Shown: piece after piece, positions 1 to 64,000 of the stretch
Layout: every line of letters starts with the position of its first letter
Numbering within the stretch: the stretch's first letter is position 1
DNA from: Candidatus Altimarinota bacterium
GTDB lineage: Bacteria > Patescibacteriota > Gracilibacteria > BD1-5 > UBA6164
Reading direction: 5' to 3'
DNA length: 64,000 bases
NCBI GenBank assembly: GCA_013350285.1
Contig: JAAXWG010000003.1
Coordinates: 62,001-126,000, forward strand
Notes under the pieces: generated by a model
What the model was told of the DNA's origin: nothing
The model's database searches: none
Seen by the model: the letters and a program-made list of their open reading frames with translations, nothing else
Translations under genes and position numbers: made by a program

Positions 1-207
1 TCTACAAAGTCCAATTCCATTTGTTAGTCAAAAAATTTTTCACCCACTTTTATTTTTTGTTATTATTTCTTCTACTTCTTGAAGAATTTTAAAATTATTA
101 AGAATATCTCTCATTCTCTTAATTTCTGCTTCAGGCAATAATTCAACTAAGTGGTATATATCATATCATGCACAATAGTAGGGAATATTTATTTTTTCTT
201 TTTTCAT
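1..207 (-). CDS. hypothetical protein, N-terminal part only
   Basis: This leftward gene starts at an ATG at 207 and is still open at the window edge, so only 69 residues are visible. The product starts MKKEKINIPYYCAGYD and has no signal peptide or membrane segment. Three TGA codons are read as Gly. It lies 49 nt downstream of another leftward gene and may share its transcript. I do not recognise the family. The coding call rests on the open frame and the amino-acid composition. Confidence 0.55.
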
Positions 208-256
208 GACTTTATTTATTTAGGGGAACAAATTAAATATTAAAATATAAAATCTG

Positions 257-1021
257 TTAAGAGTTAAATTGATCATTAAATTGTAATACAGCATATATAT
301 GCTTAAAAATTCACTTTAATGTATTTCATACTGAAATTTCTGGATCAATAAATACATTTTCTTGAGAAATATTATATTTTGCTAATAGTCCATTTATTTT
401 TTCTTCCATTTTTTTATATCCACAGTTATTCATATTTTCACTTTTTTGAAATAATTCTCTAATTTGACTTCAAATTTTTTCTTCGCCACTTATTGTATCC
501 AAATCCTCTAATGTAAGAAACGAATTAAATAATGTTTCAATAGTTTGAGTTTCTGAGTCCGGTCATTTTCAACTTCTTATTCTTTCTTTCTGTTCTGTTA
601 AGTTTTGTTCCGTATATAAATTCATAGGTTTTATTCCATCAATAAAAATAATTTCATTTTTGTTTTTAATATATTTATTTATACTTTCCTTTAATTTTGT
701 AAGATCTTCATTTATACCTAACTCCACTTCATTTGTTTTAATTCAAAGTTCTTCAAATATTTTCATTATTGTTTTTTTAGACCCTTGGATTAATTCTATT
801 ATTTTGTAATTTATTCCATCTTGACTATTTATTTCATCCCAAGTGAAAGCTCTAAGTTTTAATTCATCTTTTTTGGGAGGAAGAAAAATTCCAAGGGCTT
901 CCATAAATTTTTTCATTTTTTCTTGTTGTTGTTCTAGTTCACCTTCTAATAAATCAGCTATATCAATTAAATCAATAGGGCTAGAAGTAGAAGGTTCAGT
1001 CTCTGTTTTTTGAATAGACAT
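257..1021 (-). CDS. hypothetical cytoplasmic protein
   Basis: The product has 254 residues and no recognised family. The N-terminal 40 residues are acidic and Gln/Glu-rich (LEGELEQQQEKMKKFMEALG). The rest is mixed helical and soluble with no signal peptide or membrane segment. Only the first 92 residues are open in the standard code. With TGA as Gly the frame runs on to a TAA, and glycines from TGA are spread through the second half. The ATG at 1021 is the first in frame. A same-strand neighbour follows after 49 nt. Function unknown. Confidence 0.65.
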
Positions 1022-1099
1022 AATTAAGAATTAATTAAACAAATATATTTTATAGTAAATATAAAATATATTCTGTCAAATTATTTTTCATAAACTTTC

Positions 1100-2080
1100 C
1101 TACACCACTTTTTCCAACTCTTTCAATAATTCTTCTTTCACATCATCTATATTTCCTGATTTCTTAAATCCTGCTGCAAGTTTGTGCCCACCTCATCAAA
1201 ATAGAGCACAAATTTTTGCAACATCTATAGTGTCATCATTGCTTCTGAGGCTTCCTTTTATGTTTCACTTTTCTGTTTCATAAATGAGAAAAGCGATTTT
1301 TGCTCATTCTATTGTTGCTATACATTCGTTTAAAAGTCATGAAATTTCTTCTTCGTCTGTATCTCAAAAATCTTCTTTTTTTGCTATTGCTCCGACAATT
1401 TTTCAATCCTTGAAATCTTCTATATGGGATAGTACTTTTGTAAAAAGCTTAATTTTTTTGAGAGATTTTTTTCTAAAAAGTTCAAAAATTATTTGGTGAC
1501 TCTCTGCTCCAAGAGAAAAAAGCTCAGAAGCAATTTGAATTGTTTTTGATGAAGTGTTTTTATTGTAAAAAATATTTGTATCCGTATATATTCCTGTAAG
1601 GATAAAATTTGCTATTTTGTTATCAATGAGTTTGTCATATCAAAGATTTTTGTATATTTCATACACGAGTTCGCAAGTAGAGGAAGTTTCAATATCAATG
1701 ATATTAATATTTCAAAATCAAGGATTTGTAAGGTGATGATCTATAACTATAAGAGGTTTTTCTTCAAAAAATTCTTTATTTTTTTCATATATTTCTCCGA
1801 GTTGTCAGAAATCAGAAGCATCAAGACTGATAATAATATCAGGATTAAAATCTTTTATCTCAAAGTTTGTTTCTATTATTTTTTCTTTTGAAAGAAATTG
1901 TAGACTTTTAGGAACTTCATAATCATTGACTGCTTTTACATTTTTTCCAAGTTTTTGCAATATCAAAAAAAATGATCATAAGCTTCCAAAAGCATCACCA
2001 TCCATTCTAATATGATTAATAAGGAGTATTTTTTTACTTTTATTGATATAATCTCATAATTTTTTTATTTCAGTTTTCAT
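1100..2080 (-). CDS. DHH/DHHA1-family phosphoesterase (nanoRNase/pAp phosphatase-like)
   Basis: The product has 326 residues with the full DHH-DHHA1 layout. Motif I (HIRMDGDAFGS) is at residues 23-33, motif II (DASDFG) near 90, and the name-giving DHH triad sits in IDHHLTNP. The C-terminal DHHA1 signature is GGGGHKLAAGF. Family members use two Mn ions to hydrolyse 2-5 nt RNAs or 3'-phosphoadenosine phosphate in the cytoplasm, so a role in RNA turnover is likely. The length is typical of NrnA proteins. In-frame TGA codons encode Gly, including in the GGGGH motif area. The gene lies downstream of the structured-RNA terminator at 2226-2266 on the same strand and probably has its own promoter. 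Confidence 0.93.
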
Positions 2081-2225
2081 AAATTATATTTTCTTGATAT
2101 TAAAATAAAAAATTTTTTAACTTCATTCTTTTTATAGCTGATTTCCTTTCTTATTTTTTCTTCTACTTTTATACTTTTCCTCTTTTCTTCTTTTTTAGTA
2201 TAGAAAATTATAAAATTTTAGCAAT

Positions 2226-2266
2226 AAAAAAAACTCAAGTATTTTGGGTAAAAGTGACTTGAGTTT
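2226..2266 (-). terminator. Rho-independent terminator of the structured RNA
   Basis: Ten bases at 2231-2240 pair perfectly with 2257-2266. On the minus strand the stem is followed by eight U residues (A-run at 2226-2233 on the plus strand). No U-run follows the stem on the plus strand, which fixes the direction as leftward. Confidence 0.8.
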
Positions 2267-2721
2267 ATTTGTGTTGTCTAGTTCCACTTCCTAGACGAAA
2301 AAAAATTTTTTGTAGTTGTCTAGGGGGAAAAAGATCAATTTTAGAAAATTAACCTTTATTTTCTTTGAAGATTAAAAAGATTCAAAAGAACTTTTTTCTC
2401 TTCATTAGTTTAACCTCTCTTGGGTAATTTTTTGAAAGCGATTCACCATGCTTTTTTATTTTTATTTTTTTATAAGACTTCAATGGTCTTATTTTTTTGT
2501 AATTGGTGATTTTTTTGTAATTATATCCGTTTACAAACAAATTTTTTTTAAAATTTACTTATAAACGGATATAATTTTTTTCACCGTTTTTGTTTTTATT
2601 TTTGGATTTAAGATAAACTTAAATCTAGGTTTTTTTATAAGGGTGTTTCACTAGGTTTTTGTGAATCCCATTCTGGAGAAGAAAAACTATTTTAATGAGC
2701 GAAAGGATTTCTCCTTTGCAC
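2226..2721 (-). ncRNA. structured non-coding RNA of about 500 nt, class unknown
   Basis: No protein frame crosses this stretch, but it is full of stable hairpins. On the minus strand, in order: AAAGGA-GAAA-TCCTTT with a GNRA tetraloop (2702-2717); a GGG/TTCAC stem (2641-2670); GATTTAAG/CTTAAATC (2605-2625); a long hairpin with a 14-bp perfect base (2520-2575) enclosed by GGTGA/TCACC; AAGAC/GTCTT near 2473-2489; and CCTAGAC/GTCTAGG (2290-2324). It ends in the terminator at 2226-2266. A TATAAT box lies about 7 nt upstream. I looked for signatures of RNase P RNA, tmRNA, SRP RNA and 6S RNA and found none that convince. The 5' end is inferred from the promoter. Confidence 0.6.
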
Positions 2722-2727
2722 AAATAT

Positions 2728-2757
2728 ATTATATCCTATTTTTTTCTTTCACTCTAA
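2728..2757 (-). promoter_or_regulatory. promoter for the structured RNA
   Basis: On the minus strand a perfect -10 TATAAT (2728-2733) is preceded after 18 nt by a weak -35 TTAGAG (2752-2757). Transcription would begin near 2721, just before the GNRA-capped hairpin. The -35 box is poor, so the call is tentative. Confidence 0.4.
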
Positions 2758-2845
2758 AAATATTACTTTACATTTTTTGTAATTATTTATTTATTTTTTT
2801 TATTGTTTAGTTTTTGTTTTTGTGTAGCTAAAATAAAAAATACAA

Positions 2846-2881
2846 AAAAATACTATTTTTTGAGTAAAAAATAGTATTTTT
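2846..2881. terminator. A/T-rich bidirectional hairpin
   Basis: An inverted repeat of about 16 bp (AAAAATACTATTTTTT and its complement) with a short loop has a U-run on either strand. It separates the ligA promoter region from the leftward RNA locus and probably insulates the two. No gene obviously ends here. Confidence 0.45.
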
Positions 2882-3051
2882 CTCTCAAAGTTTAATAAAA
2901 ATTTTAATAAAAAACCTTGATATTGTGCAAAATTTGTATACAGTAATTGTTATAAAAAATTTCCTTGTTTAAAATTTGTTAAAAAACTATAATAATGAAT
3001 AAAAAAGAAGCATTGGAAAAATGATTTTTCTTCCTAAATAAAGAGGAAACT

Positions 3052-5226
<2,175 letters not shown>

Positions 5227-5320
5227 TAAAAAATTAAATCAAAAAAAGTCAATATACTTTCTTTTTTTTCTTAATATAATTATATATAATTTCTTAAATA
5301 ATTATTAAATAACTAATTTT

Positions 5321-6730
5321 ATGCAAAAAACAATTTATTGAGCTTTTACTATTGTAGAATTGATTGTTGTCATAACTATACTTGTAATTCTTTCAACAAT
5401 AGGATTTGTAAGTTATCAATGATTTAGTATTTCTGCAAGAGATAGTAATAGAGTTACTCAGGCTTCAAATATATCTGAAGCCCTTGAATCTTATAAGATA
5501 AATAAAACTCTTCCTACTCCAGAAAATAATGTTAGGATAGAAAGTAATGGAGTTCCTATATGATATCAATGATATTTTTGAGAAGATTGTCTTGCTTCAA
5601 TATCGTATGGAAAATGATGAAAAGATCCAAAAGATAACAATTATTTTACTTATTATGTAAATGGTGATAATTATGAAATTCTTGTATATTTAGAAAAATG
5701 AGAATTGACTTTTTTACCACAAACTTATGCTTCTTCTATAAATTATAGTAAAAGAATAATGAGAGTGTATTGAGATAAGTTATGAATATTAACTGACATA
5801 AATAATACTCCTATCCAAGAAATAACGAGTATCACAGCATCATGAAAACTTGATATTGCCACGACTACAGCTACTTATAAAGCAATATTAACTGATTCTG
5901 AAAATGTAACAGGATCATGAACAGTTCTTATATCAACACTTCCAAAAGGAAATTGTAAAAGAATAAAAGAGTTAAAAGGAGCTTCTCAGGATTGAGTTTA
6001 TTCTATAAGTCCAACTTGAACCTGAACTTTTGATGTATATTGTGATATGGTAACTGATTGAGGTGGATGGACTTTGATTTGATACAAAACTTCATGACAA
6101 AGTACTTGGAACAGAATAAATACATTAATAGATGGAAAAAAATCTTATTCAAATACAAAAATAAATATAGTTTGAGGTTTGATAAGATGAAACTATCTTA
6201 GGGTAAGAACATCAGTATGAAAAGATAAATTATTAAGTAATTCTTTTGTTAATGATTGGTGGTATTATTGGGATAATACCGATATTCTTCCAAATAGAGT
6301 AATAACTACATCTTCATCAAATCGGACCGCATTTGATAAACCTAGTATGGTAAAAGATATTAAATATTGAGTGGTATTGAATAGTCCTGATTATTACATA
6401 GATTTGACTGATGAGCAAAATGTTTCTAATGTAAAAGCCTTATTTTCAAATTTATGAACGACTTATGATTGAGATTTGCAATGAGATTTGAGTTTTGCTT
6501 TTCTTTGAGAAAATTGAAAGGCTCGTATATTAACAGATAATAAAAGATGAATATGACAAGATCATTGATGAGCTATATGGGTATGAAGAGATGATACAAC
6601 AGAGGGGTTATATTATTGCGAATCAGCATCTTGTCTTAATAATCTAGCTGTTCTAAATGATTTTTGATGAACACCTTCTAATGGGGCTATTTTTAGTTCT
6701 ACTTATACTTTATGGCTTTTTATAAAATAA
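5321..6730 (+). CDS. prepilin-like protein with C-terminal fibrinogen-like domain
   Basis: The product has 469 residues. The N-terminus has a short basic leader, then G-A-F-T-I-V-E-L, the class III prepilin cleavage and methylation motif, and a hydrophobic helix of about 20 residues. Around residues 220-245 comes DGVYSISPTGTGTFDVYCDM followed by TDGGGWTLI, the hallmark start of a fibrinogen C-terminal-like domain, which often binds sugars or proteins. It is a close paralogue of the gene at 50635-51897 over the first 190 residues. The likely role is a surface pilin or pseudopilin adhesin assembled by a type IV pilus machine encoded elsewhere. The gene is convergent with trmB and overlaps it by 11 nt. 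Confidence 0.85.
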
Positions 6731-7373
6731 CTTTTTCAAACTCTCCATAACAAATATTTTTCTTTTCTCCTCTGTAATTTGCTTCAAATTCACTTATTTC
6801 ATATTTATTAAATATTTCTAGTTCTTTTTCATAATCATACGAAAGAGTTATTATTTTCCAGAGAGAATCTTTTTCTATACTTTTTATTATGGTATCAAAA
6901 TACTCTCTATGGTCTGTTTTTATTTGAACAATCCCATTTTTTTTTGTGATAGAAAATAATTTTTTTAAAAAATCACTTTGGAGAAGTCTTTTTTCTTTTT
7001 GTTTTACTTTTTCCCAAGGATCAGGGAAAAAAATAATAGTTTTTTGTATTTCTTCACTTTCAAATATCTTATCTATATTTTCACCATAGTCTTTGAGTAA
7101 AATAAAATCAATTCATCCAACAGCAAGAGTTTTTTCTACTGTTCTTTCAAGTCTTTTGTATCGTAACTCCATTCCTATAAAGTTATAATCCTTATTTTTT
7201 GCAATTTCTCTACTAAATGTATTTCCCATTCAGGTACCTATCTCCAGAATTATTTCTTTTTTATTTTGAAAAAAGTTGTTCCATTTTCCTTTGAGGGCAT
7301 AAATTTTTTCTGTATCAAGAAGAATTTTATCATTGGTTTTTGCTTTTTCTTTGTAAGGATTTATAAAAGGCAT
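6720..7373 (-). CDS. trmB: tRNA (guanine-N7-)-methyltransferase
   Basis: The product has 217 residues. It uses S-adenosylmethionine to make m7G46 in tRNA. The SAM-binding motif EIGTGMGNTFS is at about residues 42-52. The family signature FFPDPWEKVKQKEKRLLQ lies near the middle, and a KTDH-type motif follows. The length matches the family. The start is the only good ATG and is followed by PFINPYKEK. The 3' end overlaps the end of the convergent prepilin gene. Confidence 0.95.
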
Positions 7374-7460
7374 AGATTAATTTTATAGATAATTTTTTTG
7401 TATTATATAAATAATTTTTTTTAATTAAAATTTAAGTTTTTTCTTTTTTGAGAACTACAA

Positions 7461-7500
7461 TAAAAAATAAGAAGTTATTTTGCTAACTTCTTATTTTTTA
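7461..7500. terminator. bidirectional terminator hairpin
   Basis: AAAAAATAAGAAGTTA and its inverted copy surround a 6-nt loop, giving a U-run on both strands. It lies just past the stop of the leftward secreted-protein gene (7520) and upstream of trmB, so it most likely ends the leftward transcript. Confidence 0.75.
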
Positions 7501-7519
7501 TTTAGAAAATGTTTATTTA

Positions 7520-8473
7520 TTATCCAAAAATTTCTTCTATAAGTCCTTCACTTTGTTTTGTTTTTATTTCAGAACCAATATTATATTTTATATCGTTGAG
7601 AAGATTAAATCTTTCTACAGTTGCTCAATAAGCTCTTATAAATTTAGCAAAATCTTCTTCTTTTTGTATAGAATCTGTTACTTTTTTTTGAGCAGATTCT
7701 ATTGCTTTCATTTTTTCATTTGCTTTATCTATTGCTTTTTCAAGCACTGCAATATATTCATTTGTTGTTTTCCCAACTTTTATTTTTTCAAAAACTGCTT
7801 TAAGTAAATCATAAATATTTGCATATCAATTATATGAATTTTCTTGATAATAAAGATTTTGTAAATGTTGTCCTTTTCAGTTATTTGTATTTGCTTGTAT
7901 ATAGATATAGAAACTATTTGAAAAAGGAATAGTTGTTCCATCCATTAGCTCTAAATACAAAGTTCCCATAAAAGAATCACCATATTCATTTGCTATATAT
8001 TTATTAAAAATTTCTCTTTGTAGCAAGACTTCTCAAGGAATTTCAGAAGTTTTAAGCTCTATTTTTATATGATTTATTCATTCTGTTACATCAAGAGGAG
8101 TTGCAACTTGGCTTCATCCTTCTCCTCATCCCATTCCATCATAATATATTTGTTGATTTACACCAAGTCCTATATAAGCTTTTTGTATTTTTGCTTTGAG
8201 AGCTTCAGGAATTTCTACATTTAATTTAAGTTTTTTTGTATAGAAATTTTTTATATTATAATCACTATTTTCTTGGATATTATTACTTATGATAGACACA
8301 ATATTGTCTGTGATTATCTTTTTTGTTTCACTATCTTTTACTAAATCTGCAATATTTTTGAGAGAATCTGTATATCATGTTGGAGCGATACCTCATCATC
8401 AAGCAAAAGTATTTTGGAAAATAAGAAGGGATGATACTATTCCTACAAGGAACAATTTTTGTATATTTTTCAT
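7520..8473 (-). CDS. secreted hypothetical protein
   Basis: The product has 317 residues. It has a clear Sec signal peptide (MKNIQKLFLVGIVSSLLIFQ...TFA), probably cut after FA, followed by a Gly run. The mature part is mixed and ends in a helical, coiled-coil-like segment (about residues 235-290, rich in Lys/Glu). No catalytic motif is recognised. It is expected outside the cytoplasmic membrane. The gene is monocistronic, with its own terminator at 7461-7500. Function unknown. Confidence 0.75.
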
Positions 8474-8604
8474 AGTCAAAAATATTAAGAAATAACATAC
8501 ATATATTACGAAATAAAGTACAAAAGTAAAGCTTACTAAAAAAAATGATTTTACATTTGATTTTTCATATTTTCTGTATAAACTGCAAAAGCTTCAAAAA
8601 ATAT

Positions 8605-8680
8605 GGATCGGTAGCTCAGTTGGTAGAGCAGGGCCCTCTTAAGGCCAAGGTCGCGGGTTCGAGCCCCGCCCGGTCCACCA
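8605..8680 (+). tRNA. tRNA-Lys (anticodon CTT)
   Basis: The gene is 76 nt with an encoded CCA end. The acceptor GGATCGG pairs with CCGGTCC (one G-T pair). The D arm is GCTC...GAGC, the anticodon loop CTCTTAA gives CTT (decodes AAG), and the T arm is GCGGG-TTCGAGC-CCCGC. The outermost anticodon-stem pair is G-A. A terminator follows at once. The accessory island begins directly downstream, as is common for elements that use tRNA genes as integration sites. Confidence 0.95.
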
Positions 8681-8695
8681 AATGAAATAAAAATT

Positions 8696-8731
8696 AAGCA
8701 ATAAGTTTTTCTTTACTTATTGCTTTTTTTA
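8696..8731 (+). terminator. terminator after tRNA-Lys
   Basis: AAGCAATAAG (8696-8705) pairs with CTTATTGCTT (8716-8725) and is followed by a run of U. Confidence 0.85.
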
Positions 8732-9079
8732 ATATAATAAAAATAGCAGATTTAAGCAGTTTTTGAGAGAAATATTACAAAGATAATATTTTTTGAAATA
8801 AAAATACCTTAAAATATGGAATTTGACCGAGTTTAAATCCTGAAAGGTGTAAAACTATTTTTTCTTGAATTTAAAGTTTTTGAATTTATGGGAAAGTGGT
8901 TTTGAAAAAATTAATTTATAATATAAAATTTCTCTATGTTAAATAAACTTTTAAATGATTTTATATCATCACAAAAAAATAAAATAGTTGAAAATATAGA
9001 TTTATGCCAAATTGGAGAGAGATAAGAGAAGATATGAAAAAATGAGTTTTAAGTGTTAGTTGTTAATTTATAGAAAAGT
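8732..9079. other. leader region of the accessory island, no confident gene
   Basis: This stretch has no convincing gene. A 29-codon frame (8936-9025, beginning MLNKLLNDFISSQKNK) stops at TAA. A further short reading (about 9027-9065, REDMKKGVLSVSC-like) continues in another frame. This could be a decayed small gene or a leader peptide. A run near 8820-8900 with TTTGACC and TTGAATTT-like repeats may hold promoters for the genes at 9080 onward. Confidence 0.35.
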
Positions 9080-10381
9080 ATGACAAATGTTAACTTACCA
9101 AGTGTTATAGCTGATAGATCAAATTATCTAGTTGAAATTACTAGTTCTTTAAATGTACCAAGAGATATAATTGCAAGTGATGATGAAATATCTGAAGCTT
9201 GGAATAGATTACCAAGAGTAATATCAAAAATTCCTGAAAATTTAAGAACCAAATGAATTGTAAAGATGTGTATAGCAGTATCATCATGATTATTTGATAG
9301 TTGAATAAATTATATTTGGAATGAATCTGTTATAGAACTAAGAAATAAGATTAAAAGATTTTGATTACAAATAGTTTGAGAAATTACTGAAAAAAAAGAT
9401 TTTGATGAAAATAAATTAAATGATTTACAAGATTCTGAATTACTTACATTATGTTTAAAACTAAACTTAATAACTGAAGAGGGATTTTTTTATTTAGATC
9501 AATGTAGAGATATAAGGAATAATTTTTCTGCCGCTCATCCAACTATTTGAGAATTGGATGATAATGAATTAATAAATTTTTCTAGCCGTTGTGTAAAGTA
9601 TGCTCTATCTGTAGATGAAAATCCTATTTGAGTAAATATATGACAATTTATACAATCAATTAAATCTTGAAAATTTAATGAAGAGCAATTAAAAACATGG
9701 TGTGAAAAATTAAAACAAACTCATGAAGCACAAAGAGAGTTATTGTTTTGAACTATGTATTGAATTTATTGTGATGAGGAGAGTACTGAAGAAACTAGAG
9801 TGAATTCATTAAATATATTTTTGGAATTGAAAGAGTTAATTACTCCAAAAATTAAATCTAATCTAATTATATCTCATCAAAACTATGTAATAAAGTGAAA
9901 TACTAAATGAACTACTGCTTCTCAACATTTCTTTGAGAAATTAGCAATGTTTGATTTATTATGAGAAAAAGAGCAACATGCTATCATATCTAAAGCTTGT
10001 AAAACTTTATTTGATGTACATCTTTCAATGAATAATTTTTATAATGAACCTCCATTTGCTGAAAGATTACTTGAAATTACATCTTCAACCTCAGTTCCTG
10101 ATACAGTAAAAAATGAATATGTTGAAGTTGTTTTAGCTTGTTGAATTTGAAATTCTTATTGAGTATCTAACAATGCTTTTCCTTATTATAAAAAAATGGT
10201 TGCAAATTTTTCACCTAAGGAAATTCAAATAATGTTTGATTTTATTAATGATAAAACTTCATATATATGACAAAGATTAGATACAAGTCGTAGACATTAT
10301 TTAAAAATACTAATATCTAGTATAGATGTTTCTTCAATTCCAACATCGGTAAAATCTTTATATAGTAAATGGGTAAATTAA
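9080..10381 (+). CDS. unknown island protein with HEPN-like RN...H motif
   Basis: The product has 433 residues, is mostly helical, and has no membrane segment. The notable part is residues 143-153, reading RDIRNNFSAAH. Arg146-Asn147 and His153 match the R-x(4-6)-H signature of HEPN ribonucleases, with the RN pair often seen in them. The rest is unfamiliar. It is first in a same-strand series, 31 nt before a DUF5655 nuclease-like gene and upstream of an ABC-three-component operon, so a role in conflict or immunity is inferred from context. Many TGA-Gly codons show adaptation to the host code. HEPN assignment is by motif only. Confidence 0.7.
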
Positions 10382-10412
10382 TATTTTATTTTATCAGATT
10401 AATAAATTAATT

Positions 10413-11336
10413 ATGCAAATATATAATAATAACTCTTGAAAATTATCTCAAGTAAAGGAACTTTGATTCAACCTAGAAAAAGATATGCAATCATTAACTG
10501 AAGCTAACCTAGAAAATATTTTTTGATTAGAATTTATAAAAACTGAGTTTCAATTAAATAATTTAAGAATTGATTCATTAGCTTTTGATAACGAAACAAA
10601 TTCTTTTGTAATTATTGAATATAAAAGATGAAATAGTTATTCAGTTATAGATCAATGAATGAGTTACTTAGCTTTAATGCTTAATAATAAAGCAGATTTC
10701 ACTCAAGAGCTTTGAAGAAAAAGAAAAGAGTTCATAGATGTAAAAGATATAGATTGGTCACAAAGCAGAGTTATTATTATTGCTGATAGTTTTAATAGAT
10801 ATCAAAGAGAGTCCATAAATTTTAAAGATTTAGCAATTGAGTTATGGGAGTTAAAACAATTTTCAAATTGAGTAGTTGTTTTTAATCCAATAAAAGCTTC
10901 AAATACTACTGAAAGCATTAAAACGGTAACAAAATTTGAAACTGATGAATTTGAAAAAGTAAATAAAGAAATAAAAACATATGAAATTGATGATTTAATA
11001 AAACCAAATTGGGAATATACTAGAGAATTATATGAAGATTTAAGAGATTTTATATTGTCATTAGATAATAATCTTAAAGAGAATATAACTAAATTTTATG
11101 CATGATACAGAAAAAATATTCAAAATTTAGTAGGCTTAAATTTTTATAAATCATGAATAGCAATAACTTTTGTTTCTTTACATAAAGAAGATTTAGATGA
11201 TCACAAAGATATGATAAAAAATATTCCTGAAGAAAGATGATGGGGGAAAAAATCAACTTTAATGGTAAAAGATAAAGATGATTTATTTTATGCTAAAGAA
11301 TTAATAAGAGAAGCATATAAAAAATATAATTGATAA
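10413..11336 (+). CDS. PD-(D/E)XK nuclease-like protein with DUF5655 domain
   Basis: The product has 307 residues. The N-terminal half has a restriction-endonuclease-like core: [20 protein letters not shown] followed by KRG gives Asp54, Glu69 and Lys71 with the spacing of PD-(D/E)XK enzymes. The C-terminal half (about residues 195-305, [14 protein letters not shown]... to [13 protein letters not shown]) matches the DUF5655 domain, usually found fused to such nucleases and in defence loci. Likely a DNA- or RNA-cleaving or binding protein. The TTGAAAATT context gives no strong Shine-Dalgarno. It lies 31 nt after the previous gene and 76 nt before the ABC-3C-like operon. Substrate unknown. Confidence 0.8.
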
Positions 11337-11412
11337 TTTTTTATATTATATTGTAAAAATTTTTAAAATAAGTATTATACACTAAATTAGTTATAGTTAT
11401 TGTTATTATTAT

Positions 11413-12387
11413 ATGTCATATAAAAAAGAAGATTTAATTAAAAATATAGCATTAAATTTAGCATTTTCATCAAAATGAACTTCGCTAAAAAATGTTATTT
11501 GATTATTTGATAGCAATAGAGTTGCACAAGATTTTTTTTGTTGATTGTTTAGTCTTGTCTTTTGATATAATAATTTGAAAGAGTTAGATAAACTTAACTG
11601 AATACCTAATTATCCAGCAATTGATTTATGAGATATCGATAATAAAATTGCTTTTCAAATTACTACAGATAGTAGTTCAGATAAAATTAAAGAAACAATA
11701 TCTAAATTTATAAAACATAAATTATATGAAAAATATGATAAATTAATTATTTTTATTATTTGAGATAAACAAAAATCATATACTACAAAATTTAATACAA
11801 AAGATTTGTTTGTATTTAATAAAGATAATGATATTTGGGATGATAATTTTTTAATATCTGAAATTGATAAAATAAATGATATTAAAAAATTAGATGAAAT
11901 ATCAAATTTCTTAATGGAGAATTTAGTAGAATTTAAAACTCCTGATAAATTATTAGATTCTGATATAAAAAAATGTATTGAAATTTTTAAAAGAGATTTT
12001 TGAACTGAAAAACTTATTGAGGGGAATTTAAATATTATAAGTAGAAATGATGATTTTATAAAAGATATTAAAAATCCATTAAATAATATATCGTGGGAAT
12101 TTTTTAAAAATAATATTATATGACATATTAAATACAATGAACATATTTTTACATTTTTATGAAATCCAATAAATAAAAATTTACAAATTGATTATCTAGA
12201 AGTATGTAATGCTATACATAAATATTATCTAAAAAATAAAAATATTTATGATTCATTTGAAAAAGTTTTTGGAGAAATATTTTCAAGGTTAAATACTTAC
12301 AATGATCATGAAAATGGAATAAGTAATAAACTGAAGATATTATTACACAATATGTATTTTAATTGTGATATATGACTTAATTCATAG
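11413..12387 (+). CDS. SMEK-domain protein (ABC-3C component)
   Basis: The product has 324 residues. The N-terminal 110 residues carry the SMEK-domain pattern: DLGDIDNKIAFQITTDSSSD followed by KIKETISKF and KLIIFIIGDK, resembling a nuclease-like alpha/beta fold with conserved D...FQIT. The C-terminal two thirds are helical and of unknown type, ending NCDIGLNS. SMEK proteins are known in ABC-three-component conflict systems, where they act as sensor or effector. The stop lies 3 nt before the next gene, and the three genes form one operon with the DUF2326 ATPase. The first residues, MSYKKEDLIKNIALNLAFSS, support the ATG at 11413. Confidence 0.8.
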
Positions 12388-12390
12388 TAT

Positions 12391-12630
12391 ATGTTAATAC
12401 CAAATAAGTATACAAATATAACTTATTCAGTTGTTTGAATAAGTTATCAAATTATAAAAATATTAAAAAACGATAATATACAAAAGTATAATGATCTTTT
12501 TAATAAAGTTATTTATCTATTATGAGATGAAGTAAAAGAAAATTTTTTAGTGTCATTATGTTTTTTATACATGACATGAAAAATAATATACTATAAAGAT
12601 TCAGATATAATAGAATTAGTTTTAATTTAA
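12391..12630 (+). CDS. ABC-three-component middle component (MC6-like)
   Basis: The product is a small protein of 79 residues that opens MLIPNKYTNITYSVVGISYQ. It resembles the short middle components (type 6) of ABC-three-component systems, which typically begin M-L-x-P-N-K-x-T and bridge the ATPase and effector. It fits by size, start and position: 3 nt after the SMEK gene and 7 nt before the DUF2326 ATPase. The central part is hydrophobic (FLVSLCFLYMTGKIIYY) with no catalytic motif. Identification rests on the N-terminal pattern and gene order. Confidence 0.72.
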
Positions 12631-12637
12631 TATAATT

Positions 12638-14419
12638 ATGAAATTATCAAAAATTTATTCTAATAAAAGTATTTTTAAAGAAATAATATTTAATGAGTAT
12701 TTAAATATTATTTATTGAAATATTGAAGATCATTTAACTAATGTTAATGCTCAAGAACATAATTTATGAAAAACCTCATTAGTATATTTAATTGATTTTT
12801 TATTGTTAAAAGAGGTCAAAAATAATAATTTTTTTTGAAAATATAAAACGAAATTTAATGACTGGATATTTTTTCTTGAAATTAAACTAAATGATGGAAA
12901 TTATTTAACAATAAAAAGATCTATTAAAAATAATAATCTTGTTTCTATAAAAAAACATTTTTCTAATAATCAAAATTTCACTGATTTATTAACAGAATGG
13001 GATTATTCTGATATTAAAATAAAAACTAAAAAAGATGAAATAAAAGCTAAAGATACATTAAATACTTTATTAAATTTTAATGTTTTAGATAAACCTTGAT
13101 ATAATTACCGTTCATTTCTCCCATATTTATTAAGAACTCAAGATGACTATGGCGAGGTATTTAATCTAGATAATTTTTTTTCAGATTCTGAATGGAAGCC
13201 TATGATTTTTGAATTACTATGATTTAATTGAGATATACTTGATGAGAAGTATTCTCTTGAAAAAAATCTTGAATTTGAAAGAAAACATATTAAAAAGGTA
13301 AATTTGGAATCAAAGGTGTCTGATTCAGAGATTTACAAAATAAAAGCTATAATTGAAGCTAAAGAATTAGAGTTAAAAGAAATAAAAGATACAATAGATA
13401 AATTTAATTTTTTTCAAAAAGAACAAGATATTAATATTGAATTAGTAAAGGAAATTGAATCCGAAATATCATTATTGAATAATAAAGAATATAATCTAAA
13501 TTATAATATTGAAGAGGTACAAAATGCATTAGATAATGATGGGGGAAGTATTATAAAAATTAATGAATTAGAAACATTATTCAATGAGGTTGGCTTAAAT
13601 TTACCCGATCAGCTAGTAAAAAAATATAAAGATGTTCAATTATTTGCTTCTCAAATTTCAAGTGAAAGAAAAAAGTATTTACAAGATGAGCTAAAATCTA
13701 AGACTGAAGAAAGAAATAGTATTAGGGGGAAATTATATGAATTAAATAAAAAAAGATGAGATTATTTATATATCCTTAGAGAAAAAGATACTTTTATTAA
13801 ATATAAAAATTACCAAGATTTAATTGTAAAACTATCTTGAGAAATATTAGTTCATAAGGAAAAATTAATTTCAGCACAATGAATAGAAAAAACTAAATGA
13901 GATATAGATAAAATAAATGATGATATTTCTTTGTTAGTAGATGAAATAAAATTAGAGTTAAATAAAGAAAATATTGATTTAATTGAAATAAAAAAGATTT
14001 TTCAAGATATTTATAAAAAAGTTTTTCAATATACAGTATTATTAATTGTTGAACCTAATAAAAAGAATAATATAAATTTTACAACAACAGTACTAGATTT
14101 TGCAAATGATACAACATGAAAATGAGATTGATATACTTCTACAAAGATATTATGTGCTAGTTTTGTTTTATCTATATTAATTTACTATAGTAATAAATCT
14201 TTTTATAAATTTGCTTATCATGATTGAATTCTTGAAAGCTGGTGAGATAAACATAAAGTTAGTTTTATTAATTTATTAAGAGATTATTGTAAAAAATATG
14301 ATATTCAATATTCTATAAGTTTAATTAAAAGTGACATTCCTAATTCCTTAATTTTTAATAAATGAGAAATAATAAAAGAGTTATCTAAATGAAATGAATT
14401 ATTTTGAATGGAATTTTAA
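12638..14419 (+). CDS. DUF2326 SMC-like ATPase (ABC-3C component)
   Basis: The product has 593 residues. A degenerate Walker A, AQEHNLGKTSLVYLIDFLL, is at residues 38-56; the usual N-G-x-G-K-T is here H-N-L-G-K-T. A central coiled coil (about residues 215-440, rich in Lys/Glu/Ile) separates the two halves of the ATPase head. The C-terminal half has STKILCASFVLSILIYY and then FAYHDGILESW, the His-Asp region expected for Walker B/D-loop in DUF2326 proteins. Such SMC/Rad50-like ATPases drive ABC-three-component systems that probably sense nucleoprotein complexes. The operon ends in a strong terminator 7 nt later. Confidence 0.85.
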
Positions 14420-14425
14420 ATATAT

Positions 14426-14460
14426 ATATAGCCTGATTAAAAATCAGGCTATATTTTTTT
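14426..14460 (+). terminator. terminator of the ABC-3C operon
   Basis: ATATAGCCTGATT pairs with AATCAGGCTATAT over a 3-4 nt loop and is followed by a U-run. It closes the transcript that ends at 14419. Confidence 0.9.
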
Positions 14461-14724
14461 GTATTAAATTAATCATGCATTACTTTTCTTAAAGACTCAC
14501 AAATCTTCATAACTTCCTCCTGATTATTTAACATATATTTATACAATTCTGTTCGACGGGCGACACGATTGCTCCACCATTTTTAAAAAAGCATAAGTAA
14601 AGCACTTTTCTCTTGTATAAAGGAAAGGTGCTTTTTTGATATTTTGCAAAATGGCTTAAAATAGATAAAGTTAAAGTTCGAGGACCACAAGGTGGTTTTT
14701 GCTTTAATTTTTAACTAAAAAAAT
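14461..14724. other. relic region with tRNA-3'-end-like sequence and a terminator
   Basis: This stretch holds no clear gene. At 14551-14579 the plus strand reads GTTCGACGGGC... and ends in GCTCCACCA. It looks like the 3' end of a tRNA-like gene, but no matching T stem or 5' half is present. It is GC-richer than its surroundings. A terminator hairpin follows at 14599-14637 (AAAGCAC/GTGCTTT plus U-run), although no gene ends before it. A leftward 37-codon frame (14469-14583, ending SLRKVMHD) covers the same bases. A CCAC-AA-GGTGG hairpin lies near 14690. Confidence 0.4.
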
Positions 14725-14898
14725 ATGGAAAATTGAGAAAGTTATATTGATAACAAAGGTAAAAAATGGATATGGATAAATTCAGCTTATTATATTGATG
14801 ATATGACTATTGAAGAGACTAAGAGTAATATCAGAAAATATGCTAAAGAAATTGCACCTGCATTTTTTGAGTTGGTTGCAAAATTAAATTGAAAATAA
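14725..14898 (+). CDS. small hypothetical protein, possible toxin partner
   Basis: The product has 57 residues, MENGESYIDNKGKKWIW..., acidic at first and helical later (EETKSNIRKYAKEIAPAFFE). It has three TGA-Gly codons and no recognised family. It sits 151 nt upstream of the XRE-Panacea gene. A weak A/T hairpin follows the stop. Panacea antitoxins are usually encoded beside a small toxin gene, so this is a candidate partner by position only. The coding potential of such a short frame is moderate. Confidence 0.45.
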
Positions 14899-15008
14899 AA
14901 GAATAATAAGTAAAACTAAAAAAACAAATTAAATGTATAAAAATAAATAAATTTATACTTAATTTGTTAAAAAATTGTAAAAAAACTTGATTTTTAATAA
15001 AAATATGA

Positions 15009-15023
15009 TACATTATTCATGTA
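15009..15023. promoter_or_regulatory. possible operator of the XRE-Panacea gene
   Basis: The inverted repeat TACAT-TATTC-ATGTA lies 27 nt before the start codon at 15050, where an autoregulating XRE protein would be expected to bind. TTGATT upstream (around 14989) could be the -35 box. It is short and AT-rich, so it may be chance. Confidence 0.3.
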
Positions 15024-15049
15024 AAAAATATATTAAATAATACAGTATT

Positions 15050-15847
15050 ATGTTTAAAAATAATATAGTTGATTTAGTTAAAAAATTAAGAGCTGAAACA
15101 AGTGTTTCACAAGAAAATTTGGCTAATTATATCTGAGTGAGTAGATTGACTTATATTAGTGTTGAAAATTGAAAAAGAGAGTTTAAAAAAGAAGAAGTGG
15201 AAAAAATTTCTGATTTTTTTGAAAAGCCTATGAATTATTTTTTAGAAGAAAAGAAAGAGAAAAAGAAAGAAGATAAAAATAGAAAATTAAAAGATTTAAT
15301 ATTATATATTGCTAAGAATTTCAAAAGTAAAGAAAGTCTTTGAAAAACTATGCTAAATAAATTGCTATATTTTAGTGATTTTAACTATTATGAATGGACT
15401 TGAAACTCTATAAGTTGAGCAACATATAAAAAGCTTCTTTATTGACCTGTACCTGATAATATTACAGAAATTCTTGATGAAATGTTGGAAGATTGAGAGA
15501 TTGCTATAAAAAAAGAAAAAAATCATGATTTTTATACTCAAAAAATAGTTGTATTAGATGAAAATATTGATTTTGGAGTATTTGAAGAAACTGATAAGAT
15601 AAATTCACAAAAAAAAGAAAATTATACTCCATATGAAGATTTACCAAGCTCAAGAAAAATAGTAGATGATGTTTTAACTAGATATGAAAACTGGACAGCA
15701 AGATCACTTAGTGATTTATCTCATGAAGATACTCCATATAAAGTAGTAAAAAATTATGGTGATGTTATCAACCCAACACATGTTTTTTATAGAAGTAAAT
15801 CATTTATAGTTAATCATCATAATTTAGAAAATGAAATTTATGAGTAA
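15050..15847 (+). CDS. XRE-family HTH regulator with Panacea antitoxin-like domain
   Basis: The product has 265 residues. Residues 5-62 form an XRE helix-turn-helix (VKKLRAETSVSQENLANYIG, then VSRLTYISVENGKREF). After a Lys-rich linker, residues 85-200 match the Panacea (DUF4065/SocA-like) domain, with LNKLLYFSDFNYYEWTGNSI and YKKLLYGPVPDNI. Proteins of this layout act as antitoxins in toxin-antitoxin pairs and can repress their own promoter. The candidate toxin is the 57-residue protein upstream or, less likely, the 115-residue membrane protein 37 nt downstream. The ATG at 15050 is preceded by a very AT-rich leader. Confidence 0.82.
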
Positions 15848-15884
15848 TATAAATACTTTGAAAATTTAATTAAATCCTTCCCCT

Positions 15885-16232
15885 ATGAAAAAACTTACAA
15901 GCTTGATTTTTGTTTCACTTTTTCTTATAGGTATTATTATTTTTTTATTTTTTTTTCATCCAGCTTTGACTCAAGAAAAAGATAGTTTATCTATTTTGTG
16001 AGCAATTGTATTTATTCCATTTTCTGAAGATGGATTTTCAGAATATGCAGACAATAAATATGTAACAAATGCTACAAATTCAAATGAAAGATTAAAAAAA
16101 TTTATGGCAAAAAAATGATATATTTTTACTGAGCAATTATGATCTGGATATATGTTTCATAATAAAAAATGAGAAAATTTTGTCATCACTTGAAAAATGT
16201 TTTCAAGATTTTTTAGGATTTTTTCTTTTTAG
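15885..16232 (+). CDS. small membrane-anchored hypothetical protein
   Basis: The product has 115 residues. An N-terminal hydrophobic segment (LIFVSLFLIGIIIFLFFFHP, about residues 7-26) acts as an anchor or signal. A soluble tail of about 85 residues follows, with Gly residues from TGA. No family is recognised. It starts 37 nt after the XRE-Panacea gene and ends 24 nt before the membrane acyltransferase-like gene, so it may be cotranscribed with either. Confidence 0.6.
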
Positions 16233-16256
16233 TTACAAAATAATTTTTATGACTCT

Positions 16257-16970
16257 ATGCGATATGAAAAACTAGATATTTTGAGGGGAATTGCGATTGT
16301 GTTGATGGTTCTTTTTCATCTCAACTATATTTTAGTCCATATTTTTTGAATTGATAGCTTGAACTTTTCTTTTATTTTTTGGCTTTTTATTGGTAAGATT
16401 TGAGCTTTGCTTTTTATCATTATTTCAGGAATCTCATTTTTTCTTGCTGAAAAAAAGTATGGTAATAAAATCGTAAAAAAATATTTAAAATATGCTTTTT
16501 TTCTCGGAATAATTTCTCTTTTTATCAGTTTTTATACTTATTTATTTTTACCAAGCCAGATTATACTTTTTGGGATTTTACATTTTTTTTCTCTTTCTTT
16601 CTTGCTGATACTTTTTTTTCGTAGATTCAGATATTTTAACTTTCTTTTTTGAATCCTGATAATTTTGTTTCCACTTTTTTTTACTATGAAAACAAGTTCA
16701 TATTATTTATTTTTCTTGGGATTTTTGTATCCTTGATTTTATTCTGCTGATTTTTATCCAGTTTTTCCTTATTTTTGAGTATTTTTATTTTCTTATACTT
16801 CTGCAATTTTTCTCTCCAAAAAATGATTTTTAGAAACTATCTTTTGATGAAAATATAGCTGAAAAATTACTAATTTTCTCAAATTTATTTGAAAAAACTC
16901 TCTTCTTATTTACTTAATTCATCCTCCAATTATCATAGGAATAATGTATTTGATACTAAAATTTTTATAA
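16257..16970 (+). CDS. DUF1624-type membrane protein (acyltransferase-like)
   Basis: The product has 237 residues with about seven membrane segments. The opening MRYEKLDILRGIAIVLMVLF followed by HLNYI is typical of DUF1624/heparan-alpha-glucosaminide N-acetyltransferase-like and acyltransferase-3-like proteins, where R-G-I-A-I and the His lie near the active site. GALLFIIISGISFFLA is another conserved segment of the family. It may modify a surface sugar or lipid; the substrate is unknown. The stop overlaps the end of the convergent metalloprotease gene by 6 nt. The competing ATG at 16249 is out of frame and soon stops. Confidence 0.72.
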
Positions 16971-17483
16971 TCCTCTCCATCTGTTTATAACTAAAAGTGT
17001 TCAAAATCAAAGTGATAAGATAAAAAACAAAACTCCAATACACCAAAATACAAAGCTAATTTGGTCAGTATATTGGAGGACTCAAAGTTTAGAAAATATA
17101 TAATACCAATCATGTATTGCTCCACCAAAGAGGAGAGGAAGTTGTTGTTTTACTGCATCTCCAGAATATGTAGCTATATAAAAAAAATTTGTTCCAATCC
17201 ATGCAAGACAAAGAGTGATTCAAAAATAATCAAGACTTCTCCAAAAATAGATAAGTATCAGACTTGGAATGAGAAGTTCCATAATTGTTCCTCAGAGTAC
17301 AGTAAGAAATTCATTTCTAAAATTCATAAAAAAGAAATGTCCCATTTCATGAATGAGAAGATTGACATTGTCAAGAAGGCTAAAGTATTGAGGAATACTC
17401 ACATAACAAAAGAAAAGATAGCCTATCAAAGCTAAAAGAGGAAGAGTAAAAATTGCAGGATATTTTGATGAATTTGAAAACAT
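16965..17483 (-). CDS. membrane metalloprotease-like protein (HEMGH)
   Basis: The product has 172 residues with three or four membrane segments. His45-Glu46-x-x-His49 (HEMGH) lies just after the first hydrophobic segment, as in zinc metalloproteases of the M50 (site-2 protease-like) type. A later GTIMELLIPSLILIY segment resembles the second conserved region of such proteins. The substrate is unknown; family members cut proteins within the membrane or act on peptides next to it. Sequence toward the C-terminus includes GGAIHDWYYIF. It is short for a full site-2 protease. Confidence 0.7.
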
Positions 17484-17631
17484 TTTTTAATAAATAAAAG
17501 GTATAAAATATTTTATTTTCTTCTAAATACTTACCTTATTTAGCTTTAAATAAGCTTTTCTTTTTTTATTTCTTGACTAAAAAAATATTTGTGTAATATA
17601 AAAGCCATTATATTTTAACTTTTTATATAAG

Positions 17632-18258
17632 ATGTCAAAGATTAATGAACTTTTGGAAAACTTTGAAGAAAAAAGACAGCAATTTTTGAAAGATCTTCAA
17701 AGGGAATATGATGCTCTCAAAAAAAAGTATCATTATCAAGTATATAAAAAGAAAGTTGTTTTTACTCAAGAAGCAAAAAAAGAAAATAAAAAATGGAGAG
17801 ATCCTTTATGGAAAGAGTTTCTTTGGGGAAATATGAATTTGAGATATATTATTTCTATGCCTTTTATTTATGGGATGATTATCCCTGCAATTATCCTTGA
17901 TATATTTCTTTTTATTTATCAACAAGGAGCATTTAGATTGTATGGAATTCCTCTTGTAAAAAGAAGTGAGTATATTATTTATGATAGAAGATTTTTAAAT
18001 TATCTTAATTTTATTGAAAAATTTCATTGTCTGTATTGTAGTTATGTCAATGGACTTTTTTCTTATGCAGTAGAAGTTGCTTGAAGGACAGAAAAATATT
18101 GGTGTCCTATAAAAAATTCTATGAAAATAAAATGAGGACACAATTGGCAAAAATATTTTGCTGATTATTGAGATGCTCAGGTATATAGAGAAGTACTTAA
18201 TAAAAATAGAGAATATTATAAAGAAGAAAATGAAGAAGAGCTTTTGATAAGAACTTAA
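17632..18258 (+). CDS. conserved protein with HCxYC and YWCPIK motifs
   Basis: The product has 208 residues. An N-terminal coiled coil (residues 1-50, Lys/Glu-rich) leads to a hydrophobic membrane stretch near residues 76-102. It then has IYDRRFLNYLNFIEKFHCLY followed by CSYVNG, and later RTEKYWCPIK. The Cys-x-x-Cys and later Cys resemble a metal-binding site, and the DRR...LNFIEK...C-Y-C pattern recurs in a conserved but uncharacterised bacterial family. The function is not known. The stop overlaps the end of the convergent tatD-like gene by 4 nt. Confidence 0.78.
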
Positions 18259-19067
18259 TGAGATAGACAGAAAAAATCAAGACTATTTTGATAAATAGTT
18301 TCTTCTATTAATTCATTATTTTCATTTCTTAATTCTTTTATTTTATCAAGCACAAATTTTACTTTTTGTGGATGATTTTCGGTTCCTCTTTCTGGTGCTG
18401 GTGAGAGATAAGGACTATCTGTTTCTATCAAAATATTTTTGAGGGGAATATACTTTGCTGTTTCTTGTATTCATAGAGCATTTTTAAAAGTAAGTATCCC
18501 ACTAAAACTTATCATACATTGAGGAGAAAAATCAAGGAGTTTTTTTGCATATTCTCTATCTTCTGTATAGCAATGAAAAACAAAGTTTTTGAAATTTTCT
18601 TCTTGTAATATTTTGAGTATATCTTCTTTGGCTTCACGATTATGAATAATAAGAGGAAGATTATATTTGTGAGCAAGTTGTATTTGAAGTCTGAAAAAAG
18701 TTTTTTGAATATCTATTATTTTTTGTTTTTCAAATTTAGATTCTATAAGAGGAGGAAGCCGATAATAATCAAGTCAGCACTCTCCAATAGCAACAATTTT
18801 TTTATCATTTTGAAGCATTATTTCAAGTTCATTGATTCGTTCTTTTTCTTGTCATACATATTCAAGAGTCTCACAAGGATGAATCCCAACACTCGCAAAT
18901 GCAAAATCATAATTTTTGCTTGTTTCTTTGCACTTTTGGCTTGTTTCTATTTTTGTTCCAACACAAAGAATGAGATTTGGAAAAGAAGAATTTTTTATAG
19001 ATTCAAGTACTTCTTTTTCGCTTTGTTTTTCTGAAAGATAAGGATGACAATGAGTATCAAAAAGCAT
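18255..19067 (-). CDS. TatD-family metal-dependent hydrolase (DNase-like)
   Basis: The product has 270 residues with the TatD TIM-barrel layout. The first metal ligands are in FDTHCHP (His6, His8). VGIHPCE supplies the next conserved block, ECGLDYYR holds the central Glu, and IIHNRE, FHCYTED and ETDSPYL hold the remaining His and Asp ligands. Relatives act as 3'-5' exonucleases or DNases in repair and DNA turnover. The gene lies 10 nt after the membrane-anchored protein gene on the same strand and probably shares its transcript. The start is fixed by MLFDTHCH. Confidence 0.92.
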
Positions 19068-19077
19068 TTGTAAAATA

Positions 19078-19623
19078 TTAGAAATTTACTCATGAAGTAG
19101 TGAGAGGGAAGTTAGCTCCATTTATATCTGTATAATTTACATTTATCATATTGATAAATTCTGTTTTTTCAGAATATTTTTCTGTATGTATCTGGAGAAT
19201 ATCTTGACCAATTTTGATATCAAGAGGTTTTTCAAGAATAACAAAAAGAGTATAAAATCCTTCTTCATTTGAAATATTTTCTATATTTGCTCCTTCTATA
19301 AGTGAGGTAAAATTTTTTATTTTGAGGTTTTCACTGTTATAACTGAGAGAAAGAGAAAGTTTTTTTACTTGAGTCATATCTGTATTTGCAGTAACTACTT
19401 GCATATTTGTATCAAGATTGTGGAGATAAATATCTCCCTCCATAGTTTCTGTTGTGTTTGTATTATTTGTTGTAGATTCTAAAATATTTCATTTTATTTG
19501 TTTTGTGAAACTATTGTCTTTGAGAGAAAAATGAAGCCCTAAAGCAAGTACAAAGCTCAAAGTGATAATAGAAATATTTGATGTTATATTTTTTTTCTTG
19601 TATTCTTGTACAAAGTCTTTCAT
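19078..19623 (-). CDS. membrane-anchored extracytoplasmic hypothetical protein
   Basis: The product has 181 residues. One membrane helix (ISIITLSFVLALGLHF, about residues 17-32) follows a basic N-terminus, so the C-terminal 145 residues face outward. That part is Asn/Thr-rich with a beta-sandwich-like pattern of alternating residues (LSLSLSYNSENLKIKNF, FYTLFVILEKP). It could be a pilin-associated or cohesin-like domain, but I do not recognise it firmly. It sits directly upstream of the TatD gene, with 10 nt between them. Confidence 0.68.
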
Positions 19624-19754
19624 AGAAAATTGTGTTTTAAAATAAATATGTCTTTAGTTTAAAAATATTTTCTTTTTTGTAAAGAGAATTTAGTTATTTG
19701 TTTTTTATAAAAAAATATAATAAAATAGAAGGAGTATAAGTTTAAAAAATAAAA

Positions 19755-21236
19755 ATGAGTATAAATGAATTAAGAGAATGATATGAAAAAATTCAAAAAT
19801 TATTTTCCGAAGAGATACAAAATTGAGAAAAATTTACAGACGATTTTTTGGATGCTTTGATAGAATATCAACGAAAGGTTGAAGAAATATTAAAATGAAA
19901 ATGAAAAACAAAAGAAGAAATAAAGAAGATATTGGATAAAAATACTGATGAAAAAGTAAAAAAAGCAGTAGATTTAATACTTTCTTTTTCAAGACCAGAG
20001 GAAAAAAATATATGATTTACATTGTTTAAAAAATGAGAAAAAAAAGTATGAGAAAAAAAATGAAATAATATAATGGAATTAAGAACTTTAGATAAATATG
20101 ATGAATTTCTAAGAGTTTATCATCGTTTATTTTTTGGAAATAAAAATGTAAAAATTGATGTCTTTATAGAAAATTTAAATAAAGATAAAATGAGAAAAAT
20201 TCCTTACAAAATTATACATTTTTATTGAAATCAATTTTCAAGGACTTTTCTTATATCAGATCAAGTATGAGAAGTAAGTCTTGTATATGATGGAATAATA
20301 GAAATAAATGAAGATAATTTTATAAATATATCAAAATGAGAAAAAATTGATTGAAAGCAAGCTAATAAAATTACTTATTCAAAAAATTATGCAAAGAAAT
20401 TAGAGCATTATTTATCAAGTCAAACTTTAGAAGATGAAGCTTGATTTGATGAAAAAAACGAAAATATTGATGGAGAGGAAGCAATTTTTGATGAGATATA
20501 TCATAAAACTATTTTTAGTTCAATAACAGATAAAGATTGAACCCCTATAAATATTGATTTGAAAACTATTTGAATGACTGAATTTTCATGACTTTATTTT
20601 TGAATATGAACGAGATTTCGAAGAATTTGATGATTTACTTTATTAAAATATAATTGATGAAAAAACAATTCCTGATTGAAAAAAATATTAAAATTATGAT
20701 GAATAGAAAGACCTGATTTACAAGATGAAAAAATAGATTTCAATAATCCTGACCATATAAAAGAAATATTTACAAATATAACAGATGAAAATTGAAAAAC
20801 AATAAATATTGATTTGAAAAAAGTTTGAATGAAGGAATTTTCATGACTTTACTTTTGAGAATGAACGAAATTTTGAAGAATTTGATGATATATTTTATTA
20901 AAATACAATTGATGAAGGAATCTTATTATATTAAAAAAAGTATTGTTATTATGATGAATAGAAAGACCTGATTTACCAAATGAAAAAATAAATTATAATA
21001 ATACTGACCATATAAAAGAAATATTTACAAATATAACAGATGAATTTTGAAAGCGAATAGATATTGATTTAGAAACTATTTGAAGGAGAAAATTTTGAAA
21101 CCTTTATTTTTGAAGATGAACGAAATTTTGACAAGTTAGTTGAAAGACTTTGTTAAAATCTAAAAAAAATCCTACTCCTCTCAAAATAGTATTAGTATTG
21201 TGATGAATAGAAAGACCTGATTTGCCAAATAAATAA
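19755..21236 (+). CDS. protein with three tandem 85-residue repeats
   Basis: The product has 493 residues. The first 245 residues are Lys/Glu-rich and soluble. From residue 248 there are three consecutive copies of an 85-residue unit, with the core pattern TD.(D/N)G..I(N/D)IDL..(I/V)G followed by LYFG.GT.F and LGGIERPDL. Copies 2 and 3 are nearly identical at their ends, which suggests recent duplication. The repeat is not a family I can name. It looks like a small repeated binding module. There is no signal peptide or membrane segment. TGA-Gly codons sit at the same position in each copy, including the LGGIERPDL turn. Confidence 0.72.
20496..21233 (+). repeat. three tandem 255-nt coding repeats
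   Basis: The units span 20496-20750, 20751-21005 and 21006-21233 (the last one shortened). Each encodes an 85-residue module. A stretch starting GACCATATAAAAGAAATATT is the same at the beginning of units 2 and 3, and AGAAAGACCTGATTT recurs near the end of all three. Confidence 0.85.
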
Positions 21237-21243
21237 ACCCCCT

Positions 21244-23172
21244 CTAAATCAATAAATGATCTTCAAGAGTCTCTATTTGTGTTTTATTAAGAATTTCTTT
21301 AAGCTCTTCTTTTGGGATATTTTTGAGATTTTCCACACTTCCATATTTTTTGAGCAGTTTTTTTCTCGTGATTGCTCAAAATCAAGGCAAAGATTCTAAA
21401 ATATTTTTTTGCATAGATTGTATTCTTTTTTCACGATTGAAAGTGATAGCAAATCTATGTGCTTCATCTCTGATTTTTTGGATAAGCCTGAGTTCTTCAC
21501 TTTCTTTATCAAGCAGTATTGCTTCACTTTTTCAAGGAAGAAATATTTCTTCTTCTTTTTTTGCAAGCGAAATAAGTTGAAGCTTATCAAGTAAAATTTT
21601 TGTCGGCTCATCACAATTTTTTTTGTATGCTTCTATTGTCGTGAGGACAGCAGAAAGTTGTCATTTTCCACCATCTATGATGATGAGATCAGGGAGATTT
21701 TTTTTATTTTCTATTTCTTTGAGTCGCCTTTGTATAATTTCTTTGAGAGCAGAAAAATCATCAATTTTATTGTTTTCCAGAGTTTTTATAGTAAATTTTT
21801 TGTAAAGACTTGAGTCAGTTTTTCCATTTTTTATGATACTTCTTGATGCAACAGTATGAGTCCCAGAAAGATGAGAAATATCATTACATTCAAAAATAAT
21901 ATCTTTGTTGATAGGAGTATATCAAAGTAGAGTAAGAAAATTTTTTTGAGTTTTTGCAGTAAAATTTTTTGTACTTTGGCTCGCAAGATATTTTTTGTAA
22001 GCAAATTCATATACATTTTTGTAGGCAAATTTGAGCATTTCAAATTTTGGTCAGACTTTTGGAGTTTCTATTTTTACTTGTTTTATAGTAATAATTTTTG
22101 CAAGACTTTCTTCTAAAATATTGTGATTCTCTAATGTGATAGGAAGGAGAAAATTGAGAATATTTAATCCTGAGCTTGAATATTCTTTGAGAAGAAGAAA
22201 TTTTTCAAGGATTTCTTCATCGCTTTCTTCTAAATAATTTTCTATCTCATAATTTTTTACTTCAGTGATTTTATTATCTCTTATTTCAATACATCCTACA
22301 AAAAATCTCTCATATTTTTTTATAAAATTTATGACATCATAATCTCATTTTACAAAATCTCTTACGGTTTGCAGAGTCTCAAGAGAAACGAGCGATTCTT
22401 TGTCTTTTTTGAGTTCAGAGGCTTCTTCAAATTTGAGTTCAGAAGCTTTTTTATACATTTCTTCTTCAAGGATTTTTATGATTTCTTTTGTTTCTCCATT
22501 CAATATTTTTTTTATTTTTTCAATACTTTCTTTATATGCTTGTATATTTTCTTTATTGAGAAGACAAGGTCAGGCACATCTTTTTATATAATAATCCATA
22601 CAAGGAATTTTGACTCCATTTGTAGATTGTATTATAAGATTTTTATCTTCTTTTCAAAAGATGAGATTACAAGCTCTATATCAAAATATTTTTTTGAGAA
22701 CTTTGAGAGTATTTTTTACATTATTTGAGCTTGTATAGGGTCAAAAATATTCTCAGTCATAATTTTTTATTCTTGTTGTAAAAATTTTTGGAATTATTTC
22801 TTTTGTGATTTTTATATAAAGATAATTTTTATCATCTTTCATCAAAATATTGTATTTTGGAAGATGTTTTTTTATGAGAGTTGACTCAAGTATAAGACTT
22901 TCAGTTTCATTATTGGTGATAATTGTTTCTATGTTTTTTATTTCAGATACCATTTTTTTCTTTGCAAAATTGAGTTTATTTTTATCATTGAAATAAGAAT
23001 TTACTCTACTTTTTAAATGGATAGATTTCCCTATATAGAGTATCTTTTTTTCTTCATTATAAAAAATATAGACTCATGGAGATTTTGGAATATTTTTGAG
23101 AATATCACTCTCCAAGAGGGAAGAAATATGAGTTTTTTTTGATTTAGATATATTATTTTTTGTATTTCACAT
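21244..23172 (-). CDS. uvrC: UvrABC excinuclease subunit C
   Basis: UvrC makes the two incisions around bulky DNA lesions during nucleotide excision repair. The product has 642 residues. The GIY-YIG nuclease domain (PKSPGVYIFYN...ILYIGKS) is at about residues 30-50. A Cys-rich patch (GYRACNLIF...CMDYYIKRCAGPC) and a UVR UvrB-binding motif (LKFEEASELKKD) follow. The C-terminal RNase H-like domain has ECNDISHLSGTH and LIIIDGGKGQL. A helix-hairpin-helix (ESLPGFGAITRKKLL) is at the end. It is the last gene of the leftward xth-membrane protein-uvrC group. The start ATG is followed at once by TGA (Gly2). Confidence 0.96.
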
Positions 23173-23189
23173 TATTTTTTATTTACATA

Positions 23190-23846
23190 TTATCTTAAAT
23201 CTATTGTTTCTCATTTTTTTTTCATTTCTTCCAAATATTCTTCAATTTTTTCTTCTTTTTTCCCTCATTTTCTATCCATATAATCTACAACAACTCCAGA
23301 AAGAGCCTCCATCATAAGCTCAAATTTATCTTTTTGGGGTTCTTCTTTTTCTTCTTCTTTTGTGAAATTTTCTATTTCATTTAGAGCATTATAAGGAAGA
23401 TAAACCTCATCTATACTAAATTCTTCATCTCCTATTTTATGAATAATAATACTTCATTTTTTGAGTATAATATCAATAAATCAATTTTCTATAACTTCTA
23501 CTCATTCTATATTTTCATACTTTATAGAATTTGTTTCACTTTTAAAAAGTTTCCATTTTATATCAAAAATCCCATCATGAGTGATAATCCAAACATCATT
23601 ATACCAATCAAATATATCATAAACAATTTTGAAAAAAAGAGCAAAAAGAAATATCTCAAAAATATAAAAAGGAATAATCTCTTTTACACGATAAGATATG
23701 TAATAAAACATACTTGAAATAGAGACAATAAAAAGCCAGATAAAAATTTTTTTTAAAATAACAATACCATGTCTATGAATAATTTCACATATTTCTGTGT
23801 CTTCAGGGAGATATTTTATAAAAAAATTACTTTCAAAGCTATTCAT
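23190..23846 (-). CDS. membrane protein with PH-like domain
   Basis: The product has 218 residues. Two membrane helices (KKIFIWLFIVSISSMFYYIS and IPFYIFEIFLFALFFKIVYD) are followed by WYNDVWIITHDGIFDIKWKL, which is typical of bacterial PH-like (YdbT/bPH2) domains anchored at the membrane. The tail is acidic and Lys-rich. It may bind lipid or a partner at the membrane; its exact role is unknown. It lies 21 nt after xth and 17 nt before uvrC on the same strand, so it is probably cotranscribed with two DNA repair genes. Confidence 0.72.
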
Positions 23847-23867
23847 ATTTTTTGAAATTAAATAATC

Positions 23868-24650
23868 TTATTTAAGTATAAGTGCAACAGGACAATGATC
23901 ACTTCCCATAATATCAGTAAGATAAATAGTATCTACAATATTTTCTATAAAAGATTTATTTACGATAAAATAATCAAGTCTCCATCATACATTTCTTGGT
24001 CTTGCTCATGCTCTGTAACTCCACCAACTATATATATCTGTTTTTCTCGGATAAAGATAACGAAATGTATCTATATATCCAAATTCAAGAAGATAATCTA
24101 TTTTTTTTCTTTCTATAGGAAGAAATCCGATAGAATTTTCATTTTCTTTTGGTCTTGCTATATCTATAGCTTCGTGACAAATATTAAAATCTCAAGTAAT
24201 AATAACATTATTTCACGATGCTACAAGAGTATTCACATAATGGATCATTTTGTCATAAAATTCTAACTTATAATCAAGCATATTTTTTTCTGTTACTTTT
24301 TGTCATCCGTTTGGAAAATAGCAATTTATGAGTATAAAATTTTTGCATTTTAATTCCGTTACTCTTCATTCTGTATGAAAATGCTCAATTTCTCAAAAAT
24401 GATTTTTAAGATCAGATACTTCTAAATTTTCTTTAAAAAGAATCGCACTTCCTGCATATCATGGTCTTGTGCCAATATGCCAAACATATTTATAACCAAT
24501 AAGTTCTCCTATTTCAGCAAGAAATTGGCTTTCAAATGCTTTTGTTTCTTGAAGACAAATAATATCAGGAGATTCTTTTTCAAGAAAATCTTCAAATCAT
24601 TTTTTTAGAACAGCTCGTATTCCATTTACATTCCATGTTATTATTTTCAT
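23868..24650 (-). CDS. xth: exodeoxyribonuclease III
   Basis: The product has 260 residues. It is an AP endonuclease and 3'-5' exonuclease of base excision repair. All metal and catalytic motifs are present: [13 protein letters not shown] (Asn7), CLQETKA (Glu), [17 protein letters not shown] (Asp and Asn), WRLDYFIV and GSDHCPVAL (Asp-His). The length matches the family. It is first in the leftward group with a membrane protein and uvrC, coupling two repair pathways in one transcript. Confidence 0.96.
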
Positions 24651-24784
24651 ATTTTTTGGTACAAGAAATATTTTCTAAAAAATTTTATCTTTTAAAGACA
24701 AAAAGTAAAGTGAAAAGGCTTGAAAAAATATTTTTTTTGACTATTATCACTTCACAAAAAAATATTTTTTAAAATAAAAGAACT

Positions 24785-25321
24785 ATGGCAGATAAAAGTC
24801 AAAGAGATGAAATTCTTGAAAAAGATGAACAGACTCAAGTAATAGAGGAACAAGAAGAAGTGATAGAAGAGGAACAAGAAGAGATAAAAGATGAATCTGA
24901 GGAAATAATAAAATTAAAAGAACTTCTTGCTCGTCATCAAGCAGATTGTGATAATTTCAAAAAAAGGATGGAGAGAGATAAGCAAGATATGATATTTTTT
25001 CTTAAATCTGATATTATTTCCAAGATACTTCCTCGTGTAGATGATTTGGAAAGAATTATTGCAAATACTCCTCTTGATTTACAAGATAATGCTCTTTTTA
25101 CTTGAGTTCAGACACTTTATAAATCTCTAAGTAAAGATTTGGAAAAACTATGAGTAAAAATATTTGAGTCAAAATGAGAAAGTGTTGATCCAGATAAACA
25201 TGATGTGATGACACAAGTTCCTTGAAAGGCTTGAATTATTATAGATGAATTTGAAAAAGGGTATGTGTTGGAAGATAGGGTACTGAGACATGCGAGAGTA
25301 GTTGTAGGAAGTGGGGAATAG
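24785..25321 (+). CDS. grpE: nucleotide exchange factor GrpE
   Basis: GrpE releases ADP from the chaperone DnaK. The product has 178 residues. A very acidic N-terminal tail (about residues 1-45, Glu-rich) leads to the long dimerisation helix (ELLARHQADCDNFKKRMERD). The C-terminal beta domain ends VLRHARVVVGSGE, close to the family's conserved LRPA.V.V. There is no CIRCE operator upstream. It is flanked by a divergent xth gene. dnaK and dnaJ are not next to it. Confidence 0.94.
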
Positions 25322-25430
25322 GATTTCTGAAAAAAGATAAATAAAGGGATATGGATTTTCTCAATATTAAGAAAATCTGTTTTTTCAAGAAATTTATCTG
25401 GAAAATCTATAATATATTCTTAAAAAAAAA

Positions 25431-25459
25431 TTGACAATAAATTAAAATATAAGTATAAT
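25431..25459 (+). promoter_or_regulatory. consensus sigma-70 promoter
   Basis: TTGACA (25431-25436), 17 nt spacer, TATAAT (25454-25459): a perfect consensus promoter. Transcription should begin near 25466, only about 6 nt before the ATG at 25472, so the mRNA would be almost leaderless. Confidence 0.8.
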
Positions 25460-25471
25460 ATTTATAATTTT

Positions 25472-25796
25472 ATGAATTTTGAACAACAAGATTTTATTAA
25501 TGGTTATAAGAGTTTTTTTACAACAAAAATTAGCAGAATACAAAATAAGCCTTGGTGAAGAATTAAGTGCCTATCAAAAAAAGGTACAAAATCAAATAAA
25601 TCTTCATATTTACTACAGTGAACAATGTAAATTATTATCGGATAGTTTCAGAAAAAGAGAAAAATCTATTATAAATGAAACCCAAGGAATAGAACAAATT
25701 GATAAGTTAGATGCTATTTTAAAAGAAGAGATAAAAGCTTTTGAAGAATTAAAAAAACAATATGATATTGCACTTCTTGAAATTAATAACTCTTAG
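25472..25796 (+). CDS. small coiled-coil protein with an apparent +1 frameshift
   Basis: From ATG 25472 the frame reads MNFEQQDFINGYKSFFTTK. The sensible sequence then continues one base later as LAEYKISLGEELSAYQKKVQ, ending LLEINNS at TAG 25794-25796. The switch falls at an A5 run (about 25527-25531). In the second frame alone the first usable starts are TTG 25479 or ATG 25500, giving 98-105 residues. Joined, the product is about 107 residues, Lys/Glu-rich and helical. The cause could be a sequencing slip, a decayed gene or translational frameshifting. A perfect promoter lies just upstream. Function unknown. Confidence 0.6.
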
Positions 25797-25803
25797 TTCC
25801 TTA

Positions 25804-26331
25804 TTAGTATAATACTTCAAATATTTTTATTGAATGGAGTATTCACTGAAATTCTTTTTCTCAGAGGGGGGAAATTTTAAATTCATTTTCATTTTTTATT
25901 TCTTCAAAAATTTTTTCTGTTATAAATATTTTTTCTTCTGGAGTAATATTTTCTAAGCGAGATGATATATTTACAGCCTCTCAAAAAAAATCTTCTCCTT
26001 TTATGGTTTCTCTTTGTATTAATTCTCATTCATCAAGAGAGATTTTTAGTTTTATTTTATAGATTTCATCATTTATAGTTTGATTGTATAGTTTAAATTT
26101 TTTTTGTACTTCTATCATACATTTGATTGCATCTTGTGCATTTCAAAAAACTATCATAAAAGCATCACCAATAGTTTTTATAATACTTCAGTTGTATTCT
26201 TCTACAAGAGGTATAATTATAGCATCTTGTTTATCAAGTATTTGAGTTATTCCTTTTACTCCAAGAAGAGAGGATTTGAGAGTAAATTCTTTTATATCCG
26301 TAAAGACTATAACAGATTTGTTTTTTTTCAC
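25804..26331 (-). CDS. minimal class III adenylate/guanylate cyclase
   Basis: The product has 175 residues and consists almost wholly of the class III nucleotide cyclase catalytic domain. The first metal Asp is Asp12 in VIVFTDIKEF. The second is in KTIGDAFMIVFGN, and GEAVNISSRLENI is the conserved dimer-interface and active-site segment. No sensor, HAMP or membrane domain is attached, so it is a bare homodimerising cyclase or depends on partners. I chose the GTG at 26331 because the frame is closed by TAA just upstream and no ATG precedes the domain. Whether it makes cAMP, cGMP or is inactive cannot be read. The next upstream gene on this strand ends at a terminator. Confidence 0.85.
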
Positions 26332-26390
26332 AGAAAAATATTAAAAAATTAACTTCATTATTCTAGCATATATATGTATTTAAAACAAAT

Positions 26391-26419
26391 AAAAAAACGA
26401 GAAGTTTTCTCGTTTTTTT
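26391..26419. terminator. bidirectional terminator hairpin
   Basis: A13-like arm AAAAAAACGAGAA pairs with TTCTCGTTTTTTT across a 3-nt loop. It lies downstream of the leftward stomatin-like gene, which ends at 26436. Confidence 0.85.
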
Positions 26420-26435
26420 ATTAAATATGATTTTT

Positions 26436-27389
26436 TTATTTCATAAGATCACTTCCTGCAACAAGTTTATCTGTTTTTGAATAGCCTTCTAAGCTTTCAT
26501 TGAGATAGATAAGTTTTGTTTTATCAGAACTTCAGATATTTCCAAGAGTTTCTATTCTTGAAGAATCAAGTAAAAACCTTAAAATCTTTTCTCCATCAAG
26601 TTTATTATCAGATGCTTTTATGAGATCTACAGACTCTTTAAATCATTCTGCAATTTTCATTCTTTGTCCAGCCATACCTTCTCAAAGGAGTATTTTACTT
26701 TCTTTTTCTGCTTCTGCTTGTTTTACTTGCATAATCTTTTTTGATTCTCATTCGTTCATTGCGGCTTCTTTTAGTTTTTGAGTTTCTACTACTTTATTCA
26801 TTGCCATCATTACACTATTTTCTAATTTTACATCTCTTACTTGGATAGAATCAAGTTTGTATCCAAAACCGTCAAGTCTTTGTCTCAATCTTTCTTCTAT
26901 TGTTTCTCCTATTTCTTCTCTTTTTCAAAAAATTTCTTTATGATCAAAGCTTACAATCATAGCTCTGAGTTGCTCATCAATTGTTGATTTCATCATTGTT
27001 TTTGGATCATCTATAGAATAAATTGATCTATAGATACTTCAATTTTGAGTATCATCTCCATCATCATTAACATAGTAAATAACATTAAGTCCTATATAAG
27101 CAGTTACATTATCACTTGTTACTCACTCTACTTCTACTGGAAAATTTTTTCTAAAAAGGACTTGAGATTTTGTAATTTCTAAAATAGGAATTAATAAATT
27201 TAATCATGGTCTCAAAATTCTATTAAAACGACCAAGAAATTCTACTGTTTTTACCGTATTTGGAGTAACTATTTTTACAGAAAGAAAAAGAAAAACCAAA
27301 AATATAATCATTCAGAAATAAAATTCCCCAGTAATTATTGAGACTATAATTATAAGGAGAAGAATGATAGGACTAATAAGTTTTGCCAT
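26436..27389 (-). CDS. SPFH/stomatin-like membrane protein
   Basis: The product has 317 residues. Two adjacent hydrophobic segments at the N-terminus (residues 5-40) anchor it. The SPFH/Band 7 domain follows (VEFLGRFNRILRPGLNLLIP, TSDNVTAYIGLNVIYYV). A coiled coil rich in Ala/Glu/Lys (EAAMNEGESKKIMQVKQAEA) leads to the C-terminal LLGEG...RFLLDS. The layout is that of stomatins/QmcA, which organise membrane microdomains and often control membrane proteases. No partner NfeD gene is adjacent. It is a single-gene unit with its own terminator. Confidence 0.93.
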
Positions 27390-27633
27390 ATTTTTTTATT
27401 ACAATATAAAGTGTGAGTATTTTACTATAATTTTTGTGAAATCAAAAATTATTTAAAATAAATTAGGGAAATAAAAAAAAGTTGTTATAATATATGTAAC
27501 TTTACAAAAAGTTAATTTTGTTTTTTAAAGGGCAGTTTCATAAATTTCAAGAGAGGAGCCATATATTCTAAATCTTTTCAATTTTTGTAGTTTTGTCTTT
27601 TAAAATAGAGTTTTTATTATTTATTTATTTTTT

Positions 27634-29223
27634 ATGACAAACATTGTAAGTTTTGAAGATTTTTCTTTATCTCCAAGTATTTTAAGTGCGATAAAGCAAA
27701 AATGATTTGAAGAACCAAGTCCAATACAAAAACAAATTATTCCTCTTTTTCTTGCTGGAAAAAAAGATATTATTGGTCAAGCTCAGACTTGAACAGGAAA
27801 AACAGCATCTTTTGCGATACCACTTCTTGAGCTTATTGATAAGAAAAAATCATTTACTCAGGCTATAGTTCTTACTCCGACGAGAGAACTTGCTATACAA
27901 GTTGCTGAAGAAATTGCTTCTTTTTCTCTTGAAAGAGCAGTAAATATTTGTCTTCTTTATGGAGGACAATCAATGACAAATGAAATCAGAAAATTAAGTT
28001 CTGGTCCTCAAATAGTTATTTGAACTCCTTGAAGAGTGAAAGATCATATAAAAAGAAGAAATTTAAAATTGGAACATATTCAATATTTTGTTTTAGATGA
28101 AGCAGATGAAATGCTCAATATTGGTTTTAGAGAAGAAATAGAAGAAATTCTTGCTGTTACACCCAAAGAAAAAAGAGTTTTACTTTTTTCTGCAACTATG
28201 CCAAAGGCGATACTTGCTATTGCTGAAAAATATATGCATGATTATGATTTTATTTCTATCAAAAAAGAAGATATTGATAGTAATCTTATTAATCAAATTT
28301 ATTTTGAAGTAAGAGAAAAAGATAAGCTTGATGCTTTAACTCGTATTTTGGATATAGAAGATGATTTTTTTGGAATAGTTTTTTGTAGAACAAAAAGAGA
28401 TGTTGATGAGGTTGCTGAAAAATTAAAATTGAGAGGATATCTTTCTGATGCACTTCATGGGGATATTGACCAAAGACAAAGAGAAAAAATATTGAGAAGA
28501 TTTAAAAATGGGGAGATAAATATCCTTGTTGCAACAGATGTAGCAGCAAGAGGGATTGATGTCAATAATCTTACTCATGTAATTAATTATAATCTTCCAG
28601 AAAGTCCAGAAAGTTATACTCATAGAATAGGAAGAACTTGAAGAGCAGGGAAGACTTGAACGGCTATAAATCTTGTTTCAAGAGCTGAATATAGAAAATT
28701 ATTTTTTATTGAAAAAATTACAAAATCATCAATAAAAAAAGAAAAAATTCCAAATGTAGCAGATATTTTATGAATTAAAAAGAAAAGATTTATACAAAAA
28801 ATAGAAAAATCAGTTAAGGAGTGAAAAAATGAGCAATTTTTGGATTTGGCAAAAGAAGTTCTGAAAGTAGGAGATACAGAAGTTGTACTTTCTGCTCTTT
28901 TGAAGGAATTTTTGCAAGATTCTTATGTTCAAAAAAGAGAGGAAGAAAGAGATCTCAATGAAGAAAATTCAAGAGAAGAAAATACAAATATGGAATGTAG
29001 ATTATTTCTTGCAAAATGAAAATTTGATGGAATGACTCAATCAAAGATAAAAGATTTTATCAAACAAGAAACAAATATTGATTTGGGACATATAAAACAA
29101 ATAGATATATATGATAAATTTTCTTTCCTCAATGTTCCACTTAGAGATGCAGAGGTTATTCTTGGAATTTTTAAAATGAAAAACAAAAGACAACCACTTG
29201 TTGTACAAGCAAAAAAAAGGTAA
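27634..29223 (+). CDS. deaD: DEAD-box RNA helicase (DeaD/CsdA-like)
   Basis: The product has 529 residues. It unwinds RNA with ATP and helps ribosome assembly and mRNA turnover. Motifs in order: Q motif (FEEPSPIQKQ), motif I AQTGTGKT (Lys56; Gly53 from TGA), PTREL, GTPGRV (both glycines from TGA), DEAD, SAT, and HRIGRTGRAG in the second RecA domain. The C-terminal 75 residues (CRLFLAKGKFDGMTQSKIKDF... to VILGIFKMKNK) form a DbpA-type RNA-binding domain. A 5' leader of about 120-150 nt follows a TTATAAT-type promoter near 27485, as is usual for cold-inducible helicase genes. A terminator follows. Confidence 0.95.
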
Positions 29224-29270
29224 GTTATTTAAGTGATTTTATTAGTAAAAACAAGAGAAAAAAATAACAA

Positions 29271-29306
29271 AAAAAACTTCAAATAATTTTATTTGAAGTT
29301 TTTTTT
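29271..29306 (+). terminator. terminator of the DEAD-box helicase gene
   Basis: AAAAAACTTCAAAT pairs with ATTTGAAGTTTTTT and runs into eight U. Confidence 0.9.
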
Positions 29307-29430
29307 AAATAAGAGTTGTTTTTATTTTTCAAAAAAGAAAGTATATTTTGAGAAGTTTTTATATTTTAAACTTATTTTAAACTAGATATTATAAATTTAT
29401 ATTGTTTAATTTAATTTTTAATTTTTTTAT

Positions 29431-29835
29431 ATGCTAAAAATAGTTATTTCTCTTATTATAGGTGCTATTATTTGAGCACTTCTTCTTTTTGCTTATGATG
29501 TATATAGTGGAAATATCAAGCAATGAAATTTTAATAATGTTTCTTTTTCATGACAAATGATGCCTCCAAATTGATTTTGATCTGGAGAGATGATGTGAAG
29601 TTGAACAATGATGTGAGGAACTTGAACAATGATGTGAGGAACTTGAACAATGATGTGAAGATGAGCAAGACCAGATATGACAGAGAGTGAACAAATAGAA
29701 ATGATAAGTAAGAGAACTTGAATTTCAAAGGATATAATTAAAATGGAGCTTGACTCATGAAAAACAATGAGAGAAATTATGGAAGAAAATACAAAATCTT
29801 CTACAGATTCTTCTAAAGCGAACTCTTCTTTATAA
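29431..29835 (+). CDS. membrane-anchored Gly/Met-rich protein
   Basis: The product has 134 residues. An N-terminal membrane helix (IVISLIIGAIIGALLLFAYD) is followed by a low-complexity region with MMGSGTMMGGTGTMMGGTGT repeats. A helical C-terminus (MISKRTGISKDIIKMELDSG KTMREIMEEN in two parts) resembles a small coiled or SHOCT-like segment. Nearly all repeat glycines are TGA codons. Met/Gly-rich tails can bind metals, but no function is shown. It is 27 nt upstream of the export operon adaptor gene and probably its first gene. Confidence 0.7.
29601..29660 (+). repeat. 21-bp tandem coding repeat
   Basis: The unit CTTGAACAATGATGTGAGGA (plus one A) recurs about three times and encodes G-T-M-M-G-G-T. 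It is a plausible site for slippage in repeat number. Confidence 0.75.
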
Positions 29836-29862
29836 TATAGCTTAATTTCATAATACAAAAAG

Positions 29863-31941
29863 ATGAAAAAATATATCAATATTTATTTAGTAATACTATG
29901 AATAATTCTTGTAATTTGAGGAAATTATTTTGTAGAAAAAAAACAAAAAGCCAATCAAACTACAACACAACAAGAAGAAGTAGTAAAGGTAGAAAAATGA
30001 AATATTGTTGAAACAGTTGATGTTGTAGGAAGTTCTGAACTTGTTGATGAGCAAAAATTAAAATTTACACAGCAGGGAAAAGTAGTAAAGGTAAATGTCA
30101 AAGAATGAGATACTATAAAAAAATGACAAATTATTGCTGAGCTTGATAAAACTCAACCAAATTACAAAATAGAACAGGCAAAATTAAGTCTTGAAAATTC
30201 AAAACTAAAACTTCAAGATTTACTTGGAAATTCTGTTGATGCAAGTCAGGTTTTGAGCTCTAAAAAAACAATAGAAGATACAAAAAATAAAATGGAACTT
30301 CTTGATTTAGAAATAAATAACTTTATAGAAGAAAGAGATAATACTATTGCTTCTCTTCAAAAAGATATAGAAATAAAGGAAAAAGATATACTTTCAACTC
30401 AGGCAAAGTTGGAAACATATAAAAAAGAATATGAAACAAGTCTTGCAAAACAAGAAAATGAAGAAGGAAATACAAGTATTCAAAATAGTGATAAGGTTAT
30501 TTCTATGAACCAAACAGCCTTACAAGATATGTTGTATTGAGAAGAAAGTCTTTTGAGTATAGATTATATTCTTTGACTCAGTGATGAAAATGAAGAGAGA
30601 AATGATGAATATGAAATGTATCTTGGAAAAAAAGATCAAGTAAGTCTTTCTCTTGCTGAGCAGTATTATTCAAAATCAAAAACAAGCCTTAATAAACTAA
30701 AAAATTATAATAAAGAAGATATTTTTGTTACCCTAGAATATGAAAATGATTTTTTTTCAAACCTATTTTCCCTTGCTGATTATACTTATAAAGCAGTAGA
30801 AGGAAGTATAGAAAATGTTTATTTTTCTCAATCAAAAATAGATTCTTTCAAGACAAATCTTTCAAGTATTCGTCAAAAATCTCAAACAAATCTTGCAAGA
30901 ATTATATCAAGTAATAATGAGTTAAAAACTTTGACAAATTTAGATTTATTAAAATCTGAAAATCAAAATACTCAAAATCAAAAATTACTAACAATAAAAG
31001 ATACAGAGCTTTCTCTTTCAAAAGCAGAAAATGAAATTACAAATTTAAAAAATGATTTAAAACTCAAAGAACAAACTTATGCTTATCAACTTCTTCAAAA
31101 ACAAAAGGATAAAAGTGCTTATGAATTAACTCTTTCTATAAATCAGGCTTCTTATGATGAACTTATAGAATGAGTAAGTGAATATGACTTAAAGACAGCA
31201 CAAAATTCTGTAAGAAATGCAGAAATTAGTCTTGCAGATTCATTGGAAGATCTTGAAAATTATGAATTAGAAGCACCTTTTTCATGATTGGTAAGAAAGC
31301 TTGATTTTCAAGTTGGGGATAATTTAACAAGTGATACTGAACAGTATGTCTATATAGAAAATCCAGACTTACTCGTAGTAACTGTTTCACTTGACCAGAT
31401 AGATATAGTAAATGTAAAAGAATGAACAAAAGCAATAATTACTTTTGATGCTTTTCCAAAAAAAGAATTTAATGCTGTTATTACGAGTATAGATTATACT
31501 CCTACAGAAAACTCTTGAGTAATTTCCTATGAAGTGAAGCTTGTTATTACAGATGAAGATTATAGTGAAAAAATACTTTCTTGAATGACAGCAGATGTAA
31601 GTATTATTACTCTTGAAAAAAATGATGTATTACTTCTTGATTCTACTGCAATAAAATCTGAGTGAACAAAAAATTATGTCATTGTTAAAGAAAATGGAGA
31701 GAAAAAACAAGAAGAAATAACTATTTGAGCCGTGTCAAATGGAAAAACGGAAATACTTTCTTGACTTGAAGAAGGAGATGAAGTTATAATAGAGCTAGTA
31801 AAAACAACTTCAACTTCTGAAGAGGAAACAAAAACTTCCCTTTTCCCAACTTGATGATGAGGATGAAATCGTTCGAGTAGTAACTCTTCTTCTAATAATA
31901 ATTCTTCTTCTAGCAATGCTTGATGACCACCTCCTTTTTAA
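29863..31941 (+). CDS. MacA/HlyD-family periplasmic adaptor protein
   Basis: The product has 692 residues, longer than the usual 370-400. It has an N-terminal membrane anchor (YLVILGIILVIGGNYF), a lipoyl half-motif (GKVVKVNVKEGDTIKKGQII AELD), and a very long helical hairpin (about residues 100-470) that accounts for the extra length. The second lipoyl half (YELEAPFSGLVRKLDFQVGD) and a beta-barrel follow. The tail is Ser/Asn/Gly-rich and ends GGPPPF. It links an inner ABC permease to the exterior. It lies 15 nt before a MacB-type ATPase gene and shares its operon. No outer-membrane factor is encoded nearby. Confidence 0.88.
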
Positions 31942-31956
31942 AAATAATACAAAAAA

Positions 31957-32619
31957 ATGATAGAATTAAGAAATATTAAAAAAGTATATTCTCTTTGAAA
32001 TCAAGAAATAGAGGTTTTGAAATGAATAAATTTAAAAATAGAAAAAGGAGATTTTATATCTATTATGGGACCTTCAGGTTCATGAAAATCTACTTTGATG
32101 AATATTATAGGGATGCTTGATATTCCAAGTTTTTGAGAGTATATTTTTGATGGGAAAAGAATAGATGATTTATGAGAAACACGAATTTCTAAAATACGAG
32201 CAAGTCATGTTGGTTTTGTTTTTCAAAGCTATAATCTCATATCAAGAATGAATGTTTTAAAACAAGTTATTTTGCCTCTTTCCTATCAAGGAATTTGAAA
32301 AAAAGAAAGAATACAAAGAGCAAAAGAAGCTCTTAAAAGAGTAGGACTTGAAACAAAAATGTACAATAAGCCAAATGAACTTTCTTGAGGACAACAACAA
32401 AGAGTTTCAATAGCAAGAGCAATAGCTGTAGATCCTGATATTATTCTTGCAGATGAGCCAACTTGAGCTCTTGATACTCAAACTTGAATTGAAATTATGT
32501 GAATTTTAAAGGAACTTAACGAAAAAGAGGGAAAAACTATTATTCTTATTACTCATGAACCAGACATAGATAAATATGCAAAAAAACATATCAGGATACA
32601 GGACTGACTTATTCTTTAA
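31957..32619 (+). CDS. MacB/LolD-type ABC transporter ATPase
   Basis: The product has 220 residues and is an ATPase subunit of the MacB/FtsE/LolD group. Walker A is MGPSGSGKST (Lys44, with Gly43 from TGA), the Q-loop is FVFQSYNL, the signature is LSGGQQQRVSIARA, Walker B is IILADEPTGAL, and the H-loop is ITHEP. It powers the permease encoded 8 nt downstream. Together with the adaptor upstream it forms a tripartite-like exporter for peptides, antibiotics or lipoproteins. The substrate cannot be read. Confidence 0.95.
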
Positions 32620-32627
32620 ATACCATT

Positions 32628-33830
32628 ATGATTCTTTTTGAAAATATTATAAATTCTTTTGAATCTATTATTGCTCACAAGATGAGATCATCTCTGAGTA
32701 TGTTGGGAATTATTATTTGAGTTTCTTCGGTAATTATTCTTACTGCTATGGGTGCTTGAAGCCAGCAAGCGGTAGTAGAAAAAATACAATCTCTTTGAGC
32801 GAATACTCTTACTATCTCTGCCTGATGAATGGGGGCAAGTAATGTTTATTCAAAATCAAGTGGAAATACAAGTTTAACTCTTGATACCATTGACAGTATC
32901 AAAAATGAAATAGATGGACTTGAATGAGTACTTCCTATAGTTTCTTGAAATGCTCAAATTATCTATGGAACAAATAATTCAAATGCTTCTATTATGTGAA
33001 TTACTCCTGAATATTTTACTCTTACAAATACAAAAATAGAAACAGGAATAAATTTTTCTGAAAAAAATATTACAAATCTTGATAAATTTGCAATTGTTTG
33101 AGTAGATATACAAGAAGATATATTTGCTTGAGAAAATCCAGTAGGGAAAAAAATAAAAATGGGAGGAAATATTTATGAAATTATAGGAATTATAGAAGAA
33201 AAATGAGGAACAACTGATTCTAATATTTTTATTCCTCTTACAACTGCTCAAATACGACAATTTGGAAAAAAGACTCTTTCTCAGGTACAAGTTTTTGTAG
33301 AAAACTCAGAAGAAGTAGATACAATAAAAACAGAGTTAGAAAATTATCTTGCCAATCTTGCATGAGTTTCAGATACGAGTGAATCACCTTATAGCATAAG
33401 AAGCCAAGCAGATATACTTGAAAGAGTAAGTGAAATAACCTGAACTTTTACTCTTCTTCTTTCAGGAATTGCTTGAATATCACTGCTTGTATGAGGAATA
33501 GGAGTTATGAATATTATGCTTGTTTCTGTAACAGAGAGAACCAGAGAAATAGGGATTAGAAAAGCAATAGGAGCTTCTAAAAAAGATATTTTGATGCAAT
33601 TTTTGATGGAATCAGCAGTACTATCTCTTTTAGGTTGATGTATAGGAATAATATTAAGTTTTGTTGTTGTATATGTTCTCAATAATTATTTTAATGTTGC
33701 ATCAGTTATTGCTTATAATTCTATCATTTTGAGCTTTTGATTTTCACTTTTTATAGGGATATTCTTTTGACTTCTCCCATCATATAAAGCAGCAAAACTT
33801 AAGCCAATAGATGCTTTGAGGTTTGAGTAA
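32628..33830 (+). CDS. MacB-type ABC transporter permease
   Basis: The product has 400 residues. It has an N-terminal helix ([20 protein letters not shown]), a large extracytoplasmic MacB_PCD domain (about residues 45-265), and three C-terminal helices within the FtsX domain. [20 protein letters not shown] is the family-typical cytoplasmic loop, and the end is PIDALRFE, as in MacB permeases. It is the last gene of the export operon (29431-33830). The stop codon is immediately followed by the stop of the convergent muralytic gene. Confidence 0.95.
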
Positions 33831-35933
33831 TTATTGAGAAGAGCTACAAGTTTTTAGTAATCATTTAAAAATTCATTCTGCATATTCTTGTCTTGTTTCT
33901 GAATTTCTTAAAGCATATGTTGTATTTTCATTATTCATATTTCAAAGTTCTATCAATACATTTTGAGAATGTGCTCAGTATATAGGGTTTAATACAAATA
34001 TTCATGTTGTTCTTGTTGAAAAAGTTGTTTTCATATTTCTTATCTCTCAGATATTTTCAGAAAGAACTTTAGCAAAATTTCTTTGTCAAGTATTCCTTTT
34101 TGAGTGAAGAATATTAATTCAAATAGCATCTTTATATGATTGATTATCAGCATGAATTGATAAGAAATAAATATTTTTTTTCTTTTTTCATATTTTAAAT
34201 TTATTTCTAATTTCAACTCTTTTTTTTAATCATTCAATAGATTTTTCATTAAATCTTTTTTTTGTATTATCTCACCAAGTATCATGATTTTGTATTGGGT
34301 CTAAAAGTCATTGGGCTGAGTAAAGAGATGATTTGGTCCAAACTGAGTTGTCAATTCAATTTTGAAAATAATGAGTAATTTTTACTTCTCATCCATTTTC
34401 TTTTATGAGTTTTGCTAATCTATATGATACATCCATTACTACTCTAGCTTCCACTATATGAAGTTTTCCATCTCATTTTCAATTTTTTGTAACTTTGTCA
34501 GATTCACTTATATCACTTTGCTTATAAGGAATAGCTCTTCCTTTTTCATCTTTTGCAATAGGTATAGCTCAAGGATCAGCACCTCAATGTCATGGATCAA
34601 GAATAAAGAGCTTTCATTTTAATGTATTATTTTTTACCTCTATTGAATTTAACCATTTATAAAAATCAGGTTTTTTCTCTAAAAGAATTTCTCTATTTTC
34701 TCATGTAATATTTTTATCTTCTTTTCAAGCTGGTAATAAATAATATTTTCATATTTCTATTATACTTCAAGATTTTAAATTATTTATTTGGTAAAATTTA
34801 TCAATATTTTCTTCTGAGGGATTAATTCAGGCTCTTTCTAATATTTTTCCTACTCATTCTCATTTCTTACTTTTTATTAATCTACTTTTTATATTAGGCA
34901 TCAAATAATATTTATCAGCTTTTATACCATCATCATTTTCTAAATCATTCAAGTCATAGAATTTTTTAAGATTTTCTTCTGAGGGATTAATTCAAGCTCT
35001 TTCTAATATTTTTATTGCTCAATCTCAATTTAAAGCTTTTATTTGTATATAGAAACTATTATATTTAATAAATTTCTTAAAGTTGTACCAACTTTCATCA
35101 AAAAAACCATCTCCATTAAAACTATCTAATTCTTTATTATAATTAATAACAAGTCAAAGTCTTTGAAGTTGTGATTGAGTTTGTCATTTTATTTTTCCTT
35201 TTTCTTTATTTTTTAATTTCTCTTGATTTGTTGATTTGATTGCATTTATCTTTTCAACATAGTTTATCATTTCGTAAATTTTTCATTTTTTTGTTTTTAT
35301 TCATGAAAAAATTATTTCTGTGTTATCTAAACTCCAGTCTTTTGAAAAATAATTTTTATAATAAATATTATATTCCTCTGAAAAACTTTGAGTTGGAGAG
35401 CTATATTCTAATTTTCACACGAGCCATTTTGCAAAAGGCCCCCATTTTAAATTATTTCAAATATTTGGATTTTCTTTTTTATAAACATCAATAATTGATT
35501 TTACTCTTTTGGGTCATCAATTATATGCCATTAGTTCAAATTCTGAATCATAATTATATCATTTAAGCTTATTTTTTATTAAGTTTTTGTTATGAAGAAA
35601 ATATATAATTCATAAAATACAATTATCTTCTGGATTTTCTGGATTATAAAATTTACTTATTCATAGTTTTCTTAATTCTTGTTTAGCATCTTCTATTGCA
35701 TCAGATTTTAATTGAAAATATCCTATAGCTCCAGAACTACTTTTTTTATTATTAATAAGACGACTTTCTTTTATTATAAGAGGAAGAAAATCTCATATAT
35801 TTGCATCTCAATAATACTTATTAAAGTTACTATTTTTTTTAAGTCTATCTAGGGCTTGACTCAAATATCTTGTAGCTTCCCTTACTTTTTGTTCATTTAT
35901 TTGTTCATGACTATAAAAATTTTCATAACTCAT
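33831..35933 (-). CDS. bifunctional muralytic enzyme: transglycosylase-like plus N-acetylmuramoyl-L-alanine amidase
   Basis: The product has 700 residues. Residues 45-160 look like a lytic transglycosylase (SLT) domain: Glu56 in PLIIKESRL is the likely acid, followed by SSSGAIGYFQLKS and AYNGGPKRV. The middle has two copies of ILERAGINPSEEN...FY.(L/I)N followed by K YYL(M/L)P, about 60 residues apart, with a LysM-like pattern. The C-terminal 260 residues are a zinc amidase (Amidase_3): FILDPGHGGADPGA, then VEARVVMDVSYRLAKLI and FLSIHADN. No clear signal peptide is visible. It would cut both glycan and peptide bonds of cell wall. It is a single-gene leftward unit. Confidence 0.85.
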
Positions 35934-36066
35934 AGTTCATAGTTTTTAGGTATAAATAACTCTATTAATTTTAATAATTTATTTTAGTGTATCATTTATT
36001 TTAAACAAAAACAATTATTTATAATGATTTTGAAAATAAATGATAATATTTCTCCCATTCAAAAAT

Positions 36067-36120
36067 TTGACTTTTAAAAAAATAAAAATATAATCTACCT
36101 ACCAAAAGGTAGATTATATT
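36067..36120 (+). promoter_or_regulatory. promoter and operator of the TetR-RND operon
   Basis: TTGACT (36067-36072), 16 nt, then TATAAT (36089-36094). A perfect 13-bp inverted repeat (AATATAATCTACC at 36087-36099 and its complement at 36108-36120) covers the -10 box and ends 15 nt before the TetR gene start. A regulator bound there would block transcription, so autorepression is likely. Confidence 0.7.
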
Positions 36121-36135
36121 TTAAAATATTTTTTT

Positions 36136-36651
36136 ATGCAGAAAAAAGATATTCTCATAAAAATACAAAATCTTTTTTATAATAGGAGTTTTGCTCAAGT
36201 AAGTATGAATGAAATTGCAATAAGTCTTAATATAAAAAAAGCATCTTTATATTATTATTTTCCTTCAAAAGAAGTACTTATTTCAGAACTTCTTGATTTT
36301 TCTTATGAAGAGTATAGCGATTTTTTGATAAAAATTCTTGAATTGAAGCTTCCAGATTTTATACAAAAATTTGTGTATTATCCACAAAAATCAAAAAATA
36401 TATTTTCTGTTATCAATCAAAATTGATATTCAGAATATAAAAATAGTTCCGAATTGATACAAAAAAGACAAAAAGAAGTTTTTGAAATTATTCATATGTA
36501 TCTTCAAAAAAAATATGCGATGAATAAAGAAAGAAGTTTTCTTCTTCTTTGTCTTTTGGAAGAAATAGGGAAAAAAAGATGTATCAATGGAGATTGTCCT
36601 CTTGATATGAAAAATCTCATTTGAGAAATACAAAAAATATTTATTTTTTAA
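36136..36651 (+). CDS. TetR/AcrR-family transcriptional regulator
   Basis: The product has 171 residues. The N-terminal helix-turn-helix is typical (FAQVSMNEIAISLNIKKASL, then YYYFPSKEVLISELL). The C-terminal ligand-binding part is helical and short, with three Cys (LLCLLEEIGKKRCINGDCPL). It is first in an operon with an adaptor (16 nt downstream) and an RND pump, and the palindrome in its promoter is the likely operator. By analogy with AcrR it would lift repression when a toxic compound binds. Confidence 0.92.
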
Positions 36652-36667
36652 TTTTTAATTATTACTT

Positions 36668-38662
36668 ATGAAGAAAATAGGAATATCTTTACTTTTAGTT
36701 ATGCTTACAGTTCTAAGCTCTTGTGGAAAAAAAGAAGAAGAACTCCTTATAAAAAACTATAAAACAGCAAAAGTTATGAGTGGAACACTGAAAGAAACTC
36801 AAAATTTTGTCGGATATATAGAATGAAAAGAGGAAGTATATTTATGAGCAAAGATGGGAGGAAAAATAATTTCTCTTTACGGAGAAGAAGGTCAAAGAAT
36901 AAAAGCAGGAACAATACTTGGGCAACTTGATGGAGAAGAATCAAAAGTAGGAATAGCAGTCGCAAATAATATTGCTCTTTCACTTGAAAGTCTTTCTCTT
37001 TCTACTTCTGCTATGTTTGATGAGCAAATAAAGGCTCTTGAACAAAAAAAAGAACAAATAAAAACAAGTATATCTATTGCTGAGAGTTCTATATTGGTTG
37101 CAGAAGCAGGAAAAAAATGAGCAAGTAAAGGTTTAGAAGATGTAAAAACTATTGCTGCATCTCAACTAGAAACAGTTGCTTCTCAGCTAGAGCAAGCTCA
37201 GGTTTGACTTGAGACAGCTCAATCAAATTATGATAATAGTCTTGAAACTTTGACTCAAAAAGAAAATGATATTTACTCAAATTCAAAAATAGCAGTCAAT
37301 CAAATGACAAATTTTACTACAAGTGTATTTGATACTCTTGATTTAATTATTGGAATAACAGAAAAAAATAAGGATAAAAATGATGATTTTGAAACATTTT
37401 TATGAGGAAATAAAGTAGAAACAAAAGAAAAATCAGAAACACTTTTGAGAACTCTTCAAGAAAAAATAAAAACACTCAAAGAAAAAAATACTTTTCTAAA
37501 ATCAGAAAATGCAAGTAAGGAAGATATATATGCAACTCTTGTTTGGATTAACACAGATATGTATCCTTTACTCAAAGAACTTCTTTGAACAAGTTATGAT
37601 ATGTTTAACGAAAGTATTCCATCAGAAGGAAGTCTTTCTCTTGGAACTCTTTCAAATTACAAAACCCAAATGCTTGGATTTCAAAATAATCTTGATAGTA
37701 TTATGCTTTCAGTGAGTGCTACGACAGAATTAGGGATACAATGAGCAATAAATAATATACAAAATTTCAAAAAAAATAAAACAATGCAACTTGATCTTCT
37801 CAAAAAACAAGTAGAACTTGCTGAAAAAAATATAGAAACTCTCCAAAAAACATACAAAAATTATGAAGCAATTACTTCATGACAAGTAAGTGATACAGAG
37901 ACAAAAAATGTTATTGCCCAAGAACAAAAAACAATGGCAGAAAAACAAAAAACAATAGCAGAACAACAACTCAAAGAATTAGAGGCTTCTATAGAAAGTA
38001 TGAAAAAACAAAAACAAGCAAAACTTGATGAACTCAATACAAAAAAAGAAGAAGTAGGAGGAAATAAGATGACAAGTATTGTCTATCTTGATAATACAAA
38101 AATTATCTCTTCTCTTGATGGAGTAGTTACAAAGAAATTTGGAGAAATAGGACAAGTTGTTGGTGGAGGAGTTCCACTCTATATTGTCGCAAATGATGAT
38201 ATTGTCAAAGTACATGTTTCTGTCCCAGAAAATTCTCTCAAAGATATTATGCTTGGAGAAGAAGTAAAAATAAATCTTGAAGAAAGTAAAAAGGAAGTAA
38301 TTTGAAAAGTAACAAAAATACTTCCAACTATTGATAAAATTACAAAAACAGCAAATATAGAAATAGAGATACAAAATAAAGACCATAGTATAAAAATAGG
38401 AATGTATGTAAAAACTTATTTTGCTCATATAAGTCAATGACAAGAAAAACAAGACAGAGGAATGCTTATACCAAATTCTGCTATTATTGCTGATTTATGA
38501 GTTCCTTGAGTGTATGTTATCAAAGATAATATTGCTACTTTTAAAAATATAGAAATTATTTCAAGTGGTAAAACTCATTCACAAATAAAAGGATTAAAAA
38601 TAGGTGAAATTGTTATAACACAAGGAAAAGAAAATATATCTGATTGAGAAAAGTTGAAATAG
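36668..38662 (+). CDS. RND efflux periplasmic adaptor (HlyD-type lipoprotein)
   Basis: The product has 664 residues. It has a lipoprotein signal peptide (MKKIGISLLLVMLTVLSSCG; lipobox L-S-S-C). The first lipoyl half contains MGGKIISLYGEEGQRIKAGT. A very long helical hairpin (about residues 110-460) is nearly twice the usual size. The second lipoyl half (ISSLDGVVTKKFGEIGQVVG) and the beta-barrel and membrane-proximal domains follow. It connects the RND pump to the exterior. A hairpin and 68 nt separate it from the RND gene. The long hairpin recurs in the MacA-like protein at 29863. Confidence 0.9.
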
Positions 38663-38672
38663 TGAAAAGTAT

Positions 38673-38692
38673 GGATTGATTGCCATCAATCC
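38673..38692 (+). other. intercistronic hairpin between adaptor and RND genes
   Basis: GGATTGAT-TGCC-ATCAATCC forms an 8-bp perfect stem with a 4-nt loop. It is not followed by a U-run, so it is unlikely to be a terminator. It could stabilise or partition the mRNA. Confidence 0.55.
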
Positions 38693-38730
38693 GAAAAAAA
38701 GAAAAAATTATTACTTATTATAAAAAAAAT

Positions 38731-41700
38731 ATGTTTTCAAAAATAGCTGAATTTTTTATAAAAAATTCCAAATTAACTTTTGTGCTTGTGCTTATTACTC
38801 TCATATCTTGAGTAGGAAGTTATATTATTATTCCAAAACAATATAATCCAACTATTGTTGTTCCTGCTTTCCAGATTGTTGTAGAAGCACCAAACTTAAA
38901 TTCCAAAGATACAAAAAAACTCTTGCTTGATCCCCTCGAAGATAAAATTATGGAACTGGAATGAATTGATGAAGTATTTTGAACTGCTTGAGATAATTTT
39001 GTTGCAGTGATGGCAAAATTTGAAGTGGGAGTAGAAAAAGAAAAAGCAAAAATCAGACTTTTGCAAAAAATAAACGAAAATCTTGATTTACAACCAGAAG
39101 GAGTAAAAGCTCCCGTTGTAAAATCTATTGATCCTGATGATTTACCTCAAATCACTTATGTGCTTGCTTTTAAATCATGAAATGGCATTATTCTTTCATC
39201 ACAAGAACAAAGTATTTATCTCGGAGAAATAGCAAAAAAAATAAAAAACGAACTGAGAAAACAAGTAAATATTACCACTCTTGATATTGTCGGAGCAAAA
39301 CAAAAAGATATTTCTATCACGATAGATACCTGACTTTTGGAAGCAAAAAATATTGATGTTCTTCAAGTATATGATGTGATAAAAAGAAATAATATTTGAC
39401 TTCCTGCTTGAGATATAATCAATGATGGAGAAAAAATATTTGTAGAAACTTATGGAAGTTTTACGACTCCAGAAATGCTTGAAAATCTCATTATTATGAA
39501 AACAGAAGAATGAGTTGTAAAACTTTCTGATCTTGCATCTGTGCAATATTGAACAGAGAGAAATACTTCTTACACAAGCTTTTGAGATAAAACTTGATTA
39601 CAAAAAACAGCAGTATTACTTGGAATAGGGAAAAAAATAGGGACAAATTCAGTATTTGTAACAGAAAAAATAAAAGAAAGAATAGAAGAACTTAAAAAAG
39701 AACTTCCAAAAAATATAGAACTTCATATTATTCAAGATGAATGAGAAAGTGCAAAAGAAGCAACAAGTCATCTTATCACTGATTTGATACAATCAATTCT
39801 TATTGTTATATGAATATTGATACTTTTTCTAGGATTTAAAAATGCCCTCAATACAGCAACAAGTATTCCGCTTATTCTTTCGCTTGTCTTTCTCTATGCT
39901 TACATTATGGGAGAAAATATAAATAGGATTACTCTTTTTGCTCTTATTCTTGTTATTTGAATGCTTGTTGATGATTCTATTGTTGTTGTTGAAAATATTC
40001 ATAGACATCTAGAAGAAAGACTTTTTACAGGCAAAACAAAACTCCAAGCTATTCTTGATTCTGTCAATGAAGTAGGACCATGAGTCATTCTTTCTACGAT
40101 TACAAAAGTTCTTGCTTTTGCTTCTATGTTTGCAGTGAGCTGAATGATGGGAGAATATATGGGACCAATTCCAAAATTTGCTATTGTTGCCCTTATTCTT
40201 TCTATATTTATTGCTTTTTCTATCAATCCGTGGGTGAGTTATCTTATGACAAAAGATTTGACAGAAGCAGATAGAGAAAATCATCATAAGAAAAAAGAAT
40301 CACAATATGATGTGAGAAAAATATATCTCAAAATTATGGAAAAATATATTACTCCGACAAAAGAAGGAAAAAAAAGAAGAAAAAGATTTAAGTTTGTGTT
40401 TTGGATTTCTTTGGTGCTTGTTGTAATTGTTCCTATTTATACAGGGATATTCAAGGCAAGAATGTTACCAAAATCAAATAAAGACCAAGTGTATCTTTGG
40501 GTAGATGGAATGAGATCAGATACAGCAGATACGATGCTCTCTCTTGAAAAAGATATAGAAAAATTTTTCCTCAAAAATGAAAAACTTCCAAAAGATTTAC
40601 AAATAGTGGAAAATGTAAGTACAACAATTTGAACTCCATTTATGGGAGATTTTGCCAATCTTTTTAGAGGGGGATCACAGAGATTTGCAGAATATAATCT
40701 CTCAGCAAGAATAAATCTCATAGCAAAAGAAGAAGAAAAAAATAGACTCAAATCAGAAGAATTTGCTATCAAAATTCGTCCACTCTTGAGAGCAAGTCTT
40801 CTTGCAAAATATCCAGATATAAAAATCAGACTTTTAGAAGATCCTCCATGACCTCCTGTAAGAGCAACTTTTCTTATCAAGACCAAATCAACAGCTGATG
40901 AAAAATCACTTCAAGCTTTTACAAAAAAAGTAGCAAACGAAGTCCAAAAAATCCAAAAAAAATATGATATTGTTGATGCTGGAACTTCTTTTGATAGTAC
41001 TTATAGAAAGATTGCTATAGAGCTTGATCACGATTCTCTTACGAGAGCAGACTTGAGTGTAGAGCAAGTGCAAAATGCTTTGGGAATAATGATTCATTGA
41101 GTGAAATTAGGGATTGTAAAAAATGCTCCAACTCAGCAACAGACAAATATTATTTTTCAAGTAAAACAAGAACAATTACAAGATATCCAAGATATAAAAA
41201 ATCTCAAATTTACCAATAGTGCTTGAATAAAAATTCCTCTTTATTCTATTGCTTCTGTGCAGTATGATTTTGTTTCTCCTCTCACAAATACAGATAAAAG
41301 AGAAATAAGTCATTATGTTTATGGAGAGATGGGAGATAATTCTGTCGTTTATCCTATTTTGTATTTGTACAAAGTTTTTGATTCACCTGAATTTTTGGCA
41401 TCAGATTACAAGCTTATTTCAAGTGGACCATATAAGATAGAGTATCTTAATAAAAAAGATGGAAATACTTATGTAATAGAGTGGGATGGAGAATGGAAAC
41501 TGACAATGGATACTTTTAGAGATTTGGGAGTTGCAATGATTATAGCCATTCTTGCTATTTATTTCTTGATAGTTGGGCAATTTCGTAGTTTTGCTGTTGC
41601 TGGAATTATTATGCTTCCTTTTTTACTTGGACTGTATGGGATTTTTCCTTGATTTTCACTTCTTTATCTTCTCAAAAATGAGTATTTTAATGCGACTTGA

Positions 41701-42009
41701 ATGATAGGAATTATTTCACTTGCTTGAATAGTTGTCTGAAATGCAATTTTGCTTATGGATTATGTAAGTATTCTCAAAGAAAGGTGATGGACAATAGAAA
41801 AATCTATCATAGAGGCAGGATACATACGATTTATGCCAATTATGCTTACTTCACTTTCAGCAATTTTTTGAGCAGTCAAGATTACTTCAGATCCTGTATG
41901 GAGTGGACTTGCACGGAGTATAGTTTGGGGGCTGACTTCTAGTGCTATTCTTACTCTTATTGCTATTCCTATATTTTATTATGATAGTCAAAAGGATAAT
42001 TGGGAGTAG
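38731..42009 (+). CDS. RND-family efflux transporter (AcrB-like)
   Basis: The product has 1092 residues and is a proton-driven export pump of the inner membrane. It has the typical two repeats, each with one helix, a large extracytoplasmic loop and five or six helices. GMLVDDSIVVVENIHRHLEE carries the paired Asp414-Asp415 of the proton relay in TM4. The equivalent place in the second half reads GIVVGNAILLMDYVSILKER. It ends FYYDSQKDNWE. It works with the adaptor upstream under TetR control. No outer-membrane channel gene is near. The substrate is unknown; drugs or host-derived compounds are possible. Confidence 0.96.
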
Positions 42010-42174
42010 GGAAGAGAAAGAGACTAGTCGGAAAGATTGGTCTCTTTTGGTATTTGAAAAATATATAAAAACTTTAGACTTTTGAAAAAAAATAAATATA
42101 TTATTATAAAAATGCAAAAAGATAAATAGAAAAAATCATTTTATATTAGTAATTTAATTTTAATATTATTTTAT

Positions 42175-42660
42175 ATGAAAGATATAGAAAGGGAACAAAA
42201 GATAGATTATTTGATTTCTAATTGATTTAAAGAATTAGATATTCATAAACAAATTTTTAATCAAATAGATCAGAAAGTTATGTGGTTTTTTACTTTTATA
42301 TCAGCTGTTCAATGATATTTAATAGTAAATTATTTTATAAATAAATCGTTGAATGTTTTTATTTCAAAAGATCTTATTCTAATAGAAGTTTTAATGATTT
42401 GATTTATTATTTTATGATTTCAGGTCTTTATTTTAAGAGGTAAAAAATTTAGTACTTGACCGAATGTATTGACTCAAACAAATAGTTTTAAAGATGATTC
42501 AAAAACTTTATTAAATTTAAAATCAAGCACTTTATGAACTTTAAATCAATCAAGCAATGAAAATAACAAGGTTATATGAGATAAATCAAAAATTTTTAGA
42601 TATTCTATGAATTTATTAATAATTTATTTTATTTTTATCATTATTTATTTTTTAATTTAA
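42175..42660 (+). CDS. small membrane protein, SLATT/Pycsar-effector-like layout
   Basis: The product has 161 residues. An N-terminal amphipathic helix (EREQKIDYLISNGFKELDIH) leads to two membrane segments (about 35-55 and 67-87), a polar Ser/Asn-rich loop and a C-terminal membrane segment (143-161). Short proteins with this layout (SLATT and Pycsar transmembrane effectors) act as pore-forming effectors of nucleotide-signalling defence, but I see no diagnostic motif. A 45-residue gene follows 5 nt later. Function unknown. Confidence 0.6.
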
Positions 42661-42665
42661 CTTAT

Positions 42666-42803
42666 ATGTGAGATAAAGATAATATTGATGATATTTTCCC
42701 TACAAACGATTCTAATACTTGATATCAAGAACTTGGATTTACTTGATATAATAATTATTTTCCAATAGGCTCTGATAATACATGAGAACAAGAAGAGGAA
42801 TAA
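42666..42803 (+). CDS. small acidic hypothetical protein
   Basis: The product has 45 residues, rich in Asp, Asn, Gly and Tyr (MGDKDNIDDIFPTNDSNTGY...), with a repeated D-N/S-N-T-G-x-Q-E pattern. Five or so glycines are TGA codons. It starts 5 nt after the preceding membrane-protein gene and is probably translated from the same mRNA. It may be a partner or inhibitor of that protein, by position only. Confidence 0.45.
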
Positions 42804-42861
42804 AAAACTTCTTGTTGGATTTTGAATAATTTATCAAGTTTATTTTTTGAAAACCAATAAT

Positions 42862-42998
42862 AATAAATTTCTATTTTTGTAAGAGCAAGGTACCGAACTC
42901 TTGTTTTTGACTATTTGTATTTTATTTTTTTCTTTCTTCTTTGTGAGTTCGCTACCAAGGGGAGAGAGTAAAAATTTTAAAAATAAATTTCTATTTTT
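42862..42998. repeat. inverted repeat flanked by 17-bp direct repeats (MITE-like)
   Basis: AATAAATTTCTATTTTT occurs at 42862-42878 and again at 42982-42998. Between them GGTACCGAACTC (42889-42900) has an inverted near-copy GAGTTCGCTACC (42945-42956). No frame is open inside. The layout resembles a small non-autonomous element or its remnant. The right direct repeat reaches the stop codon of the acetyltransferase gene. Confidence 0.5.
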
Positions 42999-43630
42999 TA
43001 TAATCAAAGTAATTTTTTTAAATCATTTCAGACAATGTATTCAAGATTTTGAGTTATTTTTTCAGCACTCCAGTCCCACCAAGATAGCTTCTCTAATTTT
43101 TCAATAATATCATCATCAAATCTCTTTCTAATAATTTTTGCAGGATTTCATCAAACTATGGAGTAAGCAGGAATATCTTTTGTCACATTACTGTTAGCTC
43201 ATATAATACTTCAATTTCATATTTTAATTCATGGCATAATAGTTGCATTGTATCAAATCCAGACATCATTTCAAACAATGGTATCTCATTTATAAGGTAA
43301 TTCCTCAAGTTTTGGTATAACTTTTTCCCAAGAATTTCAAAATATAGAAAAAGGATAAGTGGAAAATCAAGATATTTTATGATTAGCTCAATTCATAATA
43401 AATTTTACTCAAGTTGCTATAGCACAAAATTTTCAAATTATAAGTTTATCTCACAGAAAAGGATAGTGATATAATATATTTTTGTTTTCAAAATTTTCTA
43501 CTCAGTCTAAATCATCATAATAAGTATAATCTCAAACAATTATATTCTCTTTTGTAATGAAGTTTTTTAAATATCAAACTTGAGGAAATCAAGCCATAGG
43601 ATATTTTTCTAAAGGATCAGGTCAATACAT
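42998..43630 (-). CDS. CatB/Vat-type hexapeptide-repeat acetyltransferase
   Basis: The product has 210 residues with a left-handed beta-helix of hexapeptide repeats (IIVGDYTYYDDLDG, LIIGKFCAIATGVKF, DTIVGNDVWIGYNATIMPGIK, IIGANSNVTKDIPAYSIVGG in sequence). The opening GPDPLEKYPMAG and the MNGANHKISGFSTYPF block are typical of xenobiotic acetyltransferases that modify chloramphenicol or streptogramins; the His in ANHK is the expected catalytic residue. The true substrate may be a cell-surface sugar. The start at 43630 is fixed by MYGPDP. A repeat element abuts its 3' end. Confidence 0.88.
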
Positions 43631-43828
43631 ATAATTTTTGTTATTTAATAAAATTTTTATTAAATACTTGTTTTCATTTTTTATGTAATTAAATATAATA
43701 TTGTTTTATATTATTTAAAAAATATGTAAATTCAAATTTTAAATTTAGCATTGAAGAATACTATTAAAAAGTTATTATTAATAGTAGTTGAAAGAAATTA
43801 ATAAAATTTACCTTTTATTTATCAAAAT

Positions 43829-43993
43829 ATGACTATCAATAAAGAATGGCATCTTGCTCATAAGATGCCAAAAAATCCTACATTTGAGCAAAGACTTGAA
43901 TGGCATAGGGAGCATAATAAACATTGCTCTTGTAGACCTTGATTTCCTGAGAAGCTCAAAGAACAAATGGAAAAAAGAGGGATAAAATCATAA
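43829..43993 (+). CDS. small conserved-looking protein with HC-S-C motif
   Basis: The product has 54 residues, MTINKEWHLAHKMPKNPTFE..., with HREHNKHCSCRPGFPEKLKE in the middle. The His/Cys cluster could bind a metal. The segment MPKNPTFEQRLEWHREH resembles small uncharacterised bacterial proteins of about this size. It is a free-standing short gene with AT-rich flanks. It is believable as coding because of its Trp, His and Cys content and clear stop. Confidence 0.6.
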
Positions 43994-44120
43994 TAATCAA
44001 AAAGAAAAATTTTTTTATAAAATATAAAATATAAAATTATATAGGAATTACAAAAAATATTTGCATTTCGTCAAATAATATTTATTCTATATTGAATAAA
44101 TATTATTTAATAAGATTTTT

Positions 44121-44399
44121 ATGGGTGGGCTAGAACAAAATGATTGAACAGGTGAAATATTCTTAACAACAAAAATTGAAAGAGGTATTATAAAAGCTAT
44201 TATAAAAAATCAAATTGAACAATATAGAGGACAAGTAGATGGAGTTCTTTCTGAATTGACAAAAGAAGAATTTTGAGAAATGTATAGGGAAGAAAAAAAG
44301 AAGAAAGGATATGGAGATGAATTTTTACTATTTAAAGAAAAATATTATCAATATTACCAACAAGAGATTAATAAAATATTACAATGGTATGATTGATAA
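44121..44399 (+). CDS. small hypothetical protein
   Basis: The product has 92 residues. It is soluble and highly charged, helical in the second half (LSELTKEEFGEMYREEKKKK, KEKYYQYYQQEINKILQWYD). It uses TGA-Gly at several positions. No family is recognised. It sits 92 nt upstream of the prohibitin-like gene, which has its own strong Shine-Dalgarno. Confidence 0.55.
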
Positions 44400-44491
44400 G
44401 ACTGATATTATTGCTACTGCTGTTTAATAAATAATAATTATCATCATTTTTGACAAAAATCATAAAAATAATATTATCATTTAGGAGGTTT

Positions 44492-45325
44492 ATGTCTTTT
44501 TTATTTGCTAATAAATCAATTATGATAAATATCAAAAAATTTATTTTGAGGGTCTTTTATATTTTTTGAGCAGTTATTATTTTTATCATTTTAGCTTGAT
44601 CTTATTTTCAAGTAGATACTTGAAGTATTTGACTTGTGAAGAGATTTTGAGAAGTTCAAAACAATATTTATGAGCCTTGATTTAACTTTAAAAATCCTTT
44701 TTTGGATAGAGTTGTTATGATGGATGTCAGAAATAGAAAAGTCGAAGCAGATGCAAGCTCAGCATCAAAAGATTTACAATCAGTATCTACTATAATTGCT
44801 CTCAATTATAGCATCAATAAAGATAAAATAATCTCTTTGTATTCTACCGTAGGAAACAATGATAATATAGAAAATGTTCTTATAAAACCAGCATTACAAG
44901 AAAGTATAAAAGCAAGTACAAGTCAATACAATGCAAGTGATTTGATAACAAAAAGAGAGCTTGTAAAAAAAGAAATAGAAGACAATCTCAGAGGAAAAAC
45001 AGAAAGTCTTTGAATAAAAATCAATCAACTCAATATAGTAAATTTTGATTTTTCAGAACAATTTAACCAAATAGTAGAACAAAAAGTAACAGCAGAACAA
45101 CAAGCACTTGCAGAAAAAAATAAGCTTGAAACAGTAAAATATCAGGCTCAACAATCCATAGAACAAGCAAAAGCAGAAGCAGAAAAAATAAAAATTCAAG
45201 CAGAAGCAATTACAAAACAATGAGGGGCTGAGTATGTACAACTTCAATGGATTAATAAATGGGATGGGAAACTTCCAAGCACGATGTTGTGAAGTGATTC
45301 TAATATGATCTATAATATAAAATAA
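44492..45325 (+). CDS. prohibitin/HflC-like SPFH-domain protein
   Basis: The product has 277 residues. One N-terminal membrane helix (ILRVFYIFGAVIIFIILAGSY) is followed by the SPFH domain: TGSIGLVKRFGEVQNNIYEP and GFNFKNPFLDRVVMMDVRNR. A coiled coil (EQKVTAEQQALAEKNKLETV) precedes a C-terminal LGSDSNMIYNIK, close to prohibitin ends. Such proteins form rings at the membrane and modulate proteases such as FtsH. AGGAGG at 44483-44488 is one of the clearest Shine-Dalgarno sites in the window. A terminator follows. Confidence 0.9.
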
Positions 45326-45341
45326 TAAAAAATATCATTAC

Positions 45342-45371
45342 AAAAATACCTCAATTTGAGGTATTTTTTTT
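45342..45371 (+). terminator. terminator of the prohibitin-like gene
   Basis: AAAAATACCTCA pairs with TGAGGTATTTTT over a 3-nt loop and is followed by U residues. Confidence 0.9.
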
Positions 45372-45422
45372 GCTTTTATGATCAAAATTTTTACACTAAA
45401 GTTTATATTTAACTTATTTTTT

Positions 45423-46241
45423 ATGCAAATACAATCAAAAATTGTCTGAGTTCTCAATCTTTCTCCTGATTCATTTTCTGATGGAAAAAAATATACTCCT
45501 AAGGAATTGAGGGAAAGAATTACTTATCTTAGCAATTCTTGAGCTGATATTATAGATGTATGAGCAGAAAGCACTGCTCCATGATCAAGTCCTGTTTCTC
45601 TCAAAGAAGAGTATCAAAGACTTGAGATATTTTTTGAAGTGATAGGAGATTTTCCTCATATTTTCTTTTCTCTGGATACGATGAAAGCAGAAGTAGCAAA
45701 AATAGGGATTAAAAAATGAGTCAAAATGATAAATGATGTATCATGAGGAAGATTTGATGAAAAAATGTTTCCTCTTATTGCTCAAAATGAAAATATTTCC
45801 TATGTACTTATGTATGCAAAAAAATCATCTTGACGAGCTGATTTGCTTCCAAATATTTCTCAAGAAGATATTTTAAAAGTTATTGAATGATATTTTATAA
45901 AAAGGATATGAGAAGCTCAAAAACAAGGAATAAAAAAAGAACAAATTATTCTTGACCCATGAATGGGAGCTTTTATAAGTCCTGATTATAAAGATTCTCT
46001 CAAAGTATTACAAAATATATCTATGATAAAAAATAATTTTTCTCTTCCTCTTTTTATCTGAACTTCAAGAAAAGGATTTTTAAGCAAACTTACTTCTGAT
46101 ACTTGAGCTTCTGATAGATTGGGAAGCTCACTTGCTTCTAGTATTTTTGCGACACTTCATTGAGCTGACTTCATACGAGTGCATGATATCAGAGAAACAA
46201 AACAATTTATAGAAACTTGGAATGGATTACAAAACCTATAA
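45423..46241 (+). CDS. folP: dihydropteroate synthase
   Basis: The product has 272 residues. It joins the pterin diphosphate and p-aminobenzoate in folate synthesis. Family motifs in order: GVLNLSPDSFSDG, IIDVGAESTAPGS, FSLDTMKAEVA, MINDVSGG, ILDPGMGA, FIGTSRKGFL and IRVHDI. These cover the pterin pocket and diphosphate-binding residues. No other pterin synthesis gene lies in the window except folC at 60139, so the pathway may be partial or fed by salvage. It is convergent with a small membrane-protein gene, with stop codons two bases apart. Confidence 0.95.
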
Positions 46242-46243
46242 AA

Positions 46244-46621
46244 CTAAAAAACGAGGTAACAAAGATAGATTCAAAAGAGAATATAAATAAGTCAAAAAAG
46301 AGAACTATATTTTAAGAAGAATTTTGATTTTTTTATCATTGTTTTGGTAAGTTTTGGAAAAAGCATAAGTATTGTTCATTTCAAAGTAATAAGTATTCAA
46401 AATATTTTTACGATTATATCTACAGTATTTGAAAAAGTAGATATACTGAGGAAAATATACATCCCAAGCATAAAAATCAAAGCTCCAAAACTATAGAGAA
46501 AAATAAAATGCTCTTTAAGATCTTCAAGTCATTTTATAAGTGTTTCCTTATTGAGCATAAGACTTAGTCCTGCAATGATACAAAAACTACCAAGTATTTG
46601 AGCAAATATAATTGAGTTCAT
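46244..46621 (-). CDS. small four-helix membrane protein
   Basis: The product has 125 residues with four hydrophobic segments (IIFAQILGSFCIIAGLSLML; FIFLYSFGALILMLGMYIFL; VDIIVKIFGILITLKGTILML; FGLIYILFGIYLCYLVF). The regular arrangement resembles small integral-membrane proteins of unknown function. It has no catalytic motif. It is a leftward gene that ends two bases from the folP stop. Confidence 0.7.
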
Positions 46622-46691
46622 AGCTATATTTATTAAAAAATAAAGTATTTTTCATTATAAGGGAAAATGAAAATAAATAAAGCTATTATCT

Positions 46692-46721
46692 AAAAAAAAT
46701 CCCAAGTGCATAACACTTAGG
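46692..46721 (-). terminator. terminator of the TDT transporter operon
   Basis: On the minus strand CCTAAGTG pairs with CACTTGGG (one G-T pair) and is followed by eight U. It lies 27 nt after the stop at 46748. Confidence 0.8.
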
Positions 46722-46747
46722 AGATAAACTCATAAATATGATTGAAA

Positions 46748-47716
46748 TTAACTTTCTTCTGTACAAAGCTCTTTCTTTTTGATTCAAAGAATAGTTTTGT
46801 ATATTAAAATTATTATGATGATGACAAGTAAAGCAAAAAAGAAAATAGATAAAAAGGAAATAAAGGAAAATTGAGTTTTGTTGTAAAAAAGAAGACTTGC
46901 TATAGTGAGAGCTGCCATAGGAAAAGAATAAGCCCACCAAGAAAGATAAAATTTTAAATTTTTTAAAACATTTATTTGGGAAAAAACAACTAAAAAAAGA
47001 AAAAGAGCAAAATAATAAAGCATTTTTCCAAATAAATCTATATTTCCAGCATTAATATTTGTATACGAAATAAAGGCTATAGAAGGAGGAGCAATGAGAA
47101 TAAAAAGAGTTGGAAGAAGTTTTTGATGAAGTGGGTGATGAAATAATATTCTATTGATAATGATAGTAAAAAGTACAGCCCAAAGTATAAAACCAATAGC
47201 AAAAAGAAATAAAGAAATTTCTCAAAATCAAAGTTTTAATCCCGCAATAGGGGCTATCATATTTCACACTACAGGAATAAACCACAAAGGATTCATTTCC
47301 TTTATGTCCATTTCTTTTTGTATCCATCTTCTAAGTATTATGATAGTGAAAAAAAATTGTATGATTGCTCCAATTATCCAAAGATATTTTGCAAAAATTA
47401 TATGAGAAGACATAAATCCAATAGCAAAAAGAAAGAGTATTTTACCAATTCATGGAAAAAAGTTTGATTTTACACTATGAACAAAATCAGCTTTTACATC
47501 ATCAAAATTTATAAACATTTTTATGAGATATAATCAGCTTATAATTATAAAATACAAAAAGCTTATTATAAGCAAAAAATAGCCTATATGACTTCCTGTT
47601 TTATATACTTCCTCAAGTTTATGAGTAGCAATACTAAGTCATCAAAATCCCATTACAGAAGCATAAAAAGCAATATTAAAATATTTCAAACGACATCATT
47701 CTTTTTTGAACAACAT
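46748..47716 (-). CDS. TDT/SLAC1-family transporter (TehA-like)
   Basis: The product has 322 residues with about ten membrane helices. It begins RLKYFNIAFYASVMGFGGLS, close to the family's F...MGTGGLS. The central FIPVVGNMIAPIAG and the late YLSWWAYSFPMAALTIAS are conserved TehA/SLAC1 blocks (the S.WA.SFP motif is characteristic). Family members export tellurite, anions or C4-dicarboxylates. It is the last gene of a three-gene leftward operon with a DUF134 regulator and a small Gly-rich DUF5320-like protein. Confidence 0.9.
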
Positions 47717-47738
47717 AATTAATAATTAAATAATAATT

Positions 47739-48017
47739 TTAAGAGTTTATTTTTATAGCCTTTCCATAAAGAAGAGCTTCACTTAATTTTTTGTAAACAA
47801 CATTTAAGTTTCTATTAAAGGTAGAAGCAGAAATCCCAAGTTTTTCTGCTCCTTCTTGCATAGTTTTTCCTTCAAGATTTACTAGCTTCAAAATTTCTAT
47901 CTCATCTTTTTCAAGCTCTATAATCTCTAAGTTATTTATAGGAATTCAAGCAGGTTTAAAAAAATACTGCTCTATAGGATGACAACTCAAATTTCTTCAT
48001 TTTTTTGGTCTTGCCAT
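47739..48017 (-). CDS. DUF134-family predicted DNA-binding protein
   Basis: The product has 92 residues. The opening MARPKKGRNLSCHPIEQYFF KPAGIP matches the DUF134 consensus, followed by a sigma-70 region 4-like helix-turn-helix (DEIEILKLVNLEGKTMQEGA, EKLGISASTFNRNL) and the end ALLYGKAIKI. It probably regulates its own operon. It lies 22 nt upstream of the transporter gene and 9 nt after the DUF5320-like gene. The pairing of DUF134 with DUF5320 is common in anaerobes. Confidence 0.92.
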
Positions 48018-48026
48018 ATTCTTTTT

Positions 48027-48173
48027 TTAATCTTGTTGACTACAACTTTTTCTTCCACATCTTCCTTTTGAGCTTCCTCCATCATTATTTCCTGCTTTTT
48101 TTCCACATCTTCCTTTTCCTCCTCAAGTTTTTGGACCTTCTCCGTTTGGTCCTGTTCCATCTTTGTTTGGCAT
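48027..48173 (-). CDS. DUF5320-like small Gly/Lys-rich protein
   Basis: The product has 48 residues. The opening MPNKDGTGPNGEGPKTGGGK is the consensus start of DUF5320-like proteins, and the Cys-Gly clusters (GRCGKKAGN, GRCGRKSC) could bind metal. It is first in the leftward operon with DUF134 and the TDT transporter. The function of the family is not established; it is often found beside iron-sulphur or metal-related genes. Confidence 0.85.
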
Positions 48174-48344
48174 ATTTATAAAAATTAAAAAATATTATAA
48201 TGCAATATATTGCAAAATTATAATAATAAAATACTTTTAAATAGCAAAATTTTTTTTAATAAAAAAGGAGTTTTATATAAATACTTTTGACAAGCAAACA
48301 AAAAACATTAAAAGGGAAAGAAAATAATTCTTAAAAATTATTCT

Positions 48345-50600
48345 ATGTCTAAAAATCTTGTTATTGTGGAATCACCTGCAAAGGCAAAAACTATTGAGAA
48401 ATTTTTATGAGCTGACTACAAAGTCGTTGCTTCTATGGGGCATATCAGAGATTTACCAGAAAAAGAGCTTGGAGTAGATATAGAAAAAAACTTTGCTCCA
48501 AACTATCAGGTAACAAAAGAAAAGAAAAAAGTCGTTGATGAGCTTAAAACTCTTGCTAAAAAATATCAAGAAATATGGATAGCAACGGATGAGGATAGAG
48601 AGTGAGAGGCTATAGGATGGCATCTTTGTCATATTCTTAATGTTGATCCAAAGACAGTAAAAAGAATCGTATTTCACGAGATTACAAAATGAGCAATAGA
48701 AGCAAGTATAAAAAATCCAAGAAATATAGATATTAGTCTCGTTGATGCTCAACAGGCAAGAAGGATATTAGATAGACTAGTAGGGTATAAAGTAAGCCCA
48801 ATTCTTTGGAAAAAGATAAGAAAATGACTTTCTGCTTGAAGAGTGCAATCTGTTGCAGTAAAAATGATAGTAGAAAGGGAAAGAGAAATAAAAGATTTTA
48901 AACCAGTGGAATCATGGAAAATGATAGCTTATCTCAAACATCAAACTCAAAATATAAAAGCAGTTTTTACCAAGATAAAATGAAAAAATCATTCTTTTCA
49001 TTCAGAAGAAGATGTAAAAAAGTTTTTTCATACACTTTTTGATACATTTAATTTAGAAGAAAAAAAGGATAAAAATGGGAACAAAATTTTTTCACTCAAA
49101 CAAACAAAAGATTTTATTCTCAAAGAAACAATAAAAAAAGATTCAAAAAGAACTCCTTGAGCTCCTTTTACTACTTCTACTCTTCAACAGGAAGCAAGTA
49201 GAAAATTTGGTTTTTCTGTAAAACAGACAATGATGATAGCTCAAAAACTTTATGAGTGAATTGATTTGGGGAATGGGCAAAGACAAGGACTTATCACTTA
49301 TATGAGAACAGACAGTCTTAATTTGAGTGATGATGCGAGAAATCAGGCATCACTTACTATAAAAAAATTATTTTGAGAAAAATATCATAAAGAAAGACAA
49401 TACAAAACAAAAACAAGTGGTGCACAAGAAGCTCATGAAGCGATTAGACCAGTAGATATATCAAAAACTCCAGAATCACTTGTATCTGTTCTTGCAAAAG
49501 AAGAAGCAAAACTCTATGAGCTTATATGGAAAAGAACTCTTGCTAGTCAGATGGCTGATGCACTTGTAGAAGTAACAACTCTTGATTTTTCTCCTGTAGA
49601 TCAAGAACAATCATGGATAACAAAAGGAGAAATAATAAAATTTGATGGATTTATGAAGCTTTATATAGAAGGAAGTGATGATGATGAAGAGGAAGAATCA
49701 AGTACTATCTTACCAGATATATCAGCATGAACTATATTAGAAGCTCAAAATATAGATGCACTTCAAGCTTTTTCAAAACCACCAGCACGATATACAGAAG
49801 CAAGTCTTGTAAAAAAACTTGAAGGTGAATGAATAGGAAGACCTTCTACTTATGCTCCAACTATTTCAACGATTATTGATAGAGGATATGTAGAAAAGTT
49901 TGAAAAGAAATATCTTACTCCTACAGAAATAGCTTTTACAGTAACTGATTTTTTGGAAAAATACTTTACTCATATGATGAATTATAAATTTACCTCTCTT
50001 GTAGAAAATGATTTTGATAAAATAGCAAGTTCAGAAGAAAAATATGAAACTATGCTTTCTCGTTTTTGGGAATGAACTCTTTCAAAGTCTCTCAAAATTG
50101 CTCAAGAAGAAGGAGAAAAAGTTATAGAGCATACTGGAGATATGTGTCCGAAGTGTGGCAAGGAACTTGTATATAAATATTCAAAATGAGGAAAATTTAT
50201 TGGATGTACTGGATATCCAGAATGTGATTATGTAGATCAACCAGCAGAAGAAAAAGATGCTCTTGCTTATTTAAGAGAAAAATATGAAGGTCGTCCTTGT
50301 CCTGATGGAGTAGAGGGAACTATTGTTGTAAAAACAGGAAGGTTTTGACCATTCCTTGCAAGTTCAAAATATCCAGAAGTAAAATGGATAGGAAAAATAA
50401 AATCAGAAAAAGATGAAATATTAGAAGAAATATTAAAAGAAAAATGATTATTAGTTGATGTGGAAACAGGAGAAGAACTTGTCGTAAAAAATAGCAAAAG
50501 AGGACCATTTCTTGCTGCAAAAAATTATCCTGATGTCAAAATAGCAAAAAATATTCCAAAAGATGTTTGGGACGAACTTAAAAAAAGGATGACAGAGTAA
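48345..50600 (+). CDS. topA: DNA topoisomerase I
   Basis: TopA relaxes negative supercoils. The product has 751 residues. The Toprim domain has [15 protein letters not shown] and [15 protein letters not shown] with the metal acids. The active-site Tyr319 is in [14 protein letters not shown], and [17 protein letters not shown] and [17 protein letters not shown] are other conserved blocks. The C-terminus has one Cys4 zinc finger (CPKCGKEL...[10 protein letters not shown]) and two further repeats ([20 protein letters not shown] and [20 protein letters not shown]). A TTGACA element lies about 60 nt upstream. Several conserved glycines are TGA. Confidence 0.97.
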
Positions 50601-50634
50601 TATTTCTTATTTTTTGTATAACCTGAAAAAATTT

Positions 50635-51897
50635 ATGAAATTTTTCTTTCAAAAAGCCTTTACTCTTATAGAACTGATAGTAGTAATAACAATATTAGCT
50701 ATACTGGGAACAATAAGCTTTATAAGTTATCAATGATTTAGTTCATGAGCAAGAGATAGTAATAGAATTACACAAGCATCAAGTATAACAATGGCTTTAG
50801 AATCATATAGGATTAATAAGACAGTACCTATCCCAGAAAATAATGTAAGAATAGAAAATAATGGGAGTCTTATAGGATACCAATGATATTTTTGACAAAA
50901 CTGACTCAATGCAATAGGATATAGTAAATGATGAAAAGATCCAAAAGATGACACATATTTTACTTACTATACGACAGAAAATCTCTATAATTTTCAAATA
51001 CTCGTATATTTAGAAAAATGATGAATTGCATTTGTTCCTCAAATTTATGCAGATACTATAGATTATAGCAAGAGAATAGCAAAAGTGTATGGAGATAAAC
51101 TTTGAATACTTACGGATACAAATAATACTCCTATACAAGAAATAACAAGTATAAAAACATCAGGAGAACTAGATGTTGCAACAAATGTAACCACTTATAA
51201 AGCATCTCTTACAGATACAGAAATAATAAGTGGAACAGGAACAAAACTTATTTCCTGAGCAGTATCAAAACTTGCCTGAAATGATTATAAGAGTTGTAAA
51301 GATATATTAAATAAATTTTCTTTGAGTAATTGAGTAGATTGAGTTTATATTATAAATTCACCTTGAAATCAGGATATAAAAGTCTATTGTGATATGACAA
51401 CGGATTGAGGTGGGTGGACTTTGGTAGCAAAATGAAGAGAATGATGGACTTGGAGTGATTCTTGACAATGAAATATAAATGATATTGTAAAAATTACAGA
51501 TAATTCTGTTCATGCAATGTCTTCAAGTCTTATTTCATCAATTTTATGAAAAACTTGGAAAGAGTCTCTTGATGGAATAAGAATTTATAGAGTATGACTA
51601 AACCAAGAGCGGAGATGGAAAAGCTCTTCTGTTTTAAATTTTACTTGGAGTATTTTATATAATACAAATGTAAAACAAATTTTAAATAATGTTGATTATG
51701 GAGATCAGCCCTCAAGAGATAATTGGCAAGGAGGATGAAATTTTCCTAATAGTTGCACAAGAATTTTTTTGCGGGATCGGTCAAGTCATAACTATGTAAA
51801 AGGTTGGGCTTCTTGATCATCTTGTTGTTCTTGATGATGGCAATATATGACTGAATGTCATGTTATTCCTTTTACTATGGTTTATGTAAGAAATTAA
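50635..51897 (+). CDS. second prepilin-like protein with fibrinogen-like domain
   Basis: The product has 420 residues. It has a type IV prepilin N-terminus, FQKAFTLIELIVVITILAIL (cleavage after Ala, methylated Phe, Glu5). The first 190 residues closely match the protein at 5321-6730 (PENNVRIE...GYQGYFG, GKDPKDDTYFTYY, NNTPIQEITSI). From about 240 the fibrinogen-like domain follows: DGVYIINSPGNQDIKVYCDM, TTDGGGWTLVAKGREGW. Four Cys near the end (SSCCSGG, ECHV) may form disulfides. The binding domains differ more between the paralogues than the pilin part. It overlaps the convergent rhomboid gene by 23 nt. Confidence 0.87.
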
Positions 51898-52426
51898 TTT
51901 TTTTCAAAACTTTTTCTCCCAGCCGAAATAATCCTCAAAAAATAGCTCCAAATAAATGTCCAAGAAGACTTATTTCTGGGTAGATAGTGATAGCAATATT
52001 TACAATAATAGCAGTAATTCATCATTTATACTCAGAATCATTTTTTTCTTTGAGATAAAGGGTATAATACATCAAAAGAGCCATACAAAAACCACTAATT
52101 CCTACGGTATTTGCACTTGAAAAGAAAAGAAGTATTCATCATAAAAATAAAGTATTTCAAATAAAAAAAATGAGATACTTTTTTTTCCCCATAATTTTTT
52201 CAATTATATTTCAAAAATAATAGATAAAAATACTATTAAAAAAAAGATGAAAAATTCATCAGTGAAGAAAACTATAAAGAATAAATTGTATTCAAACAAA
52301 AGGAAAATTTCCTTTTTCAAGAAAAAAAGAACTCATACCAAACATATAAATATTTGGGAAGAGAGAAGCAATAAAAGTAAAAATAACACTAATAAAAATA
52401 AAAATATTTGAAATACTTAAAGGCAT
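51875..52426 (-). CDS. rhomboid-family intramembrane serine protease
   Basis: The product has 183 residues with about six membrane helices. FLHGGIFHLFFNSIFIYYFG is the conserved HxxxHxxxN-like block. The catalytic Ser lies in TVGISGFCMALLMY (G-x-S-G), and the His partner in LGHLFGAIFGGL. Rhomboids cut membrane proteins within the bilayer. It starts 1 nt after the lgt stop on the same strand, so lgt and this gene are cotranscribed, and both act at the membrane. Its 3' end overlaps the second prepilin gene. Confidence 0.9.
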
Positions 52427-52427
52427 A

Positions 52428-53171
52428 TTATTTCTTTTTACGAAGGTATACATACAATCAAATTCAAAAAATTATCATAGGAAAACTGAGTATCATTCCC
52501 ATAGTGAGAAATCAAAATATATAACCGATTTGCATATCAGGAACTCTAAAAAACATTTCTATAAATGTTCTAAATATTCAATAAAAAATAAGAAATAAAC
52601 TTCCTATTTGCCCCTCAAAACTTTTTTTCTTAAGAGCAAACGAGAGAATAAAATAAAGCACAAATCCTTCTAAAAAAGCTTCTAGGAGAGGAGATGGAAA
52701 AAAATATTGCCCATCTTTTTCTACAGCAAGAAATCAATTATATGCCTTTCAAAGAAGTTCTTTATTGATATAGTTTCCTATTCTTCCAAAAAAAAGTCCT
52801 ATAGGTACAACACTTGCTATATGATCTATGACAAAATAAAAACTCTTTTTTTCTTTTTTAGCAAAAAGTATTACAGCGAGTATAACTCAAAGAGCTCATC
52901 CATGAAAACTCATTCCTCACTCCCAAAATTTTATTATATCAAGAGGATTTTTGAAGTAATAAAGAAAATCATAAAAAAATACATAACCAAGCCTTCCTCA
53001 AAGAATTATTCAAAAAAATATATAAATAAGGAGAGTATCAATGCTATCAAGAGAAAAGATTTTTCTTTTCCAAACACTCAGGTAACAAAGAATAAATGAT
53101 ATTACATACATAAGACCATAATAAGTTGGAGAAAGAGAAAAATCTCAAATATGTATTGTAAAAATAGGCAT
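52428..53171 (-). CDS. lgt: prolipoprotein diacylglyceryl transferase
   Basis: Lgt attaches diacylglycerol to the lipobox Cys of lipoproteins. The product has 247 residues with seven membrane helices. Conserved blocks are GGRLGYVFFYD, FWEGGMSFHGGALG and VPIGLFFGRIGNYINKELLG (the Lgt signature), plus FLEGFVLYFIL and a later EMFFRVPD. The length is usual for the family. A probable substrate in the window is the RND adaptor lipoprotein at 36668. It is the first gene of a two-gene unit with rhomboid. Confidence 0.95.
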
Positions 53172-53248
53172 AAGAAAAATTTTTAACAGTTTTAAAGTCT
53201 TTATTTTAAGCTAAAAATAATAATTTATAAAAATTAATTATAAAATAT

Positions 53249-53277
53249 TTGACAAAATGTAAAATATATAAGATAAT
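53249..53277 (+). promoter_or_regulatory. strong promoter for the M23 peptidase gene
   Basis: TTGACA (53249-53254), 17 nt, GATAAT (53272-53277). Transcription would begin near 53284 and leave a leader of about 115 nt before the ATG at 53400. Confidence 0.65.
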
Positions 53278-53399
53278 AAAATTACATAATTTATTACACA
53301 CACAAATAATAAATTGTCAAAAATATAATTCCTTTCAAAAACGAAAGCTATTATACGAAAAAAAGGCAAAAATAAAATATAATTTTAAAACTTAAAATT

Positions 53400-55808
53400 A
53401 TGAGAACAAAAACAAAAAAAATATTTCTTATTTCGCTTATGTTTATCCCCATATTTTTTTCTGGGTCTACAACAAGAGCTGAAACAAAGATAATGTATCC
53501 ACTTTCCCAGATTTCTGAGCTTGGATGTAGATTTCAAAAATTTAGTGAATTAGGAAATAATTGTAAAAGAGATTTACCTATTTTGAAATCAAAAGATTAT
53601 AAAAAATATGCTGAGGAAAATGGTGGATACAATGACTACACGAGAATATACACTGTTTTGTGGTGAGGAAGTTATAAATATTGATGGGATGTCTGAAATG
53701 GAGGGCATACATGAGTAGATATAGCAACAGCTGAAGGAACACCAGTATTTGCAATTGCTGATGGAAAAGTAGAAATTGCACAAAATATGATATCTCGGGG
53801 AAATATAGTTTCTATTAGCCATACTATAAATGGAAAAACAATAGTTTCTAATTATGCTCACTTGTCAAAAATTCTTGTAAAGGCTTGAGATAAGGTAAAT
53901 GTGTGAGATAAAATAGGTGAAGTAGGAAGTACTTGAAATTCTACGGGAAATCATCTTCATTTCCAAGTAGATTTAAAATATAAGTATCATCCTTTTTACT
54001 ATGATTATAGTTCTTGTCCGTATTCTTATAATGAAATATCTGAATCTGGAGTTTGTTTTTCTGAACTTGAAAGCCGTACTCTTGATCCACTTGTATTTTT
54101 GGAAACACAATGAGCTATACTTGATAAAATACAGATACAAAGCCAAGATGTAAATCAAGATGAGGCAAAAACTTCTCTTACAACTTATAATACTTCTCTC
54201 TCAAATGGAGATACAAAAATAGATTCTTTTGATGAAACAATATTTAACAGAACTGTTTATACAGATTCTTCAAAAGAAGATATAAAACTTGTACAACAAA
54301 TATTAAAAAATCTTTGAGTTTATGAATGATCTATAAATTGAGATTATAATGATGTAATAAATGATCTTATAGAATATCAAATTTCTCGTGGAATTATAGC
54401 TTCATCGCATGATACAGGAGCATGATATTTTTGACCAAAAACAAGGCTTCAAGCAAAAACTGATTACAATAATTTTGTAAATTCTTGAACAAAAATAAAT
54501 ACAACTCAAGAAGTAATAGTAAAAAATACAAATCTTGAAACAGCAAAAATATCTAAAACTGGACTTCTTACAAGGGAGGAAATAGAAGCAAGAGAAGTAA
54601 AAGAATTTCTAAAAAATTATACTATTGATTTAAAATTCAAAGACTCTCAGACAAATGTAGGGGTTTGAGAAAAGATTATTCTTAATCTAAGTATTACAGA
54701 TAAAAAAGGAAAAGCTTTTAAATGAAATATGCCTTCTGAGCTTAACTTTGTTACAGATAGAGAAAAAATTCAAGTTTTCCCAAATAAACTTTATAACTTT
54801 ACTGATGGAAAAAGAGATATTCAAATTACAGGACTTTCTACTTGAGATGTAAAATTTTCTATCAGGGTTGGGGAAATAGTTATCAAATCATTTGATATAA
54901 AAGTGTATGATGGAAAAGTAAAAATATATGGAGAATCTGCAAAAGTTATCACAAATACAAAAGTTGTTCTTTGAGAACAAAAAACTTGAGTTCTTGTAAT
55001 GCAGGATAAAAATAAAAAAAATCTTATCAATTTAAAATATGAAGGAACTTATACACTTGAATCAAAAGATAATATAGTATTTTGTATAAAAAAATGAAAG
55101 ATAGAAAATATTAGAAAAATTTATAGTACAAAATGTGATAACTCCAAATTTGTAGAAAATCCACAATTTAGCTATGGAGATACAGTTGGATGAGTGCTTG
55201 TATTTGACTATAAAATACTTGATAGTGATGCAAAGATAAATGTAAAAAACACTTATAACAATACTCTATTTACTAGCAAAACTATAGCAACAACAATTCC
55301 AAAATGACTTGCAAAAAACTATGAATATTATGAAGAAATTGTAAGTATGCTTAAAACAGGAATTGTTGATGGAATAAATAAATGATATTTCTTGGAAAAG
55401 AGAGAGTTAAATCAATCTGATGCTCTTGCTTGGATAAAAAATTCTCTTGTCGTTATGAAAGATAGCACTTGAGACAATACTATAAGAAAAAATATTGATA
55501 CAAATATTGCTCTTTTGGAAAAAGAAAATCCAAGTAAATATAGCTCAATAACAAGAAAAGATTTTCTTGAAAAAGTATACAGCTATCTTGTCTTTGATAA
55601 CAATATAGAAATAAGTATAAATTACAAAGATCTTGATGATGCATACAATAAAAAAGCAAATACTGTATTTGATGAAGAAAACACATGGAAAGACCAATTC
55701 TGAAAAATTTATTATAGACCAGAAAAAAGTCTGACAAGGTGAGAATGAGCTTACTTGCTCAGTAGTCTATTTCAAAGAAGTGAAAAAACTTTTGTAACTT
55801 TGAAATAA
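53400..55808 (+). CDS. secreted M23-family peptidase with peptidoglycan-binding domain
   Basis: The product has 802 residues. It has a Sec signal peptide (KIFLISLMFIPIFFSGSTTR AEA-like). The LytM/M23 zinc-peptidase domain is at residues 88-210: HTGVDIA and NHLHFQVD carry His/Asp ligands. A PG_binding_1-type domain (KLVQQILKNLGVYEGSINGD, GYFGPKTRLQ) follows at about 300-360. The remaining 430 residues are a long Lys-rich extracytoplasmic region, with an SLH-like end (RKDFLEKVYSYLVF, LTRGEGAYLLSSLF). It probably cuts peptide cross-links in the cell wall of itself or its host. A promoter is visible 120 nt upstream. Confidence 0.9.
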
Positions 55809-55848
55809 CAAAAAAACAAAAACAAATTTATTTAATAATTTTATTACT

Positions 55849-56316
55849 ATGACAGCAAAAAATAACATACTAGATGAAAATATTTCTACAAGTAAAAAAC
55901 TAAAATGATTTATAAGTTATTCTCAAGAAATAAATAAATTATCTTGAAATACAAAAGGAAAAATTACAGAACTTATAAATCTATCTGATGCTTGATTAAT
56001 ATCTACCAAGGAACTTCAAGAAAAAATTACAGAAATAATGCAAGAAGTAAGTTCAAAAGTATCTCTCTTCGCAAGTCTTTCTCATGATGAAGAAATAAAT
56101 CTTAAGTTAGCAAGGGTATTTGGCACACAAGAAAAAATTATAAAAAAAATGATTGAACAAGATAGAGAAGATGAAAATAAAATTAAACAAGGTCAGTGAG
56201 ATAAAAAGAGAGTAAAAAAATATTCTCCTGATAGATTAGCTATAAAACCAGATACAAAAGGTTATCATCAACCTTTATATTCTCCACAAAAAGTTCCATA
56301 TGTAAAAGTTGCATAA
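55849..56316 (+). CDS. helical hypothetical protein
   Basis: The product has 155 residues. It is soluble, helical and charged, with the second half basic and ending KGYHQPLYSPQKVPYVKVA. It has no signal peptide or membrane segment. Five TGA-Gly codons are spread along it. It lies 40 nt after the M23 peptidase gene and ends in a terminator, so the two form one transcript. No family recognised. Confidence 0.65.
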
Positions 56317-56330
56317 TTTTCCAAAAAACA

Positions 56331-56368
56331 AAAAGCATATTTTTCAATTTGAAAAATATGCTTTTCTC
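56331..56368 (+). terminator. terminator after the M23 operon
   Basis: AAAAGCATATTTTTCAA pairs with TTGAAAAATATGCTTTT, with a U-rich tail. It is 15 nt after the stop at 56316. Confidence 0.88.
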
Positions 56369-56452
56369 TTTATAATCTTCTTAAAATAATTTTAAAAATT
56401 AAATCAACTGCTTGTGAAGAAAAAAGTGTATACAAAAAAAAGTCTGTTTTAT

Positions 56453-58600
56453 ATGACAAGACAAACAAATAAAATCGTTTTTTGACTTTTATTTGCTTTT
56501 TTTTGAGTGGTTATTTTGATGAATGAAACAAACTCAATTTTTTGAGCCTTTCTTTTTAACTCTTTTTCTGAATTATTTTGAGAATATTATAAATGGGTAT
56601 TTTCTCCTGTTGCAGTAATTTTTGCCCTCTATCTTTTCAAAGATAATGAGCTACATTTTGATATGTATAGACTTATTTGAGTTTTACTCTATTTATCTTC
56701 CATTTCTACAATTATAGGTTATTTTAAAACAGATTATAATGCTGTTTTCAATCTACTCCCACTTTTAGAAATAAGTATGTGAAGAAACACTACTTTTTTT
56801 CTCTTTTTTATAGGTTTTGTGTTTTCTCTTGTTATTCTTTTTAAATTTTCACCCATCCATTTTACAAAAAAAGTTGTTTCTACTCTTCCAAAAGTTTCAG
56901 AAATAAAAGAAAGTTTTCAAAATGATACAAAAAATATGCTTGGAGATGTACCAAAAACAAAGAAAAATCAAGAAACTGATAAAAAACAAAAAGAATTTGA
57001 TACAATGATACTTTCTCTCAAAAAAGAAAAAGAACTTTTGGAAAAAATGAAATATGAAAAAGATAAAAAAGCAGTTCAGCTTTGACCAAAAAAAATAGAA
57101 ATAGAAACAGGAAAAAGTGAATTTTGAAAAAATAAATCATGAGAAAAAAGTGAAACGAAGTTTGTAGAGCCAAAATTTCCTCATTGGAAACTCCCTAGTC
57201 TTGAGTTATTAAAAGAGAGATTGACAACGATAAAAGTTGATCAAAATGAAATAAGAAGAAAAGAAATAGAAATCCAAGAAAAACTTCTTCAATTTAAGAT
57301 AGAAGTAGAAATGGAATGATGTAAAGTAGGACCAACAGTAATACAATATAGACTTAAACCAAGTGAATGAGTAAAACTTCAAAAAATAGAAAATCTCAAA
57401 AAAGACCTTACCCTTGCTCTTCAAGCAAAATCTATTAGAATCCAAGCACCTATTCCTGGGCTTTGAGTTGTAGGAATAGAAGTTCCAAATGATAATCGTC
57501 AGGCAGTAGGACTCAAAGAGATAATTTCTTCAAAAGAATTTAATTCTCCAAAAAATGAAATACCTATTGCTGTCGGAAAAGATGTAAATGGTGATATTGT
57601 TGTTGGTGATTTAGTAAAAATGCCTCATCTTCTTGTAGCTGGACAAACAGCAAGTGGAAAGTCCGTAGGAATGAATGGTTTTTTGATAAGTATGCTTTAT
57701 AAATTTACTCCAAGTGAATTAAAACTTATTTTAGTTGATCCAAAAAGAGTAGAACTTTCTGTATACAATGGAATTCCTCATCTTCTCACTCCGGTTATTA
57801 CTCACCCAGAAAAGGCTATCAATGCCCTTAAATGGGCAGTTGCTGAGATGCTGAGAAGATATGATCTTGCAACGAGTGTAAAAGCAAGAAATCTCAAAGA
57901 ATACAATGATAAAATGGAAAAAGATAAAAGATTACCCTATATTGTTATAGTAATAGATGAGCTTGCTGATTTAATGATGAGTGGAAATAAAAAAGAAGTA
58001 GAGGGAACAATTGTCAGGATAGCACAGATGGCAAGAGCAGTTGGTATGCATCTTATTGTCGCAACACAAAGACCAAGTGTAGATGTTATTACAGGGCTTA
58101 TAAAAGCAAATATTCCAAGTCGTATAGCCTTTACTGTTGCTTCTCAGGTAGATAGTCGTACCGTCATAGATAAAGTAGGAGCAGAAGATTTACTCGGAAG
58201 ATGAGATATGCTTTATAGTCCTACTGGAGTTATAGATGCACTTAGAGTTCAAGGAGTTTTAGTAGAGACTGATGAAGTAGAGGCTGTTGTAAATCAGATA
58301 AAATTGACAGTAGACCCAGATATGATGAATAATCTTTATGATGAGAGTATTGTAAATGGAAAATCAAATCTAGAATGAAGTATAATGGAAAACTATCAAG
58401 GAGATCAAGAAGAGTCTCCAGAAATCATAGAAAAAGCTATACAAATAGTCAAAGAAACAAGAAAATGAAGTACTTCTCTTATTCAAAGAAAACTCGGACT
58501 TGGCTATGCTCGTGCTGCAAAAGTGCTTGATATACTTGAAGAACTTGGAGTTGTCTGACCAGCAAATGGAAGCAAACCAAGAGATGTGTATGTGGATTAG
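56453..58600 (+). CDS. ftsK: DNA translocase FtsK/SpoIIIE
   Basis: FtsK pumps chromosome ends through the division septum. The product has 715 residues. About four N-terminal membrane helices (residues 9-135) lead to a Lys/Glu-rich linker. The motor has an alpha domain, Walker A GQTASGKS (Lys403), [20 protein letters not shown], Walker [14 protein letters not shown], and [20 protein letters not shown]. The C-terminal gamma domain ([27 protein letters not shown]) reads polar DNA sequences. An in-frame GTG at 56414 would add 13 residues. The N-terminus is shorter than in E. coli. Unlike most P-loops in the window this one uses GGA codons. Confidence 0.96.
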
Positions 58601-58606
58601 ATTAAT

Positions 58607-59092
58607 TTATCTATAAGAATTTATATTTACAATTTCTCAAGCTAAAAATCAACTCTTTGGAATTAATGTAATTTTTCATTTTTCATATTCTAAATATTCA
58701 AGAATTCATCTTAAATTATTTAAAGACAATGTATCTAAGTTTTTTCATCAATTAAGTAATTCCATAGCTCTCATACAAATAGCTATTTTTAAATTTTCAG
58801 GAGAAATATCTATTGATGTGAATTTTGTATTATTTGGATAATGTTTTTCATCTTCTTTTGGTAAAAGCATATTATTAGATAATATACTAGAGTATTCTTC
58901 TGGAATTCTATATTCTCAATCTACTTCGGCTTTATCTGTATTTTCTTGAATTTTTAAATTTCATATTATTTTTATAACTTGATTTCAGAAGAAAGCTTTT
59001 AATTGAGACGGAGACAAATCTCATAATTTCATAATAAATTTTGGATATAGAGTACCAGATTTTTGAGTATAATTATCAAAAACAATAATCAT
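58607..59092 (-). CDS. hypothetical protein
   Basis: The product has 161 residues. It is soluble, with ISPENLKIAICMRAMELLNG in a helical middle and no membrane segment. No family is recognised. It is a leftward gene that ends 6 nt from the ftsK stop. It may form a unit with the 78-residue gene 47 nt upstream on the same strand. TGA-Gly codons occur at several points. Confidence 0.6.
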
Positions 59093-59139
59093 AAAATGTT
59101 TATTTATTAATAAGTTTTTAACTATTTTTTTCTAAGCTT

Positions 59140-59376
59140 TTATTTTGGTATTTTTAAAGGAGGAATATTTTTTTGTAATAATATTTTAAATACACTTATT
59201 ATTAGTTCTAATTGTAAATTTTTTGAATCTCATTCATTTCATATTTCTTCTTGTTTTATTATTTTTATTAATCATTCAATTATATCTGAAACTTTAATAG
59301 ATGTTGTATTTCTATCAATAATTCAATATTGTTCTAAAAATTTTTTATAATATTCAGTCAAAAAATACCTTTCCAT
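59140..59376 (-). CDS. small hypothetical protein
   Basis: The product has 78 residues, MERYFLTEYYKKFLEQYGII..., helical and soluble with an acidic middle (KVSDIIEGLIKIIKQEEIGN). The run of hydrophobic positions in the last third (LQLELIISVFKILLQKNIPP) suggests a helix bundle or coiled coil. It lies 47 nt upstream of the 161-residue gene. Function unknown. Confidence 0.5.
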
Positions 59377-59436
59377 ACTAAAATAATAAATTTTATTTTA
59401 AATTAATATACTTATTTAAATATATTTGTCAAACAG

Positions 59437-59464
59437 AAAAACAAATTTTTAAAAATTTGTTTTT
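59437..59464. other. A/T-rich hairpin in a divergent intergenic region
   Basis: AAAAACAAATTTTT is followed directly by its inverted copy. It sits between two divergent genes (59376 and 59520), so it does not end a known gene. It may be part of a leader or an insulator. Confidence 0.4.
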
Positions 59465-59519
59465 TATACTTTTTTAGATATATTGAGTATTCAAACTTTA
59501 TTATTTTATAAAACAATAT

Positions 59520-60152
59520 ATGTCTAAAAAAATAATTGCTTTTACTACATTGATATTTTCTCTTTTTTATTCATCAAGCTTTGCTTTTTCTTGATCAGAA
59601 TGAGTTGCTGCAAATTTTTTAGCTGGAAAATGATATATCACAAACAATAGCACAAATGTAAGTGCTTATAGATTAGATGATGGAATTACAAGAAAAGAAT
59701 TTATGAAAATAGTTGCAAAAATAAATGGAGCAACCGTTGCTGAAAAATGTGAAAAAAAATTTAGTGATGTGGATGCAGGAGATTGGGGATGTAAATATAT
59801 AGAATGGGCTTTATCAAAAGGATTTGTTGCAAAAAACACAAGTTTTAGACCAAATGATTCTATCACGATTACAGAAGCTTTAAAGCTTATTTTTAAAGCA
59901 AGAAATATAGAAAAAAAATACAATACTTCTTCTTGGCAGGCAGATTATATCAATAGTGCTTATGATTTGTGAATGATATGAGAAAAGTATTCAAATTATA
60001 CTTCCTTAGCAACAAGAGGATGGATATTTTTTGTATCAAGCAAAACTTTTTCTGACTTTGTCGTAACAGAAGAAGATGAACTAAAATTTGATGATGCGAG
60101 TTTAGAGGCTGAGCTTAATGACATATTTGATTTGATAGATGGATGACAATAA
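59520..60152 (+). CDS. secreted S-layer homology (SLH) domain protein
   Basis: The product has 210 residues. It has a Sec signal peptide (IIAFTTLIFSLFYSSSFAF), then two SLH-like repeats: about residues 50-75 (LDDGITRKEFMKIVAKIN) and 85-125 (FSDVDAGDWGCKYIEWALSK, FRPNDSITITEALKLIFKA). SLH domains anchor proteins to cell-wall polymers. The tail is acidic (TEEDELKFDDASLEAELNDI). Two Cys flank the first repeat. Its 3' end overlaps the start of folC by 14 nt, which couples their translation. Confidence 0.85.
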
Positions 60153-61302
60153 AAAAATTTTGCAAGTAAAAAGCTATGAAGAAGCTTTAGAAAAAATATT
60201 TATTAAAGAACAAGTAAGAGATTATTCTCTTGAAAGAGTAAGAAAATTATATGAAAATATGTGATTTCCTCTTGATTGAATTAAATGTATTCATATAGCA
60301 GGAACAAATTGAAAAGGAAGCACTTGTCAGATGATTTTTTCTATTTTAAAACAAGCTCATAAAAAAGTAGCTCTTTTTACAAGTCCTCATCTTGTAGATT
60401 TAAGAGAGAGATTTCAAAGCAATGAAGGATATATAGAAAAAGATGAATTTGTGAGTATACTCAATTATATTCTCAAGTTTTGAGTTTCACTTTCATTTTT
60501 TGAATTATGCACTTTGATAGCTTTTGAATTTTTTAGAAGAAAAAAAGTAGAATATGCTATCGTAGAAGTTGGTTTTTGATGACTACTTGATTCGACAAAT
60601 ATTATCAATCCTCATATTACAGCTATCACGAGTATCGGCTATGATCATATGGATTTTTTGTGAAATACTCTTGAAGAAATTTCTTACCAAAAGGCAGGAA
60701 TTATAAAGCCGTGAATTCCAATCATCTATAATCATAAAAATGAAATCATAGAAAAAATTGCTTATGAAAAATGAGCTTTTCTTATTTTTGCATGAGAAAA
60801 AGAAACAAATCTTCTCGGAGCTTATCAAAAGAAAAATTCTTGAATAGCATACGAAATAGCGAAATATCTATGAATACAGGAAAATATTATAAAAACTTGA
60901 CTTATGCAAGTAAATCATCTGTGAAGACTTCAATATATTACAAAAAATTTACTTATTGATGGAGCTCATAATGAAGATGGTCTCAAAGAACTTAAAAAAT
61001 ATATTGATACTTTGAGAAAAAATTTTGAGACAATAGTATTGTGCTTTGCTCTCAAAAAAGGAAAAAATATTGATATTATTTTGAAAATATTTTGAGAACA
61101 AGATTTTTTTGTGATAGTAGATTCTGCAAATACTTTTATGCTTGAGGCAAGTGAAAATATACAAAAAAGTCTTCTATCTTTATGAAAATCTTGAACTATT
61201 CTCAGTCCAGATGAGATATACTTGCTTTCACAAAAAAATAAAAAAACTCTCTATCTTGCTTTTGGAAGTCTCTATATGATAGGAGAGTTTTTAAGATTTT
61301 AA
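60139..61302 (+). CDS. folC: folylpolyglutamate/dihydrofolate synthase
   Basis: FolC adds glutamate to (dihydro)folates with ATP. The product has 387 residues. The P-loop is AGTNGKGSTC (Lys59). LFTSPHLVDLRERFQ binds folate, and VEVGFGGLLDSTN and SIGYDHMDFLG are Mur-ligase family blocks. LIDGAHNEDGL is in the C-terminal domain. With folP at 45423 it is the second folate gene in the window. The start ATG at 60139 lies within the SLH gene. The end of the gene is partly duplicated just downstream. Confidence 0.93.
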
Positions 61303-61366
61303 AAAAAAAAGAGTGAGGGAAAGAGCTGGACTCTATATGATAGGAGAGTTTTTAAGATTTTAAAAA
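61270..61366 (+). repeat. duplicated folC 3' end (direct repeat of about 36 bp)
   Basis: A stretch that starts CTCTATATGATAGGAGAGTT occurs at 61270-61305 and again at 61331-61366, 61 bp apart. The first copy encodes the folC end (LYMIGEFLRF). The second is non-coding. It marks a short local duplication. Confidence 0.85.
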
Positions 61367-61397
61367 GGGAAATAACTTTTTTTATTAAGAATTGATT

Positions 61398-61529
61398 TTA
61401 TATATTTTGAGGTGTTATTATATTATTAATCTGTTTAGAATATCACATTTTAAAATTATATGTTTTATCGCCTTCAAATGCTTTTCTCATTTTTTCAAAT
61501 TCATCATCTTGTAATTTTTCACATCACAT
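61398..61529 (-). CDS. very small hypothetical protein
   Basis: The product has 43 residues, MGCEKLQDDEFEKMRKAFEG..., charged and helical. It uses TGA for Gly2 and Gly29. No family is recognised. The reading is open and plausible in composition but short, and no strong Shine-Dalgarno is visible. Confidence 0.35.
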
Positions 61530-61611
61530 ATTTTTTTAGTTAATGGTTAAAATAAAAAAGTCAAAGCATTCTAAAAATATCACCAAAAAAGTCAAAAGAA
61601 AAATTAAAAAA

Positions 61612-61640
61612 AAATAAAAACTTCCTAAAGGAAGTTTTTA
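61612..61640 (-). terminator. terminator hairpin
   Basis: AAAAACTTCC pairs with GGAAGTTTTT over a 4-nt loop, with a U-rich run on the minus strand. It lies 7 nt past the stop of the leftward 137-residue gene. Confidence 0.85.
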
Positions 61641-61646
61641 TAGAGT

Positions 61647-62060
61647 TTAATTTGATAAATATTCTTTTTCACTATCTGTTCAAAGCCCCTCTAATAATGC
61701 TAAAACTCTTCATTTTGCATCTCAAGAAACTTTTTCTAAACTAGGTGAAATTTCAGAAATATCTCAAGCTGTAAGTATTCCATTTAATCAATCTATTCTT
61801 GATACTTTTTTATCAGGATTTTTTGCTAATAATTCTTTTATTCTTTTTATTTCTTCGGTTATTAAAACATCTGTATTTTTTCAATATTCAGCAACAATAT
61901 CTGGTGGATATGAATTTAATATATTTTTACTTTCATTCAATCATTGTATTTTTAAACCAATTTCTTGTAAAATACACAATACTTGAATATCTATTGAACT
62001 TCAAAAAATTTGTTCAGAAATAGTTCAAGAAGGTAATGTGTTATATTTAATTAAAGCCAT
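61647..62060 (-). CDS. hypothetical protein
   Basis: The product has 137 residues, MALIKYNTLPSGTISEQIFG..., soluble and helical. Recognisable pieces are ITEEIKRIKELLAKNPDKKV and RIDGLNGILTAGDISEISPS. It has no signal peptide or membrane segment and no family I know. It is a single-gene leftward unit with its own terminator. Confidence 0.6.
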
Positions 62061-62220
62061 ATTTTTTTAAATTAATGATAAAGTAAAAATATTTTAAGAT
62101 ATTAAATTTATTTGTCAAACCTTTTTGAAAAAAATATTCAAATATATTTTCTATATATAAATATTTTACATTTTAATTTTTTTGTATAATATGCTTGTAA
62201 TATAATTTTTTTAAAAATAT

Positions 62221-64000
62221 ATGCAACAAAAAGAAATTTTTATAAATGAATATAATAGGCTCAATGAAAAGCAAAAAGAGGCAGTAGAGACTCTTGATGG
62301 AGCTGTGATGGTTGTCGCTTGACCATGAACTGGAAAAACTCAAATTATAGGGATGAGGACAGCAAATATTATTCTCAAGGCTTGAGTCAATCCAGAAAAT
62401 ATTCTTATTACGACTTTTACCGATGCTTGAGTGATTGCTATCAAAGAAAGGCTTGTAAAATTTATAGGTACTGAAGCTTATAAGGTCAATGTTTCTACTA
62501 TTCATTCTTTTTCAGATGATGTTATCAAGACTTTTCCAGAAAAATTTGCTTATGAAAAGACAGAAAAAGCAATAGATGAAATAGACCAGCTTGAAATCAT
62601 AAAAAATATATTGAAAATAATGATAGATGATGGAGAAATAGAAGAGCTTAGAGCCGTGGGAGATGATTATTTTTATCTTTTTGATATCAAATCAAGTATT
62701 TCTCAATTGAAACAAGAATGAATACATATTTCAAAATTTGAGCTTCTTATAGATGAAGAAGAAAAAATACTTTTTGGACAGCTTGAAGAACTTCGTCTCA
62801 ATAAAAGAATACGAGACCTTGAAAAAAGAATGGAAAAAGATAAAAAAGAATATGAAAAAAGAATAAAAAAATTGAGAGAACTTGCTTTACTATTTAAAAA
62901 ATACAATGAGTATTTGAGAAATAAAGGCTTGTATGATTTTAATGATATGATAAATTTTGTGCTTGATAAGTTTAAGGAAGATGAGGATTTGAGATATTAT
63001 TATGCAGAAAAATTTCAATATATTATGTTGGATGAATATCAAGATACAAATAATGCTCAAAATGAAATCATTGCTCTTATTCTTCGCCCAGATGATTCTC
63101 CAGATTTTAAAAATCCAAATATTATGGTTGTTGGTGATGATGATCAGTCTATTTATCGTTTTCAATGAGCAAATATAGAAAATATGCTTGATTTTACTTA
63201 TCATTACAAAGAAGCAAAAATCATCGTCTTAGAAAATAATTATCGCTCTCATCAGTATATTTTGGATACGGCAAGTGAGCTTATAAAAAATAATAATGAA
63301 AGACTTATCAATAAAATAAATGCTTTAGAAAAAAAACTTATTGCCAAATCAAGCTTTGAAGATCCAGAAAGTCCAAAATTTTATAGTGCTTACAATGAAA
63401 TAGATGAGCAAAATTATGTATGTGAAAATATAAAAAATCTTCTCTCAAAAGGAATCAAAATAAATGAAATAGCTCTTATTGTGAGGCAAAATAAAGAAGT
63501 AGAAGTGTGGAGTGAATTTCTCAAATCGCAAGGAATAGAAGTAGAATCAAAACAAAAAACAAATATTTTAAATTCTGATATTATTCATCTTGCTCTTGAT
63601 TATCTTCTTTTGATAGCAAATCCCTATGCCGATGATAGAAAATTTATAGATTTACTTCTTTCTTCTTTTATTGATATTGAAAATATTGATGTGATAACTC
63701 TTACAAGATACTTAAATACCAAAAACTATGTGAGAAAAGATAAAATTGCTCTCTTTGATATCATAAAAAATGAATCACTTCTTCAAGAAATAGAATTAGG
63801 ATCAAGAGAAAAAATAAGAGTTTTTAATCAAAAACTCCTTGAATTTAAGTCATATTTATCACAAAAAACATTTATTGCATTTTTTGAATATTTTTTACAA
63901 GAATCTCAATTACTTGATTATCTTGATATGTATGGAACTTTTAATGATTTACAAGATGTTTTTACACTTTTTAATAAAATAAAAGATTTTTCAGCAAGTA
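62221..64000 (+). CDS. UvrD/Rep-family DNA helicase, N-terminal part
   Basis: The gene runs off the window with 593 residues visible. It is a superfamily 1 3'-5' helicase that unwinds DNA in repair and replication restart. The Q motif (LNEKQKEAV), motif I VAGPGTGKTQ (Lys39; Gly34 and Gly36 are TGA codons), TFTDAGVIAIKERL (where most have TFTNKAA), motif II LDEYQDTN, motif III VVGDDDQSIYRFQGA and motif IV ENNYRSHQYIL are seen. The C-terminal motifs V and VI lie beyond the window, so UvrD, PcrA or Rep cannot be told apart. Confidence 0.95.

Follow-up and report, generated by a model that had tools for sequence, protein, structure and literature searches.

A large structured noncoding RNA that probably represents a new class in the Gracilibacteria

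Results

The locus and its gene neighbourhood

We studied the minus strand of positions 2226-2721 in a window of 64,000 nt, the whole stretch of DNA that was analysed, taken from a 1.28 Mb genome assembly (98% complete). The genome belongs to the Gracilibacteria that read TGA as glycine, and the frames of ligA and its neighbours are open only with code 25; named genomes with the same RNA are Candidatus Gracilibacteria and Candidatus Altimarinus. The region is flanked by ligA (2995-5226, plus strand), divergent and on the upstream side of the RNA, and by a gene for a DHH-DHHA1 phosphoesterase (1100-2080, minus strand), downstream of the RNA and on its strand. Other observations in the window were two apparent in-frame palindromic repeat insertions inside the open frame of ligA (3405-3470 and 3886-3930; for instance CCCCCTACCGCCCCCCTTATTAAGGGGG...AAAGGGGG and a TTCAGAATGAC-type element), a prepilin-like N-terminus fused to a region resembling a fibrinogen-like domain (CDMVTDGGGWTLIG) at 5321-6730, and a 254-aa protein, in code 25 and without a Pfam match, at 257-1021.

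Comparison of 20 extended loci showed ligA divergent upstream of the RNA in 19, and the DHH gene downstream on the same strand in 15, being absent or displaced in the others. In divergent genera of the window's family the RNA sits away from ligA, and in other families, as read from the sequence, an ssb gene is convergent downstream of it; an ssb-like convergent neighbour was read in this way at six loci, with a gene end encoding DDLPF. An earlier note, made on the letters of the window, had proposed comparing homologous regions upstream of ligA, a link that holds in most of the window's family and not in its divergent members or in other families. Since the neighbouring genes differ between lineages, the RNA is neither a leader of one of the two flanking genes, ligA and the phosphoesterase gene, nor part of the control region of either.

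Promoter, terminator and strand

The whole RNA (~496 nt, 2226-2721, minus strand) is bounded by a -10 box and a U run. The -10 promoter element, TATAAT, reads 2733-2728, about 7 nt before the RNA start, and is kept in relatives; in the alignment of other families the promoter appears as TTGAAA...TGnTATAAT. The 3' end is a hairpin followed by U8, with the run ending at 2226. Both calls rest on sequence reading and conservation: an automatic scan of the window listed neither promoter nor terminator, owing to a weak -35 hexamer and to an internal loop in the terminator stem.

The predicted fold of the minus strand had an energy of -116.7 kcal/mol; dinucleotide shuffles averaged -67.4 +/- 5.3, which puts the strand at z -9.4 (0/100 as low). 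The plus strand folded less well (z -6.5) and was rejected as the coding strand, since its fold is weaker and both U run and promoter lie on the opposite one. The minus direction is supported by the U run, the -10 box conserved in relatives and the covariation of the minus strand (see below); the earlier note had cited the U run and the GAAA loop. Its structural observations were confirmed: the boundaries 2226-2721, the TATAAT box and the terminal U run held exactly, the promoter and strong terminator held by reading and conservation, its GNRA-capped stem is the GAAA-capped stem at 2717-2702, and its stem with a 14-bp perfect base lies at 2575-2562 / 2533-2520.

Most copies carry TGTCTA after the U tract, complementary to a TAGACA just before the terminator hairpin (window 2275-2280 and 2215-2226); the window's own TGTCTA equivalent is degraded to TTGCTA. 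The RNA may thus extend beyond these Us, or a closed loop may enclose them.

Structural elements

The elements described here, all on the minus strand, were assessed in an alignment (A1) of 35 copies averaging about 50% identity; among non-redundant copies the mean pairwise identity was 51%. The 5' hairpin P1 (AAAGGA-GAAA-UCCUUU, 2702-2717) is represented in relatives by GUAAGUUA...UAACUUAC, with a pairing fraction of 0.83-0.91. The long-range helix P2 is formed by a 5' strand (2676-2689), located before the A-rich linkers, and a 3' strand (GAGAGGUUAAACUA, 2406-2419), located after P7, and the two covary with several pairs at E<=0.05. Hairpin P3 (GGGAUUCAC-AAAAACCUA-GUGAAACACCC, 2641-2669) was 95% paired and contained the significant A1 pairs 76-86 and 73-89; its loop AACCU (2653-2657) is half of a loop-loop interaction, being the complement of 2351-2355. 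A-rich linker 1 (CAAAAAUAAAAACAAAAA, 2587-2604) is unpaired and nearly invariant, with a mean column identity of 95% versus 70% for the 5' strand of P5, i.e., the most conserved stretch is an unpaired one.

The long hairpin P5 (2520-2575) has the 14-bp base mentioned above, with changes on both sides in 13/14 pairs. It is followed by P6 (2473-2491), a hairpin of variable sequence supported by sequence reading and fold, by A-rich linker 2 (2455-2472), kept across families, and by P7 (AAAGC-AUGGUGAAUC-GCUUU, 2435-2454), in which the A1 pair 383-403 was significant and which covaries again in other families. The P7 loop forms a pseudoknot (2423-2447), GGUGA (2443-2447) pairing with UUACC (2423-2427), that was 97.7% paired with both-side changes in 3/5 pairs; within the window's family the downstream partner of GGUGA is UNACC. 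Towards the 3' end, P9 (2344-2363) carries the loop AGGUU (2351-2355), whose pairing with the P3 loop is supported by covariation. P10 (CCUAGAC...GUCUAGG, 2290-2324) was recognised by eye and not counted, as its 3' strand is poorly aligned in A1 and A2. The terminator hairpin P11 (2226-2264) has a conserved ACC loop and the U8 tract, and its A1 pairs 601-636, 607-633 and 615-626 were significant.

Covariation within the family

An APC-corrected G-test on A1 with a tree-preserving null gave 14 pairs at E<=0.05, all of them at least 91% canonical, distributed in P2, P3, P5, P7 and P11 plus one pair between the loops of P3 and P9. Over the 62 named pairs in 35 copies, 95.4% of cells were paired versus 77.5% in shuffled alignments, 51 pairs had changes on both sides, and the covariation score was 0.558, against 0.223 when shuffled and at most 0.121 when slid. 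Covariation in relatives upstream of ligA, a check that the earlier note had proposed, is therefore strong and far above controls; together with the full-length copies described below, it makes the case stronger than that note had stated.

The contact between P3 and P9 occurs in two variants, AACCU with AGGUU or AAUCC with GGAUU. Its two variable pairs, A1 columns 82-501 (UA 21 / CG 14) and 84-499 (CG 18 / UA 15 / UG 2), were canonical in 35/35 copies. The P9 loop could instead form an H-type pairing with a downstream GAUC (columns 499-503 with 520-524), which was 83-97% paired and competes with the P3-P9 contact. The latter has the stronger support, being 99% paired and having two covarying pairs, and was retained.

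Distribution in the window's family

A DNA search of 60 relatives matched 37, nearly all in the window's family. Iterated nhmmer recovered 32 full-length copies of about 400-490 nt, with tandem pairs at four loci, and almost every genus of the family has a full-length copy. R1, a covariance model that covers the 3' half of the RNA, matched 44/48 genomes of the family and 32/33 of the good ones; near-universality was counted for this family only. Two copies per genome, in tandem or on separate contigs, were observed in several cases (loci L020, L023, L024 and L029; genomes G008, G007, G010, G019 and G023).

Other families of the class and beyond

Searching other families of the order with R1 gave no match, and it missed family f2, which a later model (R2, see below) matched weakly. 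In another family of the class, R1 had a weak match in genome G100, and the linker, P7, pseudoknot and P2 could all be recognised when this locus was read. With the G100 copy as DNA query, 31/60 relatives of G100 matched, with families f20, f26, f33, f6, f32, f23 and f31 represented at E<=1e-3. In the resulting alignment P2 is CUCCCUACUUUUCGAUGG pairing with GGUAGGGAG, the A-linkers are present, and P7 is GAACGG-GGUG-CCGUUC with a downstream CACC. In the 71-nt core of these families P7 and pseudoknot covary (8/10 pairs; 0/500 shuffles), with compensatory pseudoknots at two loci (GCGU/ACGC in L166 and UCUGU/ACAGA in L172).

The R2 model, built from this core without the window's family, added families f22, f24 and f27 and gave weak matches in f2, where three loci (L189, L190 and L193) showed the same features when read. 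Conversely, it matched 12/14 tested loci of the window's family at the same core, the window's own locus with 33.5 bits. Several genomes elsewhere in the class had no match in searches with the G100 DNA and R2, for which limited sensitivity or loss are both possible. At most loci of other families the standard code gives flanking frames of about the same length as code 25 does; the RNA is therefore probably not tied to TGA recoding.

The loop-loop contact was also inspected in 30 other-family copies. Measured as the longest exact complement joining the P3 region to the 150 nt that follow P2, complementarity averaged 6.03, versus 5.13 (maximum 5.77) when partners were exchanged between sequences 500 times, so that the contact covaries between families; examples are CCAACU/AGUUGG, GCGGCUA/UAGCCGC, ACGACGAU/AUCGUCGU, CGACUA/UAGUCG and CCGGCUU/AAGCCGG. 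A few sequences had their longest complementary run away from the P9 position. A tree-aware test on a smaller other-family alignment, which has little power, gave one significant pair and an E of 0.30 for the loop-loop pair.

Outside the class, model R3 gave four marginal matches in 39 genomes drawn from the phylum, about the chance expectation. Only one of them, L200 (E 0.016), showed the architecture when read: TATAAT, CCCCUAC...GUAGGGG, GGGAGCCGAUACUCCC, A-linkers, AGAACGGUAGGGG, and a loop of P9 type (UAUCGG) that complements the P3 loop CCGAUA, with a fold z of -9.5. We consider it likely that L200 is a genuine copy in another class of the phylum, which a single genome does not prove.

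Comparison with known RNA families

Using a covariance-model match above the gathering score as criterion (Rfam 15, 4227 families), cmscan of the window found only a tRNA, away from the RNA locus; at E<=10 the RNA region had only sub-threshold matches to unrelated families. Likewise, the matches at 24 loci of relatives were limited to tRNAs outside the RNA and to unrelated families below threshold, the OLE, ROOL and GOLLD models did not match the locus, and a search of the open literature found no description of such an RNA.

A diverged RNase P RNA or tmRNA can be excluded because both were found elsewhere in the genome: the RNase P RNA (RF00010, class A) with 137.4 bits, and a complete tmRNA at C4:213106-213569 with 66 bits, ending GGUUCAAAUCC...CCA. 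At the studied locus tmRNA was further ruled out by the absence of ARAGORN or Rfam matches and of a recognisable tRNA-like domain. 6S RNA is a single long hairpin with a central open bubble; the locus had no match to RF00013 and its consensus fold is multi-domain. For SRP RNA, the criterion of a domain IV hairpin recognised by the SRP model was not met at the locus. The small SRP model of Rfam (RF00169) found no SRP RNA even at E<=1 in this genome and 19 relatives (together 20 genomes of three families), while controls matched; in this order SRP RNA is lost or strongly diverged. The claim of no match to RNase P RNA, tmRNA, SRP RNA or 6S RNA made in the earlier note thus held, and Rfam 15 gave no credible match for the window's RNA or its relatives.

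Discussion

The results show an RNA gene locus with promoter and terminator signals and a conserved tertiary fold, near-universal in one family, wide in its class and unrelated to known families. The best overall explanation is that the locus encodes a large structured noncoding RNA of a new class, which we regard as likely (probability about 0.75) in the absence of expression data. That the class is a new, trans-acting structured RNA is very likely, with the trans action being inferred. The earlier note had offered two options, a housekeeping RNA that has diverged strongly or a new class, refutable by a lack of conservation and covariation in relatives or by a clear match to a known family; neither occurred, and the new-class branch is the one supported.

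In the proposed mechanism the RNA would be transcribed from its own promoter and end at its own terminator, and would adopt a compact tertiary fold through the long-range helix P2, the pseudoknotted P7 hairpin and the P3-P9 loop-loop contact, the latter joining the domain closed by P2, through P3, to the 3' domain, through P9. It is inferred to act in trans as a housekeeping RNA. Its most likely role would be that of a ribonucleoprotein scaffold in which the A-rich linkers may dock protein or RNA tertiary contacts, an inference drawn from single-stranded A-rich linkers kept almost letter by letter while the helices change freely. Without binding or protein-partner data we place this reading slightly below even odds. 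The linkers can also be read as A-R-N triplets, with Hfq as a possible partner, again without binding data. Sequence cannot tell protein binding, multimer formation or action on other RNAs apart, and the biochemical activity is unknown.

Three rival explanations were weighed. If the RNA were a strongly diverged known housekeeping RNA, SRP RNA would be the sole candidate left; the SRP RNA of the organism is indeed unaccounted for in its own genome, and the near-universal distribution in the family would fit. Nevertheless, the SRP model matched neither the region (E<=10) nor distant copies (E<=2), and a P2-closed multi-hairpin domain with pseudoknot and loop-loop contact is unlike SRP RNA, so that we consider this very unlikely. 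Also very unlikely is a cis-acting leader or attenuator of the DHH phosphoesterase gene, suggested by its position downstream on the same strand in 15/20 contexts: the gene is missing or displaced in the other contexts, the RNA ends at its own terminator well before the gene, the downstream ssb of other families is convergent, and tandem copies of the RNA exist.

An RNA-only assembly or cage RNA like ROOL and GOLLD, or an OLE-like RNA, would account for the similar size and complexity, the pseudoknot, the kissing-type loops and the linkers, and the covarying loop contact of ROOL proved to be intermolecular (PMC12286853). Against it, no Rfam match links the RNA to ROOL, GOLLD or OLE, the linkers are of fixed sequence, the locus is kept in most of the family and the core pattern is absent from viral contigs; we regard this alternative as unlikely. 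By the last two points, a phage or mobile-element RNA was also rejected.

The new-class reading remains preferred. A 500-nt RNA kept by nearly all of one family, with copies across the class, must pay its way. Bacteria of the candidate phyla radiation have genomes of about 1 Mb and associate with other cells as partners or parasites, and the RNA occurs both in lineages reading TGA as glycine and in lineages that apparently do not. A bolder reading, which is no more than possible, is that the RNA is ancient and near-essential in the Patescibacteria (candidate phyla radiation), a housekeeping RNA comparable in rank to RNase P RNA or tmRNA in these minimal-genome bacteria and with an activity unknown in other lineages. 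The RNA had escaped Rfam; an alignment and covariance models are now available, together with a defined structure (P2, P7 pseudoknot, P3-P9 contact and A-rich linkers) that is open to direct testing. The find shows that this radiation still has undescribed large RNAs that may play core roles.

Among known systems, tmRNA is alike in its length of about 400-500 nt and its pseudoknots, and RNase P RNA in its similar length and long-range helix; diverged forms of the latter have been reported in these phyla (PMC8172020). OLE RNA, a homodimer for which protein partners are known (PMC12286853), is likewise large, structured and chromosomal, with a complex fold of its own, but it has no sequence or Rfam match to the new RNA, a different architecture and different lineages. 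ROOL and GOLLD share with it the size class, pseudoknots, a covarying loop-loop contact and linkers (PMC12286853). However, they are phage-borne RNAs with variable linkers (PMC12286853), whereas the new RNA, besides lacking an Rfam match, sits at a chromosomal locus that is mostly conserved and has A-rich linkers that do not vary.
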